DNA of 64,000 nt, taken from contig JAISMF010000023.1 of NCBI GenBank assembly GCA_031276865.1, positions 1-64,000 on the forward strand, written 5' to 3'. Below are positions 1-64,000 of this stretch, one piece after another (position 1 is the first letter of the stretch; each line of letters starts with the position of its first letter). Source of the DNA: Deltaproteobacteria bacterium (GTDB lineage: Bacteria; Desulfobacterota; Desulfarculia; Adiutricales; Adiutricaceae). A model generated the notes under the pieces. That model did not search any database and was not told where the DNA came from. It worked only from the letters and a program-made list of their open reading frames with translations. The position numbers and the translations under genes are program-made.

Positions 1-267
1 ACTATTGAACAGCTGATGGTCTTATTTCAAAACGCTGTGAACACCAACGATGCCGCTACTGGAGCGGTGGCATACCATTGGAGCGATCTTAAATGGGACC
101 CTGGCTCGCTGGATATAAATTTTCTGGAGTCTTTTTTAAAGTCTCTCCCTGAATATGACTACTCGCTCCTCAAGATGGGTGAAAACCAAAATGCCTCCGC
201 GCAATACGGTATCTTCACCCATGACAAAAAAACCTTGGCTTTGGCTAAAGCCATTTCCGCTGATTAG
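1..267 (+). CDS. 3' end of a hypothetical protein (partial)
   Basis: An open frame runs from the first base of the window to a TAG at 265-267. An internal ATG at 16 exists, but the frame is open upstream (codons for TIEQL), so the gene probably begins outside the window. The visible 88 residues have no motif I recognise. They are polar, with a central Trp/Asp-rich patch. It lies about 100 bp upstream of the CobS-like ATPase and in the same direction, so it could belong to the same accessory operon. No function is assigned. Confidence 0.5.
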   Translation, partial: TIEQLMVLFQNAVNTNDAATGAVAYHWSDLKWDPGSLDINFLESFLKSLPEYDYSLLKMGENQNASAQYGIFTHDKKTLALAKAISAD

Positions 268-371
268 CTTTCAACAATCACCAATAATTTTCATCCATTA
301 ATATCCCGGTCTTCCTTTTGGGAGGCCGCGATTTTTCTCTGTACCTCACTATCAACTTTAAGGAGGCATCT

Positions 372-1364
372 ATGACACAATCGATAACCGAGCTTGAAAA
401 TTTGTCAGCCGTTGAAATGGACGCTGGCTCTGTCTTCAGCGGCAGAGCCTCTGGAACCAAAATCATGGCTTACTCTTCACCCTCAACGTTCACTCCGGCA
501 ACGAATCCGAACTACCTATTCCCTGACCAGAGCGGGGACTTGATCGTCTGGTCGCTCGACAATCACGACCCGCTTTACATTTTTGGACCCCAAGGTTCTG
601 GAAAGTCCTGCTTGGTCAAGGAATTGGCGTCCAGGCTCAACTACCCCGTCTTCGAGCTGACGGGCCACAGCCGTCTGGAATTTCCTGAGCTCGCCGGCCA
701 TCTCTCGGTCAAGGACGGCCAGATGTTCTTCCAGTACGGCCCGTTGTCTCTGGCCATGAAGTTTGGTGGCTTGTTTCTCTTGAACGAAATCGACCTCCTC
801 GACCCATCGACCGCGGCCGTTTTGAACTGGATTCTGGACGGCTTTCCGCTCTGCATTCCGGAAAACGGAGGGGAGCTCATAACGCCCAGCCCCATGTTCC
901 GTTTCGCCGCCACGGCCAACACGAACGGATCTTCCGATGAAACGGGCCTGTGCCACGGAACTTTGAGGCAGAATTCAGCCTTCGTGGATAGATTCTGGCT
1001 CTGTGAAACAGGCTATCCCAAGGCGGACCGGGAGGTGGCCCCGCTTGCTAAAATCGCTCCGGCACTCCCCTCCGCTTTGCTGTCCAAGATGGTCGAGTTC
1101 GCAAGCGAGGTGAGAAAACTCTTCAGGGGAAGCGGAAGCGAATCCAGAGCCGAGAACCTGTTGGACGTAGCTTTTTCAACGCGGACGCTCATCCGCTGGG
1201 CGAGACTCGCCATTAAATTCCGGCCTCCGGTTAAACAGGGGGTGTCGCCCATCAACTACGCCCTGGACAGGACCCTGGCTTTCAGGGCCTCTTCCGAAAG
1301 CGAGGCCTTTCTCCATGAGCTTTCCCAGCGCTTCTTCAACGCCGAATCCGCTGGCCATAATTAG
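372..1364 (+). CDS. CobS/MoxR-like AAA+ ATPase
   Basis: About 330 residues. The frame opens earlier (318), but the ATG at 372 is preceded by a strong AAGGAGG, so I start there. A Walker A motif (GPQGSGKS) lies at about 72-79, a Walker B (GGLFLLNEID) at about 132-141 and a sensor-1-like ATAN near 175. This order and the long insert between the Walker motifs fit the AAA_5 / CobS-NorQ class of ATPases, which remodel partner proteins carrying a VWA domain. CobS copies outside cobalamin operons are common on plasmids and integrative elements, often next to DUF3150 and CobT-like genes. The small ORF just downstream resembles a DUF3150 start, which supports an accessory rather than a B12 role. The partner VWA gene is absent here. 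Confidence 0.75.
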   Translation: MTQSITELENLSAVEMDAGSVFSGRASGTKIMAYSSPSTFTPATNPNYLFPDQSGDLIVWSLDNHDPLYIFGPQGSGKSCLVKELASRLNYPVFELTGHSRLEFPELAGHLSVKDGQMFFQYGPLSLAMKFGGLFLLNEIDLLDPSTAAVLNWILDGFPLCIPENGGELITPSPMFRFAATANTNGSSDETGLCHGTLRQNSAFVDRFWLCETGYPKADREVAPLAKIAPALPSALLSKMVEFASEVRKLFRGSGSESRAENLLDVAFSTRTLIRWARLAIKFRPPVKQGVSPINYALDRTLAFRASSESEAFLHELSQRFFNAESAGHN

Positions 1365-1393
1365 AAATTATTTTTATAAAGGATAATACATTT

Positions 1394-1567
1394 ATGAATC
1401 CTGACAACATCAAAATCCTGAACCAGTCGACGGCCGTCAATCTGTCGGTCTCAATCTGGACCGCCAGAATGAAGCTGAACCCCGAAGACTTCGGCGAAGT
1501 CGACCTCGATACCGTCATTTTGGCCGGATTAGAACGGTATAAGGCGGTCTCCCGTGGACGTGGCTAA
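1394..1567 (+). pseudogene. Truncated DUF3150-like N-terminus
   Basis: A 57-codon ORF starting 30 bp after the ATPase stop. The central stretch (NLSVSIWTARMKLNPEDFG) resembles the opening of DUF3150 proteins, where an N-terminal 'LxVSxWxxRKKLxPEDL' segment is typical. DUF3150 proteins are several hundred residues long and accompany CobS-type ATPases on mobile DNA. The ORF ends abruptly at a TAA, 5 bp before a terminator that serves the opposite-strand tRNA. I infer a truncation at the border of a mobile element. It could instead be a genuine small protein. The family assignment is from memory of the motif and is tentative. Confidence 0.45.
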
Positions 1568-1571
1568 ATAA

Positions 1572-1611
1572 AGAATAAAGCCGAAAGCCTTAATTTATTA
1601 GGGCTTCCGGC
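1572..1611 (-). terminator. Terminator of the CAT tRNA
   Basis: Inverted repeat GCCGAAAGCC / GGGCTTCCGGC around an AT-rich loop. On the minus strand it is followed by a T-rich tail (TTTATTCTTTATT). It lies about 30 bp past the 3' end of the tRNA gene. Confidence 0.6.
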
Positions 1612-1639
1612 CGTTTATGGATTAAGCGGGATTATCTTC

Positions 1640-1715
1640 TGGTGGGCCAACCAGGACTCGAACCTGGAACCGACCGGTTATGAGCCGGGGGCTCTACCAA
1701 TTGAGCTATTGGCCC
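1640..1715 (-). tRNA. tRNA with CAT anticodon (tRNA-Met elongator, or tRNA-Ile2)
   Basis: The reverse complement folds as a standard cloverleaf. The acceptor GGGCCAA pairs with TTGGCCC, the D arm carries AGCTCAATTGGTAGAGC, the anticodon stem CCGG/CCGG flanks a CTCATAA loop, the T arm has GGTTCGAGTCC, and the CCA end is encoded. The C1-A72 mismatch of initiator tRNA is absent (G1-C72), so it is an elongator Met or a lysidine-modified Ile2; sequence alone does not settle which. Its 3' end faces the truncated accessory genes at 372-1567, as expected for a tRNA used as an integration site. Confidence 0.93.
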
Positions 1716-2226
1716 TTGTTTTACTTTATAATCTTGAATTATACTTATTTATACTAAAATAATATATTTTTTTCCTTTTTAAAATATTATTAGCACAGGT
1801 TTTAACCAAGATCCGGTTGGACTCCCGCGCGACAGGGCTTGTTTTTTACCATACGCCGAACCATGAAATCAAGACATTTAAGTTTCCGTTTCGCGGCGCT
1901 TCCTGTCTCCGCTTCTAAATTTTACTTACTAAATTTATATTTTCTTATTTTAATCTAAATTATATATTTATCACTCTTTAAGGCCAAAAGTTTAATCATG
2001 TTCGCCGCCGAAGGACTGCCGCGGGGCTTCGAGTTCTGCTAAGATAAGGCCCCGTAACCGCCGTTCCGCTTGAGACGCGCGGAAGGAAGATTCCTAAGCC
2101 GCGGATTCGGAGACGGACGGATTTTAACGTTTTTTCCCTTCACGCGCCGGCGTCCCCCCCGAGTCGGTCGGCGCCGGGAACGCCCCGCCGGCGCGGGCGG
2201 GCGGAAAAAGCCGTGGGAGGCTTGTC
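1716..2226. other. Gene-free AT-rich spacer
   Basis: Very AT-rich at 1725-1790 and 1915-1985, GC-rich near the end. I see no conserved coding frame or RNA. The stretch at 2205-2222 supplies the ribosome-binding site (GGGAGG) of the flavoprotein gene. Confidence 0.5.
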
Positions 2227-2919
2227 ATGGCGGAAAACACCGAAAAACTCGTTTTGGGCGTGAACGGCGGCCCCAGAAAAGGCTGGAACACCGATCTTCT
2301 TTTAAAGGAGATCTTGAAAGGCGCCGAAGCGGAGGGAGCGGAAACGGAACTAATCGATCTCTACAAGTTGAATTTCCGGGGCTGCGTCAGCTGCTTTTCC
2401 TGCAAGAGGGTCGAGAGCCACCGGAACGGGAAATGCGCCCTCAAAGACGATCTCAGCCCCGTCTTAACCCGTTTGGAAAAGGCCACCGGCCTCGCCATGG
2501 GATCTCCGATTTACCTAAGCGACGTGACCGGAGCCTTGAGATCCTTTTTGGAACGCTATATTTTCATGAACATCGTTTACAGCGCGGAAGACCCCCCCGT
2601 TCTGGAAAGGGGCCCGGCCATGGCGCTAGTTTACACCATGAACGTGACCTACGATACGGCGGTCGGGATGCGTTACGACGTCATGTTCAAGGCGCACCAA
2701 AAAATTCTTTCCGCCTTGAAGCCACCCTTCATTGAAACGCTTTATTCCTGCGACACGCTGCAGTTCGACGACTACTCGTCGTATTACGCGCCCAGGTTTG
2801 ATTCCGAAAACAAAAAGAGGCGTCGGAGGGATGATTTCCCTCTGGAGCTGAAAAAGGCCTACGAGATCGGAAGGCTTCTGGGAAAGTACGAAAAATCTCC
2901 GTTAATTTACAAACCCTAG
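2227..2919 (+). CDS. Flavodoxin-fold NAD(P)H-dependent FMN reductase / iron-sulfur flavoprotein
   Basis: 230 residues. The N-terminus (LGVNGGPRKGWNTDLLLKE) is the phosphate-binding loop of the flavodoxin-like FMN_red family. C53, C56, C59 and C70 form a cluster of the kind that holds a 4Fe-4S cluster in archaeal/clostridial iron-sulfur flavoproteins, though the last spacing is wider than the classical CX2CX2CX4-7C. The motif GSPIYLSDVTGALRSFLER (93-111) is the second FMN-contact region. Such proteins are cytosolic redox enzymes or electron carriers in anaerobes. The ATG has a GGAGG box 6-8 bp upstream. It stands alone, followed by decayed DNA. Confidence 0.8.
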   Translation: MAENTEKLVLGVNGGPRKGWNTDLLLKEILKGAEAEGAETELIDLYKLNFRGCVSCFSCKRVESHRNGKCALKDDLSPVLTRLEKATGLAMGSPIYLSDVTGALRSFLERYIFMNIVYSAEDPPVLERGPAMALVYTMNVTYDTAVGMRYDVMFKAHQKILSALKPPFIETLYSCDTLQFDDYSSYYAPRFDSENKKRRRRDDFPLELKKAYEIGRLLGKYEKSPLIYKP

Positions 2920-2970
2920 GGGAAGGGAGCGGTCTTGAAATTTTCGCTTTAGCGCCTGGCGCTTCTCCAA

Positions 2971-3210
2971 GGTCTCCATGACCTTTACGGAAACGTCCGC
3001 GAAGGGGCGGGTGACTGGCGCGGAAGGGCTTATTTCAGGTCGTCTCCGTCTTTTGAGCCGCCGGATCCCGGTGGCGGCGCTCGACTTGGTTTACCAAGGC
3101 GGCGCTCGAGGGCGAAACAGCGCTCGCCCGCCGTTTGGCGGGCGGGGAAGGATCCGCCTCAGACCCCCGCGGGCTTCGAACCGGGTTTCCCCTTGGCCTT
3201 CCCCCCGATT
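2971..3210 (+). pseudogene. Decayed fragment of a formylglycine-generating-enzyme (SUMF1) domain
   Basis: Reading from GGT at 2971 gives GLHDLYGNVREGAGDWRG. This closely tracks the FGE/SUMF1 signature GLYDMHGNVWEWCxDW near the C-terminus of that domain, and further on a DP-GGG-R-G pattern like DPxGPxxGxxRVxRGGSW. There is no start codon, no upstream domain and the rest of the motif is degraded. I read it as the tail of a lost FGE-type gene, either a maturase or a standalone C-type-lectin-fold protein. The resemblance is by eye only. Confidence 0.45.
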
Positions 3211-4185
3211 CGGCGAAAGGGCCGCCGGCGGAAGAAAAGGGGTGGGAAAGGCGGGAGGGGCCCCCTGGGGCGGAGCTTCGCGGCTTTCCATTATCCAATC
3301 CCGACGCTGTTTCGCGCGGCGGGTAGATCGAGGCATCTTGTTTAAATAATTATTCATCATTTATATTATAAACGCTTCTAAATTTTGTTTTAATATTTAA
3401 AGGTTGTTTATTTCTTTAAATATAACATTTTTTATAAAAATCATTATAATATTTATCATATTTAAACTATAAATATTAAATTTATAATTCATTTAATTTT
3501 TTTATTTTAGTTTTTCTAATGGGCTTTTAATCATGATAATTTAAACATCATCACGCGCCAATTAAGCGCGGGCGCCCCCCGCCGATCGCTCTGACGTCTC
3601 CCGCTTAGCCGGAGCCGCCGCCTGGCGATGGCCGACCCGCGCGGCCGCGCCTCCCTCCCGCCTCCTCCGGCGGGGTCCCTTTCGGGCTTCCGCTTTAGGG
3701 TTGTTATAAATCTGTGGAGTTTTCCTTGAAACTCTGGTAAATTAAGGGTGATATTTCCGTCCGCCGGCCCGGACGCCTTTTCCTCCGTTTCCCTCTAGGA
3801 AAAGCGGCCGTCACCCCCCCCCACCCCCGCGAAAACCGCCCGCCCCCCGCTTCCTGGCGCGGCTTCGTCCCCCGTTTATTTATCATTCCGGTTTTCCCGG
3901 GCGACGCGGTCGCTCTGTTGGAACGTACAATTTTAATTTTTTTCACAGGATCCCGGGGACGCGTTTCCGCCGCGGGATCGGTTTTTTTTTAGGGGCCTTG
4001 ATTCGGGCTTTATTCCCGCGGCGCCTTGGCCGGCCAACGTTTTTCCCGTGTTTCCGCCGTTTCGCCCCCTGGAACGGTATTTAGGCGGAAAACGCCGCGC
4101 GGCGGCGGGGCTTTTCTGGGTTTCCCCCCTAAAGCGCCTCATGGCCGCGCCCGTTCGTTTTTTATCGTTTTTATTTGGAGGTCTT
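3211..4185. other. Non-coding spacer upstream of pilC
   Basis: 3340-3545 is extremely AT-rich; 3550-4150 is GC-rich with runs of C. Overlapping open frames exist on both strands but none has a plausible ribosome-binding site or protein-like composition. Nothing else was recognised. The GGAGG of pilC lies at 4177-4181. Confidence 0.45.
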
Positions 4186-5394
4186 ATGCCGAACTACGTC
4201 TGGAAGGGGATAAACGCCAAGGGAAAAAGGCGTTCGGGGCACATGGAGGCTACGGACACCAGGCAGGTGGAGGCCTTTTTAAAACGCCTGCGCATCTCCG
4301 ACTACACCATAAAGGACGCTCCCAAGGATCTCTTTTCCGGCATCGCCATGTTCGCGCCCAAGATTAAACCCAAGGACGTGATGATCTTCACCAGGCAGTT
4401 CTCCACCATGATCGACGCCGGTCTTCCCCTGGTGCAGTGCCTGAAGATCATGGCCGATCAGAGCGACAACCCCACCTTGAAGTCCATGATCAGGGACGTG
4501 AACAACTCGGTGCAGTCCGGAGCCACCCTTTCCGACGCCCTGCGCAAGTACCCCGAACAGTTCGACAGCCTCTACTGCAACCTGGTGGCGGCCGGAGAGA
4601 CGGCCGGTATTTTGGACACCATCCTCAAGCGCCTGGCGGAGTACATAGAGAAGTCGGAGCGGCTGAAGCGCAAGGTCAAGGGCGCCTTGGTCTACCCCGT
4701 CATCGTCCTTTTCGTGGGCGGCGTGGTCACCTTGGTCATCATGATTTTCGTCATCCCCACCTTCGAGGAGATGTTCGCCTCTTCCGGCAAGGAGCTGCCC
4801 ATGCTCACCCAGAAGGTCATCGACATGTCCAATCTCGTGACCACCAGGTGGTACATCATCTTCCCCGCCCTGGGCGCCATGGTCTTCGCCATCAGAAAGA
4901 TCATGAAAACCGAGCAGGGCGCCTATTACTTCGACAAATATTCCCTGAGCATGCCCCTCTTCGGCGATCTCCTGCGCAAGGTCGCGGTCTCCAAGTTCTC
5001 CCGCACCCTGGCCACCATGCTCCAGGCCGGAGTGCCCATCATAACGAGCCTCGAGATCGTGGCCGGCACCGCCGGAAACAAGGTGGTGGAGGAGGCCTTG
5101 AACGACTCCAAAGCGGCCATAGCCGAGGGGAGGCCCTTGGTGGATCCCTTGATCGAGTCCCAGGTGTTCCCCAACATGGTCACCTCCATGATCGCCGTGG
5201 GCGAGGAGGCCGGAGCTTTGGACGCCATGCTCATCAAGCTCGCGGACTTCTACGACGAGGAGGTGGACGCCGCCGTGGAGACGGTCATGACCATGATCGA
5301 GCCCCTCATGATCGTCTTTCTGGGAGGCACCGTGGGAACCCTCATCATCGCCATGTACCTCCCCATCTTCGGCATGGCCGCCACCATGAACTAG
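4186..5394 (+). CDS. pilC: Type IV pilus / type II secretion inner-membrane platform protein
   Basis: 402 residues from the ATG at 4186, which has GGAGG five bases upstream; the frame is open earlier but without a signal. Two T2SSF domains are visible. The first is around 60-190 (FTRQFSTMIDAGLPLVQCL), and the second around 265-390 (FSRTLATMLQAGVPIITSL) with its repeated GEEAGALDAML motif. Three hydrophobic helices sit near 165-195, 215-235 and 370-395. This is the full family length. PilC anchors the assembly ATPase at the inner membrane and drives pilin polymerisation. No pilB, pilT or pilin gene lies nearby, so the pilus system is dispersed. Confidence 0.93.
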   Translation: MPNYVWKGINAKGKRRSGHMEATDTRQVEAFLKRLRISDYTIKDAPKDLFSGIAMFAPKIKPKDVMIFTRQFSTMIDAGLPLVQCLKIMADQSDNPTLKSMIRDVNNSVQSGATLSDALRKYPEQFDSLYCNLVAAGETAGILDTILKRLAEYIEKSERLKRKVKGALVYPVIVLFVGGVVTLVIMIFVIPTFEEMFASSGKELPMLTQKVIDMSNLVTTRWYIIFPALGAMVFAIRKIMKTEQGAYYFDKYSLSMPLFGDLLRKVAVSKFSRTLATMLQAGVPIITSLEIVAGTAGNKVVEEALNDSKAAIAEGRPLVDPLIESQVFPNMVTSMIAVGEEAGALDAMLIKLADFYDEEVDAAVETVMTMIEPLMIVFLGGTVGTLIIAMYLPIFGMAATMN

Positions 5395-5438
5395 GAAAGA
5401 GCCCGCCCGCCTTAAATAAATCGCGGCTTCCGCCTCGA

Positions 5439-5472
5439 CCCCCGCGCCCGGCCTTTCGGGTTCGGGGGTTTT
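5439..5472 (+). terminator. Possible terminator/attenuator between pilC and the kinase
   Basis: CCCCCG (5439-5444) pairs with CGGGGG (5463-5468), with inner pairing around a CTTT loop, followed by TTTT. It is 45 bp after the pilC stop and 20 bp before the kinase start, so it may only partly uncouple the two genes. Confidence 0.5.
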
Positions 5473-5492
5473 CCAGGCCGCCGGGGAGAGAA

Positions 5493-7232
5493 ATGCAGTG
5501 GTTTCCTCTTAAAATAGAGGAGGGACGTCAGAAGCGGCTGTTCATCTTCCGCCTGATGACCAACATCTTCCTGAGCCTTCTCGTAATCCTCATCCATTTA
5601 AACGGCAGCACCCCGGACATATTCGGATTCTGGCCCAACGTCATCGTCCTGGTGATGGTGGGAAGCTTCATCCTGGCGGTGGCGGACTACATCCTCTGGC
5701 CGAAGTTTTTAGGCCCGGGCGGCCAGATAATCGTCCAGGTCGTAACCGACGTCATCTGGGCCTCGGCTCTCATCGTCCTCACCGGCGGCTTCGACTCGGC
5801 CCTCCTCTTCCTTTTCATCATCGTCGTGATAAACAGCGCCTTCCTGGGGGGGCTGCGGGTATCCTTCATCGCCGCCACCCTTTCCACCTTCGCCTGGGCG
5901 GGGATCGTGGATCTGCACTACTACGGCTATCTGCCGGGCCTCCCCCCCTTGGGCGAGTTTTTGAGCCCGGCGGAGCTCGCGGTGAACATCCTGGTGAACA
6001 CCGGCGCCTCCTACATGGTGGCCATCCTGGGGGGGCACCTCTCCACCCAGCTGGAAATATCCAGCCAGGCCCTGGTTAAAAGCCAGAGCAGCCTCGACAG
6101 GCTCTCGGAGCTGAACGACAACATCGTGCACTCCATCGACTCCGGGCTCATAACCACCGACAACCAGGACCGGGTGCTCTCCATCAACCAGGCGGCCCGG
6201 GAGATCCTGCGGGTCTCCTCGGGCGAGGTCATCGGCCGCTCCTGGCGCTTCTTCCTGCCGGAATTGAACAACGTCGAGCGGCTGCCTTTGAAGCACCCCC
6301 ACCACCGCAGGGTGGACGGGGGGCTGCGCTTCAAGCATTTTCGCCCGGTGGACCAAGAGGAGCTCATTTTAGAGCTCGACACCCTGGCCCTGGTGGACGA
6401 GAACAACGAGCCCTGGGGGAGGCTCATGGTTTTAAAGGATTTGACGGCCATAAGCGCCCTGGAAGCCGAAATCCAACGAAACGAGCACATGGCGGCCATG
6501 GGGAAGCTCGCGGCCGGCCTCGCCCACGAGATCCGCACCCCCCTGGCCTCCATGAAGGGATCCTGGCACATGATCCTGGGCGGCAGCCTGGCCGAGGAGG
6601 ACACCCGGCGCCTCATGATGATAATCGGCCGGGAGATGGAGAGGCTGGACCACCTGGTAAACGAGTTTCTGGCCTTCGCCCGGCCCAGCACGGGAAACCC
6701 GCAGCCCATCGAGCTTTACGGCTTCATGGAGGATCAGCTCAAAGTGCTGGAAAGCGCCGGCCGGGGGGAGACGGAGGTGGAGCTGGAGCGGGAGGATGTC
6801 CCGCCGGTCTACTTCGATCCGGACAAGCTCAGGCAGATAGTCTGGAACCTCCTCCAGAACGCGGCCGAGGCCCGGGACCCCGAGCGTAGGCTTAAAATAA
6901 CCGTCTCCTTGAAAAACTCCGAAAACCCCCCCGGCAACGTTTCGCTCACCGTGGAGGACAACGGCAAGGGAATCGAGGAGGAGCGGCTCAGGCACATCTT
7001 CGAGCCCTTCTACACCACCAAACCCAAGGGGACGGGCCTGGGGCTGGCCACCGCCTGGAGCCTCCTGCAGAAGGGGAACGGCGGCATATCGGTCTCCACC
7101 TCCCCCAACAAGGGCACGGCCTTCACCCTGAGCCTCCCCCGCTACACCGCCGCGGAAGGAAAAACGGAGGCGCTTTATCCCTCCGCCGGAGGGGGGGAGT
7201 TTTCCGGCTTAAGGGAGCCGGAAAGGGCCTGA
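5493..7232 (+). CDS. pilS: PilS-type sensor histidine kinase
   Basis: 579 residues from the ATG at 5493 (GGGGAGAG upstream). The N-terminal ~190 residues hold about six hydrophobic helices, as in PilS. A PAS segment follows (about 208-330, ending GRLMVLKDLTAISALE), then HisKA with the phospho-acceptor H345 in GLAHEIRTPLASMKG, and an HATPase domain with an N box (WNLLQNAAEA), DNGKGI and GTGLGLA. It would phosphorylate an NtrC-type regulator (PilR) that activates sigma-54 pilin promoters. The usual adjacent pilR is missing, since the next gene is on the opposite strand. The pilC neighbour supports the pilus assignment. Confidence 0.85.
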   Translation: MQWFPLKIEEGRQKRLFIFRLMTNIFLSLLVILIHLNGSTPDIFGFWPNVIVLVMVGSFILAVADYILWPKFLGPGGQIIVQVVTDVIWASALIVLTGGFDSALLFLFIIVVINSAFLGGLRVSFIAATLSTFAWAGIVDLHYYGYLPGLPPLGEFLSPAELAVNILVNTGASYMVAILGGHLSTQLEISSQALVKSQSSLDRLSELNDNIVHSIDSGLITTDNQDRVLSINQAAREILRVSSGEVIGRSWRFFLPELNNVERLPLKHPHHRRVDGGLRFKHFRPVDQEELILELDTLALVDENNEPWGRLMVLKDLTAISALEAEIQRNEHMAAMGKLAAGLAHEIRTPLASMKGSWHMILGGSLAEEDTRRLMMIIGREMERLDHLVNEFLAFARPSTGNPQPIELYGFMEDQLKVLESAGRGETEVELEREDVPPVYFDPDKLRQIVWNLLQNAAEARDPERRLKITVSLKNSENPPGNVSLTVEDNGKGIEEERLRHIFEPFYTTKPKGTGLGLATAWSLLQKGNGGISVSTSPNKGTAFTLSLPRYTAAEGKTEALYPSAGGGEFSGLREPERA

Positions 7233-7317
7233 GCCTATTCGCCGGCCGAAAGGGCGGCGGGCGGAAAAGGGATCCGGGCGAACGACGGGGGAAAGGTCGA
7301 AAAAGGGGGTGGGGCTT

Positions 7318-8793
7318 TCAGCCCTCCCCCCCCTTCTCCTTTCCGCTGAAGGTCCAGGGGGTGCTCCGGGCGTATTCCAGATAACGCTCCGGGGCCCTGG
7401 TTTGGCGGATTCCGGTGAGGGACACCAGGGCGCCGGCCGCGAAGTTGACCGCCAGGGCCGCGCAGCCCTTGTTCACGCCGTAAAAGGAGGGCTGGTTCCA
7501 GAAGAGGGCGAGGCAGACGAAGCCCAGGCAGATTCCGGCCACCACCCCCAGGGGGGTCGCCCTTTTCCAAAAGAAGGCGAAGACGAAGGCGCTAAGGAGC
7601 TGCGCCATGCCCGAGTAGGACATTTTCAGGATGTTCGCGAGGAGGTTGGGGAACTTCACCGCGGCCAGGGCCCCCGCGGCCAGGGCCAGGAAGGTCGCCG
7701 CTTTCACGCAGACTATGAGCTCCCGCTCGTCCGCCCGGGGCTTCAGCACCCGGTAGACGTTCCGGCTGAAGAGTCCGGCTATGGAGAGGGCGTTCACGCT
7801 CACGACCAGGACGGCCGTGAGGGCCACCCCTCCGGCGATGAGTCCCAGAAGCCATTCGGGAAGGTAGAGGGCGGCCACGGCCAGGACCGCCGTGTCCTTC
7901 TCGAGGCCGGGGAGATTCACGAGGGCGAAGTAGGCCGCGAGCACGAGGAAGGGGAACATGAGCATGTAGACGGGCATGATCACCACGCTCTTCCGCACGT
8001 TGCGCTCGGATGACGAGGTGAGGGTTCCGGCCACCAGGATGGGGTAGATGTTCAAGGTGAGCATCATGAAGAAAACCGTGGACATGGTGTCGGGGAGCCC
8101 CGAGCCCCCCCCCCGGGGAACGGTGAGGGTTTCCGGCGCCGTCGCCAAAACCCGGGCGAAGACCCCGGCCGCCCCGCCCTCGGTCTCCTTGAGGCAGACG
8201 ACGCCCACCACCAAGATCGCGAGGATTAAAAGGGCGTCCTTGAGGATGCTCACGTAGGCCGGCGCCCGGATGCCGGAGAGGAGGATCATGAGGTAGGCCA
8301 GGATGACCGCGAGGAGCACCCCGTGTTCGAAGCCGATGTTTATGTTCAGGTACCGAAACACCAAAGACAGGGCGGTGAGCTGGATCTGGATGATGGGGGT
8401 GAGGAAGACTATGGCGCAGACGGCCGCCAGGACCTCCACCAGGCGGCTGTCGTAGCGCCAGCCGAGGATGTCGCCCACCGTGGCGCCTTGGGAGAGCCTC
8501 CCCATGCGCCAGATGGCCGGGGAGAGGAAGTAGGCCACCGGGTAGGCCAGGAGGATGTAGGGGATGAACCAGAAGCCGTAGGAGGCGCCGTTGGAATAGA
8601 TGGATCCGGGGGCGCCCAGGAGGGTGCCCGTCGTGTAGTTCTCGCCCACCATGATGAAGAACAAAAGGGCCGGTCCGAAGGATCCGCTCGCGACCAGGAC
8701 GTCCGTGAGCTTTCCCTTGATGACCCCCCGCATGGAGAGGACCGAGATCAAAATCGAGCTCAAAAGGACCAGGCTAAACACCGTGAGGGCCAT
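7318..8793 (-). CDS. mctP: Sodium:solute symporter family monocarboxylate permease
   Basis: 491 residues with 12-13 hydrophobic helices in the LeuT-fold SSS pattern. The segment after the second helix (MVGENYTTGTLLGAPGSIY) and the conserved SGIRAPAYVSILKDALL region match PanF/MctP-type carriers. The preceding small gene encodes a DUF3311 membrane protein, and the reading frames overlap by 20 bp; this pairing is characteristic of MctP-type monocarboxylate (lactate, pyruvate, acetate) transporters. Substrate is inferred from the family and the pairing, not from residues. It converges on the kinase gene with an 85-bp gap. Confidence 0.82.
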   Translation of the reverse strand: MALTVFSLVLLSSILISVLSMRGVIKGKLTDVLVASGSFGPALLFFIMVGENYTTGTLLGAPGSIYSNGASYGFWFIPYILLAYPVAYFLSPAIWRMGRLSQGATVGDILGWRYDSRLVEVLAAVCAIVFLTPIIQIQLTALSLVFRYLNINIGFEHGVLLAVILAYLMILLSGIRAPAYVSILKDALLILAILVVGVVCLKETEGGAAGVFARVLATAPETLTVPRGGGSGLPDTMSTVFFMMLTLNIYPILVAGTLTSSSERNVRKSVVIMPVYMLMFPFLVLAAYFALVNLPGLEKDTAVLAVAALYLPEWLLGLIAGGVALTAVLVVSVNALSIAGLFSRNVYRVLKPRADERELIVCVKAATFLALAAGALAAVKFPNLLANILKMSYSGMAQLLSAFVFAFFWKRATPLGVVAGICLGFVCLALFWNQPSFYGVNKGCAALAVNFAAGALVSLTGIRQTRAPERYLEYARSTPWTFSGKEKGGEG

Positions 8794-9028
8794 CTTCGTC
8801 CTCTTTCCCGCCTAGGGGCGCGGGCTTGTTGGCCGGATCGATAACGTAGGCGATGAACAGGCACACGGAGGTGAGCGCTATCCAGAGGAAGATCCAGAAG
8901 TAGCCGAAGGGGAATCCCAGAACCAGGGGCTCGGCCCGGTTGTACCAGGGCATGAGTCCGAGGACGGCCGCGATGGGGACGATGGTTCCCACGATAAAGG
9001 AGGGGAGGCGCGTCTTCATTAGTTTCAC
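8774..9028 (-). CDS. DUF3311 small membrane protein, partner of the permease
   Basis: 84 residues with two hydrophobic helices (about 12-30 and 42-64) and the DUF3311 pattern of a PWYNR motif followed by FGYFWIFLWI. The frame can start at GTG 9028 or at ATG 9019 three codons later; neither has a strong ribosome-binding site. It overlaps the start of mctP by 20 bp, so the two are translationally coupled. DUF3311 proteins are thought to be accessory subunits of SSS transporters, as small TM subunits are for PanF-like carriers. Confidence 0.82.
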   Translation of the reverse strand: MKLMKTRLPSFIVGTIVPIAAVLGLMPWYNRAEPLVLGFPFGYFWIFLWIALTSVCLFIAYVIDPANKPAPLGGKEDEDGPHGV

Positions 9029-9942
9029 CCGCGTATCCGTAGCCGATCCCCGGACGGGGATCGGAAGGCTCTCCCCGAAGGGAGGAGGCGCCGGTAAATT
9101 AAAGGAAATATAAGGAGATGAAGCGGTTTAAGTGAAAGGCTGTTTCGTGTTTTTTATTAGATGACGCCGAAACTGTCAAGGTTTTTCTTTATCGAAAAAG
9201 GCGCCGCCCCCCGCCTTCGAGGTTTACCCGGTTTTCTCCCTCCGCCAATCCCTTCGAGGCTTCGGATCCGGTTCTTCTTTCCGCGTTTTAGCGTTTTGAA
9301 AATAATTTCACGAAACGTTTCGCGCGCCAAAGTCTCGGTCGTTTCAGGATTATGAAACAAAGCGCGCGGGACGCGTTTCCCCCGCGGTTCGTCATATGTT
9401 TCGTCCGCCGCGTCTGAGCGGTTAAACCCGGTATCGGCGGGTCGAAGCGAAGGTTCCGTATTTGTTTTTCCGTCCCGAAGCCTCCCCGTTTGAAAGGCGC
9501 CGAAGAAGAGCGCGGGATCAAAAAAAAGCCCGCGCGAAACGCCCCGGATCTCCTCGAAGGCGAATCGGGAAAGCCGGAATTCAATGGAAGGACGCGCGTT
9601 TGCGGGAAGCGGGAAAGAGCGGGGAAAGCGAAGCCGCGCCTCGGACGGATGGCGAGACGTAATTCGTCCGCGCTTATTCTTCCGGTGATGTCTTTTTCGG
9701 GAAAATGTTAAACCCCCGGCGAAAACGCGCTGAAACCCTTTTTCCTCCCGCCCGCTCTTTTTTCGCCCGCGGGGCTGGCTCCGGGTTCGGAAACGCGGAT
9801 TCAAGTTTCGGGCGTCGTTGGGGGCCGGGGCGTCCCCCGGTCCCCAACGACGGGGCCCTCGCCGGCGCCTTTTCGGGCGCTCGGGATTGAAGGAGTCGGG
9901 ATCCCGGGGGAGAGGCCCCCCTGGTCTTTCAGGGAAGGGGGG
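9029..9942. other. GC-rich spacer with no supported gene
   Basis: Long overlapping open frames occur on both strands but are Arg/Pro-rich with no motif or ribosome-binding site. They look like by-products of GC bias. No structured RNA was recognised. A partial mirror of GGGGCC-type segments occurs at 9820-9860 (GGGGCCGGGG / CCCCAACGACGGGGCC). Confidence 0.45.
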
Positions 9943-9988
9943 ATAAAAAAAACGCCCGGGGAGACGTCTGGACGAAACTCCGGGCGTT
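9943..9988 (-). terminator. Rho-independent terminator of the NlpC/P60 gene
   Basis: A perfect 9-bp stem, AACGCCCGG (9951-9959) with CCGGGCGTT (9980-9988), runs into T8 on the minus strand (9943-9950). It lies 85 bp past the stop of the gene at 10074. Confidence 0.85.
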
Positions 9989-10073
9989 CTAAGGGCTGGA
10001 AGGCCGAATTTTTCCGGCCCACGCGGCTCTTAAGCGGGGAAGGTCGAGTTCCGGAAACGGTTCCGGAACTCCG

Positions 10074-11075
10074 TTATTTTTTCTTGGAAGAGGCCTTGGG
10101 GGCGGGTTTCTTGGTCTTGGAGCCCGAACTCTTCCCGCTCCCTTTGGCGGCGCTTTTGCTCTTCGCGGAGGCCTGCTTGGAGCTCTTCTGCGGTATTTTA
10201 ATGGTCTGGCCGGGTTTCAGCTTGTTGGCGTTGGGCATGTGGTTGTAGGCCACGAGATCGGAGGTGGAGACGCCGTAGCGCTTGGAGAGGTCGTAGAGGG
10301 TGTCGCCGTTGGCGACCTTGTGCGTTTTAGCGTTCTTCCCTCCGCCGTTTTTGGTCCGGGCGGCGCTATTCGCGTTTTTGCCTTTGGAGGCCGTGTTTTT
10401 GGGACGGCTGTAATTGGCCTTGGCTCCGGTGTGCCTGGTGGCGGCCTGATCGTTTAAGGCCAAGGTGGTCTGGTGCCGCGACTGCTTCACCCATTCGGCC
10501 TTGAGGCTCGCGGATATGTTGGTGACCCCCTGGTTGTCGATCACCCGGCGGGCGCCCACGTAGTGGTTTTTGCGGCCGGCGCCGTTTATGTCCGATTCCT
10601 GGATTCTTTTGCCCGTGCTGGGGCTGTGGATGTATTTGTCGTTTCCGGTGTAGATCCCCACGTGGGAGTAGCCGTAGTTGAAAAACACCAGATCGCCCGG
10701 GCGGAGATCGGCCTTTTCAATGGGGGTTCCCACTCCCAGCATGTCCCTCGACGAGCGGGGCAGATTGACGCCGTACTGTTTGTAGACCCAGGAAACGAAG
10801 CCGCTGCAGTCGAATCCCGTTTCCGGGGAGTTGCCGCCGTAGCGGTAGCGGTTTCCGAACTGGGAGAAGGCCGTTTTAAGGATGTTGTTCACCAGAAGCC
10901 GATTCGGCTCGCTGTAGACCGCTTCGAAGGACGGGACGGCCCGGGGTCTGGCGGCGAAGCGGGAGGCTTTCTGGCATCCGGCGATTACAAAGGTGAAAAG
11001 CAGAAACGAAACAACGAGAAGGGAAAAGGCGAATCGACGATTAAAAACGTGCGAACCGGTTGAATCGGTCATCAT
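10074..11075 (-). CDS. NlpC/P60 endopeptidase lipoprotein with C-terminal LysM
   Basis: 333 residues. A lipoprotein signal peptide ends in a lipobox FVIAGC (lipid Cys34). The NlpC/P60 domain spans about 60-165 with catalytic Cys90 (DCSGF), His138 (SHVGIYTG) and a third polar position near His150. A basic Ser/Ala/Lys-rich linker follows, then one LysM domain (about 250-297, VANGDTLYDLSKRYGVS) and a Lys-rich tail. It should cleave peptidoglycan stem peptides (gamma-D-Glu to diaminopimelate) at the cell envelope. The second ATG (11072) has better spacing to GGAG than the first. It is a single gene with its own terminator. Confidence 0.92.
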   Translation of the reverse strand: MMTDSTGSHVFNRRFAFSLLVVSFLLFTFVIAGCQKASRFAARPRAVPSFEAVYSEPNRLLVNNILKTAFSQFGNRYRYGGNSPETGFDCSGFVSWVYKQYGVNLPRSSRDMLGVGTPIEKADLRPGDLVFFNYGYSHVGIYTGNDKYIHSPSTGKRIQESDINGAGRKNHYVGARRVIDNQGVTNISASLKAEWVKQSRHQTTLALNDQAATRHTGAKANYSRPKNTASKGKNANSAARTKNGGGKNAKTHKVANGDTLYDLSKRYGVSTSDLVAYNHMPNANKLKPGQTIKIPQKSSKQASAKSKSAAKGSGKSSGSKTKKPAPKASSKKK

Positions 11076-12033
11076 GTCTCCTGATTTTTGCGAGCCGGAG
11101 GGAAAATCCCGCCCCTCCCGAAGGAAGGCTGAAAACCCCGTGAAATCTTCGGGGGCTTTCCCGGTTTCGCATTATTTTTGGCGGCTGATGGGCGACATTC
11201 AATCGAAATCAAATTAAAGCCCAGCTTGAAATAAGTAAGCGGCCTGGAATCAAACGTGATTCCGGCGCGGTTTGGAAGCGTTGACGAAAAATCCGCGGGC
11301 GGACCCCTTAAAGAAGCTTCATCAGCGGACGGGACGATTTTGTTTTTCGCATAGGAAACGTTGAAACATAAAAGCTTGGAATAAAAAGATACTTATCACA
11401 CACCAATGGGGCCCTGTCAAGTCTTTTTTGACTGTTTACAGGGGCCTGGAAGGGGTCTGGAAGGTGAAAAAAACGCTATATATTATATAAAAATTATAAT
11501 TTTAATTAAATTCAGCGGTATTTAACCCCTTAGGGAAAAAATCGGGTTGGCCTTTTCATCGGCGCGGCCCCGGGCTCCCCGCGCGGCGAAGAGCCGCGGG
11601 AATCACCCGGAGCGAAGATTTTACGGGCCGAAAGGCGTCGGGAATTTCAGGGAACAAGAGAGAAAAAAGTTCGGGAGAGAGTTTTTCCCCTTCGAAGCGA
11701 TCGAGGGGAAAGTCGTTTCGTTCAATTAAAACCAGGCTTTCAGCTTTAGGAAGGGCGTTTTTAAATTTATTTTCGCTGGCTTCGCCGCGCCTTCCCGCTC
11801 TATTTCGCCGGGGCGTAAGACGTCTATTCGTCAAGGCGGAAAACGGCCGAAGCTTGAAACGGCCGAAGCGCTGAAAGGCGTGATATTCAGCCCTTCGAAA
11901 CGCCTCGGGTGGACCTCGCGCGGATATTTTTGATCGGGAAGGCTAGATGCGCGCCGCGGCGCGTTTCCGTCCGGAAGGAAAACAGCGGGAGTTTTTTATA
12001 AGATAAAAAAACGTGAAAAAAGAGCGCGGAACG
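11076..12033. other. Spacer upstream of the lipoprotein gene
   Basis: Contains an imperfect inverted repeat at 11409-11446 (GGGCCCTGT ... ACAGGGGCC, with an inner AGTC-T6-GACT) followed by an AT-rich block at 11476-11520. This may be a regulatory or terminator structure. The rest shows no supported gene. Confidence 0.4.
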
Positions 12034-12192
12034 AGAAAATGTAAAAAAAACGTAAATAAAGTTAAAAGAAACGTGAAAATGTAAAAAAAACGTAAATAAA
12101 GTAAAAAGAAACGTGAAAAAGTAAAAAAAACGTGAAAAGCGAAAAAACGGGGAAGGCGAAAAAACGGGGAAGGCGAAAAAACGCGGGGCGGG
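12034..12192. repeat. A-rich tandem arrays (40-bp and 17-bp units)
   Basis: A 40-bp unit starting GAAAATGTAAAAAAAACGTA begins at 12034, 12074 and, partly, 12114. It passes into a 17-bp unit GAAAAAACGGGGAAGGC starting at 12141, 12158 and 12175. The strand is extremely purine-biased. The array lies downstream of the ptsI terminator and is probably non-coding slippage-prone sequence. Confidence 0.8.
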
Positions 12193-12243
12193 GGGCGGAA
12201 AAAATCGTTGGAAAGCGAATGGCGAGGGCGAAAGCGGGGTGAA

Positions 12244-12269
12244 GAAAAAAAGCGCCTCCCTGAAGGCGC
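12244..12269 (-). terminator. Terminator of the ptsI operon
   Basis: On the minus strand GCGCCT-TCAGGG-AGGCGC is followed by T7. It lies 52 bp after the ptsI stop codon. Confidence 0.75.
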
Positions 12270-12320
12270 CGGGTTTCGGGCGGATTCCGAAATAACGCGA
12301 AGACTCGAAAGGATGGCGGA

Positions 12321-14105
12321 TCAGGTAAGGAGATCGGGGAAACGCTCGGTTATCCAGGAGCGGGTGATGAGATCCGCGTCCCGGCTGGAGTTGGTCTCCA
12401 GAACGTGATCGGCGAGCTCCCGCATCTCCGAAAGGAAGGACATGCGCACCATCCTCTTTATCACCGGAATGTTGTAGAAGGGCATGGAGAGCATGTTGGC
12501 GCCCATGCCCACGAGGAGCGCCGCGCTCACCGGATCCGAGGCCATTCCGCCGCAGATGGAGACGGGGATGTTCATGGAGCGGCCCACGTCGATGACGGTC
12601 TTGATCATGCGCAGGATGGCCGGATGCAGGGGCTGGTAAAGCTCCGTCACCTCGGGGTTGGTGCGGTCCAAAGCCAGGGAGTACTGGATAAGATCGTTCG
12701 TTCCGATGGAGAAGAAGTCGGCCTCGGCTCCCAGCTCCCGGGCCAAAACCACCGCCGAGGGGACCTCCACCATGATCCCCACGGGGACGCGCTCCGCGGT
12801 CTTCCGCCCCTCGCTTAAAAGCTCCTCTTGGACCTCCATCAGGGCGGTTTTGGCCTCGATCACCTCCTCGATGGTCGAGATCATGGGAAACATGACGCGC
12901 AGGTTGCCGCCCGCGGAGGCCCTGAGGATGGCCCGAAGCTGGGTGCGGAAGATGTCCCGGTGCTTGAGGCAGAAGCGGATGGCCCTGAGGCCCAGGGCCT
13001 GGTTCTGGCCCTCGAATCGGGAGCCTATGGCCTGGGGCATCTTGTCGGCCCCCAGATCCAGGGTCCGGATGGTGACGGTGTTGGGATAGGTGGAGGAGAC
13101 CACCCGGTGGTAGGCCTCGAAGAGCTCCTCTTCCCGGGGAAGCGAGGGACTGGTGAGGTAGCTCATCTCGGTGCGGTAGAGGCCTATCCCCTCCGCCCCG
13201 TAGCTCATGATGGCCGGAAGCTGCTCCACGAGCTCGAGGTTGCCGCAGATCTCCACCCGCGAATCGTCCAGGGAGCGGGCCGGGATGTGGGCCATGCGCA
13301 CGATCTCCCGCTGGAAGGTGGCGAGGGCGCCGCTGCGGGTGCGGTAGAAGCCCAAAGTGTCGCTGTCCGGGTCGACTATGATGTGCCCCTCCACCGAGTC
13401 GAGGATGAGGGGCGTTCCGGTGGAGAGGTTTTTCAGCACCCCGGCCGCCCCCACCACGGCCGGTATCTCCAGGGCCTGGGCCAGGAGGGCGGAATGCGAG
13501 GTGCGGCTCCCGTCCTCGGTTATGAGGCCCACCACCCGATCGAGGGGCACGGCCGCCACCTCGGCGGGGCTCATGGAGGCGGAAACCAGGATGGAGTTTT
13601 CCGGGTAGGTCCCGTTGAGCCGCAGATGCCCGGTGCCCTGGAGGATGCCTATGACGTTGTTGACCAGGTGCTCCACGTCGTCCACCCGGCGGCTGATGAA
13701 GCCCTCCTCGTCCACCAGGCCCGGTTTGATAAGGAGGGTCTTCACCGAATCGGCCGTCTCCCGCAGGGCCAGCTCGGCGTTCACGAGCTTCCCGCGGATG
13801 ATGTCCGCGGCCCCGCCGAACAGCATCTTCTCTTTTAAAAGCGCCAGATAGTAGTCGAAGATCTCCCGCCCGGCGCCGACGTTTTCCGGTAAAAGCGCCC
13901 GGGCGGTCTCCAGCTCCTCTTTGGTCCGCGTCAAGGCCTTCGCCAGGCGCTGGACCTCCTCCTCCGCCTCGGCCTCGTCTTCCAGGGAGTAGCGGGGGAC
14001 GATGGTCTTGCCCAGGCAGTAGGCGGTTCCGGTCACGACGGCCCGGCCCAGGCCTATCCCTTTGAAAACCGAGTCGGGGGGGACGAAGGGCGGGGGGAGG
14101 AGCAT
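12321..14105 (-). CDS. ptsI: PTS enzyme I (phosphoenolpyruvate-protein phosphotransferase)
   Basis: 594 residues, near the family's usual ~575. The phospho-histidine is H204 in EDGSRTSHSALLAQ. The PEP-binding C-terminal barrel shows GIGLYRTEMSYL, the FSIGTNDLIQY motif and the active-site Cys in SICGGMASDP. Enzyme I takes phosphate from PEP and passes it to HPr in the cytosol. No ribosome-binding site marks the start, and homology begins around residue 14 (FKGIGLGRAVVTG), so the true start may be a little downstream. Upstream on the same strand are HPr and a IID component. No sugar-specific IIA, IIB or IIC lies in the window. Confidence 0.95.
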   Translation of the reverse strand: MLLPPPFVPPDSVFKGIGLGRAVVTGTAYCLGKTIVPRYSLEDEAEAEEEVQRLAKALTRTKEELETARALLPENVGAGREIFDYYLALLKEKMLFGGAADIIRGKLVNAELALRETADSVKTLLIKPGLVDEEGFISRRVDDVEHLVNNVIGILQGTGHLRLNGTYPENSILVSASMSPAEVAAVPLDRVVGLITEDGSRTSHSALLAQALEIPAVVGAAGVLKNLSTGTPLILDSVEGHIIVDPDSDTLGFYRTRSGALATFQREIVRMAHIPARSLDDSRVEICGNLELVEQLPAIMSYGAEGIGLYRTEMSYLTSPSLPREEELFEAYHRVVSSTYPNTVTIRTLDLGADKMPQAIGSRFEGQNQALGLRAIRFCLKHRDIFRTQLRAILRASAGGNLRVMFPMISTIEEVIEAKTALMEVQEELLSEGRKTAERVPVGIMVEVPSAVVLARELGAEADFFSIGTNDLIQYSLALDRTNPEVTELYQPLHPAILRMIKTVIDVGRSMNIPVSICGGMASDPVSAALLVGMGANMLSMPFYNIPVIKRMVRMSFLSEMRELADHVLETNSSRDADLITRSWITERFPDLLT

Positions 14106-14342
14106 GGGCTTGCGGATTGGAATCGGGGGAAATTCCGGAAAGGGTTGGCGGAAAGAGCGAGTTCAACGGGGAAAAAAGAGGGGGGCGGGGGGAGGGGGCG
14201 GGCGCCCCGGATCCCCTCGAGGCGGGCTTTCGAAAGGGGGCGGGGACGCTCCAAGGCCGGCGGAAGCGAAGGGCCGGAAGGCGGATTCCCTCCGTTTCGG
14301 CTCCGTCGGCCCCGAAACGGAGGGTGGTTTTTCCGTGGGCCG

Positions 14343-14738
14343 CTAGTCCTCTCCGAAGCCCTCGGCTATGACCTTGAGCGCGGCGTTCACGGCCTCCGCC
14401 GCCCCGGGGCCCGAGGCGCCGAGGCGCACCCGTGTGGCCTTGGAACAGCAGAGGCTTAGGAGATCCAGGATGCTCTTCGCGTCGGCCCGGAAGGGGCCCT
14501 TCTCCATGAAGATCTCGCAGTCGTAGTTCTCCACGGCCGCGACCAGCCTGGCGGCCGCGCGGCCGTGGAGGCCGAGGCGGTTCACGATCTCCGCCTCCGC
14601 CCATATGTCCGGCTCTTCTTCAAGGCCGGGCTGTCCGAAAATAGTGACGGGATCGCTTTTTTCAACTTCCCTGGAGAGGCCGTCCATTCGTTCGTCGGAC
14701 GGCCGGGCCCCGTGGAGGTCTCCCTTGCTGGAACGCAT
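14343..14738 (-). CDS. ptsH: HPr phosphocarrier protein with N-terminal extension
   Basis: 131 residues, about 45 longer at the N-terminus than a standard 85-90-residue HPr. The domain begins near 45. The phospho-acceptor is H58 in NRLGLHGRAAARL, and a serine at the regulatory Ser46 position is present (AKSILDLLSL, S89). The ATG has AAGGA seven bases upstream, so the extension is probably translated. It is acidic and polar with no recognised domain. HPr relays phosphate from enzyme I to EII or regulatory targets. The serine suggests control by an HPr kinase, not seen here. Confidence 0.9.
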   Translation of the reverse strand: MRSSKGDLHGARPSDERMDGLSREVEKSDPVTIFGQPGLEEEPDIWAEAEIVNRLGLHGRAAARLVAAVENYDCEIFMEKGPFRADAKSILDLLSLCCSKATRVRLGASGPGAAEAVNAALKVIAEGFGED

Positions 14739-14807
14739 AAAATATCCTTGATGGGGAGGGGGCTTGGTAACGTCTATTGATTGTCCGCGGACCTTCTTAT
14801 CCGGCCC

Positions 14808-15686
14808 TTAAAGGGCCGAGAGTATCAGAAACAGCGCCGCCGTCTCCAGAAGGTAGAGGGGGACGAGTAGAGATCGGCTCAGGCGCAGGAGCGCCGAACC
14901 CAGGAGAAGGGCCAGGAAAAAGGCCGAGGCGAAAAAAAGAAGCTCCGGCGGGCCCGGCCCCCCGTTTAGCGGAACCGAGTCCAGGACGAGGGCGGTCAAG
15001 AGCCCCTGGCAAAAAAGAACCGCCGTCTGGAGCCTGCGCCTGAGGCCCAGGACCAAGGCGTTGAAGACCCCGGTGGAGGCCGCCGCCCCCTTCCGGTAGC
15101 CCCAGTAGAAGCCCAGGAACCTGAAGGGCAGGGCCGCGAGCGTGAAGAGCAACGGGAGCAGGAGGGGGCCCCAGGGGCTCTGGAAGAACCAGGTGACGAA
15201 AAAGGCCGCCAGGGCGGAAAAGCGCAGCCAGGTGTTCCAGAATATCTGATCGCCCTTGGCGCCGGCCGCCGAGGCCAGACAGGCCACGAGCTCGTCCGGA
15301 AGGGGTCCGTCCCGGGCCTCCCCGGACTCCTCCTCCGCCATCTTCAAGGCCGCCCCCAAGACCAGCCCGCTCATGAAGGGGTTGGTGCTGAAGGGCTTGA
15401 GGAGTCCCAGGAGCTCTTCCTGGGTCATGGCCGGCCGGAGGCGTTTCAAGGCCGGAAACATCGCCGCGGCGTAGCCGAGGTTCTGCTTTCCCTCGTCGTT
15501 GAAGGAAGACTCCAGAAAAAGGGAGCTTAGGGCGCAGTTCAGGAGCCGGAGGAGTCCGGCTCTCTTCACGGCCCCCGGGGCGGGGGCGCTTTTCCAGGCC
15601 GGCAGAGGGGCCTCCGAAAAACAAGAAATCGCGCCCCGGAGGGGCGCTCCGGAACGCTTGTCCGGAAAAGGGAGGGAGAAAAACAA
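14808..15686 (-). CDS. Mannose-family PTS IID component
   Basis: Up to 292 residues. The recognisable EIID domain starts near residue 43 (LESSFNDEGKQNLGYAAAMFPALKRL) and continues with STNPFMSGLVLGAALKMAEE, followed by a hydrophobic C-terminal third with four or five helices. Residues 1-40 do not look like the family, so a GTG at 15569 is a plausible true start, though it lacks a clear ribosome-binding site. IID pairs with IIC to form the membrane channel of mannose-type PTS. IIC, IIA and IIB are missing nearby, as in several deltaproteobacteria with scattered or regulatory PTS parts. It lies upstream of HPr and enzyme I on the same strand. Confidence 0.85.
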   Translation of the reverse strand: MFFSLPFPDKRSGAPLRGAISCFSEAPLPAWKSAPAPGAVKRAGLLRLLNCALSSLFLESSFNDEGKQNLGYAAAMFPALKRLRPAMTQEELLGLLKPFSTNPFMSGLVLGAALKMAEEESGEARDGPLPDELVACLASAAGAKGDQIFWNTWLRFSALAAFFVTWFFQSPWGPLLLPLLFTLAALPFRFLGFYWGYRKGAAASTGVFNALVLGLRRRLQTAVLFCQGLLTALVLDSVPLNGGPGPPELLFFASAFFLALLLGSALLRLSRSLLVPLYLLETAALFLILSAL

Positions 15687-16323
15687 GAGGCCGGGCTTCC
15701 GTCCGGCGCTCGAAAAAGCGGCGGAAAAGAGGCCCTTTTCCCGCCGAAAGTCGACTCGGGGGAAAATTCGACTTCAATCTTATACAAAATTTGCGCAAAT
15801 TTCAATAAGTACGGAAAACAAGCTCCCAAAAAACCAAAAAAAATCGAATTCCCGCCGCCCGCGCCCCTTTTCCTCCCTTTTTCGCCCGAAACCGGGCTCC
15901 GGACGGCGGGGACGGCCGGGCGGGCGGAAGAGGGGCTCCGGGAGCCTCTCAAGGCGGACATCGGGGGGGACCGCGCGCCGAAACGGGGAACCCCCAAAAG
16001 CCTCACCGTTTCATGATATTTTTTAAAATTCCGTTTCGCAACCTAAAAGACGCGTTTTTTTTCGGCTTCCTTTCTAAATAGGCGCGGAAGCGGGGAAAAA
16101 TAATTTTTCCCGCGTCTGAAAAAAGCGGATTGGAAACAAGTCAAGGCGAATTATTTTCTTTCGCTTTCCGCCGCCGGGTGAAAACATCGGCGGGCGGACC
16201 TTTTCCGGGCGCTCTTCGGACGCGTTGGTTAATTTTTTGACGATTTTTAAATTTAGATGGCCCGCGCGGGCGACTTCACGCTACCGGCTTTCTTGACCGT
16301 GAGGCGGAAAAGTGTGAAAATCA
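15687..16323. other. Spacer between the PTS genes and the inverted-repeat elements
   Basis: No supported gene. The beginning is the probable promoter region of the minus-strand PTS operon (AT-rich at 15765-15845). GC-rich open frames here lack motifs. Confidence 0.45.
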
Positions 16324-16401
16324 CCCCGGCGGTGAAAATTTTTTGAAAACGCCATGAATTCGAGGGAGCCGCTTCATTGTTCTAACTTTTAACCGCCGGG
16401 G
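16324..16401 (+). repeat. Inverted-repeat element, copy A
   Basis: Starts CCCCGGCGGTGAAAA and ends TTCTAACTTTTAACCGCCGG plus GG. The ends pair over about 22 bases. The inner block GAGGGAnnnnCTTCATT is shared with copies B (16585) and C (35682). A fourth copy lies inverted at 58079. The function is unknown; it may be a MITE-like element or a structured RNA/regulatory motif. Confidence 0.75.
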
Positions 16402-16584
16402 CGCCGGAAGAGCCGGAAGCTCCGCGTTTTAAGCCGGACGGATCAAGGCGCCTTCACGGCGTTTCGCCCTGGACGGGCGGGACCGCGCCGCGGCCGAAAG
16501 GTCGAGGCGGGGCCGTTTTTCCAAAAAAGCCCTCCGCGCGTTTATTTCACGAATATTTCACGCGCGGGCTGATTTTATCTATTA

Positions 16585-16667
16585 CTCCGGCGGTTAAATG
16601 TTGGAAGGAGGCCGGACGACGGGGGGAACCTCTTCATCCTAGAGTTCTAACTTTTTCTCCGCCGGGG
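16585..16667 (+). repeat. Inverted-repeat element, copy B
   Basis: 83 bp. Left end CTCCGGCGGTTAAATGTTGG, right end GTTCTAACTTTTTCTCCGCC plus GGGG. It lies 74 bp upstream of the secreted protein gene at 16741 and reads in the same direction. It shares end sequences and the inner CTTCAT block with copies A and C. Confidence 0.8.
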
Positions 16668-16740
16668 CGACAATAATTTCATCCACAATCGTCTCCGTCT
16701 CCGGCGCCGCTCGGTTTTCATTCTTTCGAAAGGAGTCGTA

Positions 16741-17571
16741 ATGAGAAGAATTTGTTTTTCCTGGTTTATCGCCGCTTTCATCGCGGTCCTTGTTTTCCCC
16801 CCCGCGCTTTCGGCCCAGGACGCCGGAGGGCGCTTGGACGCCTCTCCGGCGGAGGCGAAGCCGGCTCCCGCCCAGGCGCCTCCCCACGCCGCGGGCCAGC
16901 CCGCCGACCCCGCGGGGCCGCCTCCCGGACCCGCGGTCGACCGCCCCGCGGAAGAGACGGCGACTCTTTCAACCGAGCGGCTGAACCGCAGGCGCGCCCT
17001 TTTGGACGACTACTTCGCCAAGGCCGAACCCATTCTGGAAGACTTGAGGGACCAGCAGCTGCTCTACGACTCCTTTAAGGGAAATTCCAACGTCGCCGCC
17101 CAGGATGTCCGGGCCGTGGTCTCCGAAATGCGGAAACTGCGGGATCGGCTAAACGCCCTGACCGACAATCTGAAGGCCGATTTCGAGAAGAACAATTTGG
17201 GAAAGCTCCGTCTTCCGCCCGTCTCCGCCATGATCGATCGCCATCTGAGGCGTGAGCGCGGAAGAGACGGTGGCGGCCGGTACGACCGGGATGGAAGCGG
17301 CGACTTCGACAGCCCCTTCGCCGGGAAAAGATTCGGATCCGATCGCGGATGGGACCGCGACCGGAGCCGCCACCGGGGATGGTCGGGCGACGACCGGAGT
17401 CCCCGCCGGGACGACTACGACCGGGGGGCCCGCCAGGACGGCTACGACCGGAGGGTCCGCCAAGACGGCTACGACCGGAGGGTCCGTCACGACGACGACC
17501 GCTTCCGGGGCGGTCGCCCTGGCCACGGATGCGACGATCCCTATAACGATGAGGATTACGGCGACTATTAA
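16741..17571 (+). CDS. Secreted Pro/Ala-rich protein with Arg/Asp repeat tail
   Basis: 276 residues, family not recognised. An N-terminal signal peptide (MRRICFSWF...) ends near ALSA|QD at 25-26. Residues 30-75 are Pro/Ala-rich. Residues 80-155 form a charged, probably helical segment (EPILEDLRDQQLLYDSF ... MRKLRDRLNALTDNLK). From about 170 the tail is dominated by R, D, G and Y, with tandem units of the type RQDGYDRRV. A GAAAGGAG box precedes the ATG, and a strong terminator follows the stop. Location is likely periplasmic or outer surface. The tail resembles low-complexity, possibly nucleic-acid- or polyanion-binding sequence, but no function is claimed. Confidence 0.75.
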   Translation: MRRICFSWFIAAFIAVLVFPPALSAQDAGGRLDASPAEAKPAPAQAPPHAAGQPADPAGPPPGPAVDRPAEETATLSTERLNRRRALLDDYFAKAEPILEDLRDQQLLYDSFKGNSNVAAQDVRAVVSEMRKLRDRLNALTDNLKADFEKNNLGKLRLPPVSAMIDRHLRRERGRDGGGRYDRDGSGDFDSPFAGKRFGSDRGWDRDRSRHRGWSGDDRSPRRDDYDRGARQDGYDRRVRQDGYDRRVRHDDDRFRGGRPGHGCDDPYNDEDYGDY

Positions 17572-17622
17572 GACGATCCGGCGGCGGCCGGTCGCGGAGA
17601 AAAATATCCGCTCGGTCTTTCA

Positions 17623-17658
17623 AGGCCCCCGAAGAAATCCGGGGGCTTTTATTTTTTT
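17623..17658 (+). terminator. Terminator of the secreted protein gene
   Basis: GCCCCCG (17625-17631) pairs with CGGGGGC (17640-17646), followed by TTTTATTTTTTT. It lies 52 bp after the stop. Confidence 0.88.
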
Positions 17659-18157
17659 CGTCCGCCCGGAAGGGGTCTTTCCCCGCGCGGGGGGGAAGGA
17701 AACGGGGGCTCGCCTCCGTTTGGATCTATCCGGCCGCGGATTTGGGGATCGCGGTTAAAACGTTTCGAAAAAAAAACAGCCGGCCGCGGGACTGGAAGCC
17801 TTCAGCCGTTTGAATATTTCCGCCTTGAGTTTTTTTCTTCCGCGGGGCTTTCGCGAGCGGAAACGGCGGAAGCGCTCCGCCGTTTTCTAAAAATTACCGG
17901 TTGTAAAAATCCCTTGGCGAATTCGCGCGGGGCCTTTTGTCCGCGGAAGGCGTCGCTGGAAACATAACCCCGGACGAAACCGGAGGCCCGTACTTTTCCT
18001 TTCCGGAGCGCTCCGCCCTCGTTTTTCCAAAGCGCTTTCATAGCGCGATAATTTTCGAGCTGGAAAAAATCAGCCCGGAAAAAAACGTGAAACAGCCGAC
18101 GTTACCTAAAACAACTTGGATTTTCGCGGACGCGTCGACGCTTCGCCGCTAAAATAG
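17659..18157. other. Spacer without a supported gene
   Basis: Mixed composition with short inverted repeats (CGGCGGAAGCG / CGCTCCGCCG near 17865-17885). No conserved frame was recognised. Confidence 0.4.
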
Positions 18158-19453
18158 CTACAGGCACAGATCCACTTCTTTCAGGCCGCCTGGCGAGGCT
18201 TTCCAGCCCAGGTAGAGCTCGTCTAGGTCGTAACCCTTGGCCACCGCCAGAGCGCCGTTTTCATTTTTGAAATAGGTGTTGGTCGTGACGCCCTGATGCC
18301 CCTTCCTCATCAAAATAGGCTCCATATCGGAATCCCCGAACCAGTATCCGTCAAGCGACCCTCCCGAGATGGGGCCAGCCGTGGGGGATCCGACGAAATC
18401 GTCCCTCCCCTCGTAGTATGTTTTCGAGAAATCGGAGCCGATGTTCCAGCCGCAAAAGACGCCGTCTCCGGCAGACACATTGGGGGCCACGTTGGAGTTC
18501 AGATAGCCGACGAAATCCAGCGCGGCTTTCTTGCCGTTCTCCTTGGAGACGATGGCGATGGCTTTGGCGAAGGCCTGGCCGGGGGAAGAGCGAAAGTCGG
18601 AAAGCAGCGCCTCGGCCGCGCCATGGTTTTCGAGCCGTTCCTCCAGATATTCGGCGGCGCCCAGCGCCGCCTCCTCGGGCAGATGAAAATTTCCAGCGCG
18701 GGCCTCGCCCACCCCCTCGAAACATAGGCGGTAGAACCCGTCCCGCTGGACGGGTCCGGAAGGGGAGCCGGAGGCCGCCCGCGGCTCTTCTTTCTGGTTT
18801 TCCCCCGGGACGCCGCGGATCCATTCCAAAGCGTCGTTGAAAAACTTGAGGCCGGAGTCGGACGCCTCTTCGCCAGGCGACGCTCCTTTGTGGAAGAAGG
18901 CGTTTAGAAAGGCGGAAAGACCGGCCGCGGCTAAGGTCTCGGAATTGGAAAGCGTCCCCTCTTCGACTTCCAAGCCGAGGTTGAAACTTTCGGCGAGCTT
19001 GGCGATTTTGGATTCGAGGAGCTGGTCGGCTGGGTTTTTAGCTAAAAGTTCCCGGGCGAACAAGCCGACGGCCTCGGCCAGGCCCTCCTCGCTCCCGTCG
19101 GCGTCGAGGATGGCGTTTTGGAACTTTTCCCGCGCTCCGGCTCCGAAATCCTTCTCCACCAGAGCCGCCGCCTGTTCGAAAGCGGCGGCCAGCCGTCCGG
19201 CCAATCGGGGATCGCCCGTTTTCGACCCCTTGAGCCGCTCCGCGATCGTGCTTTCGAAGGAGGCGGATTTTTGGCCTCCATGGTCCGCGGTTTCGCTTCG
19301 GGCCGCGACGGCGGCGGCGGGGTTGGCGTTGGCGGCGGGGATTTCATCCGGCTTTCGCCCGGCCACCCTGAGCCCTCCCGAAACGCCGTGGTCGCCTCCC
19401 GAACCCTTCGGGAGGCGCGTGAAGATCGAGGTGGCGCTCCAGCGCGTGATCAC
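18158..19453 (-). CDS. Hypothetical protein, family not recognised
   Basis: 431 residues from a GTG at 19453, supported by AAGGAG about eight bases upstream. There is no signal peptide or membrane helix. The first 60 residues are Ala/Gly/Ser-rich and look disordered. Residues 60-200 are helical and acidic (repeated LAAAFEQAAALVEKDF-type segments, with a DADGSEEG loop). The C-terminal ~100 residues are Gly/Tyr/Trp-rich and globular-looking (GWNIGSDFSKTYYEGRDDF; DGYWFGDSDMEP). The modular layout, a disordered start plus a compact tail, is seen in secreted or structural proteins, but no family match was made. Confidence 0.6.
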   Translation of the reverse strand: MITRWSATSIFTRLPKGSGGDHGVSGGLRVAGRKPDEIPAANANPAAAVAARSETADHGGQKSASFESTIAERLKGSKTGDPRLAGRLAAAFEQAAALVEKDFGAGAREKFQNAILDADGSEEGLAEAVGLFARELLAKNPADQLLESKIAKLAESFNLGLEVEEGTLSNSETLAAAGLSAFLNAFFHKGASPGEEASDSGLKFFNDALEWIRGVPGENQKEEPRAASGSPSGPVQRDGFYRLCFEGVGEARAGNFHLPEEAALGAAEYLEERLENHGAAEALLSDFRSSPGQAFAKAIAIVSKENGKKAALDFVGYLNSNVAPNVSAGDGVFCGWNIGSDFSKTYYEGRDDFVGSPTAGPISGGSLDGYWFGDSDMEPILMRKGHQGVTTNTYFKNENGALAVAKGYDLDELYLGWKASPGGLKEVDLCL

Positions 19454-19882
19454 GGTCCGGCTCCTTGGCTTTCGGTCCCGGTTTTTCCCGGGGGCGAAGA
19501 AAGACCCCTCCCTCCGGCGGAGGAAGGGACGTCGTCCTCTTCACTTATCGGCGAGGATGGGTTGTTTCTTCAATAAAAGGGCCGGGCCTTGGGGCCGGGC
19601 GCCGCGAAACGCCCTCCGTCGAGGCGGACGCCGCCAATTCCCGCGGCGCGGCCCGGGGTGCCGAAGCTCGTCAACGCCGGGAGTCGGCATGCAGCGTCAA
19701 GCTGGATATTTGTCAATAAACAACCTTTACGGCGAGGGGCGCGGACGCCCGCTTTCCGGGCGGTCCTGTGCTTGGAATAGATTTTTAACGGACGGCATGT
19801 TTTATTGTTTTATATATTTTATACTAATATAGTTTTTATTAATATAAAATATTATTTTTTTGATTCCACGTCAGTTCGTTCA
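19454..19882. other. Spacer between two minus-strand genes
   Basis: Holds the ribosome-binding site of the 18158 gene (19460-19466) and, at 19800-19865, an AT-rich block just past the Sel1 gene stop. No supported gene. Confidence 0.4.
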
Positions 19883-21052
19883 TTATTCCGCGGCTTGTCG
19901 CTCCATGGTTTCCACGGCGGCGGCGAAACCTTGTTCGGCGGCGAGATTGAACCATTTTTTCGCTTCCCCAAGGTCTTTGGCCACTCCAAGTCCGTTTTGG
20001 TAAATAACGCCGAGACTATGCTGGGCGTCGGCCAAGCCCTGGTCGGCGGCCGCTGAAAACCATTCTTTCGCTTTCGCGTAGTCTCGAGTCAGCACGACTC
20101 CGTTGAGACGCATCGTTCCTATGGCGTGTTGAGCTTGGGGGTAACCGTTTTCAGCCGCCTTTAAAGTCCACCCGAGGGCCTCTTCTTTGTTTTGATCCAC
20201 GCCGTGACCGATATGGTACATCATTCCCAGAAGATATTGAGCCTGAGGCAACCCGTGTTCGGCCGCCAAGCGGTTCCATTTAACGGCTTCCTCCAAATCC
20301 TTCTCTATTCCGACGCCGTTGAAATACAGGAATCCGAGACAAAATTCGGCTAGAGGCTCCCCCTGTTCGGCCGCTTTCCCATACCACGCGACGGCTTCGA
20401 CCATGTCTTTAACCACGCCGTCTCCTTCGGCGTATTTACTACCGAGCGCGTAACTGGCTCCGGAATGACCCTGTTCGGCCGCTTTCCTATACCATTTCAG
20501 GGCCGCGGGCATGTCTTTAGCCACGCCGTCTCCTTCGGCGTATTTGCGCCCGAGCGCGTAACTGGCTCCGGAGTGGCCTTGTTCGGCCGCTTTCCTATAC
20601 CATTCGAGGGCTTCGCCTTGATCTTTCGCGACTCCTTCTCCCAAGTCGAGTTTGCGCCCCAGGATGTAGCGCGATTCCATATGACCTTGTTCGGCCGCCA
20701 AGGCGTGCCACTTGACGGCTTCAATTTCGTCTTTCACGACGCCTGGCGCGCCGTTTCCGTAGAGAAGCCCGAGAGCGTGCCGAGCGTGGGATATCCCCCG
20801 CTCGGCCGCCAGGCGGAACCATTTGACGGCTTCCTCGTTATTTTGATCCGCTCCGTCTCCCAATAGAAAACAATAGCCGAGATTGTATTGGGCCAGCGCC
20901 AAGCCCTGTTCAGCCGCCAGACGATACCAGCGGACGGCTTCGGCTTTATCCTGGATTACGCCTTCTCCTTTGTAATACATGGCTCCGAGATGATTTTGAG
21001 CGTCGGCGTAGCCCCGTTCCGCCTTTTGGCGGATTAACTTAGTGTCTGCCAT
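19883..21052 (-). CDS. Sel1-repeat (SLR) protein
   Basis: 389 residues composed almost wholly of about ten 36-residue Sel1-like repeats (consensus AEQGxAxAQYxLGxxYxxGxGVxKDxxEAxKWYRKA). There is no signal peptide. Sel1 proteins are alpha-solenoid scaffolds mediating protein interactions; many bacterial ones act in signalling or host contact, but the partner here is unknown. Repeats 5 and 6 are nearly identical at the DNA level (about 20400-20620), which points to a recent duplication. The start is ATG with a distant GGAG. Confidence 0.92.
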   Translation of the reverse strand: MADTKLIRQKAERGYADAQNHLGAMYYKGEGVIQDKAEAVRWYRLAAEQGLALAQYNLGYCFLLGDGADQNNEEAVKWFRLAAERGISHARHALGLLYGNGAPGVVKDEIEAVKWHALAAEQGHMESRYILGRKLDLGEGVAKDQGEALEWYRKAAEQGHSGASYALGRKYAEGDGVAKDMPAALKWYRKAAEQGHSGASYALGSKYAEGDGVVKDMVEAVAWYGKAAEQGEPLAEFCLGFLYFNGVGIEKDLEEAVKWNRLAAEHGLPQAQYLLGMMYHIGHGVDQNKEEALGWTLKAAENGYPQAQHAIGTMRLNGVVLTRDYAKAKEWFSAAADQGLADAQHSLGVIYQNGLGVAKDLGEAKKWFNLAAEQGFAAAVETMERQAAE

Positions 21053-21349
21053 TTTTTTCTTACCCGCTCCTTCTACGCCGTTTAAAGCGATTGGATTCGA
21101 CTGAGGCCTTGCGGAAACCTCAACGTTTTTTCGATATCTGAAATCGGCCGCTCCATGTTTTAAACGTTTCGCGGTTTTGAACGTTTCGCGGCCGCGCCGA
21201 CTTCTTTTCCACGCTCTTTTTCGCGCGCCGGTTTTTTATCCGCCGGACGATTAAAACGTTTCCGCCCGGAAAACCCTTTCCGGACGAGGCTTAGGATGGC
21301 GGTTTTCAGCCTAGCGCCGCCCTTCCCTTCCGGGCGTCCGGCTTGGGAC
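21053..21349. other. Spacer between Sel1 gene and glycosylation operon
   Basis: GC-rich with repeated TTTCGCGG motifs (21165-21200). No gene or terminator is clear. It contains the downstream end of the glycosyltransferase operon. Confidence 0.35.
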
Positions 21350-22741
21350 TTAGACGGCGGAGCGCAAAAGCTCCCTCGCGCGGTCGAAAAAGTCGTTTCG
21401 AGACGATCCTTCCTTCACGCCCTTTCCGGCCACGAAGCGCAGCTGGGGGATTATCCTTTCTTCCCGAATCTCTCTTTTTGGGCCGGGGTATTTTTTCAGC
21501 TCTTCCCGGAAGGCCCCTTTTTCCAAGGCGGGGTATTTGAGGACGGTATCCAGGGCGGCCTCCTTAATCACCAGGGCCGCGAGGGTCTCCTCGGAGAGGG
21601 CCCGGGGGAGGGGGGGGGCGGGGACGAGGGAAAAGCCCCTGGGGGAGAGGGCGCCCTTCCAGGTTTCAAACAGCGCCCCCCCCGAAGGAGCGATTTCTTC
21701 GCTCTTTTCCCCTCCGATCCCGTCTCCCAGGAGTTCGGTTACGAGCGCGGCCGTCAATTCGGCCGGGGGAAGGGCCCGGCAGGCGGGTCTCGCGCAGCCC
21801 TTGTTCTCGACGCAGGGGCCGCAGGGGGAAAGCCCCTGGACAAGGGAGACGCCCTCCCGGTAGGGGGCCGTCTCGTGGCCCAGGGCCGGGCCGAAAAACA
21901 GGGAAAGCTGGGGGACCTCCAGCGCCGCCGCCAAATGGGCGACCCCGGTGTCCGCCGCGATTAAAAGGGAGCATCTTTTTAAGAGGCGGGAAAGCCGCGC
22001 GAGGTCCGTTTCGCCGCAGAGGTTCAAGATCCGGGCCCCGGGGGAGGCCTCCCGGTGGAGTTTCGCGAATTTAAGGCCCAGGGCCCTTTCCGGGCGGGTG
22101 CCGATAAGAAGGATTTTCAGATCCCTTCCGCGCTCCGCCCGAAGGAGGGCCGCGGAGGCGAGTTCCGCCGGGTGGCGCCTTAAGCGGTGGCCGGCGCCGA
22201 GGTGGAGGGCCACGACCGGATCCGGTCCCTGGAGGAAGTCCTCCGTTTCCCTGGCTTCGAATCTTTCGTCCCCGTCGCCCTCTTCGGGAAGCCCGGGGGC
22301 CTTAAGCTTGGTCGGGGCGCCTTCCCCCAGGGAGCGCCAGAGGTCGACCAAGTTGAAGCGCCCCAGGCGGCGGTTCAGGGTCATGACCGCGAGGGCGAGT
22401 TTCTGCGCCGCCGGGATGAAGGTTTCGTCCTTTTCCCGCCTGGGGCCGATGACTCTTTTGGGTTTCAGGCGGAAGATCAAATCCAGCGCCTCCGGACTCA
22501 GGCTCGGATTCACCAGAATATCCGCCCCCCGCAGTCTTTTGTCCGGGGCCTCCCCGCTCTTCTCCGGAGCCGGCACCGCCTGCCAGGCGGGAAAAAAGAG
22601 GGAAAGGGCGGATTCCACCGCCCTTTCCCGAAAGCAGAGGAAAAACTCGCAGTCCGGGCGCTCCTTTTCCAGGGCGCTTAAAAGGGGCGTCAGCTGGATG
22701 AAGTCCCCGAGCTTTTGGAGAGAGGCCGCGACCAGGCGCAT
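21350..22741 (-). CDS. Glycosyltransferase family 9 (heptosyltransferase-like)
   Basis: 463 residues. The N-terminal Rossmann domain opens with LVAASLQKLGDFIQLTPLL, the GT9 donor-side motif. The C-terminal domain has ALHLGAGHRLRRHPAEL, LLIGTRPERAL, and LIAADTGVAHLAAALEVPQLSLFFGP, which is the GT9 signature. A Cys-rich patch (CGPCVENKGCARPAC) follows and is common in this family. A C-terminal extension of ~120 residues has no recognised domain. Family members add heptose or related sugars from an ADP/nucleotide donor to LPS core or glycoproteins. The ATG follows the preceding stop at once and uses GGAGG inside the upstream gene, so it is coupled. It is the last gene of the operon. Confidence 0.88.
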   Translation of the reverse strand: MRLVAASLQKLGDFIQLTPLLSALEKERPDCEFFLCFRERAVESALSLFFPAWQAVPAPEKSGEAPDKRLRGADILVNPSLSPEALDLIFRLKPKRVIGPRREKDETFIPAAQKLALAVMTLNRRLGRFNLVDLWRSLGEGAPTKLKAPGLPEEGDGDERFEARETEDFLQGPDPVVALHLGAGHRLRRHPAELASAALLRAERGRDLKILLIGTRPERALGLKFAKLHREASPGARILNLCGETDLARLSRLLKRCSLLIAADTGVAHLAAALEVPQLSLFFGPALGHETAPYREGVSLVQGLSPCGPCVENKGCARPACRALPPAELTAALVTELLGDGIGGEKSEEIAPSGGALFETWKGALSPRGFSLVPAPPLPRALSEETLAALVIKEAALDTVLKYPALEKGAFREELKKYPGPKREIREERIIPQLRFVAGKGVKEGSSRNDFFDRARELLRSAV

Positions 22742-22742
22742 C

Positions 22743-24710
22743 TTAAGCCTCCAGGCTTTTTTCCACGAGCAGAGGCAGGCGGTGGCGGTAGAGGTGCCGG
22801 GAGAGGATCAGATCCCGGGCCTTTCGGGCGATCTTTTCCCGGGCCGCGTCCCGGGCCAGGTAGAATCTCACCAACTCGGAGAGCTCCTCCGGGTTTTCGT
22901 AGGTCACCAGGTTTACGCCCTCCTGGAAGAATTTGAACAGCTGCCTTTTCCGGTCGGTGATTAAAAAAGCCCCCGCGGCCGGAACGTCGAAGACCCTCTG
23001 GTTCATGCCGCCCTTCATCTGGGCGCTGGTGACGTTCAAATTGATTTTCGTCCCCCGGTAAAAGTCGCAAAGCTCGTGATAATAGTCGATCCCCCCCCTG
23101 ACCCGCGCTCGGGGGAGGAGCTTTTTCCAGGCGGAATCTCCGGCCACGTGGAGGATGGAGGGATTTACGGATCCCAACGCTTCCAGACGCCTTATTCTCG
23201 AGGCCCGCCAGGTGACCAAAGCCGAGAGGGCGTTGAACTCCCCGGCCCCGAGCGCCCGAAACTCTCGGACCCCTCGTAAAATCCCGTCCGGCTTGAGACT
23301 CGTCGGGTCCCGTAAAAAGATTTCCGCCAGGCGGTCGATCTCTTTTAAACGGCTTTCATCGAGTCCGGAAAGGGCCAAATATTTTTTGGTCGCGCTCTCC
23401 AAACTGTCGCCCACGAAGGCCGCCTCCCTAAAATACGCCACCGGCGCGCCACCCGCCTTGAAGAAGGCCTCCTCCGTCGCCAGGGGGAGGTGGTGGACGC
23501 TTTTGAAGCCCAGATCCTTTAGGGATTGGACGTGATCCTCGTCCCAGGAGAAGGCGGAAAGACCGGGGTGGGGGTTCAAGGCCGCGCCTTCTAAAATGTA
23601 GGAGGGCGAGTCCACGAACCAGGAGGCGGCCGGAATTCCGAGCCTTTTCAAGACGGAGGCGAGCAGGCCTTCGCCGTCGAAGCCCAGATGGTTCACGGTG
23701 ATTAAAAGATCCGGCCGAAATTCCCCGATTTTTTTTAAAAGCCTCTTGTAGTCCTGGTCCCGATCCTTTTGGCGGTCCCGGAAATCCTCGATCTCCCAGC
23801 ACTCCTTGGGGTAGCCGAGCTTTTCCGCGCAAACCCTCAGCTCGGGGTCCAGATAGTAGCCGCTTTGAAAAAACAGAAGCCTCCTCTTTTTCAAGCCCCG
23901 ATTGATCTTCGCGAAACCCGCCCCCCGCCGGGGGAGATAGAGCGCGGGAAAAAGCCTTAAAGCGTAGGGTTTCACCAAGGCCTCCCCCGCAAAGGCTTGG
24001 TTTTCCGGATCTTGTCCCAAGCCGAGGATCTTCAAGCCCGGGAAATTCAATATCTCCTGGAAGCGGGCCCAAAAGGCGGCGGCGAGGATGGCCAGGGAGG
24101 GCTCGCGGACCCTTAACTCCGAAATGGCGAGGCCCCGGGCCTGGCTTTCCCGTAAAAGGGCCTCCAAGTGCCATCCGAGTCCGAAACCCACGACGAGTCC
24201 GGGGGGGGAGGCGCCCTGGCCGCGGAAGAAGCCCCGGACCAGGGCCTCGTCCTCCCGGCGGGGGTCCCGGCTCATGAGGCGGATCTTCGCGCCGAAAGAG
24301 GCCCCCTCCTTGAAAACGAAGAGGTTCGGCTCTCCCCCCTCCGCTTCCAAAACGACCCGGGTTAAAGGGTTTTCGGCGGCGGGGCCGGAGCCCTCCCTCT
24401 CCGACCCCGTTTCCGGGACTTTAAGGGAGTCGTCCCGGGCCTCCGTGAAAAGAAGGGCGGATCCCAAAAGGGATACCTCCGTCTTTTCCAGGATGTCTTT
24501 TTTCAGCTCCGGATCGTTTAAAGATTGGAGGTTTAAATAGAGATGGGAGGAAATCCCCGTCGCCGCCTCCAGGTGCCGCGCGTCCTCTTTGGTCAAATCC
24601 GAAAGCCGCGCCGGCCCGAAGGAGGACTCCTTCGGGCCGGGTGCGCTATTTTCGGGCGGAGGGCCTTCCCGGCGGGCGGAAAAGGCGGGGCTTTCAGACG
24701 GGGCGCTCAA
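22743..24710 (-). CDS. CgeB-type glycosyltransferase with an N-terminal Maf-like domain
   Basis: 655 residues. Residues ~100-260 contain a pocket motif LVVGFGLGWHLEALLRE, which also appears in the Maf protein encoded upstream in this operon (FGLGLGWHIRRIKELF). The C-terminal half is a CgeB/DUF3880 glycosyltransferase: LITVNHLGFDGEG, ASWFVDSPSYIL, FSWDEDH, and a glyco_trans_1_2 end with NLNVTSAQMKGGMNQRVFDV and AAGAFLITDRK. The likely role is glycan transfer to flagellin or another surface protein. The start codon is TTG at 24710 with GGAGCGAG upstream, overlapping the previous gene by 17 bp. Confidence 0.8.
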   Translation of the reverse strand: MSAPSESPAFSARREGPPPENSAPGPKESSFGPARLSDLTKEDARHLEAATGISSHLYLNLQSLNDPELKKDILEKTEVSLLGSALLFTEARDDSLKVPETGSEREGSGPAAENPLTRVVLEAEGGEPNLFVFKEGASFGAKIRLMSRDPRREDEALVRGFFRGQGASPPGLVVGFGLGWHLEALLRESQARGLAISELRVREPSLAILAAAFWARFQEILNFPGLKILGLGQDPENQAFAGEALVKPYALRLFPALYLPRRGAGFAKINRGLKKRRLLFFQSGYYLDPELRVCAEKLGYPKECWEIEDFRDRQKDRDQDYKRLLKKIGEFRPDLLITVNHLGFDGEGLLASVLKRLGIPAASWFVDSPSYILEGAALNPHPGLSAFSWDEDHVQSLKDLGFKSVHHLPLATEEAFFKAGGAPVAYFREAAFVGDSLESATKKYLALSGLDESRLKEIDRLAEIFLRDPTSLKPDGILRGVREFRALGAGEFNALSALVTWRASRIRRLEALGSVNPSILHVAGDSAWKKLLPRARVRGGIDYYHELCDFYRGTKINLNVTSAQMKGGMNQRVFDVPAAGAFLITDRKRQLFKFFQEGVNLVTYENPEELSELVRFYLARDAAREKIARKARDLILSRHLYRHRLPLLVEKSLEA

Positions 24711-25830
24711 GGCTCGCTCCTTTTTTGGGGCTTTCCGTGAGGAAGCGCCTGGACTCTCTGGCCTTCAGCGAAAGATTGAAGACGCGCTCCCACTCGCGGG
24801 CGATCTTAGCCCAGGAGTAGCGCTCCCGGATCTTCTTTTGCGCCTCCTCCGCCAGGCGCCGGGCGCCGACCGGATCGTCTAAGAGCTTTAAGGCCCTTTC
24901 CACGTAGGCCTCCGCGTAGCGCCTGGATCCGGGACGCTCCTGGATCTTGAAGCCGTCTTGAACCACCGACTCGTTTAAGGCGTAGGCGCCGCTGGTTAAA
25001 ATGGGCGTCCCCAGGGCCTGGGCCTCCAAAGAGACGAGGCAGCTTATCTCCGGAAAGACGCAGGGGTAGACCATCAAGGCGGAGCTCTTCAGGTGGCGGT
25101 AGTAATCCTTTTTGTTCAGCGCCCCCAAGGGGACGATGGAGGGATCGGCGGAGGTCAAAAGCTCCAGGTAGTCGTAGAGATCCAAAAGGCCGGGGTCCAC
25201 GTGCTCCCGGCTTAGGGAGTAGCCGCAGAGATGGAGCTTCAAGGAGGGCCGGGCCTCTTTCAAGCGCGGCCAGATATCCTCCAGGAGGATTTTCAGGCCC
25301 CTTTCGGGCCGGGAGGCGTAGATGAGCTTGTCCGGATCCCTCGCCGCTCCGGCCGCGGCCTCGTCCATGAGCTCCAGGTTCAAACCGTTTCTGGTCACCA
25401 AGGTGCGGTCGTCCAGCTGGGGGACCCGGGTCAGGTAGTTGTCCCGGTGGAATTTGGAGAGCACGAAACAGAGGTCGATTTCATCCTGGACCGCCCGCAG
25501 TCCCTTGGGGTCGGTCAGGGTGTCGTGGTTCCAGAGCACCTTCAAGCGCGAGTTTATGGGGAGGTTGAAGAAGCCGAAAAAGCGGCTCACCACGAAGACG
25601 TCGAACTTCACCCGGGCGAGCACGGGCAGGGACTCCCGGACGGGATAGTAGCGCACGCCATGGTGGGTGGCCGGTTTTTCGCAGTTGTTCACCGCCGTCA
25701 CCTCCCAGCCCAGGTCCCGAAAGGCCCGGGTGATCTCGATGAAGGCCGTCTCCGATCCTCCCAGGGCCCTTTTCTCCAGGGCGTCCCCCTCGAAGGGGGG
25801 CCCCTCGGTGTAGAATCCTAAGCTTTTCAA
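24694..25830 (-). CDS. Glycosyltransferase family 4-type enzyme (GT-B)
   Basis: 378 residues. The N-terminal domain has RALGGSETAFIEITRAF, the loop near the acceptor site in sugar-specific GT4 proteins. The C-terminal glycos_transf_1 domain has IYASRPERGLKILLEDIWP and the EX7E-type segment (FPEISCLVSLEAQALGTPILTS). It probably uses a nucleotide sugar in the cytosol. It starts with TTG overlapping the previous stop by a few bases (GAGGGAC upstream), so it is translationally coupled to the GT2 gene before it. Confidence 0.85.
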   Translation of the reverse strand: MKSLGFYTEGPPFEGDALEKRALGGSETAFIEITRAFRDLGWEVTAVNNCEKPATHHGVRYYPVRESLPVLARVKFDVFVVSRFFGFFNLPINSRLKVLWNHDTLTDPKGLRAVQDEIDLCFVLSKFHRDNYLTRVPQLDDRTLVTRNGLNLELMDEAAAGAARDPDKLIYASRPERGLKILLEDIWPRLKEARPSLKLHLCGYSLSREHVDPGLLDLYDYLELLTSADPSIVPLGALNKKDYYRHLKSSALMVYPCVFPEISCLVSLEAQALGTPILTSGAYALNESVVQDGFKIQERPGSRRYAEAYVERALKLLDDPVGARRLAEEAQKKIRERYSWAKIAREWERVFNLSLKARESRRFLTESPKKGASLERPV

Positions 25831-27008
25831 AGTCCCTCGCCTCTTATAAGGCCCTGGTAGATGTCCCGGGCCCGGCGGTGCCCGGGGGAGAGCCTTAAGG
25901 CCTCCTCGAGGTGGAACCTGGCCTCCTCCGCCCGGCCGAAGCCGGCCGCTATCTCGGCTAGGGCCACCCGGGGCTCGGGGTTGTCCGGATTGATCTCCGC
26001 CGCCTTGGAAAAGGCCTCCCGGGCCTCCTCCTCTTTCCGCGTCGCCAGTAGGAGCCTCCCTAAAAGCTGGGCGCAGGTGAAGGTTATTTTATCCCTAGGC
26101 GCCCCCCAGCCGGAATCGGAGAGGCCCAAGGACGAGGCGAGCTTAAGCTCTTCAAGGGCCTCCCGGTCGCGTCCCAGGCGGTGGAGGGTCTTTCCCAGAA
26201 AGTAGCGCCCCAAACCGTAGCGCGGGCGCCTCTCCACCAGCTCGCCCAAGCTTTGGAGGGCCTCGCCGTCGCGGCGGAAGGCGGTCAGGATCTGGGCCTT
26301 TAAAATCATGACGTGGCTCCAGAGGGAAGGGTCCGCGTCGGGTTTCCGCGCCGCCCGGTCTAAAAACTCCAAGGCCTCGCCTTGTCTTCTCAAGTTTAAA
26401 AGCGTCCTTCCGGTTTGATAGAGGTGGTAGAAGTCTCCGGCCAGAGTCTCCGGAGCGCTTAAAAGGAGCGCCAGGTTCCTCTCCCCCTTCCTTTTCCGCT
26501 CCAAAGGATCCGCGTAGCCCCAGTGCCGCACCGTCGTCGGGACGTAACGGACCTCGAAAGAGGCGGGGTGGACGAGCTGCTCGTGGATCCTCCCTTGGAA
26601 ACAGACCCCGGGAACCCGGGGGAAGACCCTCTTTTGCCGGAGCCGGTCCCCTTGGGGGACCACCAGCTCCTCTAAAACAAAGACGCGGTTTAAGGGCGAA
26701 GCGGAAATAGTTTCTTTCAGGCGCCGGAAATCATCCGGATCGACTTGGTTGTCCGCGTCCAGCCACATGACGAAGTCGGTGGTGGCGTAGAAGAGGGCCG
26801 TGTTTCGGGCCAGAGAGAAGTCGTCGGGCCAGGGGGATTCGCGCACCGTGGCGCCCATTTCCCGGGCGATCCGCTTGGTCCCGTCCGCGGATCCCGTGTC
26901 CAAAACCACCGCCTCGTCCGCGAGGCGGATCAAGGGGCCCAAGGACAAGGGCAGGTTCCGCTCCTCGTTTTTCACTATCATGGACAAACCTAAAGTGCGT
27001 TCCCTCAT
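25827..27008 (-). CDS. Glycosyltransferase family 2 with C-terminal TPRs
   Basis: 393 residues from the ATG at 27008, chosen because GGGGAGGGA lies just upstream; the frame extends seven codons further without a signal. The GT2 domain shows LGLSMIVKNEERNLPLSL at the start, VLDTGSADGTKRIA and the DXD motif in VMWLDADNQVD. From about 215 on, TPR-like helices appear (ALEFLDRAARKPDADPSLW; ALEELKLASSLGLSD; AREAFSKAAEINPDNPEPRVALAEI). The same GT2-TPR layout is common among Desulfovibrio-type glycosylation genes. It follows the 10-bp tandem array. Confidence 0.88.
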   Translation of the reverse strand: MRERTLGLSMIVKNEERNLPLSLGPLIRLADEAVVLDTGSADGTKRIAREMGATVRESPWPDDFSLARNTALFYATTDFVMWLDADNQVDPDDFRRLKETISASPLNRVFVLEELVVPQGDRLRQKRVFPRVPGVCFQGRIHEQLVHPASFEVRYVPTTVRHWGYADPLERKRKGERNLALLLSAPETLAGDFYHLYQTGRTLLNLRRQGEALEFLDRAARKPDADPSLWSHVMILKAQILTAFRRDGEALQSLGELVERRPRYGLGRYFLGKTLHRLGRDREALEELKLASSLGLSDSGWGAPRDKITFTCAQLLGRLLLATRKEEEAREAFSKAAEINPDNPEPRVALAEIAAGFGRAEEARFHLEEALRLSPGHRRARDIYQGLIRGEGL

Positions 27009-27089
27009 CTTCCCTCCCCGGGGTTTCAAACGCGAAACCCGTTCAATTTCCCTCCGGCGGATTTCCCTCCGCCGGATTTTTTTCGGCGC

Positions 27090-27239
27090 CTCGTTAAGCC
27101 TCGTTAGGCCTCGTTAGGCCTCGTTAAGCCTCGTTAGGCCTCGTTAGGCCTCGTTAGGCCTCGTTAGGCCTCGTTAGGCCTCGTTAAGGCTCGTTGAGGC
27201 TCGTTAAGCCTCGTTGAGGCTTTTTTAGGCTTTTTTAAT
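27090..27239. repeat. 10-bp tandem repeat (CCTCGTTAGG) inside the glycosylation operon
   Basis: About 13 head-to-tail copies of CCTCGTTAGG/CCTCGTTAAG, decaying at the right end to GCTCGTTGAG and GCTTTTTTAG. It fills the gap between the Maf gene and the GT2 gene and reaches a few bases into the last codons of the Maf gene. The minus-strand transcript would carry it as CCTAACGAGG units. Copy number is likely variable by slippage. Confidence 0.92.
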
Positions 27240-28865
27240 CCGCTCGAGCGAACTGAGCATCTTCAAAATGATTCCGTCCGCCCAGCTCAGGCCCTGGAGG
27301 ATGTTTCCCGGGTGCCCTCCGGCCAGGGCCGGGGCCAGGATCTCCTTCATGAAGGCCGAGACCCGGGAGATGTTCATCATCTCGGTTAAAGCCTGCCTGG
27401 GATTCCTGTGGAGGAGGTGCCGCACCTGGGTGAGGAGGGTGGACATCTGCTTAAGATCGCCCCGGATCTCGGAGGCCTGGGGCCGGGGGAGCTTCTCCAA
27501 GACGGCCGGAAGCTTGAAGGGGAGGCGGCGATCCGGAATCGTCTCCGTAAGCGTTTCCAAGGGGATCTCGTCGAAGCCCTGGAGCCTCGCCCCCTGGGCC
27601 GAGGCGTTGATGAGCCTGGGGCCCTTGTTCTTGCGGCGGATGATGGCCGCGGCCTCGGAAAACCAGTTGATGGAGGCCAAAAGCGAGGTGTTGGTCTCCA
27701 CCATGGAGCCGTTTATCCCCGGGACCTTCACCGCGTCCGGGCGCTCGGTTTCGTAAACCGAGTCCGCCGTGCCCTCGGCGTGCAGGAGCGATCCCAAATA
27801 GGCCTGATCCTGGCCCACCAGGATCACCGGATCGAGCCCCCAGAGATAGCTCAGGGCGAAGGCCGCGGAGCCGGCGTTTCCGCCCTGGGGGAGGAAGAGG
27901 CCCCGGCTTAAAAGCTGGGCCTCGCCGCCGTTTAAATGGAAGATGGCCTTTTTGAAGCCGAAATCTTCGAAGTGGCCGGGGTTGGAGCCCAAGGCCAGGC
28001 ATAAAACGGCGTCCTTGGAGAGGACCCTCTTCTCCTCTTCGGCGAGCTTGAGAAAGCGGGAGGTGTCCGAGCTCTCGATCACCACGATCACGTCCGGAGA
28101 GACGCCCAGACCCAGAAGGGGTTTCAGGGCCGCGGCCGCGCATATGACGAGGCCCCTTTCCCCGACTTTACGGAGCAGCGCCCCGTTGTGGCTCAGACTG
28201 GGGCCGGCCCCGACCACGAAGGCCGGAAAGGGGGGGAAGCGGTCCTTTAAGAGCATGACGTCCGGAAGGACGGCGGCCCAGCCGGCGTTCTCCACCATGT
28301 TGTCCATGAAAGCGGACGAGGTGGCCTCCCGGGTCTTGATGATGACCCGCAGCCGGGCGGTTTCCGACTCCGTCTTCTCCGTGAACATTCCCGCCTCTTT
28401 GGGGAAGGCCTTGAGGTAGCCGGGAAGGGAGGCTATCAGAGGCAGGCTTCCGTCGCCGTGGACCACCTCCTGGGCCACGAAGGCGGAAAAACGCTCGAAG
28501 TCCAGATAGATCTTCGGGTCCTGGCCCTGGGAGAGGACGTTGTACTTTTCAAAGCAGTCCAAAATCTCCCTGTCGGGCTCGTAGACCGCGACCGTGATGG
28601 CGGGGAAGAGCTCTTTGATCCGCCTGATGTGCCAGCCTAGGCCCAGCCCGAAGACCAGCGCGACCGCGGGCGTCCCCCCCCGGCGGTTGCGGCCCAGGGC
28701 GCGGTTCACGAGCTCGGCGGCCTCCTCTCCCGGACGCAGGGGGTCGTGGATGGTCTCCCCCCGGTAGATGAGGCCCGGACCCTTGTCCCCGGGGACGACC
28801 TGGAAGGCGGCGCCGCCGAGGGCGGCGCCGGGTCCGCTGAGGGAGGTTTGGTAATTGTCGCTCAT
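27225..28865 (-). CDS. Maf-type flagellin glycosylation protein (DUF115 / MptE-like)
   Basis: 546 residues. An N-terminal Rossmann-like domain (ALVFGLGLGWHIRRIKELFP, VAVYEPDREILD) precedes the DUF115 core: FVVGAGPSLSHNGALLRKV, VIVVIESSDTSRF, then GGNAGSAAFALSYLWGLDPVILVGQDQAYLG. These are the sialyltransferase-like motifs of motility-associated factor (Maf) proteins, which transfer nonulosonic acids (pseudaminic/legionaminic) to flagellin. The role is inferred from the family; the flagellin and nonulosonate synthesis genes are not in the operon. AAAGG precedes the ATG. Confidence 0.85.
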   Translation of the reverse strand: MSDNYQTSLSGPGAALGGAAFQVVPGDKGPGLIYRGETIHDPLRPGEEAAELVNRALGRNRRGGTPAVALVFGLGLGWHIRRIKELFPAITVAVYEPDREILDCFEKYNVLSQGQDPKIYLDFERFSAFVAQEVVHGDGSLPLIASLPGYLKAFPKEAGMFTEKTESETARLRVIIKTREATSSAFMDNMVENAGWAAVLPDVMLLKDRFPPFPAFVVGAGPSLSHNGALLRKVGERGLVICAAAALKPLLGLGVSPDVIVVIESSDTSRFLKLAEEEKRVLSKDAVLCLALGSNPGHFEDFGFKKAIFHLNGGEAQLLSRGLFLPQGGNAGSAAFALSYLWGLDPVILVGQDQAYLGSLLHAEGTADSVYETERPDAVKVPGINGSMVETNTSLLASINWFSEAAAIIRRKNKGPRLINASAQGARLQGFDEIPLETLTETIPDRRLPFKLPAVLEKLPRPQASEIRGDLKQMSTLLTQVRHLLHRNPRQALTEMMNISRVSAFMKEILAPALAGGHPGNILQGLSWADGIILKMLSSLERIKKA

Positions 28866-28875
28866 AAGCTTACCT

Positions 28876-30417
28876 TTAGTTCACGGTGAGATAGGAGGCT
28901 TTGCCGGCCTCGGTGAAGATGGAACCGAGAATCGGATCCCCGGGATGGAACTCCAAACCCCGCTGGCTCACTTCCATGGCCTCGGCCGCGGCCCCCCGGT
29001 TGAATAGAAGCTGGGCCAAAGGCCGGGTTATCTCCAGATCGGCGGGGTTTCCCTGGTATCCCGTCTGGAAGAACTCGAAGGCCGTCCAGAGGGCCGGATC
29101 GTGGGGGGCGCGGCTGAATCCCGGGCACACGTCCTCGCCCAATTCCAAGAGCCTGTTTCCCAAAAGCTTCACCGCCTCGAAGGAGAGGGTGTCCAAAGCC
29201 AGATCGGGAAAGGAGCCGGTGCCGGTGAACCTCCCGAGCCAGAGGGAGGCCTCCTTGGGATTCTTCTCCCCCAGACAGAGGATGCCCATGCCCAACGCGC
29301 CCCGGGGCTCGCCCCGCTCGAAGGCCCGGCCGAGAAGCTCCTTGGCCTCCGGCGACCTGCCCTTGAGCCTCTGGACGTGACCCAGCATGAAGAGGCCCTC
29401 CGGGCTGATTTTGTCCATCCGGTCGGCCTCCCGTAAAAGCTTCTCCGCCCGGACTATCCTCTGCTGGCCGCTTTCCGCGGGCCAGCGCAAGGCGGTGAGG
29501 AAGAGGAAGCGCCCCTCCCGGTCCAGGGCCTCCTCGTCGTAGAGGGCGAAGCCGGGGTTCAAGCCGCTTATCTGGCTCATGAAGCTCTCGGCGCGGTTTT
29601 GGATGTCGTGGGCGGAGTGCGCCTTCTCCTGGGCCCGCTTGGCGGCCCGGCGCCGGAGGCCCGCGTCCTTGAGCCACAGCTCGGCGGTCTCCATGAGCTC
29701 CTGGGGCTCGAACCAGGCGAAGTCCTCTCCGGGCTTGAAAAGCTCGCCCAGGTCGCCTCCGGCCTTCTCGGTGAAGAGCACCGCGCCGGAGGCCATGGCC
29801 TCCAGCATGCGCATGGTGACCCCGGGGAAGAGGTTTTCGTTGAGGGCCAGTTTGGACTGCCGGTAGATCTGCCCCGACTCGTCGGGACCCACCCAGCCGT
29901 CGTCCCGGGCGCCCGCCGTCTTCAACGAGTAGCGCCGGGAGAGGGTGTTCACCAAACGCGAGCGTTTGGCCCGGCGCTCGGGATCCAGGGCCCCCACGAA
30001 GCCGAAGTCGTAGATCTTCTTCTCCTGGGAGTCGTCCGCGGAGAGATAGCTTTTGGCGTCCACCCCCACGGGCAGCCAGGAGGCGGGGCGGCCCTCGTCG
30101 TTTAGGGCCGCCGCCTGTTCCTTTTGATCGGTGAAGACGTAGTCGAAGAGGCGGGCGAAATGCCCCTGCCACCAGTAGTTGATGGGGCCGTCCACGGCGT
30201 AGTAGACCTTGGGCACCCCGAAGACGCGGGAAAGCCCGTCGGGCCAGACGTGTTTGCCCAGATGATCCGTGTAGACGATGAGATCCGGACGATCCCTTAA
30301 GTTGTTGAAGAGGGTGTCCACCGGATAGCCTTCGGAGTGCTCCGGGGAAATGACGGAGTGTCCCATCTTGTGGAAGGCCTCGTGAAAATACTCGCTGCCC
30401 AGGCATAAAATAAGCAT
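28876..30417 (-). CDS. CgeB-like glycosyltransferase fused to TPR-like repeats
   Basis: 513 residues from the ATG at 30417, which has GGGAG nine bases upstream; the open frame runs ~100 codons further but that part is low-complexity and charged. Residues 1-290 are a CgeB/DUF3880-type transferase (LILCLGSEYFHEAFHKMGH; VPKVYYAVDGPINYWWQG; FDYVFTDQKEQ; YRQSKLALNENLFPGVTMRM; EAMASGAVLFTE). Residues ~300-513 have TPR-like helical repeats. The likely role is protein or flagellin glycosylation. It is 10 bp upstream of the Maf gene, which argues for one operon. Confidence 0.82.
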   Translation of the reverse strand: MLILCLGSEYFHEAFHKMGHSVISPEHSEGYPVDTLFNNLRDRPDLIVYTDHLGKHVWPDGLSRVFGVPKVYYAVDGPINYWWQGHFARLFDYVFTDQKEQAAALNDEGRPASWLPVGVDAKSYLSADDSQEKKIYDFGFVGALDPERRAKRSRLVNTLSRRYSLKTAGARDDGWVGPDESGQIYRQSKLALNENLFPGVTMRMLEAMASGAVLFTEKAGGDLGELFKPGEDFAWFEPQELMETAELWLKDAGLRRRAAKRAQEKAHSAHDIQNRAESFMSQISGLNPGFALYDEEALDREGRFLFLTALRWPAESGQQRIVRAEKLLREADRMDKISPEGLFMLGHVQRLKGRSPEAKELLGRAFERGEPRGALGMGILCLGEKNPKEASLWLGRFTGTGSFPDLALDTLSFEAVKLLGNRLLELGEDVCPGFSRAPHDPALWTAFEFFQTGYQGNPADLEITRPLAQLLFNRGAAAEAMEVSQRGLEFHPGDPILGSIFTEAGKASYLTVN

Positions 30418-30794
30418 CTTGTTCTCCCGTGACCCATGATTAGCGGAAGGGCCGTTTGTCGTTTCTTTTCTGCCAGCCGCGCCGGAAACTTTTCCCGGGT
30501 TTCCGGCGCCGTTTTTTTTCTTGAGGATCCCGCCCGGCTCGTCCGGAAGGGAATCTTTTAAGCCTTTGTCCGTAAGGAAATCTTCCAAGCGCTTGTCCGG
30601 AAGGCGGTCTCTCGAATGGAGTAGGCGATCGCGTTTAAGTCGAAAGGCGCCCGATTCTTCGCGGGTGAACATCTCCGCCCGGGCTGGGGGCTCGCGCCCG
30701 AATTCTCCAAAACGAGGATCGGAGCGGCGGACAAGCGGCATCGTTATTTAAGCGGGGGGCGTTTCGCGCGCGCCATGCCCGTTTTCACGCCCCA

Positions 30795-31826
30795 TCAGGC
30801 GCCGGCGGAAAGGTCTTTTCCCTCTTTTGGGAGGGACCGCTTGGAATACGGATAAATTTCCCCCGCGCTTTCAAGGCCCCGGCAGGCCGCGCAGGAGGGA
30901 TGGAGCCTCCCCTCTTTTCCCTGGGAGCGCGCGAGCGCGGCTTGCGGGGAGTTCCAGGCCTCCCGGAGGCTCGTCTCCGGAAAGAAGCCCACGGGGGCGA
31001 TTCTGCCGTAGTCCGAGCAGCAGGGGAAGAGTCCGCCGTCCGCGTGGAGGGCGAGCCTCGCGAAGGGCTCCCCGCAGTAAAAGTCCCCGCTCGCTCCGTC
31101 GCCCTCCCCGCCTTCTCCGGTAAGGTTTTGATATTTCTGAAAGACCAGGTAGTCGGCGGTTTCGGCGAAGAATTCCAGAATCTCCCTCTTCTCTTTCGCG
31201 TCCAGCCCCCGGTCCACGAAGCTTAGGCGCAGAACCGGAAGGGGACTCTTAAGTTCGGCGCGCGCCCGTAAAAAGTCGTCTAGATTGTTTAAAAGCCTTC
31301 GAAAACTCCCCCCCGGCCTCCTTCGCGCGTAATCCGCCTCCGTCCAGGCGTCCACCGAGACCATGAGGCGGGTGAGCCCGCTTTTAATCAAGGCGAGGCT
31401 CAGATCTCCGGTGAGGAGCCGCCCGTTGGTGACGAGGGACACGTCCAAAACGCCGTAGGCGGCGGCCAGGGACGCGTATTGGGGGATCTCCTTTAAAAGA
31501 AGGGGCTCTCCGGTCATTCCCAGCCTTAAAGACGGAAGGGCGTGACGGGAGGCCTCCTTTAAGGCCGCCTCGTAGAGGGAGGGATCCATATCCCTTCCGA
31601 GTCCGGGGAAGATCGAGCGGGAGGGGTTTCCCGCCGGACAGACGGGGCATTTGAGGTTGCACCGGGTGGTCAGATCCAGATCCAGATGCAAAGGAAAGGG
31701 GAAAGCCTTTCCCCTTTCCGCCAGGCGGAAATTCCTCCGGTACTTTCGAAAGGGCTCTCCCAGAACCCCGCCTATGATCGCGTCGGGGTCGGAAAAAAGA
31801 AGACTTTGGTTTCTGGTGATAAGCAA
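30795..31826 (-). CDS. Radical SAM protein with SPASM-like C-terminus
   Basis: 343 residues. The radical SAM cluster motif is C56xxxC60xxC63 (TTRCNLKCPVCPAG). A GE motif follows (TGEPLLLKE). C-terminal cysteines at about 250-275 (FYCGEPF, FPCCSDYG) and 315-320 (PSCAACRG) match a SPASM/twitch auxiliary-cluster arrangement. Such proteins modify peptides or, in sugar operons, glycan or aminoglycoside-type substrates. The start is TTG with a weak upstream site. A 377-bp gap separates it from the CgeB-TPR gene, but the orientation fits the glycosylation operon. Confidence 0.8.
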   Translation of the reverse strand: MLITRNQSLLFSDPDAIIGGVLGEPFRKYRRNFRLAERGKAFPFPLHLDLDLTTRCNLKCPVCPAGNPSRSIFPGLGRDMDPSLYEAALKEASRHALPSLRLGMTGEPLLLKEIPQYASLAAAYGVLDVSLVTNGRLLTGDLSLALIKSGLTRLMVSVDAWTEADYARRRPGGSFRRLLNNLDDFLRARAELKSPLPVLRLSFVDRGLDAKEKREILEFFAETADYLVFQKYQNLTGEGGEGDGASGDFYCGEPFARLALHADGGLFPCCSDYGRIAPVGFFPETSLREAWNSPQAALARSQGKEGRLHPSCAACRGLESAGEIYPYSKRSLPKEGKDLSAGA

Positions 31827-32603
31827 GGCGGAACCCCCGGAAGGCCTCGGGTCCTAAAGAAGGACGGGAGGCGAATCTGACTCCCGCGGCTTTATATGCA
31901 AATAGTTTGCCAAAGAAACCTTAACAGACTCTGAGAGTCCTTTCACAAAGCGGGCGAGGGCTTTTTAAGCTCCGGGCCTCGTTTCCGGCGGGGAAGATTT
32001 TTCCCCGTAAAGCCTCGGAAAGGGTTTATTCAAAAAACGGGCCGCTTCGAGGGTAAAGCGGGTTCCGGACGGCTTCGTTTTTCGGACTTTCAAAAGCGCG
32101 AAGTTACTTTAGATCCGCCGGCTTCCGGAGAAACAACAGGGAAGAGGGGGGTGAAAAAAAGAGGGATTGAAAAAAGATGGAGGGGATTGGAAAAAGATGG
32201 AGGGTAATTTGAAATAGAGGAAAAGGATGAGAAAAGTCGGCCCTGTCTTTATAGAAATCCCGAAAAAGCTCAGGGAAAAGCTAAGGGAAAAGCTAAGGGA
32301 AAAGCCGGGGAAGCTTTAAAGAAAAGGCGGAGGAATGACCGTCTCAACTTTCCGGGGGGTCCGAAAAGCGCGGAAAATGTTTTCAAAAGATAAAAGCGGG
32401 GGAAGAAACTAAGGCGGAGGCTGGGGAGTCAGGGAGGTGTTTTCCGGGAAAAACGAAAAGGCCGTCTAATTTTTGGTTCGAGTCTTGCATAAGCTTTAGC
32501 CGGAATTTTCCGGAGCTATTCTTAAGGAGCCCGCGCTTCCGGAAAAGAGCGAATTTTTCAAGCCTTCCGGAGTTAGAAGGGGGGCGCTTCGGGGAGACAG
32601 CCG
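31827..32603. other. Spacer with short purine-rich tandem repeats
   Basis: At 32160-32215 GATTGAAAAAAGATGGAG-like units recur three times, and at 32268-32308 a 12-bp unit AGCTAAGGGAAA recurs three to four times. The 3' end holds the ribosome-binding region for the next gene (GGGGAGA at 32590). No RNA or protein gene was recognised. Confidence 0.5.
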
Positions 32604-33392
32604 ATGATTGATTTCACCCAATACGAGGAGATCAGCCGGGAGTTTCTGGCCTGCTGGACGCTCGCCGCCGCCTACGTCCAGAGGCTGGGCGAGAAAAACC
32701 TGTCCTGGTTCAAGGCCAATCTCTACAGCCCCGTCCTGGAGCATTTCTCCTTCCGTCTGGGAAACCAGCTTTTCTTCGTGCGTTTGGAGGACTCCGAGGG
32801 CCGTTTGAAGATTCCGGGAAATCTCGACGATCTTTTGGAGATATCCGGAGAATGCGGAGGGCATCCCCTCGTAATGCCCATGAAAAACAACGGCGGGATT
32901 TGGCTTCCCCTGCTTTCCGGCTGGGGGCTTTTAAACGCCGTGACGAGGGAGCCGGTGAATCCCCAAAAGCTTTCGACCTCGGAAAAGGTGGAGATGACCC
33001 CCTGGGAGCTCCACGATCTGGCGGTTCATTCCGTGATGGCCTCCCTCGGCGGGAAAAAGATCTTCAGCTACACCAACCACCCCGATATCAGCCCCTCCGT
33101 ATGGTACCTTGGTCCCAGCGGGGTGGAATGGATCATCGTGCGCTTCCGGAGCCGCCTCCAAGGCCGCGGGTCCCTGCCCGCGAACTGGATACAGGTTTGC
33201 GAAAGCTCCCTGGAACGGGGCTGCGGGAACGGCTATTTCGCCGAGGTGAGCTTCGCCGGAAGGGATCTCGCAACGGGAGAGCCTCTGGAAAACGCCCCCC
33301 CGCGCCGTGGCGAGGACGTCTTCATAAGCTCTTTGTCCATGAGGCCTTTCGTTTACGCCGGGAGGGCCGGAGCCCTCGCCGGGGCCGTGTGA
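32604..33392 (+). CDS. Hypothetical protein, family not recognised
   Basis: 262 residues, no signal peptide or membrane helix. It looks like a compact alpha/beta protein: an N-terminal helical half (ISREFLACWTLAAAYVQRLG), then beta-rich segments (HFSFRLGNQLFFVRLED; IWLPLLSGWGLLNA) and a C-terminal stretch with GPSGVEWIIVRFRSRLQG. A GGGGAGACAG box precedes the ATG. It is transcribed away from the radical SAM gene. Composition matches the intact GC-rich genes of the window, so I think it is real. Confidence 0.65.
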   Translation: MIDFTQYEEISREFLACWTLAAAYVQRLGEKNLSWFKANLYSPVLEHFSFRLGNQLFFVRLEDSEGRLKIPGNLDDLLEISGECGGHPLVMPMKNNGGIWLPLLSGWGLLNAVTREPVNPQKLSTSEKVEMTPWELHDLAVHSVMASLGGKKIFSYTNHPDISPSVWYLGPSGVEWIIVRFRSRLQGRGSLPANWIQVCESSLERGCGNGYFAEVSFAGRDLATGEPLENAPPRRGEDVFISSLSMRPFVYAGRAGALAGAV

Positions 33393-33557
33393 AGAGTTTG
33401 GTGAAAAAAGCGGGGGTTAAAAACGGAGGGGATTGGAAAACGCGGGACGAAAAGAAGGGGATTTGAAGAAGAAAAAAACTGATGCTGTTTCGAAGGCCGC
33501 GGAAAAAAAGCGATAAAAAACAATTTTTCGTAAGACAAGGCTCCCGACTTGGAGTTT

Positions 33558-33851
33558 TCAGGCGCAGAGCTTGATTAGAATTCCCAGGGCGGTTACGAGC
33601 GCGGAAACGAGGATGACGAATTTAAGGCAGCCGTCGGGGCTGTCCGCGTCCGGAAGATCCCTAGCCATGTTGAGCCGCCACAGGAGTCGATGGTCCTTGT
33701 CGTGGGAGCGCATGAGAGTCGTTTGATCGCGCTCTTCCAGGGCTTTTTTTATCGCCCGGCTCCTCGCGGCCAGAGGCCCGCCGCATCCGGAACAGTAATC
33801 CCTCCAATCTTCGGTTTCCGCTCCGCAGTAGGGACACTTGATTGGGGGCAT
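33558..33851 (-). CDS. Small zinc-ribbon membrane protein
   Basis: 97 residues. The N-terminal zinc ribbon has CPYCGAETEDWRDYCSGCG, two CXXC knuckles 14 residues apart. The middle is charged and helical. The last ~22 residues (FVILVSALVTALGILIKL) form one transmembrane helix, so the ribbon would face the cytoplasm as a tail-anchored protein. The family is not named further. It has a weak GGCGGG upstream of the ATG. Confidence 0.75.
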   Translation of the reverse strand: MPPIKCPYCGAETEDWRDYCSGCGGPLAARSRAIKKALEERDQTTLMRSHDKDHRLLWRLNMARDLPDADSPDGCLKFVILVSALVTALGILIKLCA

Positions 33852-33939
33852 TTTTTTCCCGCCTGAAAAGTCTGGTCAAGCCGCTTCCGAGGGCGATTCT
33901 CCCGCCTGGAAGCCGGAGCCTGGGGGCGGCGCCTCGGGC

Positions 33940-34012
33940 GCCTGGGCGGGGGAGAGTCCGGCCGCGCCCAGGCCTCCCCCCTTCCGGAGACCCGCGGGTC
34001 TCCGGAAGGGGG
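33940..34012. repeat. Two consecutive strong hairpins, one a perfect 36-bp palindrome
   Basis: Hairpin 1: GCCTGGGCG (33940-33948) with CGCCCAGGC (33965-33973). Hairpin 2: an 18-bp arm at 33977-33994 is followed directly by its exact reverse complement at 33995-34012, centred on CCGCGG. There is no T run on either side, so it is not a typical intrinsic terminator. It lies between two minus-strand genes, downstream of the IMP cyclohydrolase gene. Confidence 0.88.
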
Positions 34013-34068
34013 CTCCCGAACCCAGCGGGGGTTATATCCGGGAAAGGCTCGGGCGGGTGTTGAAGCTC

Positions 34069-34665
34069 TCAGAGCCGCTCGGAAAGGTAGCGGCTGATGG
34101 CCTGGTCGTAGGTTGAGGTGCGCTGGAAGGCCTTCTGGGCCAGTTTCCGCCTGGAGGCCTGGGAGAGGTCGCCGTCCAGGTTTTTGAGCTCCTCGCGCAC
34201 CCAGCCGTAGTCCGCCGGATCGGAAACCACCGCCACGTGCTCGTGGTTTTTCGCCGCCGCCCGCATGAGGCAGGGCCCGCCTATGTCGATGTTTTCTATG
34301 GCCTCCTCGAAGGGGGTGTCCGGCTTCCGGATGACGCTTTCGAAGGGGTAGAGGTTTATCGCCACCAGGTCTATTCCCTCCCAGCCCATGGTCTGCATCT
34401 CTTTGGCGTGGGCCGGCACGTCCCGGCGGTAAAGGATGCCGGCGTGGACCTTGGGGTGCAGGGTCTTCACCCGGCCGTCCAGGAGTTCGGGAGAGCGGGT
34501 GTAGTCCGCCACCTCAGTCACTTTGAGGCCGCTTTGCAGAAGGGCCCTGGCCGTGCCTCCGGTGGATATGATGTGAACCCCCAGATCGTTGGAGAGGAAT
34601 TTCACGAAGTCCACGAGATTCGTTTTATCCGAGACGCTCACCAGGGCCTGTTTGATTTTCGCCAT
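34069..34665 (-). CDS. purH: Free-standing IMP cyclohydrolase (PurH N-terminal domain only)
   Basis: 198 residues, against ~520 for bifunctional PurH. The whole frame is the MGS-like IMPCH domain: ALVSVSDKTNLVDFVKFL, ISTGGTARALLQSGL, RVKTLHPKVHAGIL, NLYPFE, IDIGGPCLMRAAAKNH. It closes FAICAR to IMP, the last step of purine synthesis. The AICAR formyltransferase half is absent and the stop is clean with no remnant downstream. Split PurH is known in Desulfovibrio-type bacteria, where a separate enzyme does the formyl transfer. AGGAG precedes the ATG by five bases. Confidence 0.93.
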   Translation of the reverse strand: MAKIKQALVSVSDKTNLVDFVKFLSNDLGVHIISTGGTARALLQSGLKVTEVADYTRSPELLDGRVKTLHPKVHAGILYRRDVPAHAKEMQTMGWEGIDLVAINLYPFESVIRKPDTPFEEAIENIDIGGPCLMRAAAKNHEHVAVVSDPADYGWVREELKNLDGDLSQASRRKLAQKAFQRTSTYDQAISRYLSERL

Positions 34666-35040
34666 AAAGACTCCTAGAAAAATATAAGCCGAAGCCGCGG
34701 GTTCAGGCTTCGGTGCTCCCAGACGGGGGTTTTCGGCCCACCGATGAAGAAAACCCGGATTTTAACAATTTTTCGGGCATTTTACCAATTTTGAGGCGTC
34801 CTGGCGTCCGGCCGTCCTGCGCTCGGCGCCCGGGGATGTTTTTAATAGTTAACTGGGGTGTAATAATGCTGGAAATTTACGAATATCATGATTAAAAGTA
34901 ATATTTAAATTATATATAGTTAATAAAAAAATTTATAAATAATTATAATTGTTTTATAAAATAATTTTTTATAAATAGGTACTGATTGTCGATAATAATA
35001 TAAAAAGACAATTATTTTAGGATATTTTACGAAATTTTTC
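34666..35040. other. Spacer, promoter region of the cyclohydrolase then AT-rich
   Basis: 34860-35040 is very AT-rich. No gene was seen. Confidence 0.4.
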
Positions 35041-35600
35041 ATGTCAACAAGGGACAATTACTATACCCAGGGTACGAAGGGCTGGACCCAGACCGGAACT
35101 GTCTTGTATCTTGGAGCTGATGTCATCTACCGCCTGGAGCCTCAGCCACGGGCGGCGGAGGCGGAGGCGGGAGGGGCCGGCCCTCGGGGCCCGGGAGGCC
35201 CCCCGGAAGAAGCCACCCGAAAATAAAATCTCCACGCCGCCCGTACGTGTTCCGAACGGGAGGCGGCGGTTGCGTCAGTTTCCCTGAAAACCTGACCTTT
35301 CCCCGCTGGAAAGGCGGTGAGGGTCCGCCCTGTCTAGGACGGAGCCCAGGGACGGTTTTCATGCCCCATTCGATCTATATTATAGTGGCGTGAAACACTT
35401 TTTATCGGGTGTCATCTGAAAATCTGTTAAAAGGTTGTGGAATTAGATCCGAGACAATATACTCCTCCTCCCATCGCCTTCACCTATTCAAATACCAGTA
35501 ATAATGCAACAATTTGAGTACATTAAAAAATGACGCGATGGATGCTACTCTTTTTTTTAAGCCCTGAAAATGCGATAGTCCGAAGAGCCAATTTTTATAT
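35041..35600 (+). mobile_element. Internally deleted copy of the ISL3-type element
   Basis: The left 95 bp share CCAGACCGGA, GTCTTGTATC, GGAGCTG and GTCATCT with 58508-58577. The right part (35370-35600) shares GTCTGAAAA-like, CCGGTAATAATGCAACAA-like and GCGAAAGTCCGAAGAGCC-like segments with 59645-59900. Order and orientation are the same, but the transposase region present between them in the second copy is missing here. I infer a relic with an internal deletion. The short open frame at 35041-35226 is not likely to be a functional gene. Confidence 0.65.
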
Positions 35601-35681
35601 TGAGACTGACAATTTATTTCTTTAAAATCCTCAACGTATCAGCTATGTACATAAAATTATGTTATAATATTTTGGTATTTA

Positions 35682-35763
35682 CTCCGGCGGTTAAATATAA
35701 GAAAAAAACCATGTATCGGAGGGAAATACTTCATTTTAGCGTTCTAACATTTAGCCGCCGGGG
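35682..35763 (+). repeat. Inverted-repeat element, copy C
   Basis: 82 bp. Left end CTCCGGCGGTTAAATATAAG, right end GTTCTAACATTTAGCCGCCG plus GGG. It is flanked by TTA on the left and TAA on the right, which extend the inverted repeat. It is 58 bp upstream of the truncated ATPase gene and points the same way. Confidence 0.8.
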
Positions 35764-35821
35764 TAATATAAAAACTAATGCCCATGATAAAAATTAGCAA
35801 TTTGTAACATAAGGCGTAAAA

Positions 35822-36250
35822 ATGAAATTTCATTCAATTACCATGGAGAATTATCGTTATTTTGATAAAATAGCGATCGAATTTGATCCAGTTCTGACAG
35901 TTTTAGTCGGTGAAAATGGAAGAGGTAAATCTTCTATTTTTAAGTGGCAATCAATTATTCATCAAATCGTTATATTGATTCGGATGCTAAATCTCTTCCC
36001 AACAAATTATATTTGCCAGGTTCGCGCTATACGAATAAAAATAGAAAGATAGATTAAAATATTGACTATCTAGAGAATATGTCATGGTTTTATGCGATTA
36101 ATAACCGAGAACCGGTAGATGTACGTGATTCTGGTAATATCAATTTTCGGTTGCAAGATAGGATGTTGCAAGGGTGTTATTCCACAGTAAAAATTATCAA
36201 TATGGAATTAAACCTTTATGGAAGGCCCGAGCGATTTTAGCCAACGAGCG
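35822..36250 (+). pseudogene. Truncated RecF/OLD-like AAA ATPase
   Basis: The first ~50 residues (FHSITMENYRYFDKIAIEFD; LTVLVGENGRGKSSI) are the start of an SMC/RecF-like AAA ATPase with an intact Walker A. The frame then derails and stops at 36052. Further scraps in other frames (SWFYAINNREPVDVRD around 36085-36130) fit the expected continuation. No Walker B or signature motif remains. Such ATPases are typical of defence modules (OLD/retron/Gabija-like), but the partner gene is gone. Confidence 0.65.
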
Positions 36251-36410
36251 AATGAAAGTTTTCCAGTATTTTCGAGGGATGGCTCCCTCGAAAATACCAT
36301 CCAAAAAAATGTCATATAAAAATCAGCGGATCTTATAAATGTTAGGGAAAATTTCTAAAAAGGCTAGATATTCGAAAAAGTCTCCGAAATAATGAAAGAT
36401 CCTGGATGAT

Positions 36411-38222
36411 TTATAAAAGCTTAAGCTTGGCCGCTGAAAACACATCTTTTAAATTTTGGTTGATCAAAGACGAGGCCAGAATATTGCTGCAGATGGATAC
36501 CACCGCGATATCTTCATCCGAGAATATCTTCTCCTCCTGCTTAAGGATGGAGATGAAGCCCCAGAAATCGCCCCGAGCGAGGATGGGCGTGAGAAGGATG
36601 GCGTTCACGTTGCGGCCGAGGAATTTTTCCCTCTCCACCTTGTTCATGTTGGTTTTAAGGTGCATGATGCTGTTCCCCTCCATCAGGGTGTCCAGCCAGC
36701 CAGGCGGATCGTCTAAGGTCACTGTTACCAGGTTCTTGTTTATCTGCTTGCTGGGGTAAGTTATCATGCGCTGGCAGACGGGCCTCTCCTCCGAATCGTA
36801 GACGTTTTTCCAAAGCGAGGCCGAAAAACCGTCCATGGAGTAGGTCAAGGCCATGAGGGCGTGTTCCGCGTTGCTGTCGAAGTCGGCGCCGGGGGAAAGG
36901 AGGAGGTATTCTGAGACGTTCTGGATGAGGTCCAGGTAGGTGAAGCTTTTGCTCTTTTCGTATTCGCTACGGCTTCTTATAAAGGTCACGCAGTTTTCCG
37001 GAAGGTTGATTTTTTGGGCCATGCTCACGGCCATGCCCAGGCAGGTCTTGTTTCCGCAGTAGCCGCAGTCCACGCGCCTGGCCGGTCCAGGATCCTTTCC
37101 CAGGAGGAGAAAGGAGTTCTCGATCTCTTCGGCGGAGACGCCGGGTTCGGAAAGCGCGGGGCTTTCGTAATCGTCCTTGAAAAGCTCCGCGTTCAAATTC
37201 TCTTCGAAGAGTCTGAAATTACGGTCGATGTGACTTATTATATCCGCCTCTCCGAAACTCCTGCGGGCGTTCTCTAAAAGCGTCCTGGCCTTGAAGAAAT
37301 TGGTTTCCGGACAAGAGCCCACGCCCAGGGAACAGCCGTGGCGGCAGTAGCGCAGATCGAAGACGGCGCCCAGATGCTCCACTCCGGTATCGGCGTAACG
37401 GTCGATTAATTTCATGACCTCGCTCCCCTGGGCGGTGTCTACCCTTATCAAAGTGTCCAGGCGGGTTTGTATCATCTTTTTCAAATCCGGCCTCAGGTGG
37501 AGGAATGGTGTTTCCGGGGGTTCATCCGGATCAGCCGAGGCGCATTCCTGGTCGAGATCTATCCCGTTCGCCTTTATGTGCTCGTGAAGCCTTTTAAAGG
37601 TGACGGAGTAGTCGGGGCCTTTCCCCGGCGCGGCGTTGGCGATGGCCGCGACGCAGGGGCTGAGAACGCCTATGGAGTCCGTCACGTTCAGATGCTCCTT
37701 AAGATAGATGGTCTGCGCCAGAAGGGGGCTCACGATGGGGGAGAGCCGGGGGATGAGTTCGGGTCTGCGTTGGCGGCAGTAGGATATAACCACCGGGCAG
37801 TAGGATGTTATGAGGGAGAATGGACGGTAGCGCTCGAGATATTTGAGATGCGCCCAAGCGAAGAGCTCCACGCCCAGGGCGCCGTTGTAGATGTTTTTAA
37901 TTCCGACGTTCTTAAGCCACCTGAAGATCTTCAAATAATCCGGAAAGTTGGTGACTATGTCGCTTTGGACGATCAAGGAGATGTTTTTTCCCTTCTGAAG
38001 ATCGGAAAGCATCCGCTTGAGGCCGTCCTGGAAGTTTCTGGCTCCGTGGTGGCACGCGGTCACGCAGGAGCCGCAACTGAGGCACTTCCGGCGGTTGATG
38101 GACACCACGACGCGTCCGGTGCGGTCGCGGGAGACCACGTTCGCTCCGGGGGACGGGCAGACGTACATGCACTTGTTGCATCCGGCGCAGAGCAGGTGAT
38201 CGGAGTAGACGGAGGTGCTCAC
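36411..38222 (-). CDS. [FeFe]-hydrogenase-like Fe-S sensor protein with GAF-like C-terminus
   Basis: 603 residues. Two ferredoxin clusters come first (C12,15,18,22 and C47,50,53,57). A hydrogenase large-subunit domain follows: the L1 motif is TSYCP (C142), L2 is SPC (C190) and L3 is CRHGC (C293, C297). All four H-cluster cysteines are kept, but the first Cys of TSCCP, the proton-transfer residue of active enzymes, is Tyr141, and the L2 Lys is lost. An Fe-S domain (C386,389,394,411) and a GAF-like region (about 430-600) follow. I infer a sensor rather than a turnover enzyme. GTG start with GGGGGA upstream. It lies downstream of the hybrid kinase gene on the same strand. Confidence 0.85.
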   Translation of the reverse strand: MSTSVYSDHLLCAGCNKCMYVCPSPGANVVSRDRTGRVVVSINRRKCLSCGSCVTACHHGARNFQDGLKRMLSDLQKGKNISLIVQSDIVTNFPDYLKIFRWLKNVGIKNIYNGALGVELFAWAHLKYLERYRPFSLITSYCPVVISYCRQRRPELIPRLSPIVSPLLAQTIYLKEHLNVTDSIGVLSPCVAAIANAAPGKGPDYSVTFKRLHEHIKANGIDLDQECASADPDEPPETPFLHLRPDLKKMIQTRLDTLIRVDTAQGSEVMKLIDRYADTGVEHLGAVFDLRYCRHGCSLGVGSCPETNFFKARTLLENARRSFGEADIISHIDRNFRLFEENLNAELFKDDYESPALSEPGVSAEEIENSFLLLGKDPGPARRVDCGYCGNKTCLGMAVSMAQKINLPENCVTFIRSRSEYEKSKSFTYLDLIQNVSEYLLLSPGADFDSNAEHALMALTYSMDGFSASLWKNVYDSEERPVCQRMITYPSKQINKNLVTVTLDDPPGWLDTLMEGNSIMHLKTNMNKVEREKFLGRNVNAILLTPILARGDFWGFISILKQEEKIFSDEDIAVVSICSNILASSLINQNLKDVFSAAKLKLL

Positions 38223-38319
38223 TTTCGTCCCCCTTCGATGTCGGGAGGGAAGTCCTCCAGCCGGAAAAAACCGCGGCCGATCATGGGGGGGGCGGAAGCC
38301 GTAAAAGACGCTCCGGCGC

Positions 38320-40824
38320 TCACGTTCCCTCCCGCTGGTTCGCCCGATCGAGATATTTCAGGAGGCGCTCCCTTATCTTCTCGTACTCCAGGTTTTCCGT
38401 CTGCTCTTTAAGAAAGTCCACTAAATCTCCGTCTTTGAGGTAGCTGTACTTCTCCAGCTGCCTGATGTCTTTTTTGATGAGGCTGGTTCTGAAAAACTGG
38501 GAATTTTCCAAGATGTTTTTCAAAAGCTTGGGATCGGGTTCCGGTCTAACCTCTTTTGTCAGGGAGCCGTTCATGCTGTCTCGTTCCGATAAAAGGGAGT
38601 GGATGTCGGCTATAAGGGCCGAGGCTGACACGACGAAGGCCGGGTGCGTCCTCTGTATGAATTCCCGATCCCCGCGTTTCGCGGCCGCTTCCAGTTCGGA
38701 GGCGATCTCCCCCACTTTGTAGGCGCAGATGCCGTAGCTGGATCCTTTGATGCCGTGGATCTTGATGGCGTAGTCCTGCAGGGACGCGCCGTTATTTAAA
38801 TCAAGATCCTCCAGAATCTTTCCCGTGTGCCTGGCCCATGATTCTAAAAGCGGGAGGTAGACGTGCTCCTGGTTGTCGCAGCGGGTGAGCCCTTCCAGGA
38901 TGTTGAGGCCCGGCACGTGCCTGGTCTCCAGTAGTCCCGGCGTCCGGCGGTTCTTTTGCCCGCCCTTCCTCTGCTGTAGTATCTTCTGGTGCTCGAATTC
39001 GCCGCGTCTCAGGGTCTCCGGTTCCTGGCGATCCCTTATCCACTCGTTTAAAATGGAGTCGAACTGCCTTACGTCTATGGGTTTGGAGATGAAGCCCTGG
39101 AAACCGTTCGCGATGAAGAGGTTTTCTATCCCCACCACGGCGTTGGCCGTGAGGGCTATGATCGGAACCGTCCTCGCGTAATCGGAGTCTATCTCGTTTC
39201 TGATGATTCTAACAGCCTCGATTCCGTCCATCCTGGGCATCATTTGATCCATGAAGACTAGATCGTACTTGGTGTCACCGTTTCTTATGAGTCCTATGGC
39301 CTCCTCGCCGCTGGTGGCGCAGTGGGCGGTTATGCCGTAGGGAACCAGAAGCGACTTGGCCACGTCCAAATTGGGAAGCACGTCGTCCACCAGAAGCACC
39401 TTGGCGTAGGGCATGTAGCTGCGGGCTATGTTTCCGGAGGCGTTGTTTCTTTGGTATTTGAACTCGAAGTTTCTAAGGTTGTCGGCTATGTCGCGGCCGA
39501 TGGGGGAGGGATCGGTTATCTCCTGGAGGACCGTCATGGTGAAGGTGGATCCACGGCCGTACTCGCTGCGTGCGGAGATGGTGCCGTTCATCATCTCCAC
39601 CAGGGTTTTGGTGATGGAGAGACCGAGCCCCGTTCCCTCGATGAAGCGGTTGGTGGAGCGATCCAGCTGGACGTAGTTGTTGAAGATCTTGTCTAGATCC
39701 TTCTCCCTTATGCCACGGCCCGTGTCGCTCACGATGAAGGTGAGGTAGCAGGTGCCGTCGGTGGTGTTCACCGTGGCCGATATTTTAAGCTTTATGGTGC
39801 CGCGGTCGGTGTATTTGAAGGCGTTGGAGAGGACGTTGGTGATTATCTGCTTGATGCGCACCTCGTCACCCTTAAGCGATCTGGGTATGTCGGGCGCGAT
39901 GTCCAGCTCCAGGAGGATGGGTTTGGAGCCGATCCTCGAGATGTTTAAGTTTATCGTGTCGGATATGAGGCTGGGGAAATCGTATTCCACCGGCACCAGC
40001 TGGAATTTTCCGCTTTCCACCTTGGAGATGTCCAGGATGTCGTTTATGATGGAAAGCAGAGTGGCTCCGGCGGAGTAGATCTTCTCCAAATTCGAGACGG
40101 TGGAGTAGGGGAGGTCGCTTTGCAGCTCCACCTCGCTTAAACCCATGATGGTGTTCAGGGGGGTTCTTATCTCGTGGCTCATGTTGGCCAGGAAGACGCT
40201 TTTGGCCCTGTTGGCCTCCTCGGCCTGGCGGGCCTGGAGCACGTCCGTTTGATCGTGGAAGAGCAGGAGGGTGCCGGAGATGTTGATGTTGGGATCCATC
40301 AGGGGGGTTATGTTCAAAGCGTAGGTGTGGGCCGGAGCGTTGGGTTTGAAGGGGATGTTCACCGTGTAGTGGCTGGTGAGCTGGTTCTGCACCGCCTGCA
40401 TGTAGATCTGCTCCAGCCTGGATATGTCGGGCTCCCCTATGTAGCGCTGAAAGATCTCCCTTATGGTCCTCCCGCTCACGAGACCGGAGTGGGAGATGTT
40501 TCCCAGGGTGAGGAAGTGGTCCGTGCAGTAGAGCAGCCTGTTGGAGCCGTCGAAAATCAAAATGATTATCTGGCTGTTCTGCAAGAGGAGGTTGAAGAAG
40601 AGCTCCTGGCTCGTGCGCTCCTGGGCTATCACCGAGTTGAGGTTTAGTTTGCCGGAGGCCGCCTGCTTGGTCCGCTGCATGAGCTCCTGGAGGAAGGTGT
40701 ACTGGCGGAGGATTATCTTGTTCTCCCTCCGCTGACGGCGCAGTTCGAGCTCCAGCGCCCGGTATTCCTCGGGGCCGCGGTTCGGAGCGGGTCCTTGGGG
40801 GGTTGTCCGATCTTTCAGCGGCAA
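38320..40824 (-). CDS. Hybrid histidine kinase: coiled coil-PAS-HisKA-HATPase-REC-HPt
   Basis: 834 residues. It has an N-terminal charged coiled coil (20-60), a PAS domain (about 75-200), HisKA with H217 (ANMSHEIRTPLNTIMG), HATPase (NVLSNAFKY; DTGRGI; GTGLGLSI), a receiver with D526 (LVFMDQMMPRMDG) and an HPt with H690 (IKIHGIKGSSYGI). There are no membrane helices, so it is cytosolic. The phosphorelay could run H217-D526-H690 and then to a separate regulator; the receiver-HD-GYP protein at 45480 is the only candidate in the window. Start TTG with GAGG upstream. It is 97 bp upstream of the hydrogenase-like sensor gene. Confidence 0.92.
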   Translation of the reverse strand: MPLKDRTTPQGPAPNRGPEEYRALELELRRQRRENKIILRQYTFLQELMQRTKQAASGKLNLNSVIAQERTSQELFFNLLLQNSQIIILIFDGSNRLLYCTDHFLTLGNISHSGLVSGRTIREIFQRYIGEPDISRLEQIYMQAVQNQLTSHYTVNIPFKPNAPAHTYALNITPLMDPNINISGTLLLFHDQTDVLQARQAEEANRAKSVFLANMSHEIRTPLNTIMGLSEVELQSDLPYSTVSNLEKIYSAGATLLSIINDILDISKVESGKFQLVPVEYDFPSLISDTINLNISRIGSKPILLELDIAPDIPRSLKGDEVRIKQIITNVLSNAFKYTDRGTIKLKISATVNTTDGTCYLTFIVSDTGRGIREKDLDKIFNNYVQLDRSTNRFIEGTGLGLSITKTLVEMMNGTISARSEYGRGSTFTMTVLQEITDPSPIGRDIADNLRNFEFKYQRNNASGNIARSYMPYAKVLLVDDVLPNLDVAKSLLVPYGITAHCATSGEEAIGLIRNGDTKYDLVFMDQMMPRMDGIEAVRIIRNEIDSDYARTVPIIALTANAVVGIENLFIANGFQGFISKPIDVRQFDSILNEWIRDRQEPETLRRGEFEHQKILQQRKGGQKNRRTPGLLETRHVPGLNILEGLTRCDNQEHVYLPLLESWARHTGKILEDLDLNNGASLQDYAIKIHGIKGSSYGICAYKVGEIASELEAAAKRGDREFIQRTHPAFVVSASALIADIHSLLSERDSMNGSLTKEVRPEPDPKLLKNILENSQFFRTSLIKKDIRQLEKYSYLKDGDLVDFLKEQTENLEYEKIRERLLKYLDRANQREGT

Positions 40825-42240
40825 AACTAAAGCCTCGGATGAATCGCGGCCTCGGGGGTTCCGTCTCCGGGGCCGCGTCGGTTCGGTATAGTCAGATCCG
40901 GTTCCGTCCGGTTCCAGCGGCGATGACCGCGTTTTCCGCCTCGCGGCGAAGGCGAGGGCTCCGGCGGGAAAGGGCCTCTTACGGCCGCCTTCCGGGCCGG
41001 ATTCCCTCCGCGTTTCCTGAAAGATCCGGCCCTCAACCGGAGCGTCGCTCCGGAAACGGCCGAAGAGGGGGAAGGGGAGGGAGTGAGAGAAGGGAGGCCT
41101 CGCTTATAGGAATATTATCATTTATCGGGCACCTTAATAAAGGGAAACTCGCGACTTGGCGATAAGGGACGCTGGAATTCGGAGATTTATCCAGCTGGAG
41201 CGAAAAGAAGCGGCCCGGCGGCCGGAAAGTCTCCGATGAAAATATGACTTAAATTTTATAATTTTAACTAAATTTAAAAATTTGAAAATAATTAAACTTT
41301 GTGCTACGTTCACTAAATTTTTTTTCACGATCTATCGACGGGCCGTTTTAAAAATAACGCGTTTTTTCATGAAAATTATTTTTGATGCGACCCCAAAAAC
41401 CTCTGAGATATTCGAATATGTGAAATCCACTACATTATGTACCATATAATCATTAGATTAATCCCATATTTTGTATAGCGTCTCTATCAGTTTTTCAATG
41501 ACGGACTTTTTGCACAGGCATCATTTTTCACTATATTTTGGAATGGGCTGAATACGCCAAAAAATGAATTTATCATCCATATTTCGCATACGCGTCGAGC
41601 TTGAGGGCCCCGGCTCCGCCGGGGGAAAACCGGTTTTCCCGGACCCTCGGATTTTTTCCGAGGAGTCCCGAAGCTCCGCGGAGGTCTCCTTTCCGCCCGG
41701 CGGGAGGACGCGGACGGGCCCTTCTTCAAACGATTGATTGCGCGGGCGGAGGCTGCCTACAACATTTCGCGCCTTCGGCATAAACGAGGGGATACCGACT
41801 CCGTCCGGCCCCCTCTAGACGAGTTGCGGAAGAACGCTCCTTTTGCAACCATATCCTTCTCGAGGCGGAGAATTCGGAATATCCGCCGCCGCCACGGATC
41901 GGGCGCGGAAAAGTCGCGAGCCGCGAGTCGGCCTTTCCGGAACTGCCCCCCACCCGCGCCCCGCGTCTTCCCGCTCTGGGAGGCGTGGCCCTGAAGGGGC
42001 CAAAGCCGCGGCTCGTCGTTTCCGGACGAAGCGCTCCCGCGGCCGAGGATGCGGGCGTTTTCCGGATAAGGCGGCAAGACGGCGTAAATTCCCTGTTCGT
42101 GAAAGCGCCGAAAGGCGATCGGGGCGTCCCTGGCCTGTTCGCCGGCTACGCCGCCGCCGGATCCGCGTATTCGCGGTCGGTGGCGAAAATGATCCGTGAA
42201 CGGCGCGTCCGCCTAACGAAAGCCGTTACGAGCCAGAATT
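40825..42240. other. Gene-poor, apparently decayed DNA
   Basis: 40825-41120 is the likely promoter region of the kinase operon. 41220-41560 is AT-rich. 41560-42240 is GC-rich with long open frames that have no motif or ribosome-binding site; it may be the wreck of the gene whose end is seen at 42241-42857. Confidence 0.4.
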
Positions 42241-42857
42241 TTTTTCGACGGGACCAAACTGACGGTGAAGGAATTAGCGGAGCGCGGGCGCCCGGACGAG
42301 GCCGCGGAGCTGTTCGACGATCTCAAGAATTTCCGCCAACCCGAAAGCGGCAACGACAACGTAAGACTCTCTTTAGCCGCTCCGGACCTCGTCCGCGCCT
42401 TGAGCCCGGAAGAGAGCATGACAGGCTCCGCCGGCATTTCATCTCCGCCGCCGAAGAGCCCTGGCGCGAGTCGGTTCCCGCCATGCGGGCCATCGCCGTC
42501 ATCTACTTTCGGGCCGACGAACGTCACGGACGAGTCTGCCGGGCGCCGGAACTCCTCCAGCTTTTGGAAAAGTTCATGGCGCTCCCCCGCTTGTATGGGC
42601 TGGAGGACGTTCTGGCGCGGGCGATCCCGAACTTTTTCAAGGCCCTCGGCGGGGGCGAGGTAAAAAACATCGGAGATTTTCCATGTCCGGCATTCTCCGT
42701 AGATACGCTCTCCGCCATGTCTCGAGTCCATGAAGCGCTTTCGAGCTTTAAAACCCACATGGCGGCGGACATCCTGCCGCCCGATTTGACGCTGTATTTC
42801 CTAATCGCGGCCAGAGCGTTGAAAAATGAGGGGCTGATAAAGAGGATACTGGGGTAA
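42241..42857 (+). pseudogene. Frameshifted remnant of an unknown helical-domain protein
   Basis: Protein-like sequence runs in one frame from about 42241 (IFFDGTKLTVKELAERGRPD; AAELFDDLKNFRQPESG) to about 42425. It then continues in another frame (ISAAEEPWRESVPAMRAIAV; VCRAPELLQLLEKFMALPRL; DLTLYFLIAARALKNEGLIK) to a TAA at 42857. A single frameshift joins them. The family is not recognised. The segment shows coding character in only one frame at a time, which separates it from GC noise. Confidence 0.55.
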
Positions 42858-42932
42858 ATCGAGGCCCGGGCGGGCTATTCCGAGGAACCCTCTTGTGTGA
42901 AAACTTTAGTCCTTAAAAAAATCACGCTTTGA

Positions 42933-43238
42933 TTAGCTCCGTTTGACTTTTATGCTCTTTTTAACTCTGACGCCATGACTCCAGCCAACAACTAAAGCGT
43001 AACCACGTATTTCGTCCGCCTCTAACTCATTCATAAGAGGAATATAATATTTTTTCATTTGTGAAATAGCCTCATTAAGGCTGTTGTCATACGCCTCTTT
43101 CAATTCCGATGCTGTCGCAATCGATTTTATTTGAATAGATTTAAGTTCCAGCATTACTCCCCTGGTTTCATCCAGCATGAAAGCAATATCGGGTCTCCCG
43201 CTGTCTTTTTTGAGTTTTGAATAAATTTTATTACTCAT
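42933..43238 (-). CDS. PD-(D/E)XK nuclease-like C-terminal fragment
   Basis: 101 residues. The pattern GRPDIAFMLDETRGVMLELKS supplies the D and the E-x-K of the PD-(D/E)XK fold. The following region (LNEAISQMKKYY, RGYALVVGWSHGVRVKK) fits the end of DUF1703-type proteins, in which an N-terminal AAA-ATPase-like domain of several hundred residues precedes the nuclease. The N-terminal domain is missing, so this is probably a remnant, although the ORF itself is intact and starts with ATG. Confidence 0.6.
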   Translation of the reverse strand: MSNKIYSKLKKDSGRPDIAFMLDETRGVMLELKSIQIKSIATASELKEAYDNSLNEAISQMKKYYIPLMNELEADEIRGYALVVGWSHGVRVKKSIKVKRS

Positions 43239-43459
43239 AACATTTTTTAGACAAGTTAGAATTACAATATGAAAAATTCTTTCACGCAGTTCCTGAGGAT
43301 AAAGCTTTAAGTTTTTGATTAGTTTATTTATAAATTATGAAACACTATGGAATTGTTTTTCAGGAAAGCGATTTGAAGATCTGTGCCAAACGAATTTCTG
43401 CTACAGATTATTTTTTTCGCAAGGGCGTCTGTTAAAAGATAGTTATAAGAGTTTCTGAC

Positions 43460-43690
43460 TTAGTTTTTAGGAATTTTGAGAGTGTGAAAACCATTTTCAA
43501 CTAAACGAGCGTTTGTGAGATAACCTGTCTGGTGCAAGAGAGGCGCATGCTCTACATTTTTGGCGGTCTGTTGTTTCAAAAGTTCATGCTACACTTTGAT
43601 TTCTTCCGGATCTAGTGCGATTTGTGGATTAGATCTTATATATTTGTATCCTGAATTTCCGAAGCGTTTATGGCACATGCAACAGTCAAA
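43460..43690 (-). pseudogene. Interrupted small coding remnant, family unknown
   Basis: On the minus strand the frame reads CHKRFGNSGYKYIRSNPQ then ALDPEEIKV, an in-frame TAG, then HELLKQQTAKNVEHAPLLHQ and TGYLTNARLVENGFHTLKIP to a TAA at 43460-43462. Composition is protein-like, with an internal stop. It might be the end of a decayed transposase or toxin gene. I cannot identify it. Confidence 0.4.
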
Positions 43691-43955
43691 ATTTTCGAAT
43701 AAAATATATTTGCCAAATAAATATTAAAATATTATTAAAATATATAATTAAAATAATTAAAGTAAAATTAGATTATTTTAACAGTGTGTGACAATCTTTA
43801 GGCAGTTTAATATTAAATAATCTAAATAAATATTTCTGAAATTTAGTAAAGGGAGTAATAATTTTATGATTATCAATTATATGTATTTTAATTAACCTAA
43901 ATTTATATAGTAATTTATCAATAGTATATTTTTATAATTATTGTATATTTTATAA

Positions 43956-44174
43956 CACTAGCGTCCTAAACACGGGCTCAACTCTTGAAAGTATTAGCTG
44001 AAGACCGCATATATTCAAGCTTTTGGAGCTCCTGCACCAAAACTATCCTGAAAGACCCTATATGAGAATTAGGCATTGATATTATGTGTTCCATACAATT
44101 TATCAAGATTTATGTAACTTATTATCTATATCTTGCGTTCAGAAAAAGGTGGATTTTTATTTAGGACGCTAGTG
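43956..44174. mobile_element. 219-bp MITE-like element with 15-bp inverted ends and 9-bp target duplication
   Basis: Perfect terminal inverted repeats CACTAGCGTCCTAAA (43956-43970) and TTTAGGACGCTAGTG (44160-44174). The element is flanked on both sides by ATTTTATAA (43947-43955 and 44175-44183), a perfect 9-bp direct duplication. The 190-bp interior has no ORF. This is the signature of a non-autonomous DDE element mobilised in trans. A 9-bp duplication would suit some IS4-family or IS256-family enzymes, but no parent transposase lies in the window. The intact duplication implies recent insertion. Confidence 0.9.
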
Positions 44175-44326
44175 ATTTTATAAATATTAGGAATCTACAT
44201 GATCGAAAACTTATTTCCTTCCAACTTCTTAACGGGACGCCCTGAAAGGCGTGAATAAAACCGGATGGCTTTAGTACGGATAGTCTTAAATTCGAAAAAT
44301 CGCGGCGGAAAAGCCCTGAGGCTCGT

Positions 44327-45487
44327 CTAGAAGGCCAGGCTCGTCAGAGACATGTTGTGATAACGGTTGACGAGGGAGCCGTCGGCTTCCAGCGTGGGGC
44401 AGAATTCCCCGCTGGAGTAGCTGAAGACGTAGGGCAGCTTACGCTCGGCTACGGTGTTGAACCTCTCCATTTCCGCCATGTAGTCCAAGCCCAGGGCGAG
44501 ATTTCTGGAAATGCAGGAGTAGACGAAAAAGACGTCGGAGTAGAGTTTTTTCATGGAGACGCCGAGAGAGGCGACCGCGCTTATCACCTCGCGTTCGTCC
44601 AGGGCGCCGAAGCCGAGGGTCGAGCCCTCGGGGACGTCCCCGGTTAAAAGGATGTGGTCGTCTCGGGTCTGGGAGTGGACGACTCTGACCACGGGCGGAT
44701 TTCCGTCGTTGCGGTCCACGAAGATGGGGATGATGTTGTGGCCGGTGATCTGCCCGTACCAGCAGAGGCCCAGGGATTCCAGAAATTCGATCACGGGAAG
44801 GCCGTTCACTTCCCGGATGACGTTTCCAGACGAGGAGGTGACTACGGCGCGGCGCTGAATCCCCCGCCACAGGGGCACGTTGCGCACGGAGAAGACGGGG
44901 GTTATCCGTCCCTCCACCAGAACCACGGCGGCCCTGTCGCTGTACGCTATTCCGTTGTATATGATCTTGGGGCTCCTCAATTCGACGGAGTAGTCGGCGG
45001 GAAGGGAGCCGAAAACCGGCACCCCGTCGGAAAAGTCGTCTAGGTGTTTTAAAACGTGCTCTCCCAACGCCGAGTAGTCGTAGACGCCGCAATAGAGGAA
45101 CATGAAGACGGGGCGTCTGGGAAGGAGATTCTCGGCCTCCACGTACATTTTGGAAAGAGGCGTGGCTCGGCCTTCGGTGAGGGGATCCGATAGTCCCACG
45201 GCGAAGTTCACGCTGTCGCTGGTGAGAACGCTCACGGTTAAAAGGGTGTTGTCCAGAAGCCCCAGGGAGGAGGAGTTGAGTATGGTGTTCATCCCCAGGA
45301 CCGGAAAGGGCAGGCGGTCGCAAATCGCCCGCACCACCCCCGACTCGATGAAGTCGTCGCGGCAGTGGATTATGCCCAGGGAGTTTTTTCGGAGGTTTTT
45401 CCCGAGGTTCAGCTGCGTGAGGATGTCCTGAAGGGCGATATCGATGTCGTCCACCTCCACGGTGTTCGCGAGCAAAGTCTTAATCAT
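44327..45487 (-). CDS. FIST-domain sensory protein
   Basis: 386 residues, cytosolic. The N-terminal FIST domain shows NSLGIIHCRDDFIESGVVRA, MNTILNSSSLGLLDNTLLT and FGSLPADYSVELRSPKIIYN. The C-terminal FIST_C domain carries REVNGLPVIEFLESLGL and ends in the typical MERFNTVAERKLPYVFSYSS followed by GEFCP. FIST domains are proposed small-ligand (amino-acid-like) sensors feeding kinases, chemoreceptors and cyclic-dinucleotide enzymes. It overlaps the upstream HD-GYP gene by 8 bp. It probably belongs with the kinase and Fe-S sensor genes at 36.4-40.8 kb. Confidence 0.88.
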   Translation of the reverse strand: MIKTLLANTVEVDDIDIALQDILTQLNLGKNLRKNSLGIIHCRDDFIESGVVRAICDRLPFPVLGMNTILNSSSLGLLDNTLLTVSVLTSDSVNFAVGLSDPLTEGRATPLSKMYVEAENLLPRRPVFMFLYCGVYDYSALGEHVLKHLDDFSDGVPVFGSLPADYSVELRSPKIIYNGIAYSDRAAVVLVEGRITPVFSVRNVPLWRGIQRRAVVTSSSGNVIREVNGLPVIEFLESLGLCWYGQITGHNIIPIFVDRNDGNPPVVRVVHSQTRDDHILLTGDVPEGSTLGFGALDEREVISAVASLGVSMKKLYSDVFFVYSCISRNLALGLDYMAEMERFNTVAERKLPYVFSYSSGEFCPTLEADGSLVNRYHNMSLTSLAF

Positions 45488-46508
45488 CCTGGTCCCTCTC
45501 CAAAGCCTCCGTGATCTGCTCCTCCCGGGAGAGGAAGCAGTCGGCCACCAGGGGATCGAAAAAAGTGCCCCGGCCCGCTTTTATGGTGCGGAAGGCTTCC
45601 ACGGCGCTCATGGGCTGTTTGTAGGTGCGGCTGTCCACCAGGGCGTCGAAGACGTCGACCACGGCCATGAGCCTCGCGCAAAGGGGGATGTCCTCCCCTT
45701 TAAGGCAGTCGGGGTAGCCCTTTCCGTCCCAGCGTTCGTGATGGCTTCTGGCCATCACGATGGCGTAGCCGTGGAAATCTTGGCTGGGCAGGATTTTGAA
45801 GATCCTTTTCAGATGGGTCTCGCCTATGACGGTGTGGGTCTTCATGAAGGCGAACTCCTCGTCGTTTAAGAGGGAGGGCTTCAAGAGGATGAGATCGGGG
45901 ATGCCGATTTTGCCGAAATCGTGGAGGGGGGCGGCCCTGGTCATGAGGGCGACGGATTTTTCCGAAATCTCCTCCGGGTACGCGCCCGACTCCAGAAGGG
46001 CGTTTCCTAAAATGTTCACGAAGCGGGCGGCGCGTCCGGAGAGTTTCGGTTCGGATTCGTAGCGGTGCTCGATTATGTCCGCGAAGGACGATAGGAGCTT
46101 GTCCTCGAATTCCCTGAGCAACTCGTCCCGACTGGTTTTGGCGGCGGCGAGCGCCAGCTGGGTGTTCACGCTGTGGAGGAGCAGATCCCTTTCCACGGGT
46201 TTGGCGACGAAGTCCGCCGCCCCCGCCTTGATGGCCCTGAGCTCGTTTTTGACGTCCGGGGAGGCGGTGAGGAAGATCACCGGAATATGACTGAGGGCGG
46301 GATTGGCTTTGAGTTCGGCGAAGGTGTCGAAGCCGTCCATCTCCGGCATTTCGATATCCAGAAGGATTAGATCCGGGATGCTCTTCTGGCTTATCTTCAA
46401 AGCCTGGGAGCCCGATTTGGCCAGACTGGTTTCAAATTCGTCCTCGAGCTGGATGTTTATCTGCTCGAGGTTGGTGAGGTTGTCGTCCACTATCAATATA
46501 TGCTGCAT
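45480..46508 (-). CDS. Response regulator with HD-GYP phosphodiesterase domain
   Basis: 342 residues. The receiver domain is at 1-120 with phospho-acceptor D51 (LILLDIEMPEMDG) and K104 (FVAKPVERD). The HD-GYP output has H197-D198 in PLHDFGKIGIPD, HHERWDGKGYP at 258-268 and ARLMAVVDVFDAL, so the metal site and the GYP motif are kept. It should hydrolyse cyclic di-GMP when activated by phosphorylation. It overlaps the FIST gene by 8 bp and is a likely output of the hybrid kinase 5 kb away. No clear ribosome-binding site marks the ATG. Confidence 0.93.
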   Translation of the reverse strand: MQHILIVDDNLTNLEQINIQLEDEFETSLAKSGSQALKISQKSIPDLILLDIEMPEMDGFDTFAELKANPALSHIPVIFLTASPDVKNELRAIKAGAADFVAKPVERDLLLHSVNTQLALAAAKTSRDELLREFEDKLLSSFADIIEHRYESEPKLSGRAARFVNILGNALLESGAYPEEISEKSVALMTRAAPLHDFGKIGIPDLILLKPSLLNDEEFAFMKTHTVIGETHLKRIFKILPSQDFHGYAIVMARSHHERWDGKGYPDCLKGEDIPLCARLMAVVDVFDALVDSRTYKQPMSAVEAFRTIKAGRGTFFDPLVADCFLSREEQITEALERDQDD

Positions 46509-46810
46509 GGAGGAGCGTCCGTTTTTGAATTTTGTTTTCGTCTAAGCTGAAAAAGGGTGGGGATCGTTAGGGATTTGTTAAATTCTCATGAAAAGCGATG
46601 AGGTTGTTCACCCCGCCGCTAGAAAAACCGAGGAGGGATTTTCATGGGAAAACCCCGGCGCGGCTTGAAATCGTAAATGGAGGGGTTTACGTTTCAAGGG
46701 CCGGAAGCCGTTGGAATATTTCCGAAGCTCTCCCGGGCGCCGGTCGGGGCCGGGGGAGGGTCGGACGGCGCCCTTGGGGGATCCAGACCGTAAACTGGAA
46801 AACAAAAACA
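46509..46810. other. Spacer between obg and the HD-GYP gene
   Basis: No gene was recognised. The minus-strand promoter of the HD-GYP gene should lie at its left end. Confidence 0.35.
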
Positions 46811-47872
46811 CTATATATGGGCATCGTTTTTTTCGGGAGCGGCCGGAGCGGAGGCCCCGCCTTGCCGGCTTTCGGCCGCGGAGGCGGAGACGGCGTTCCA
46901 GATGGCCTCGCGGAGCTCGCTTAGGCCCCGGCCGGTGATCGAGGAGAAGGGCAGGACGGGGGTTCTGGGATGGGCCTTCCGGAAGATGGCCAGGGCCTCC
47001 TCCGCGTTTTCGAGGTCCATCTTCCCCATGGCGATGAGCCGCGGCTTTTCCGTGAGGGCCGGATCGTAGTTTTTAAGCTCCCTCACGATGCGGTCCAGAT
47101 CCTTTTTGGGCCTTTTTTTGTCGAGGCGGGAGGGATCCAGGATGTGCACCAGCACCCCCGTCCGGCTGATGTGCTTTAAAAAACGCAGCCCCAGCCCGAG
47201 GCCCTTGGAGGCGCCGTCCACCAGTCCGGGTAGATCGGCCAGGACGAAGGCGCGATCGTCGTCGACCTGAACCACCCCCAGGTTGGGGTGGAGGGTGGTG
47301 AACTCGTAGTCGGCTATCTTGGGGCGGGCGCTGGAGAGGCGGGAGACGAGGGTGGATTTTCCCACGTTGGGGTAGCCCACCAGGGCGGCGTCCGCCAAGA
47401 GCCTCAGCTCCAGTAGAAGGCGCCGGGAAACGGCTTCCCCCCCGGGCTGGGCGAAACGGGGCGTCCTCATGGTGCTGCTCTTGAAGCGGGCGTTTCCCTG
47501 CCCCCCGCGGCCGCCCCGGGCGAGGACGAAACTCTCGCCCGGGCGGCTCAGGTCGCAGACGACCTCGGAGGTGTCCGGATCCCGCACGACGGTTCCGGGG
47601 GGAACCTTTATGATCAGATCCTCGGCGGACTCCCCCGTCTGGTTGCGGCCTCGGCCGGGTTGGCCGTTTTTCGCGTGGAAGTGCTGGTTGAAGTGGAATT
47701 TGAGGAGGGTGTCCTTCTGGCTTTCGGCCCTGACCACGACGTCTCCGCCCTTGCCGCCGTCTCCGCCGTCCGGGCCACCCCGGGGGAGGTACTTCTCCCG
47801 GCGGAAGCTGACGCAGCCCGCGCCTCCGTGGCCCGAGCGCACGTAAATCTTGGCTTCGTCCACGAATCTCAA
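46811..47872 (-). CDS. obg: GTPase Obg/CgtA
   Basis: 353 residues. The N-terminal Gly-rich Obg fold (GHGGAGCVSFRREKYLPRGG; GGDGGKGGDVVV) precedes the G domain with GYPNVGKST (166-174), DLPGLVDGASKG and the base-specificity region. The second specificity segment reads MGKMDLENAEE, where NKxD is usual, so the G4 motif is GKMD, as in some Obg proteins. Obg assists large ribosomal subunit assembly and ppGpp signalling. Start TTG at 47872 with GGAGG upstream. Homologues are usually next to rplU-rpmA, which are not seen here. Confidence 0.95.
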   Translation of the reverse strand: MRFVDEAKIYVRSGHGGAGCVSFRREKYLPRGGPDGGDGGKGGDVVVRAESQKDTLLKFHFNQHFHAKNGQPGRGRNQTGESAEDLIIKVPPGTVVRDPDTSEVVCDLSRPGESFVLARGGRGGQGNARFKSSTMRTPRFAQPGGEAVSRRLLLELRLLADAALVGYPNVGKSTLVSRLSSARPKIADYEFTTLHPNLGVVQVDDDRAFVLADLPGLVDGASKGLGLGLRFLKHISRTGVLVHILDPSRLDKKRPKKDLDRIVRELKNYDPALTEKPRLIAMGKMDLENAEEALAIFRKAHPRTPVLPFSSITGRGLSELREAIWNAVSASAAESRQGGASAPAAPEKNDAHI

Positions 47873-47990
47873 GAAGCGGGTCCCTCCTTTGTGTGAAAAC
47901 TGGCGTTTTGCTAGAATATTTTACCATACCCGGCTTTTTTTTCAGCCGTTCGGCACCATACTGAAGGTTTCGGGAGGAAAAGAGGGGGGG

Positions 47991-48428
47991 ATGGCGGAAA
48001 GAGACGTGAACATTCTGGCGCTCATCGCGGAGAACAGGATAGCCGAGGCCATGGCCGAGGGCCTGTTCGAAAACCTCCCCGGGAAGGGCAAACCACTGCC
48101 GGAGGATGATTTGGCATCCCTTCCCGACGACGTGAGGCTGGCCTTCCGCGTGCTGAGAATGTTCGGGGGAATGGAAGGGGCGGATTTCCCCAAGGCGCCG
48201 GACGAAGGCGTTGCGAAGAGGGAGGCCGCCGCGGGCGTCCTCCTCGGGGAGAAACTCAAGGAGCTGGGAGGCGGGGAGGCGGAGGCCTTTAAAAACCTCG
48301 AAACCCTGCGGGGGCGGCTGGGGAAAACGGACTCCCCCGAAGAAGGCCGGGCCCAGCGACTTTTGGAGTCCCCCTACCTCAAGAGGATTATGGAGAGGCT
48401 CTTTCGCAAAAGAGGGGGTGAAAAATAG
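47991..48428 (+). CDS. DUF1992 (DnaJ-C28-like) protein
   Basis: 145 residues from the ATG at 47991, preceded by a purine-rich AGAGGGGGGG; earlier in-frame starts lack a signal. The N-terminal signature AENRIAEAMAEGLFENLPGK then GKPL and DDLASLPDDVRLAFRVLR is that of the DnaJ homologue subfamily C28 conserved domain. The C-terminal part is charged and helical. The function of this family is not established. It is divergent from obg with a 118-bp shared promoter region. Confidence 0.88.
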   Translation: MAERDVNILALIAENRIAEAMAEGLFENLPGKGKPLPEDDLASLPDDVRLAFRVLRMFGGMEGADFPKAPDEGVAKREAAAGVLLGEKLKELGGGEAEAFKNLETLRGRLGKTDSPEEGRAQRLLESPYLKRIMERLFRKRGGEK

Positions 48429-49386
48429 AATTGACCGGATATCCGGAGTTTCCCGTTTCGTTTCAGGCCGGAACACTTTCCGCCTCCGGCGCCTCCTGGG
48501 CGCCCCCCTAGACGTCTTTCGGCGGACAATTCAGCGTGAATCACCCTTTTTCACATTCGTAAAGCTCCAACGCGGGGTCGTCCGGAGCGCCTCCTTAAGA
48601 AAAGCGCGTATTCCGCCTCGGGAGCGCCGTTTCCCGAACGCCCCGGGTTTAGGGAGCCGGAGGCGGCGTTTTCTCCGGTCGGGCGGGATGATTTTTTCTT
48701 TGTGGAATTAAAAGCGTAGTTATTAAACGCTAAATAATTTTTTATAGGTTATAAAATGATATTAAATACTAATTAAGATTAGTTTAGAATAACAACTCCG
48801 CCTCAGCGGAAAAATTCCGGAAAGGTGAATTTTTCGCCCCTCGCGCCGCGGCTTTCTTCGCGAAAGCGTCCCTCTTGAAGTTTTCCGCCGGAGGCCAAAT
48901 AGCCGCCGGGAGGGGAAATATCGCCCCTCCCGCTTTTTTTTCGCGTTTTGTATCGCTTGTTACAGCGGCGGAACTGGAAATGTCGTATCTTAAGGGAGTA
49001 AAATATTTTTAGAGAAAAACCGCTCTCAAAAGGCGGATCGCCTCACACGGGGTTCGCGCGGGGTTTTAAAGCCGGAAAAGCTTACGCGAAGGGTGGCGCG
49101 GCGCCTTCAGGCGTCCGTGGAAGAGATGAAGAGGTTCTCTTTTAATTTTTCAAAACCGCGCCGCGTTAACAGGGTATCCCCTCTCATTTCGGACTTTAAG
49201 TTCATCTGTCGGGACGAAGGATCATCCGGAGCCTGGGAACGCTTTCGATCAACCAAGTTTTTATAAAATCAACCGGTTCTTCGACGAACCGGATATTTAT
49301 GGTGTTTCACAACCGCTCCGCTCCGGTTTAGTTCTTTTCCATACCTTACCGGTAAGCGGACGAGCGCGTCCTTAAAGGAGGATGAC
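48429..49386. other. Long intergenic region with an orphan terminator; possible small RNA
   Basis: 48725-48795 is AT-rich and promoter-like. 48796-48905 is GC-rich with several local hairpins (CCGCCTCAGCGG; TTCTTCGCGAA; CCGCCGGAGGC) and ends in a strong terminator (48906-48943), although the nearest upstream gene stops at 48428. This is consistent with a ~150-nt non-coding transcript, not identified. 48950-49386 has no gene; it includes the ribosome-binding site AAAGGAGG of the PPOX gene. Confidence 0.35.
48906..48943 (+). terminator. Orphan intrinsic terminator
   Basis: GGGAGGGG (48908-48915) pairs with CCCCTCCC (48924-48931), then GC and about T8. No annotated gene ends within 450 bp upstream on this strand. 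Confidence 0.82.
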
Positions 49387-49785
49387 ATGGCTAAAATCAC
49401 TAAGGAAATCCAGGATTTCATCGCCGGCAAACTGGGATGGGTGGCGACGGCCGACAAAAACGGCCTGCCCAACCTGGCGCCCAAAGGCACTTTAAAGGTT
49501 CTAGACGACGAGTCCCTCGTCTTCGCCGATCTGTTCTCGCTCAAGACAAGGGCTTTTCTGGAGAGCAACCCCCAGGTGGCGGTAGCCGTCATAGACAAGG
49601 CTACCGGCTACCAGTTCAAAGGAAAAGCCGAACTTCTGACTTCGGGCCCGATTTTTGAACAGGTGAGCGGCGGAGTGAAGGCCGCCATGCCCGATGTCAA
49701 GGGGATCAAGTACGCGGTTAAAATCAAGGTGGATTCCGTCTACAGCCTCTCTCCCGGACCGGACGCCGGTAAGAAGCTCGCCTAG
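49387..49785 (+). CDS. Pyridoxamine 5'-phosphate oxidase-like FMN-binding protein
   Basis: 132 residues. The split-barrel pattern is clear: GWVATADKNGLPNLAPKGTL at the start, SLVFADLFSLKTRAFLESNP and AVAVIDKATGYQFKGKAELL. Such small PPOX-fold proteins bind FMN and are common in sulfate reducers and other anaerobes; the substrate is usually unknown. AAAGGAGG sits seven bases before the ATG, and a terminator follows. It lies 230 bp upstream of the Crp/Fnr regulator gene, which may control it. Confidence 0.85.
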   Translation: MAKITKEIQDFIAGKLGWVATADKNGLPNLAPKGTLKVLDDESLVFADLFSLKTRAFLESNPQVAVAVIDKATGYQFKGKAELLTSGPIFEQVSGGVKAAMPDVKGIKYAVKIKVDSVYSLSPGPDAGKKLA

Positions 49786-49812
49786 GCGCGTCGCCTTCCC
49801 TGTTTTAATTTA

Positions 49813-49845
49813 GGGGCAGCCTGGCCGAGGTCCGGCTGCCTTTTC
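49813..49845 (+). terminator. Terminator of the PPOX gene
   Basis: GGCAGCC (49815-49821) pairs with GGCTGCC (49834-49840), followed by TTTT. It lies 28 bp past the stop. Confidence 0.75.
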
Positions 49846-50016
49846 AATATCGGATCGCGAAAAATCTATAAATGTAATTTCAATCGCCAGGGGCGAACAC
49901 GCTAAAATATCTGGTTTTAGAATAGAATATGTGGAATTATGTTTAAGGCCGTTGGGAACGGCGTGTTATTCACGCCACCTGGATCGGCTGAAGAATGATC
50001 AATTTCGGGGATATTT

Positions 50017-50745
50017 ATGACCGAATGTCTGTGCAACAAGGCGAATATTTCCGCGACGTCATGGTCCAATTTCTGCGTCGGAGAGTTATGGCTCTTTTCC
50101 GGACTCAAAGAAGAGGAGTTACGTGAACTGTCCAAAACCCTGGTCCGCGGGAGCTTCGAACCCGGGGATACCATATTCCGGCAGGGCGACCGGGCTGAGA
50201 GTATTTTTCTCATCAAGTCGGGGCGGATCCGTCTCAGCAGGGTCATGGAAAACGGAGCTGAGGTGATCCTGGATATCCGGAAACCGGGAGACTATATCGG
50301 CGAGTACATCCTAAACGATCTGGAACAAGTTTACCCTTATCCCGTGACCGCCTTGTGCATGGACAAGGTTCATACCTGCGGATTCACCCGTAGGAGTTTC
50401 GAGGAGATGGTCTTGACCTACCCGCATATCGGGCTTACCGTAATCCGTAATCTGGCCGGCCGCATAAGCAATTTAACCGAGCGTATCGAGGCTTTAAGCC
50501 AGACTCATCTGGAGGAGAAGATCTACTCCGTGCTCCTCAATGTCGCCAAAGAGCACGGAAAGCTCGGGAAAAAAGGGGCGTATCATCTTGAAATGCCCCT
50601 CACCCACGAGGATTTGGGGTTTTTGGTCGGCGCTCACAGGGTGAGCGTCACCCGCATTATGAAAAAGCTGAGGGCCAGAGGGCTCGTGACCCTTGACGGA
50701 AAGATCCTGGTTGTCCAGGGAGAGGATGACAACATCCAGCATTGA
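50017..50745 (+). CDS. Crp/Fnr-family transcription regulator
   Basis: 242 residues. The cyclic-nucleotide-binding fold covers 25-140 (FEPGDTIFRQGDRAESIFLI; IRKPGDYIGEYIL), followed by the dimer helix (120-160) and a HTH_Crp domain (LTHEDLGFLVGAHRVSVTRI). There are cysteines at 4, 6 and 20 near the N-terminus and at 121, the position of FNR's fourth ligand. The N-terminal spacing is not that of FNR, so an Fe-S or thiol redox switch is possible but unproven. It is upstream of an AT-rich region holding a palindrome at 50821-50836 that it might bind. Confidence 0.88.
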   Translation: MTECLCNKANISATSWSNFCVGELWLFSGLKEEELRELSKTLVRGSFEPGDTIFRQGDRAESIFLIKSGRIRLSRVMENGAEVILDIRKPGDYIGEYILNDLEQVYPYPVTALCMDKVHTCGFTRRSFEEMVLTYPHIGLTVIRNLAGRISNLTERIEALSQTHLEEKIYSVLLNVAKEHGKLGKKGAYHLEMPLTHEDLGFLVGAHRVSVTRIMKKLRARGLVTLDGKILVVQGEDDNIQH

Positions 50746-50820
50746 CATTCTTTTCGGCTTCGCGCCTTGGCTGGAACCGGAAGGCCCGCCGCGCCCCGGA
50801 CGCTGTTTTAAAGACTTATT

Positions 50821-50836
50821 ACGCTAAATATAGCGT
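50821..50836. promoter_or_regulatory. Candidate operator palindrome
   Basis: ACGCTA-AATA-TAGCGT is a perfect 6+6 inverted repeat about 75 bp after the regulator stop and 110 bp before the membrane protein gene. Half-sites ACGCTAAA also occur at about 48729 and 49899. It could be bound by the Crp/Fnr protein; its sequence differs from the Fnr consensus TTGATnnnnATCAA. Confidence 0.45.
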
Positions 50837-50908
50837 TTAGATAATATTATAACGCAGTGTATAGTGGTCAAGGTGAATTCGGATAAAAACCGCCCCCAAA
50901 TTTTTGTG

Positions 50909-50914
50909 TATAAT
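50909..50914 (+). promoter_or_regulatory. -10 hexamer of the membrane protein gene
   Basis: A perfect TATAAT with a TGTG extension. No good -35 box is visible, so activation from the upstream palindrome is plausible. A start near 50921 would leave a short leader with GGAGGG before ATG 50949. Confidence 0.4.
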
Positions 50915-50948
50915 GGAGGGAATTGACCCCGGAGGGAGCCATTTCCCC

Positions 50949-52139
50949 ATGCCGCTTGGTTTTCGAATCGGATACGCAGCATCGCTAATCATTCTCTTCT
51001 CCTGCGGATTCGTCCTGCATCTGATGACCCCTATGGCCAAGGCCGTGTGGCAGCCATGGTGCGTTATCAGTTTCGCTCTTCTTGTTTTGATCTTAAGGGA
51101 AATTCTGCGTTCGAACTCTCCCGGTGGAAGTCATGCCGGGAAGTTTTTCTCGCTGAGCCTTAATCAGGGTTATTTCTCGTTCATTTTCCTGCTTATATTC
51201 CTCAGCCTCTCGCTTTTATACCTCTATGTTGAAAAAAAGGGCTCGCCCGTCCTGAGTTATTATTTATCCAATGTGGTAAATTTCGGATTATGGACGCCCT
51301 TAGGGGTAATGATTTTTTTCGGGTTGAAGTTAAGCAATCCTAAGTTGTCAGTCCTAGACACGATTATCACCTTTTCATCTTTAGTTCTGTCTATCGTGGT
51401 TTTCGCTTCCGGGTTATATTATTATCAGGCGAGAATCCTTGTCATCACGATAATTTGTCTGATTTTTTTATTCAAAGGGAATATCAGTCTTAAAATTCTT
51501 GTGTTTTTAGCTGTGGTGCTGTATTATCTCGGCGGTATTTTGGTTGTTTCCAGCGAGTGCGAGAATTTTTATCCCCAATACGCCTGGCTGTTTTCCGGCA
51601 TGTCGGAACTTAACGCCTCATACGACCTGGTGTTAAGGCAGACAGTTGTTGAAATGGCTGGTTTTTGGGGAACCGGAGGCAGGTATATTCAGGAAGTGTC
51701 TTTGCCTCTTTCTGATTATTTGAGTTATAATTGTCTACCGTATCTGTCTCTCGTTGGGGGATATATTTCGGTTGGTATGTACATTCTTTCCCTGTTTTTT
51801 TTAGTGGGATCGCTGTTTTATCATATTTTAGAAATTAGGGGTGGATGGGCGGGAAACGTTTCAGCCGCTGTGCTTTTGTTTTTCGCAATTGATTACTATA
51901 TGTCAATCGTAGCCATGTTGAAGCCTTTTGGACTTATTATGGGCGGTGGGGCCAACGGACTCCCGTTTATAGGAAGTTTTGAATCTGGCAGTATTTTGGC
52001 GACGCTTACGCTTTTTGTTATCTCCGCTCACAAGGTTGCCCGTCAAAATACAGTTGAGATTGATTCGGGACAAAATTTGCTAATCAAAAATCATGCGGAT
52101 AATATTTTAAAAACATCAGAGGATGATGAAAATTTGTAA
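50949..52139 (+). CDS. Polytopic membrane protein, family not recognised
   Basis: 396 residues from ATG 50949, chosen because GGAGGG lies at 50931-50936 and a TATAAT at 50909 would exclude the earlier ATG. About 10-12 hydrophobic helices cover most of the length, with a longer polar loop around residues 195-235 (SECENFYPQYAWLFSGMSEL). The tail after ~375 is polar. The layout resembles O-antigen polymerase/ligase-like or other integral proteins, but no motif is diagnostic. The gene is distinctly AT-richer than its left neighbours, a sign of transfer. Confidence 0.65.
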   Translation: MPLGFRIGYAASLIILFSCGFVLHLMTPMAKAVWQPWCVISFALLVLILREILRSNSPGGSHAGKFFSLSLNQGYFSFIFLLIFLSLSLLYLYVEKKGSPVLSYYLSNVVNFGLWTPLGVMIFFGLKLSNPKLSVLDTIITFSSLVLSIVVFASGLYYYQARILVITIICLIFLFKGNISLKILVFLAVVLYYLGGILVVSSECENFYPQYAWLFSGMSELNASYDLVLRQTVVEMAGFWGTGGRYIQEVSLPLSDYLSYNCLPYLSLVGGYISVGMYILSLFFLVGSLFYHILEIRGGWAGNVSAAVLLFFAIDYYMSIVAMLKPFGLIMGGGANGLPFIGSFESGSILATLTLFVISAHKVARQNTVEIDSGQNLLIKNHADNILKTSEDDENL

Positions 52140-52302
52140 TAAGAGCTGTTGCAAGTTGAGATTGAATTTACTAATTATGATTAATTTATTTTTTAACGGT
52201 GTATATGGGTAAACGCGTCTTTTCAATTAGATGCGGACAATATATGATTAAACACGTTCAATTTATATTCGAAATTAGGTTGTTTAGCACCCACGGGGTT
52301 TT

Positions 52303-52893
52303 ATGAAACAGAAACGCGTTATAATAAAGTGCGGCATGTTTGACGAGGAGCTTGATAAGGCGTTAGAACCTCTCAAGGAATTGTATGATATCCGATACAT
52401 ACGGCTACATCCAGGATATCACTGCAATATTGAAGAGCTGGAACGCCGGCTTGAAGAAGCTCTTCAGAGCGATTTGATAAAGGATAAAAGCGATGTCAGG
52501 ATTTTTTATGGCAGCAAGTGCCTTCCAGACATGCCTGATTTTTCCAAAAAGCACGGTGTTAAAGTGCTTCCCACTTCTAACTGCCTGTCAGCCATGGTCG
52601 GAGATAAAAAATTGATGGAGCTTGAGCGAGATAAAACAATGGTTCTCACTCCATCCTGGATCAGCAAGTTGTTTATGGCACAGGAGAATGTTCCGTCTTT
52701 CTTAAGATGGGATGAAACTGATTTTAAAATAAATTTCGGACGCTACGACAGATGTCTGATACTTGAAACAACGGAACCTCCAGACGATGAAAAAATTTTA
52801 GAGATATACGATCTTTTTGGTAATCCAATTATTGAAACTACGCCTTGCTCGCTTGATCATTTTACTCAGTTAGTCAAAGAATTTATGATTTAA
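52303..52893 (+). CDS. DUF1638-like protein
   Basis: 196 residues. The order VIIKCGMFDEEL, IRLHPGYHCNIEELERRLEE, RIFYGSKCLPD, VLPTSNCLSAMVGD, TMVLTPSWISKLF parallels DUF1638 proteins, which have an N-terminal xxCGM, a YGxC motif, an HDC/NC motif before a small loop and a TPGW motif. The match is by pattern memory and divergent (TPSW, YGSKC). DUF1638 genes in methanogens and anaerobes sit beside corrinoid/methyltransferase genes; none is seen here. AT-rich like its neighbour, it follows by 163 bp. Confidence 0.6.
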   Translation: MKQKRVIIKCGMFDEELDKALEPLKELYDIRYIRLHPGYHCNIEELERRLEEALQSDLIKDKSDVRIFYGSKCLPDMPDFSKKHGVKVLPTSNCLSAMVGDKKLMELERDKTMVLTPSWISKLFMAQENVPSFLRWDETDFKINFGRYDRCLILETTEPPDDEKILEIYDLFGNPIIETTPCSLDHFTQLVKEFMI

Positions 52894-53374
52894 ATACGAA
52901 TTTTAAGTTTGGCGATGTCCCTTTGTTTTATCCCTATCGAACATCATTCGTTTATCGTCAGTTTAAATGATGTTCCTGACAACGAAAGTTCTCTATTTTC
53001 TGCTACCAGAGTTTGTCCATTTTTGCTATAAACCTTGACCGAAATACAATTAACGTAATTATTTTATACTCTATACTAATATTATCTTTATCCAATAATA
53101 AATCTTTATATGATAAATAGTTAATATTTCATTGCTAATTATTATAAAAAATTAGTCATAACATTGTTTTCCCTTACAAATTATATTTCGTCAGTACAAA
53201 ATTTTCGCTTTTTGGACAGGGTTTCGAGCAGAAAAAAGACGAGTTTCGTTGTCAATTTCTGGACAAAAAACAGTGTTATCACCACTATTTATCATGCCGC
53301 CATATCCCGGCACCTTATTCTAGGCACGTAGACCGAGGCTTAATCCTTTCCAGTTAGACCAAGTCCTTTTTCTT
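52894..53374. other. AT-rich spacer with no gene
   Basis: 53035-53165 is extremely AT-rich. No ORF or RNA was recognised. It leads into the tandem array. Confidence 0.4.
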
Positions 53375-53600
53375 TTGATGAAGGGGTCCCTTATTTTTTG
53401 GCGGATTCCCCTTTTATTTTGGTGGGATCCCCCTTTTTTTGGTGGGATCCCCCTTTTATTTGGTGGGATCCCCCTTTTTTTTGGTGGGGTCCCTTATTTT
53501 TTGTGGGATCCCCCTTTTTTTTGGTGGGATCCCCCTTTTTTTTGGTGGGATCCAATTTTTTTGGTGGGATCCCTTATTTTTTGGTGGGTTCCCTTATCAA
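53375..53600. repeat. Tandem array of ~20-bp units with GGTGGGATCCC
   Basis: About ten imperfect copies of TTTTTTTTGGTGGGATCCCC and close variants (some TTATTTTTTGGTGGG). Each full unit holds a BamHI-type GGATCC palindrome inside GGGATCCC. All three forward frames are open, giving PFFWWDP-, GSPFFLV- and GGIPLFF-type repeats, so the open frames are a by-product. The array runs straight into the first 171-bp repeat. Confidence 0.92.
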
Positions 53601-54000
53601 AAAAATAACACCATTAAATATTAGGATCTGAATGTACGTCTGCTGGCTCTATTCTTAATCGTAGCTTTGCATTTACATATATTAAAAATAATAATTATAA
53701 GATATAAATTAGTTAAAAATAGTCTATTTTATTTGGCGGGGTATCTATTTTTTGGTGGGTTCCCTTATCAAAAAAATAACATCAGTAAATATAGGATCTT
53801 AATGTATGTCTGACGCCTTTATTTTTAATTGATGCTTTAATTACAATATATATAAATATTAATCAATATTAGATATAAATTTTTTAAAAAAAAGTCTATT
53901 TTATTTGGCCTGGTCCCTTGTCAAAACAATAACGCAATTAAATATAGGATCTAAATGTACGGCTGGCGGTTTTATTCTTTATAGGAGTATTAGCAACAAA
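53583..54000. repeat. Three-copy ~155-171-bp direct repeat
   Basis: Each copy begins with GGTGGGTTCCCTTATCAAAA or a close variant, continues AATAACAnnAnTAAATAT, AGGATCTnAATGTA and CTGncGnnTnTATTnTT, and ends with AGTCTATTTTATTTGG. CCCTTATC/CCCTTGTC anchors lie at about 53591, 53762 and 53915. The first three dozen bases of each copy are the best conserved. No ORF. It could be a cluster of small RNA genes, protein-binding sites, or a replication/partition-like iteron set. Confidence 0.8.
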
Positions 54001-55809
54001 ATATATGATGATTAATAATTATTAATTTAAAAAAATTATAAAAATCATATTTTATATCAAAAATGATGATAAATTTTAATATTGAGCATTTGATAAGCTC
54101 AAATTAATAAAGTTATCTAAACAATTGAAGTATCAATATTTATCATTACGCAAAATGTTCGTTGTTGAATAATTATTCAATAAGTTATTGTTTTATACAA
54201 TTAATATTATTAATATACCATACATAAATTAGAATAATTTACTTATCCGATTATTTCAATGTTTTTTACGTTCGCATCAACAATGAAAAGTTCGTGAACG
54301 AATTCTTGCGGCTCATACCCATTAATAATAGTAGGTATGACATTATCAATATATAAGTATTAAAATATATTTTTTCAAATATATATGGTTAGAATATATT
54401 TCGACCTTTTCCGAGCACTAAAAAGTCCTAGCATAATGCATATTGAGGCAATGAAAAAATGATATCTGCAAAAAAAAACGGTTGAATCTGGCAAAAGGCC
54501 TCCAGGATATTACTATATAAATATACTATTTTATGATTAATAGTAAATTTTATTAAATTATTAATATAATATGTATATTTAATTGTGTAAATAAAATGCA
54601 GATAGGAATGCGGCTACGAGAAAAAAACTAGCATAATAACTATATGAGTGTGCTCATTTCAGATAACTCATACGTTGATGATAAGGCCAAGCAGCTGAAA
54701 TACCGTTCCAAAGCGTTTCAAAATATTGAGAACACGCGGATGAATTTTGAGGTAGGGAGAGGATTGACAATAAATAACATTGTTATCCGAATAAGGCGGA
54801 ATAGTGGTGATTTTTTCGGATGAGGAAAAGTTGACTTGGTGATTGAAGATAATCCGTCCGGGAATAGATTAAAGCGTTATAAAATACTGAGTTTTTGGAG
54901 ATATTGAGATATGGAAAGCAATAAAAAATTACGCAAATAATTTCTGGTTTTAAAAACAAGTATCCTGAAAAATTCTTTTTTTTGAACAAACCTCTCCGAT
55001 TTTGTCGTTTTGAAATTTTGGAAGATTTTTTGATCTTCAGACGTCCAACCCGTCTGAATGGCGGCAGCAGGGATCGGAACTAGATTCGGATGTATCATCA
55101 TGACGCTATCTATGTTGTTGCCTTCAAATGCGTAAATAAATATGAATCTAATGTTCAATAATTCCGCCTTTACCCATTGCTTAAAGTTAAGTTAACTTTC
55201 AAAAAAACTTAAATTATAATCGTGTATAAATAGTTTAGCTCATTTCAAACATTGCGTTGGATGATAATTGATGTATATTGATTTAAAAAATAATGAAGAT
55301 AGTATGGAGGCGCAATAAATAGATGAAGATAATTATGGGGATGTATTAAATTCAATGTTGGTAAAGGAGTATAATTATTCTTTCATGAATTATTTGTTAA
55401 TACTGATAATGGCGAAAAATGATGGTTGTATTTTTTTCTTATAAGTCAGTGGTGATGGAGTATTTGCCTAGATGAAGCGGCTAATCCTTATCTATCTGAA
55501 ATAATCTTAAATAATCTGAAATAATCAAAGGTAATCTTAAATATGCTAGGGATAGGGATGAGCATAAAAAGTCTTTAATATTGAAAGTGTACCGTTTTTT
55601 CTGTTATATAAAGTATTTGTCATGCTTTCTAAAATGTTTTGAAATATCGTGAACATATAAACGGCAAAATATCGTGGCTTTTCATTGGATGGTAATTATA
55701 TTCATGGATCGTGGATTAATAGAATTATTGAAACATATACTCTCCAATTCGCAGATTTTTTGAGTTAGCAAGTATTTTTGTTATCAGCATAAAAAAAATA
55801 AGGACTGTT
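54001..55809. other. Long AT-rich region, probably decayed
   Basis: No convincing gene. A 59-codon ORF at 54644-54823 (MSVLISDNSYVDDKAKQLKY...) and a 93-codon minus-strand ORF at 54877-55158 have protein-like stretches but no strong start signals or recognised motifs. Short repeats (AATAATCTTAAATA) occur at 55500-55545. Confidence 0.4.
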
Positions 55810-56163
55810 ATGATTGATTTTGATAAGAGCAACAGCGGTATATTAAATATTGATGAAATCATTCAACGGTTACTCGATAGAGTTGGAGTCCTGGAGTCAC
55901 GAATGGCTCGTTTGGAGGAATTGATTAATAAGCCACAGCCTAGGTTACGCATTCCACGTAATTACAATGATTACATAAAGGTGAAAGAATTGATTTCCAG
56001 AGGTTCAAGTATTAACGGTGCGGCAAAGAAGCTCAAACTGCCTTACACAACTGTGCATTACTACGCCACGGCAAATACCGAAACAGTGGAAAGGCTGAAA
56101 AAAATAACGGTTATGATTGATAACGATGATTTTATCGGTGATAAACTGGAAGAGGATTCGTAG
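55810..56163 (+). CDS. Coiled-coil plus resolvase-type HTH protein
   Basis: 117 residues. A leading heptad segment (IIQRLLDRVGVLESRMARLE) suggests dimerisation. The C-terminal half holds KVKELISRGSSINGAAKKLK then LPYTTVHYY, which fits the helix-turn-helix of Hin/resolvase (HTH_7) or transposon-encoded regulators. AAGGA precedes the ATG. Small HTH genes like this are common on mobile elements. AT-rich, it lies in the island-like region with no recognised partner gene. Confidence 0.65.
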   Translation: MIDFDKSNSGILNIDEIIQRLLDRVGVLESRMARLEELINKPQPRLRIPRNYNDYIKVKELISRGSSINGAAKKLKLPYTTVHYYATANTETVERLKKITVMIDNDDFIGDKLEEDS

Positions 56164-56308
56164 GAATGACAGTTGAGAATGATACGTTTCAGAGCAGGCT
56201 GTGTAAAGATGGAAATTATGCAGTTTAAGATTAGTTTACGTGTTAGATGTATTTAATAACGCCAGGGTATATAGTATAGAAAAATATAATTTTTTGAAAA
56301 TGATAATG

Positions 56309-57583
56309 TTAGCGCTTTAATGTGATATTGTTTAAAAATATGTTTAGATCAATATTATCCGAATTACTGATAATACAGTACATCAAGTGCTTGTCATCTC
56401 CTATTTTATTAACTACGCCGAGAGCTGAAGTTCCATCCATGGTGAAATTGAAGGATAATCCTTCGTGGAATGGAGATGGTACGGAACCGTTAACGGAGTC
56501 TGAATAAACTTTGGCGATTTGTTCTAAAGAAAGAACGCTGTTTTCATCAGCTACAATCATAAAAAAAGACTTATCGTCAGCGGAAGCAATTAATATTGAA
56601 TTATCATATTTATTTTTCAGCCGCCAACCTTCCGGGATTAAAAATGATATTAATTTTATTTCCACTATTCTTTGTTCATTTCCTGGAATTTTACCGGGTT
56701 TGAGTTCATTGTATTCTTTTTCCGGCGGATCAGCCGGTAAAGAGTTCATTTTATCCCGTATGCTCGTGGCAGGCTTGTTATTTTTAGAAGGAAGATACTG
56801 GTTTTCGGCTAATTTAGGATTAATTTTATTGGAATATAAAAAAGCGACAATATCCTCTGCCGGTTGAGCAAGATTGGCGCGGGCGTTTTTTCGTCTTATG
56901 TTGTATGCCCAAGTGTTGATTCCCACCACCTCTCCTTTTGAGTTTACTAAAGGTCCTCCGCTGTTTCCTGAACTAATTTGGGCGGAATGCACAATCATAG
57001 AGCCTAGTTTTCCTTGAACGATAGCGTTAACGTTTCCTGTTGTCGAAGCGACAGGCAGTGGTATAATGGAGTCGACATTTCGGTGGACGATTTTTCCGTA
57101 GTTCAAAGCGGCGTCTCTCACCAACCCTGGATACCCCCAGGCGGACACCTTGTCAAGCCTTTTTATTTCCAAATTAAAAATCATGGGTGACATATCCGTA
57201 TTCTCTGGCGGATCAAATCGAAGCAGAGCCAAGTCTCTAGAGCCAGGAATATTGAAATTATCTTCGTACTGATAGTCGACTATATCCGCCTCCACCGCCT
57301 TCATGTATTTATTCAGAATATAAATACGTCCTTCCTGTTCACGTTCATTTACCACATGACCGTTTGTTAAGACATATCCATCCGCCACGATGAATCCGCT
57401 CCCCATCGAAACGCTGTCATCCGATTCCACCATGATGAAAAGTACTGATTTTTCTATATTTTCCACTATCTTTCTCTGAAAATCACGGAGCTGATTAAAA
57501 GGAATTTCTTTTTCCTGGGAAAAGAGTGGAAAATCTGCGCTCCAGAGAATAGTGGCTATTAAAAGTAATCTAATTATCTTCAT
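56309..57583 (-). CDS. Exported trypsin-like serine protease
   Basis: 424 residues. A signal peptide (MKIIRLLLIATILWS) ends near residue 23. The catalytic triad is H76 (TNGHVV), D117 (SRDLALLRFD) and S208 (ISSGNSGGPLV), so it is a trypsin_2/DegP-type protease. No PDZ domain follows. Instead residues ~265-424 form an unrecognised domain (VEIKLISFLIPEGWRLKNKY; KVYSDSVNGSVPSPFHEGLS). GAGGATCC precedes the ATG. It should act in the periplasm. AT-rich composition suggests recent acquisition. Inverted-repeat element D lies 500 bp upstream in the same orientation. Confidence 0.9.
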   Translation of the reverse strand: MKIIRLLLIATILWSADFPLFSQEKEIPFNQLRDFQRKIVENIEKSVLFIMVESDDSVSMGSGFIVADGYVLTNGHVVNEREQEGRIYILNKYMKAVEADIVDYQYEDNFNIPGSRDLALLRFDPPENTDMSPMIFNLEIKRLDKVSAWGYPGLVRDAALNYGKIVHRNVDSIIPLPVASTTGNVNAIVQGKLGSMIVHSAQISSGNSGGPLVNSKGEVVGINTWAYNIRRKNARANLAQPAEDIVAFLYSNKINPKLAENQYLPSKNNKPATSIRDKMNSLPADPPEKEYNELKPGKIPGNEQRIVEIKLISFLIPEGWRLKNKYDNSILIASADDKSFFMIVADENSVLSLEQIAKVYSDSVNGSVPSPFHEGLSFNFTMDGTSALGVVNKIGDDKHLMYCIISNSDNIDLNIFLNNITLKR

Positions 57584-58078
57584 GGATCCTCATGGCTAGA
57601 ATAGCTATCATGAAAAAATAGGTTTGGATTTTTGGATGAATCTTGATGAAATCGTCAATATAATTCGGGTTTTTACGCGATGTATATGGTCGTTTATTGA
57701 AATTAATTTATGTATTTATATATTAAAAGATATAAATGGAGTCATCTCTAGCTTGCGCCACAGTTCGTATTTTCCTTTCCCTGTTGATATTTTCATTTCA
57801 GGCTGATAACACTCTTGCTGACAACGTTTGCCGAAACGTCTGGGTAGGATGGAAAGTAAGGCTTATGGCGTTTAAAATGTTATAAAAGAACTCCATCTTC
57901 TCGATGTATATGAGGTATATCTTAGTTATTTCCGAAAAATTCGCTATGACGTAAGTTAGATGTTTTATGATTTTTTTGTGGCTGGAGCGAGTTAATGTAT
58001 TTCATTTAATATTTCTATGTTTTGAGTGTTTTCAATCGAGAGCCTTGTAACCTATGATCCCTAAAAATGTTACTATCG
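57584..58078. other. AT-rich spacer upstream of the protease gene
   Basis: No gene with support. It ends at inverted-repeat element D. Confidence 0.35.
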
Positions 58079-58160
58079 CCCCGGCGGATAAAAGTTAGAA
58101 TCTTGTCGATCGGCTTTTTTGGCCTCATACTTGGCTGTTTCTAATATTCAACCGCCGGAG
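58079..58160 (-). repeat. Inverted-repeat element, copy D
   Basis: 82 bp, reverse oriented. Read on the minus strand it begins CTCCGGCGGTTGAATATTAG and ends GATTCTAACTTTTATCCGCC plus GGGG. The interior differs from the other copies, so the ends are the conserved part. Confidence 0.75.
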
Positions 58161-58489
58161 TAATGACATGGTAAAGGAGATGAATTTCATATCTTTTTTT
58201 GACTATAAAGTAAAATCAAAAGGAAGTCAAGAGAATAATTATTATATAAAATTTATACTTTAGAAAAATAAAATAATTATAATGATTAAATATTAGTAAT
58301 ATAATAAATTAGTAATTAAAAATATTTATAATTAGCTATTTATAAAGTTTTTAGCTCCTTGGACTTTTGTGTGTTTTCATAATTGATAGTATATATAATG
58401 ATATTATAATAAAAAGTTATATAGCATAAATATAATTAATTTATTTTATATAATTTGCTGAATTTTTAATCTCCACTAGCTAACACTGC
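58161..58489. other. AT-rich spacer
   Basis: No gene or structured element recognised. Confidence 0.35.
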
Positions 58490-59900
58490 CATACAAAAGG
58501 CGTCAATGGCTTGGCCCAGACCGGAGTGGTCTTGTATCGCGGAGCTGGCGTCATCTCCCGCCTGAAACCCCAGCCCCGGATGTTCCGGCGCCCGAGCCGC
58601 GGCGGCGAGAATGTGGCGACAAGAGGCTCCGCCGCGCGCCTAGTCCGCGGCGTCCCAGTTGGCCACAGGAAGAATTTCCTGTTCGACGCGAGCGTACCCA
58701 GAGTCTACCGTCCAGGGCCGAGGCGCCGCGAGGCGGATTGAACTGGGGTTCGCCCGGGAGAGGAGGAGGTACGCCAAAGCTTTCGATATGGAGGCGCTTC
58801 CGAGGCGCCTGGGAGCCGTCCTTTGAAAAAGTCGCTTAAGGACGAGAACGTCTACTGGCGCGTCGTCCATCTGATCTTTATGGACCATCTGAAGAAAAAG
58901 CGCCCGCGCTTAAATTTCAGGGGCGTGAAATACATAGCCTTTGACGAAACCGGCCTAATAAGAGGTTTACGCGTGTCACGATCGTTTCGGACCTATTAAG
59001 AAAGATCCGGTGTTCGTGGGAGGGGAAAGGCGGCATGGCGCTCTAACATTTCGGAAGATGGGCCGGTAATATCGAGGCCGCACGCCTCGATATTCGCCCA
59101 GCCCAAGTGAAAGCCGCGCGAGGAAATCAGCCCACCCTGATAATCGTCTTCGACAAATTTCCCGTGTTCAAGCTCATAAACGAGATGATTGACAAACTTC
59201 GCCGCTTACCTGTCCGCGGGCGTCAAATGACTGGCCAGATTCATTCTCAGAGGCGTGAAATTCATTATCCTGAAAAATCGCCGCCACTTCGATTGCGGCG
59301 GAAACGAGAAAGAGGATGGAGAGGGCCTTGTCACCGAACACGCCTCGGATAAAGGCCTGGATCCTCAAGGATTTCCCGCGTCAGATTTGCGAGGGGACCC
59401 CGCGCGCGAGGGGGAGTACATCCTCAAAGGATGGGCGGAGCCTGGCGCGCGCGCCGGCAATTCGCCTGTCAGGCTCCATGTCGCGCGGGTGAAAGGCGCG
59501 TCCGGAGGACGCTCGACTATAACGCGCGCGGGTTAACCTCCGGCCCGAGCGAAAGGAACAACTTCATGGATCAGATCAGGCGGGCCTACGGATTTAGGAA
59601 CATGTTCAATTCCAGGCTGACCTTTTTTGCGTCAACAAATTCAGCCGCATATAATGGTGAAACCTATTTTTTTCGGGTGGCGTCTGAAAACCTAATATAA
59701 GGGAGGCTGAACGGAAGTCGTGACACCACAATCATCCTTTCTTCGTCCATCGCCTATGCGAATGCCGGTAATAATGCAACAATTAGAGTTCGTTAAAACA
59801 GAAGCAATAATTGCCACTCATTTTTTTTAAGCCCAGAATACGCGAAAGTCCGCATAGCCTCTTATATTAACCATGCTTATGCGAAAGTCCGAAGAGTCCC
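58490..59900 (+). mobile_element. Decayed ISL3-family insertion sequence with transposase pseudogene
   Basis: Pieces of an ISL3 (IS204/IS1001/IS1165) transposase appear in order in shifting frames: RGVKYIAFDETGL (58918-58955), LIIVFDKFPVFKLINEMIDK (59138-59200), LRGVKFIILKNRR (59245-59285), ILKDFPRQICEG (59362-59398) and GLTSGPSERNNF then IRRAYGFRNMF (59530-59607). These match the DDE region and the C-terminal GxNNKIKxxKRxAYGFR motif of the family. Several frameshifts and stops make it inactive. The flanks 58508-58577 and 59645-59900 recur in the deleted copy at 35041-35600, so they are probably the element's ends. Confidence 0.8.
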
Positions 59901-60658
59901 GAAGGTTGAAACGAAAGACGTCGTCCCTCCCGGCGTTTGCCAGCGGCGGATGTTTTTTACCTTCTTTCGCATCCTTCGCGCGCTTGTCTCACGCCGCTTC
60001 GGTCCGAGACTTGCGATGGATGTTTAATTGTACCGCCCAGCGTTAATGGTTAGCGGAAAATACGCGCGGCGCGCTCTCTCGCGCCTTTGAGTTATCTTTT
60101 TTTAGAAAATATCCAAAATCCTACGCGTTTTCGCCTTTTTTCCGGAGGAATCGTTATAGCCGGCCATCTTTTAAGGATGGTTTTCTCGGGCGTCTCCCCC
60201 CCCCGCGGGCCGTATTTCGTTTTTTTCTTCCCGTGACTAGAAGGCGTTTCCCCTATGGTTGATTTTTCGCCGCCGGCCTATTCCCCCGGACGCTCGCATC
60301 TCATCTTTTCCGGCGGTTTTTCTTTCGATATCCTGGTTCCACGGGGATTTACAAAACATTCTCAAGGCTCTTATTGAAATTTCAAAGGTTTTCTCTTTTC
60401 GGCCTTTAGCGGCCTATCGATTGCGCCCGTGATGGCAACCGCTTGACGAGGGCCCTATTTTAGTGTACAAAAGTTTTAAGCGCGCTTTTTTCCCGCGTTC
60501 ACTGCTTTCCGGTTCTTTTTCGTTTCTAAAACCATTGCCATTTAACTTTAAAGCGTTCTTTTTTTACGGATTGTTTTTTTCTCTTTTACCCTCTTTTAGG
60601 CCCCGCCTTGTGGAGCGGGTAACTCAAACATAGATCGGTTGCAAAACGAGGCTCGTTT
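59901..60658. other. Spacer, no supported gene
   Basis: Mixed composition. The right end carries the GAGG box (60645) of the nitroreductase gene. Repeats of GCGAAAGTCCG at 59850 and 59880 belong to the IS end. Confidence 0.4.
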
Positions 60659-61249
60659 ATGAAAAATGAATTAGAATCCGCCGCCCTGGATCAGGTCTTT
60701 CGCGCCGCCAGGACTTACGTCAAATACGATTCCGCCGAACTGACCGACCAGTCGATCGAGGCCCTCTACGATCTTTTCAAGTGGGGCCCCACCTGCGTGA
60801 ACTCCCAGCCCGGGCGCTACGTCTTCGTCCGCTCCGCCGAGGCGAAAAAGAGGCTCCTTCCGGCCGTGTTTCCCGGAAACGCGCCCAAGGTGGAGTCCGC
60901 CGCGGCCACCGTCATCGCGGCCTACGACAGCATGTTCCACGAGTATCTCTCCGAGCTCTGGACCGCCTACGACGCCACCCCCATGTACCGCGACAACCAG
61001 AAGCTCCGCGAGGAGACCGCCTTCCGCAACGGAAGCCTGGGCGCGGCCTACCTCATCCTGGCGGCCAGGGCCCTGGGCCTGGACTGCGGACCCATGAGCG
61101 GCTTCGACAACGCCAAGGTGGACGCCGAGTTTTTCCCCGACGGCCGCTTCAAGAGCAATTTCCTCATAAACATCGGCCGCGGCGCCCCGGAAGGCTTCTA
61201 TCCCCGGGGCAAGCGCCTGGCTTTCAGCGAGGCCGCGCGGATCCTCTAG
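60659..61249 (+). CDS. Nitroreductase-family protein (RutE/HadB-like)
   Basis: 196 residues, the usual length for the RutE subgroup. Key segments are SIEALYDLFKWGPTCVNSQP followed by GR, the FMN loop with its N-S-Q-P motif; GSLGAAYLILAARALGLDCG; PMSGFDNAKVDAEFF; and LINIGRG near the end. RutE-type members reduce malonic semialdehyde in pyrimidine breakdown, but no rut genes are near and other nitroreductases share this profile, so the substrate is unsure. FMN-dependent, cytosolic. Terminated by a strong hairpin 60 bp downstream. Confidence 0.87.
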   Translation: MKNELESAALDQVFRAARTYVKYDSAELTDQSIEALYDLFKWGPTCVNSQPGRYVFVRSAEAKKRLLPAVFPGNAPKVESAAATVIAAYDSMFHEYLSELWTAYDATPMYRDNQKLREETAFRNGSLGAAYLILAARALGLDCGPMSGFDNAKVDAEFFPDGRFKSNFLINIGRGAPEGFYPRGKRLAFSEAARIL

Positions 61250-61304
61250 AGCGCGTCGGCCTTCCGGCCGCCGGCTTATCGGGGCTAAATCGCCCTCCGG
61301 CGAA

Positions 61305-61352
61305 AAAACAGCCGCCCGTTCCCCGGGTTTCAGGGGACGGGCGGCTTTTTTC
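61305..61352. terminator. Bidirectional terminator
   Basis: GCCGCCCGTTCCCC (61311-61324) pairs with GGGGACGGGCGGC (61333-61345), with T6 on the right and A6 on the left. It serves the nitroreductase gene and may also catch readthrough from the minus-strand gene at 61491. Confidence 0.88.
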
Positions 61353-61490
61353 TCACTATGACGGCGGTTTTTTCTCACTAGACGGGCGGCTTATTGCGCC
61401 GGGCGGGCGAGGTCGCCGGACCGTTCCGGCCGGGAGGCTTTTTTCCGCGGCGCGAAAGCGCCTGGGAAATGGCCTCTCCGCCAGGGCGGG

Positions 61491-61769
61491 CTACTTTTTC
61501 TTCTGCTTCTGCTGGCCCACGCGGACCTTGGCCTCGGCCGCGGCCTTGGCGTCGCTCTTGATATGGGTGGCCATGCCGCAGTCGCCCCGGCGCCACTTGG
61601 CGGCGGGGTCCGGAAACACCGAGCAGTAGGCGCCGCCGCCGATGGACATAATCCTGTCGCAGCCTTCGCATTTGGCGTCAACCGGACGGCAGGAGCCGCC
61701 CAGAAAGGAGCAGCCTTTTTTGGCCATGAATGAACACTCGACACCGTTTTTTATGGTAGCGCACTGCAT
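61491..61769 (-). CDS. PxxKW family cysteine-rich protein
   Basis: 92 residues from ATG 61769, where GAGGTG lies seven bases upstream; the longer frame has no signal. Eight cysteines occur in the conserved order (MQCATIKNGVECSFMAKKGC; CEGCDRIM; YCSVFPDPAAKWRRGDCGMA), including the naming PxxKW motif (PDPAAKW). The tail is Lys/Gln-rich. This family is largely restricted to deltaproteobacteria-type sulfate reducers and relatives; the function is unknown, with probable metal or Fe-S binding. Confidence 0.9.
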   Translation of the reverse strand: MQCATIKNGVECSFMAKKGCSFLGGSCRPVDAKCEGCDRIMSIGGGAYCSVFPDPAAKWRRGDCGMATHIKSDAKAAAEAKVRVGQQKQKKK

Positions 61770-62172
61770 TGGGTCACCTCGGGGACGAAAAAACGTCAAT
61801 TAACAAAGCTTGCGGCCGGAGCCCTCTCGGGGCGTCAAATTGCGGATTATACGTAAATAAACTGAAAAGTCAAGGTTTTCCGGGCCTTTTCCCGGCTCCG
61901 GAGTGAAAATATTTTCGTTTGAACGGGATAAATTTATTTATTATTTTCTTAATTTTAGCGCGCGTGCTGTTAAATTTTTTTAAATTTTCTACTTTTTTCT
62001 TAATTAAGCGGCCCTTCCCGTAACTCCCTCCGCTTTCCCGCCTCCGCCTCGAGGGGGTGGATCCTGGAAAAGGCCCGGCCCCGGGAAAAAAAGACCCGGA
62101 AAAAGTTGGCAGATCTTTTGCTATTAGTTTTCAGCCCCGCGGGGCCGAGCCGTTTTTTTAAGGAGTTTACCC
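61770..62172. other. Spacer between two divergent genes
   Basis: Contains an AT-rich block at 61925-62005. Promoters for both flanking genes should lie here. No RNA recognised. Confidence 0.4.
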
Positions 62173-62820
62173 ATGCCGAGCGAGTTAGCGGATCCCAGCG
62201 TGTATCAGGATCTCACCCATTACGAGACAGTGGCCCGCATCCTGGCCATGGAGCTTTCCTCTTTCGAGCTGGTGGCGGATCCCCTGGACGTGGCCGAAAC
62301 CTTGGAGGAGCTCTCCGAGGAGATGGAGGATATGCCCTACGTCATCAGCGACTGCCGGGAGGCGGCCGCGGCCTTCTCCGAACTTGAGGGAGCCCTGGAC
62401 CGCATGTACTCCCTGGCGGACCGCGCCATCGAGGCCGGATCCTCCGATCCCTCCATCCTCAACGTCTTGGACGAGGAGTTCTCCCTCTACGCCGAGCTGG
62501 TGGCCAGGCTGGCCGGAGCCGACGACTTCGAGGGGCCCATCCTCTCCTTAGCCACCCCGGAGGAGGCCAGGATCACCCGGGTCATCCTGGGCTGCCTTTC
62601 CGACGCCCGCCACAACTTCGCCCTGCGTCTGGAGGAGCAGCGCCGCCATATAAACACCGCCATGGACGACGCCCTCGGGCTTTTAACGAGAATTTTGGAG
62701 AACGGAACCGGGATCTCCCACGGCACCCGGTCCGGCCTTTCCGCGCTGCTCTCGAAGCTGCGCTCCCTGGACCCCGCCTTGGAGGGCCGGGAGGGCAGGG
62801 GCCCCTACACTCTGCACTGA
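62173..62820 (+). CDS. Coiled-coil protein with flagellin-like segments
   Basis: 215 residues, all-helical appearance, no signal peptide. The stretch ALDRMYSLADRAIEAGSSDP, LNVLDEEFSLYAELVARLAG, ADDFEGPILSL follows the flagellin D1 pattern (LDRMxELAxQAAxGTxS, LxxEFxxLxxEIDRIAxxTxFNG), and CLSDARHNFALRLEEQRRHI follows the C-terminal VSxxRAxLGAxQNRLExxI. The length and low identity mean it is not a standard flagellin; it could be a flagellin-fold relative or a convergent coiled coil. AAGGAG precedes the ATG by seven bases. It stands alone with a terminator ~170 bp downstream. Confidence 0.6.
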   Translation: MPSELADPSVYQDLTHYETVARILAMELSSFELVADPLDVAETLEELSEEMEDMPYVISDCREAAAAFSELEGALDRMYSLADRAIEAGSSDPSILNVLDEEFSLYAELVARLAGADDFEGPILSLATPEEARITRVILGCLSDARHNFALRLEEQRRHINTAMDDALGLLTRILENGTGISHGTRSGLSALLSKLRSLDPALEGREGRGPYTLH

Positions 62821-62980
62821 AAAAGAAAGATCCCGCCGGAAATTGAATAAAACGCTCATGAGGCCCGAGTCTACGCGCGAACGAGCTTGAGGAAAGTTTT
62901 TTTAGCGTCTTCGGGGACTTAGAGCCCTCGAAAACGCCTCCCAAAAAAAATCGCGTCTTAAAAAAACCGAACCCGCCATG

Positions 62981-63019
62981 AAAAAGGCCCCGGAGGGTGG
63001 AACCCTCCGGGGCCTTTTT
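62981..63019. terminator. Bidirectional terminator between convergent genes
   Basis: GGCCCCGGAGGGT (62986-62998) pairs with ACCCTCCGGGGCC (63002-63014), flanked by A5 on the left and T5 on the right. Confidence 0.9.
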
Positions 63020-63044
63020 CACGCGGCCGTCACCGGGAGGCGTG

Positions 63045-63095
63045 GCCCTCCGTCATCCTGACCCTCCGTCATCCTGACCCGCCGTCATCCTCGCC
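63045..63095. repeat. 16-bp tandem repeat at the end of the ABC ATPase gene
   Basis: Three units of CCCTCCGTCATCCTGA and a partial fourth, the third varying to CCCGCCGTCATCCTCG. They overlap the stop region of the minus-strand gene at 63069. The 16-bp period is not a multiple of three, so expansion would alter the protein's C-terminus. Confidence 0.75.
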
Positions 63096-63776
63096 CTCCT
63101 TTCGGAGGGAACGCGGTCTCTCAGCGTCCCCGGCGGAGGCGTCCGCCTCCCGTCCGAGATCCGCCGGAATGGAAAGGGGGCTCTCCTTTAAAGGCAGCAC
63201 CCGCAGACGCTTTCCGCACTCCTCTAAAAGCTCCGGGTTCACGGAGTGCCCGGCCAGGATGGCGCAGCGACCCTTTTCCGCCTCTCCGTTCAAGAGCGAA
63301 GCCACCTGGGAGTGCCAGTGGCGGTCCAGAAAGGCGAAGGGCTCGTCTAGGATCAAGACGGGCCTCTCCAGAATGAAGGTCCTGGCCAAAGAGAGGCGGC
63401 GGCGCATGCCGCCGCTCATCAAGGGGGGCTTGTCGTCCTCGTCCAGGGAGAAGAGGGACAGCCAGCGGGAGATCCCGTCCGCCCGAGTTTTTCGGGACCA
63501 GCCGCGGGGGAGGACGTAGGATAGGTTTCCGGCGGCCGTCAGCCAGGGTATCAAGGCGTCGTCCTGGAAAAGGAAGCTCGCCTCGCCTTGGACGCGGACG
63601 GAGCCGGAATCGGGTTGCCCGATTCCGGCCAGGATCTCCAAAAAGGTGCTTTTCCCGTAGCCCGAGGGGCCTAGGAGCAGGACCACCTCCCCCGCCTTTA
63701 CGGAGATGGAGCAGTCGGCGAGAACCTGTCTTTCCCCGAAGCTTTTTTTCACCCCGGCGGCCCCGATGAGCTCCAT
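63069..63776 (-). CDS. ABC transporter ATP-binding protein, nitrate/sulfonate/taurine type
   Basis: 235 residues from ATG 63776, which overlaps the permease stop (TGATG). Walker A is GPSGYGKST, the Q loop FLFQDDALIPWLTAAGNLSY, the signature MSGGMRRRLSLAR, Walker B VLILDEPFAFLD, and the H loop LAGHS. The DDALIPW/NL segment is characteristic of SsuB/TauB/NrtD-type importers. Walker A has Tyr where Ser/Cys is common. A poorly conserved C-terminal tail follows (LGREADASAGDAERPRS), partly created by the 16-bp repeats. The substrate is unknown. Confidence 0.9.
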   Translation of the reverse strand: MELIGAAGVKKSFGERQVLADCSISVKAGEVVLLLGPSGYGKSTFLEILAGIGQPDSGSVRVQGEASFLFQDDALIPWLTAAGNLSYVLPRGWSRKTRADGISRWLSLFSLDEDDKPPLMSGGMRRRLSLARTFILERPVLILDEPFAFLDRHWHSQVASLLNGEAEKGRCAILAGHSVNPELLEECGKRLRVLPLKESPLSIPADLGREADASAGDAERPRSLRKEGEDDGGSG

Positions 63777-64000
63777 CAGAGGCCTCTCGCGGATATCTCC
63801 GCCGCTTTTTTCCGCAGCGGGGTGATGAGGAGGGCCTCCAGGGAGAGGCCCAGGATGATCATGGAAAGAGCCCAGGCTTGGAGCCCCTCCATGTCCAGAC
63901 GGCTGTAGCACCAGTAGATGCGGGCCCCGGCTCCGTCGCTCGATCCCATGAACTCGGCCACGGCCGAGGCCTTCCAGGCCGTGGAGAGCACCGTGGAGAG
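63776..64000 (-). CDS. C-terminal end of an ABC transporter permease (partial)
   Basis: The last ~74 residues of a BPD_transp_1 permease: TAWKASAVAEFMGSSDGAGA followed by a TM helix (WALSMIILGLSLEALLI) and PLRKK. The WKASxxAE segment is the EAA-loop end seen in SsuC/TauC-like proteins. The frame stays open to the window edge, so the 5' part lies beyond it. It overlaps the ATPase gene start, typical of an operon. Confidence 0.85.
   Translation of the reverse strand, partial: LSTVLSTAWKASAVAEFMGSSDGAGARIYWCYSRLDMEGLQAWALSMIILGLSLEALLITPLRKKAAEISARGL

Follow-up and report, generated by a model that had tools for sequence, protein, structure and literature searches.

In the window, meaning the whole 64,000-nt stretch of DNA analyzed here, an intact open reading frame of 276 aa lies at 16741-17571 on the plus strand, starts with ATG, and has an AAAGGAG ribosome site directly 5′ of the start codon. 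The features of the locus are as follows:

14808-15686, minus strand: gene for a PTS mannose-family IID component (PF03613, E 2.5e-19; synteny)
15687-16740, no strand: 1,054-bp spacer, apparently non-coding, where relatives have a ZraS-like kinase gene; no relic found
16320-16405, plus strand: most likely a MITE (copy 1), 86 bp, nearest to the L024/L030 kind of copy
16581-16671, plus strand: most likely a MITE (copy 2), 91 bp, 85% identical to the L042 copy, ending 69 bp before the ATG
16741-17571, plus strand: gene for a ZraP-like exported protein, 276 aa (open reading frame; family profile against 3lay; weak Metal_resist match)
16741-16818, plus strand: predicted Sec-type signal peptide, residues about 1-26 (by eye; aligned in 20/20 family members)
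16966-17202, plus strand: helical hairpin core, residues 76-154, 79 aa (no indels in 20/20 members; AlphaFold2; Foldseek)
17203-17568, plus strand: low-complexity Arg/Asp-rich tail, residues 155-276, predicted disordered, with a single Cys264
17386-17494, plus strand: tandem repeat of a 27-nt unit within the tail, 4.0 copies (repeat search)
17622-17659, plus strand: terminator-like hairpin with a T run, 3′ of the gene

The four-part anatomy proposed in an earlier, sequence-only reading of this DNA (signal peptide, Pro/Ala linker, helical block and charged tandem tail) was borne out by the open reading frame, the helix prediction and the tandem repeat. The signal peptide, predicted by eye, reads MRR...LVFPPALSAQ, and the Pro/Ala linker occupies about residues 27-75. 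The terminator call at 17622-17659 is weak on its own, because 5 terminator-like sites were found compared with 5.7 in shuffles. Downstream of the gene lie a 431-aa open reading frame (18158-19453, minus strand) that matched nothing in Pfam at E ≤ 0.001 and a gene for a protein with ten Sel1 repeats (19883-21052, minus strand); in the related genome G006, too, a gene with Sel1 repeats comes after zraP. A gene for an NlpC/P60-type peptidoglycan endopeptidase is located by the PTS genes (10194-11102, minus strand), and homologues are similarly placed in relatives. The named relatives are Deltaproteobacteria MAGs with the prefixes Pcl387, Gx481, Gx485 and Roe453. PMC12887300 describes a Pcl387 bin as a lower-termite MAG, and the source of the window is presumably a termite gut.

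The sequence-only reading had regarded the protein as not recognisable, a view to be given up if a clear match to an envelope-stress (CpxP/Spy-like) or other defined family were found. The search was run and such a match emerged: by sequence profile, fold and the gene context in relatives, the protein clearly belongs to a ZraP/Metal_resist-like family. Searched alone, it matched Pfam Metal_resist (PF13801) at E 2e-4 with 22 bits, below the gathering cut-off of 29.2, and the ZraP equivalog of NCBIfam (NF008584) with 15.8 bits, below the 200-bit cut-off. ZraP was the top NCBIfam match in all nine proteins scanned, each of them below 200 bits, while the Metal_resist cut-off was passed by six of the eight relatives scanned singly. 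Homologues were found in 24 of 60 related genomes with the single sequence and in 42 of 60 with a 20-member profile, built from 20 of the 24 single-sequence homologues (the other four, without loci, were left out). In the window's own family (f1), profile matches were present in 29 of 37 genomes, by our own count from the table of genomes with profile matches. Metal_resist was matched at E ≤ 0.01 by 19/20 members and LTXXQ (PF07813; Spy/CpxP) by 2/20; LTXXQ was absent from the matches of the window protein at E ≤ 10. Against the PDB, the 20-member profile retrieved Salmonella ZraP (3lay) at E 2.7e-17, with the next match at 0.033, and the alignment to 3lay begins in the signal peptide and reaches into the Gly/His tail. 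A protein search of plasmid records with the window protein gave no match. We do not file the protein as ZraP proper, because both the equivalog cut-off and a zraSR neighbor were tested: the score is below the former, and at the window locus the gene does not lie divergent from zraSR.

The AlphaFold2 model, run with eight sequences, contains two helices (residues 78-113 and 120-150, pLDDT over 90) between a linker and a tail that are both predicted to be disordered, so that the core of the protein is predicted to adopt the helical-hairpin fold of ZraP. In a Foldseek search of the PDB, chains of 3lay took the top six places with probability 1.00 and target TM of 0.83-0.85, albeit with a weak E-value of about 0.01, and CpxP (3qzc) and CnrX ranked below them. 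A second structural aligner placed 3lay first of 976 chains (Z 11.7, rmsd 2.1, 81 aligned). As unrelated helical hairpins reach Z 9-10 in this aligner, the fold alone would not decide the identity of the protein; sequence, fold and context together decide the ZraP-like assignment.

Gene context was examined in all 29 f1 genomes in which ZraP was matched. By our reading of the place tables for ZraP and kinase matches, 19 of them have a divergent adjacent sensor kinase and six have a kinase match on a different contig. No kinase match was obtained in the remaining four, namely the window's own genome (G000), G002, G009 and G032; the contig of G002 ends about 400 bp upstream of its zraP gene. ZraS or AtoS was the best NCBIfam match for all three kinases scanned, the ZraS matches having E-values of 2e-62 to 9e-69, and in G005 the gene after the kinase is ZraR-like (E 6.5e-154). 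The order zraP-kinase-PTS IID-PtsI was observed in 7 of 14 fetched relatives' loci. This divergent layout resembles that of enterobacteria, in which, according to PMC4987338, zraP is divergent from zraSR. The enterobacterial zraP-zraSR spacer has sigma-54 promoters; in contrast, no sigma-54 site above shuffles was found in ten relatives' spacers or in the window spacer.

The core and the tail of the family differ in constancy. The core is exactly 79 residues long, with no indel, in 20/20 members, which suggests that the hairpin is held by selection, whereas the linker ranges from 15 to 96 and the tail from 17 to 122 residues; one member, L017, is truncated by the end of its contig. The tails of relatives are of low complexity (Gly/His/Arg/Asp/Trp), and that of the window protein, at 122 aa, is the longest in the family. 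The tail evolves freely, in the window protein by tandem duplication of a 27-nt unit (4.0 copies, 85% matches, score 141). The description of this tail as strongly charged holds, but with 25% K+R, 23% D+E and a net charge of +2 it is a near-neutral polyampholyte rather than a polycation, and the idea of polyanion binding therefore has no basis in net charge. That the tail might form a surface- or polyanion-binding module of its own, as its length, Arg content and tandem repeats could suggest, is very unlikely given this charge, the predicted disorder, and the variation of relatives' tails in length and composition.

At least one Cys is found in the tail of 17/20 members, most of them with several His, and in that of ZraP in the 3lay alignment. 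Together with the Pfam family, Metal_resist, and the presence of CnrX in the fold list, this would fit a metal sensor or buffer, either CnrX-like or a tail-driven metal sponge, in place of a folding chaperone. We consider this possible but rather doubtful. ZraP outscores CnrX in both sequence and fold, and only 4 of the 122 residues of the window tail are His, unlike a typical metal tail. Moreover, the usual partners of CnrX are an anti-sigma/sigma pair, whereas the relatives have a ZraS-like kinase.

The closest known system is thus ZraP (zinc resistance-associated protein, a chaperone linked to zinc; PDB 3lay, STM4172), with which the window protein shares the signal peptide, an LTxEQ-like start of the core and the helical hairpin, and its relatives also the low-complexity Gly/His tail with Cys and the divergent ZraS-like kinase. 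It differs from ZraP in scoring below the ZraP and Metal_resist cut-offs, in its Arg/Asp/Tyr-rich tail, and in that no kinase adjoins the gene. CpxP and Spy (LTXXQ) belong to the same group of periplasmic helical-hairpin chaperones, but the sequence is nearer to ZraP. CnrX, also of this helical group, gave a weaker match than ZraP.

At the window locus, zraP is kept, and so are the genes for IID, HPr and PtsI, but the kinase is gone from between zraP and the PTS genes; IID is the conserved neighbor beyond the kinase in relatives. No kinase relic was detected in the gap, where the kinase profile, run without any filters, scored -3.7 bits at best and tblastn returned short matches of E 0.024 or worse. 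The profile of the kinase sensor domain found no match across the whole assembled genome, which is 85% complete. G001, of the same genus, has the kinase, so the simplest reading is that the window's lineage lost it. The kinase might instead lie on contigs missing from an assembly of this completeness, or the locus might be an assembly join; this is unlikely, because the sequence is continuous through 14808-17571, its flanks follow the order seen in half of the fetched loci, and the assembled genome has no sensor-domain match elsewhere.

The best kinase match in the window's own genome, at 6096-7199, was rejected as a partner of ZraP because only the catalytic half matches, at 30%, and because G008 has its orthologue (65%) alongside a zraP-adjacent kinase. 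It is also next to pilC and would therefore be PilS-like. The region 5490-7199 (plus strand) encodes an AtoS-like sensor kinase, probably PilS, adjoining pilC (4177-5388).

In G001, the periplasmic part of the ZraS-like kinase (L074:4818-7097) contains a Pro/Arg/Gln/Asp tandem repeat (RPPRQDGNRPQA), so that a tandem repeat is found in the kinase of this same-genus genome but in the ZraP tail of the window. The roughly 950 bp 3′ of that kinase (L074:7101-8050) are without a recognisable PTS IID gene. Decay in the two genomes of the genus has gone in opposite directions: IID but not the kinase survives in the window, and G001 kept the kinase, with IID unrecognisable.

The two upstream elements that the sequence-only reading had assigned to a family of about 80 bp are present in the spacer, and most likely they are ~90-bp MITEs of an IS630-type element, given their high copy number and the ends they share with DDE_3 remnants. 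Their imperfect terminal inverted repeats begin ATTACYCCGGCGG. The right-end pattern, allowing ≤3 mismatches, had 151 matches in the window's genome compared with 3 for the reversed control; at ≤2 mismatches it had 139, whereas none of 37 comparison genomes, which include the same genus, had more than 1. The right ends of two more copies of the same family are located in the window at 35741-35761 (plus strand) and 58081-58101 (minus strand). Eleven DDE_3 (IS630-type) matches were recorded in G000, on contigs C13, C22, C47, C59, C1, C18, C3, C95, C34 and C89. A weight matrix of the ends detected lone inward ends beside DDE_3 remnants on C13 (35.2 bits), C1 (44.1 bits), C89 (21.2 bits) and C34 (15.7 bits), compared with a best score of 5.3 bits in 20 shuffled 30-kb sequences; hence the elements share inverted-repeat ends with IS630-type transposase copies. 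No lone inward end was found beside the remnants on C22, C18 and C3, and on C47, C59 and C95 the ends near remnants belong mostly to complete short copies nearby. The best DDE_3 matches are interrupted by stops, and the very best (C13) is broken into several frames, so the MITE source looks decayed in the G000 assembly.

Like known IS630-type MITEs, the elements are short, have terminal inverted repeats, occur in many copies, share their ends with DDE_3 transposase remnants, and show TA/AT ends. AT was present at both ends of 25 of 30 copies (a further copy, L028, without a left end, was dropped from this set), and 19 of these 30 showed TA one base out; neither window copy shows a clean duplication. 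They differ in that no intact transposase was seen, in that there are several diverged kinds of copy, and in that the target duplication is putative. With 64% likeness, the two window copies resemble each other less than the 30 copies do on average (68%). Local duplication as their origin was therefore rejected, and this, together with the closeness of copy 2 to a copy on another contig, argues for two independent insertions. A literature search found no paper on MITEs or IS630 in termite Deltaproteobacteria, which is not proof that they are unpublished.

The elements fill the upstream region right up to the vicinity of the start codon, and at the edge of copy 1 there is a weak -35/-10-like pair with its end at 16321. 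A regulatory nature (promoter, operator or structured leader) instead of insertion relics is nevertheless quite improbable in view of the genome-wide abundance of the ends compared with their near absence from the other 37 genomes, their position next to IS630-type transposase remnants, and the low likeness of the two copies. In addition, Rfam found a single tRNA over the window and no match at the two elements.

Taken together, the core of the protein matches ZraP in sequence profile and fold, most relatives keep a divergent ZraS-like kinase, and in the window the kinase gene is missing between zraP and the PTS genes, with the flanks kept and two independent MITEs in the spacer. We therefore consider it highly probable that the product of this gene is exported to the periplasm and belongs to the ZraP/Metal_resist branch of the Spy-CpxP-CnrX helical-hairpin group, and that, with its kinase lost here, this ZraP-like protein is an orphan effector. 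By analogy, it most likely works like ZraP: the hairpins would join in an oligomer that keeps hold of envelope proteins as they misfold, and the tail, which is predicted to be disordered and contains a Cys as well as dispersed His and Asp residues, may be a metal-responsive or solubilising appendage. As an orphan effector, the window protein would no more exert feedback on its own kinase, and its gene would be expressed from some other promoter. A far more speculative idea, to which we give little credence, is that the tail grew by the 27-nt duplication after kinase loss had freed the protein from feedback, and took over a different job, for example to condense reversibly or to buffer ions in the periplasm, in a symbiont living in termite guts.

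The result means one fewer "unknown secreted protein"; the protein is a ZraP-like envelope-stress protein of a known kind, and its modest novelty lies in the extreme tail and the missing partner. The combination of a kinase-less locus and a freely evolving tail is a natural test of the respective contributions of kinase and tail. The ZraP-ZraS arrangement of enterobacteria extends to a family of uncultured Deltaproteobacteria.
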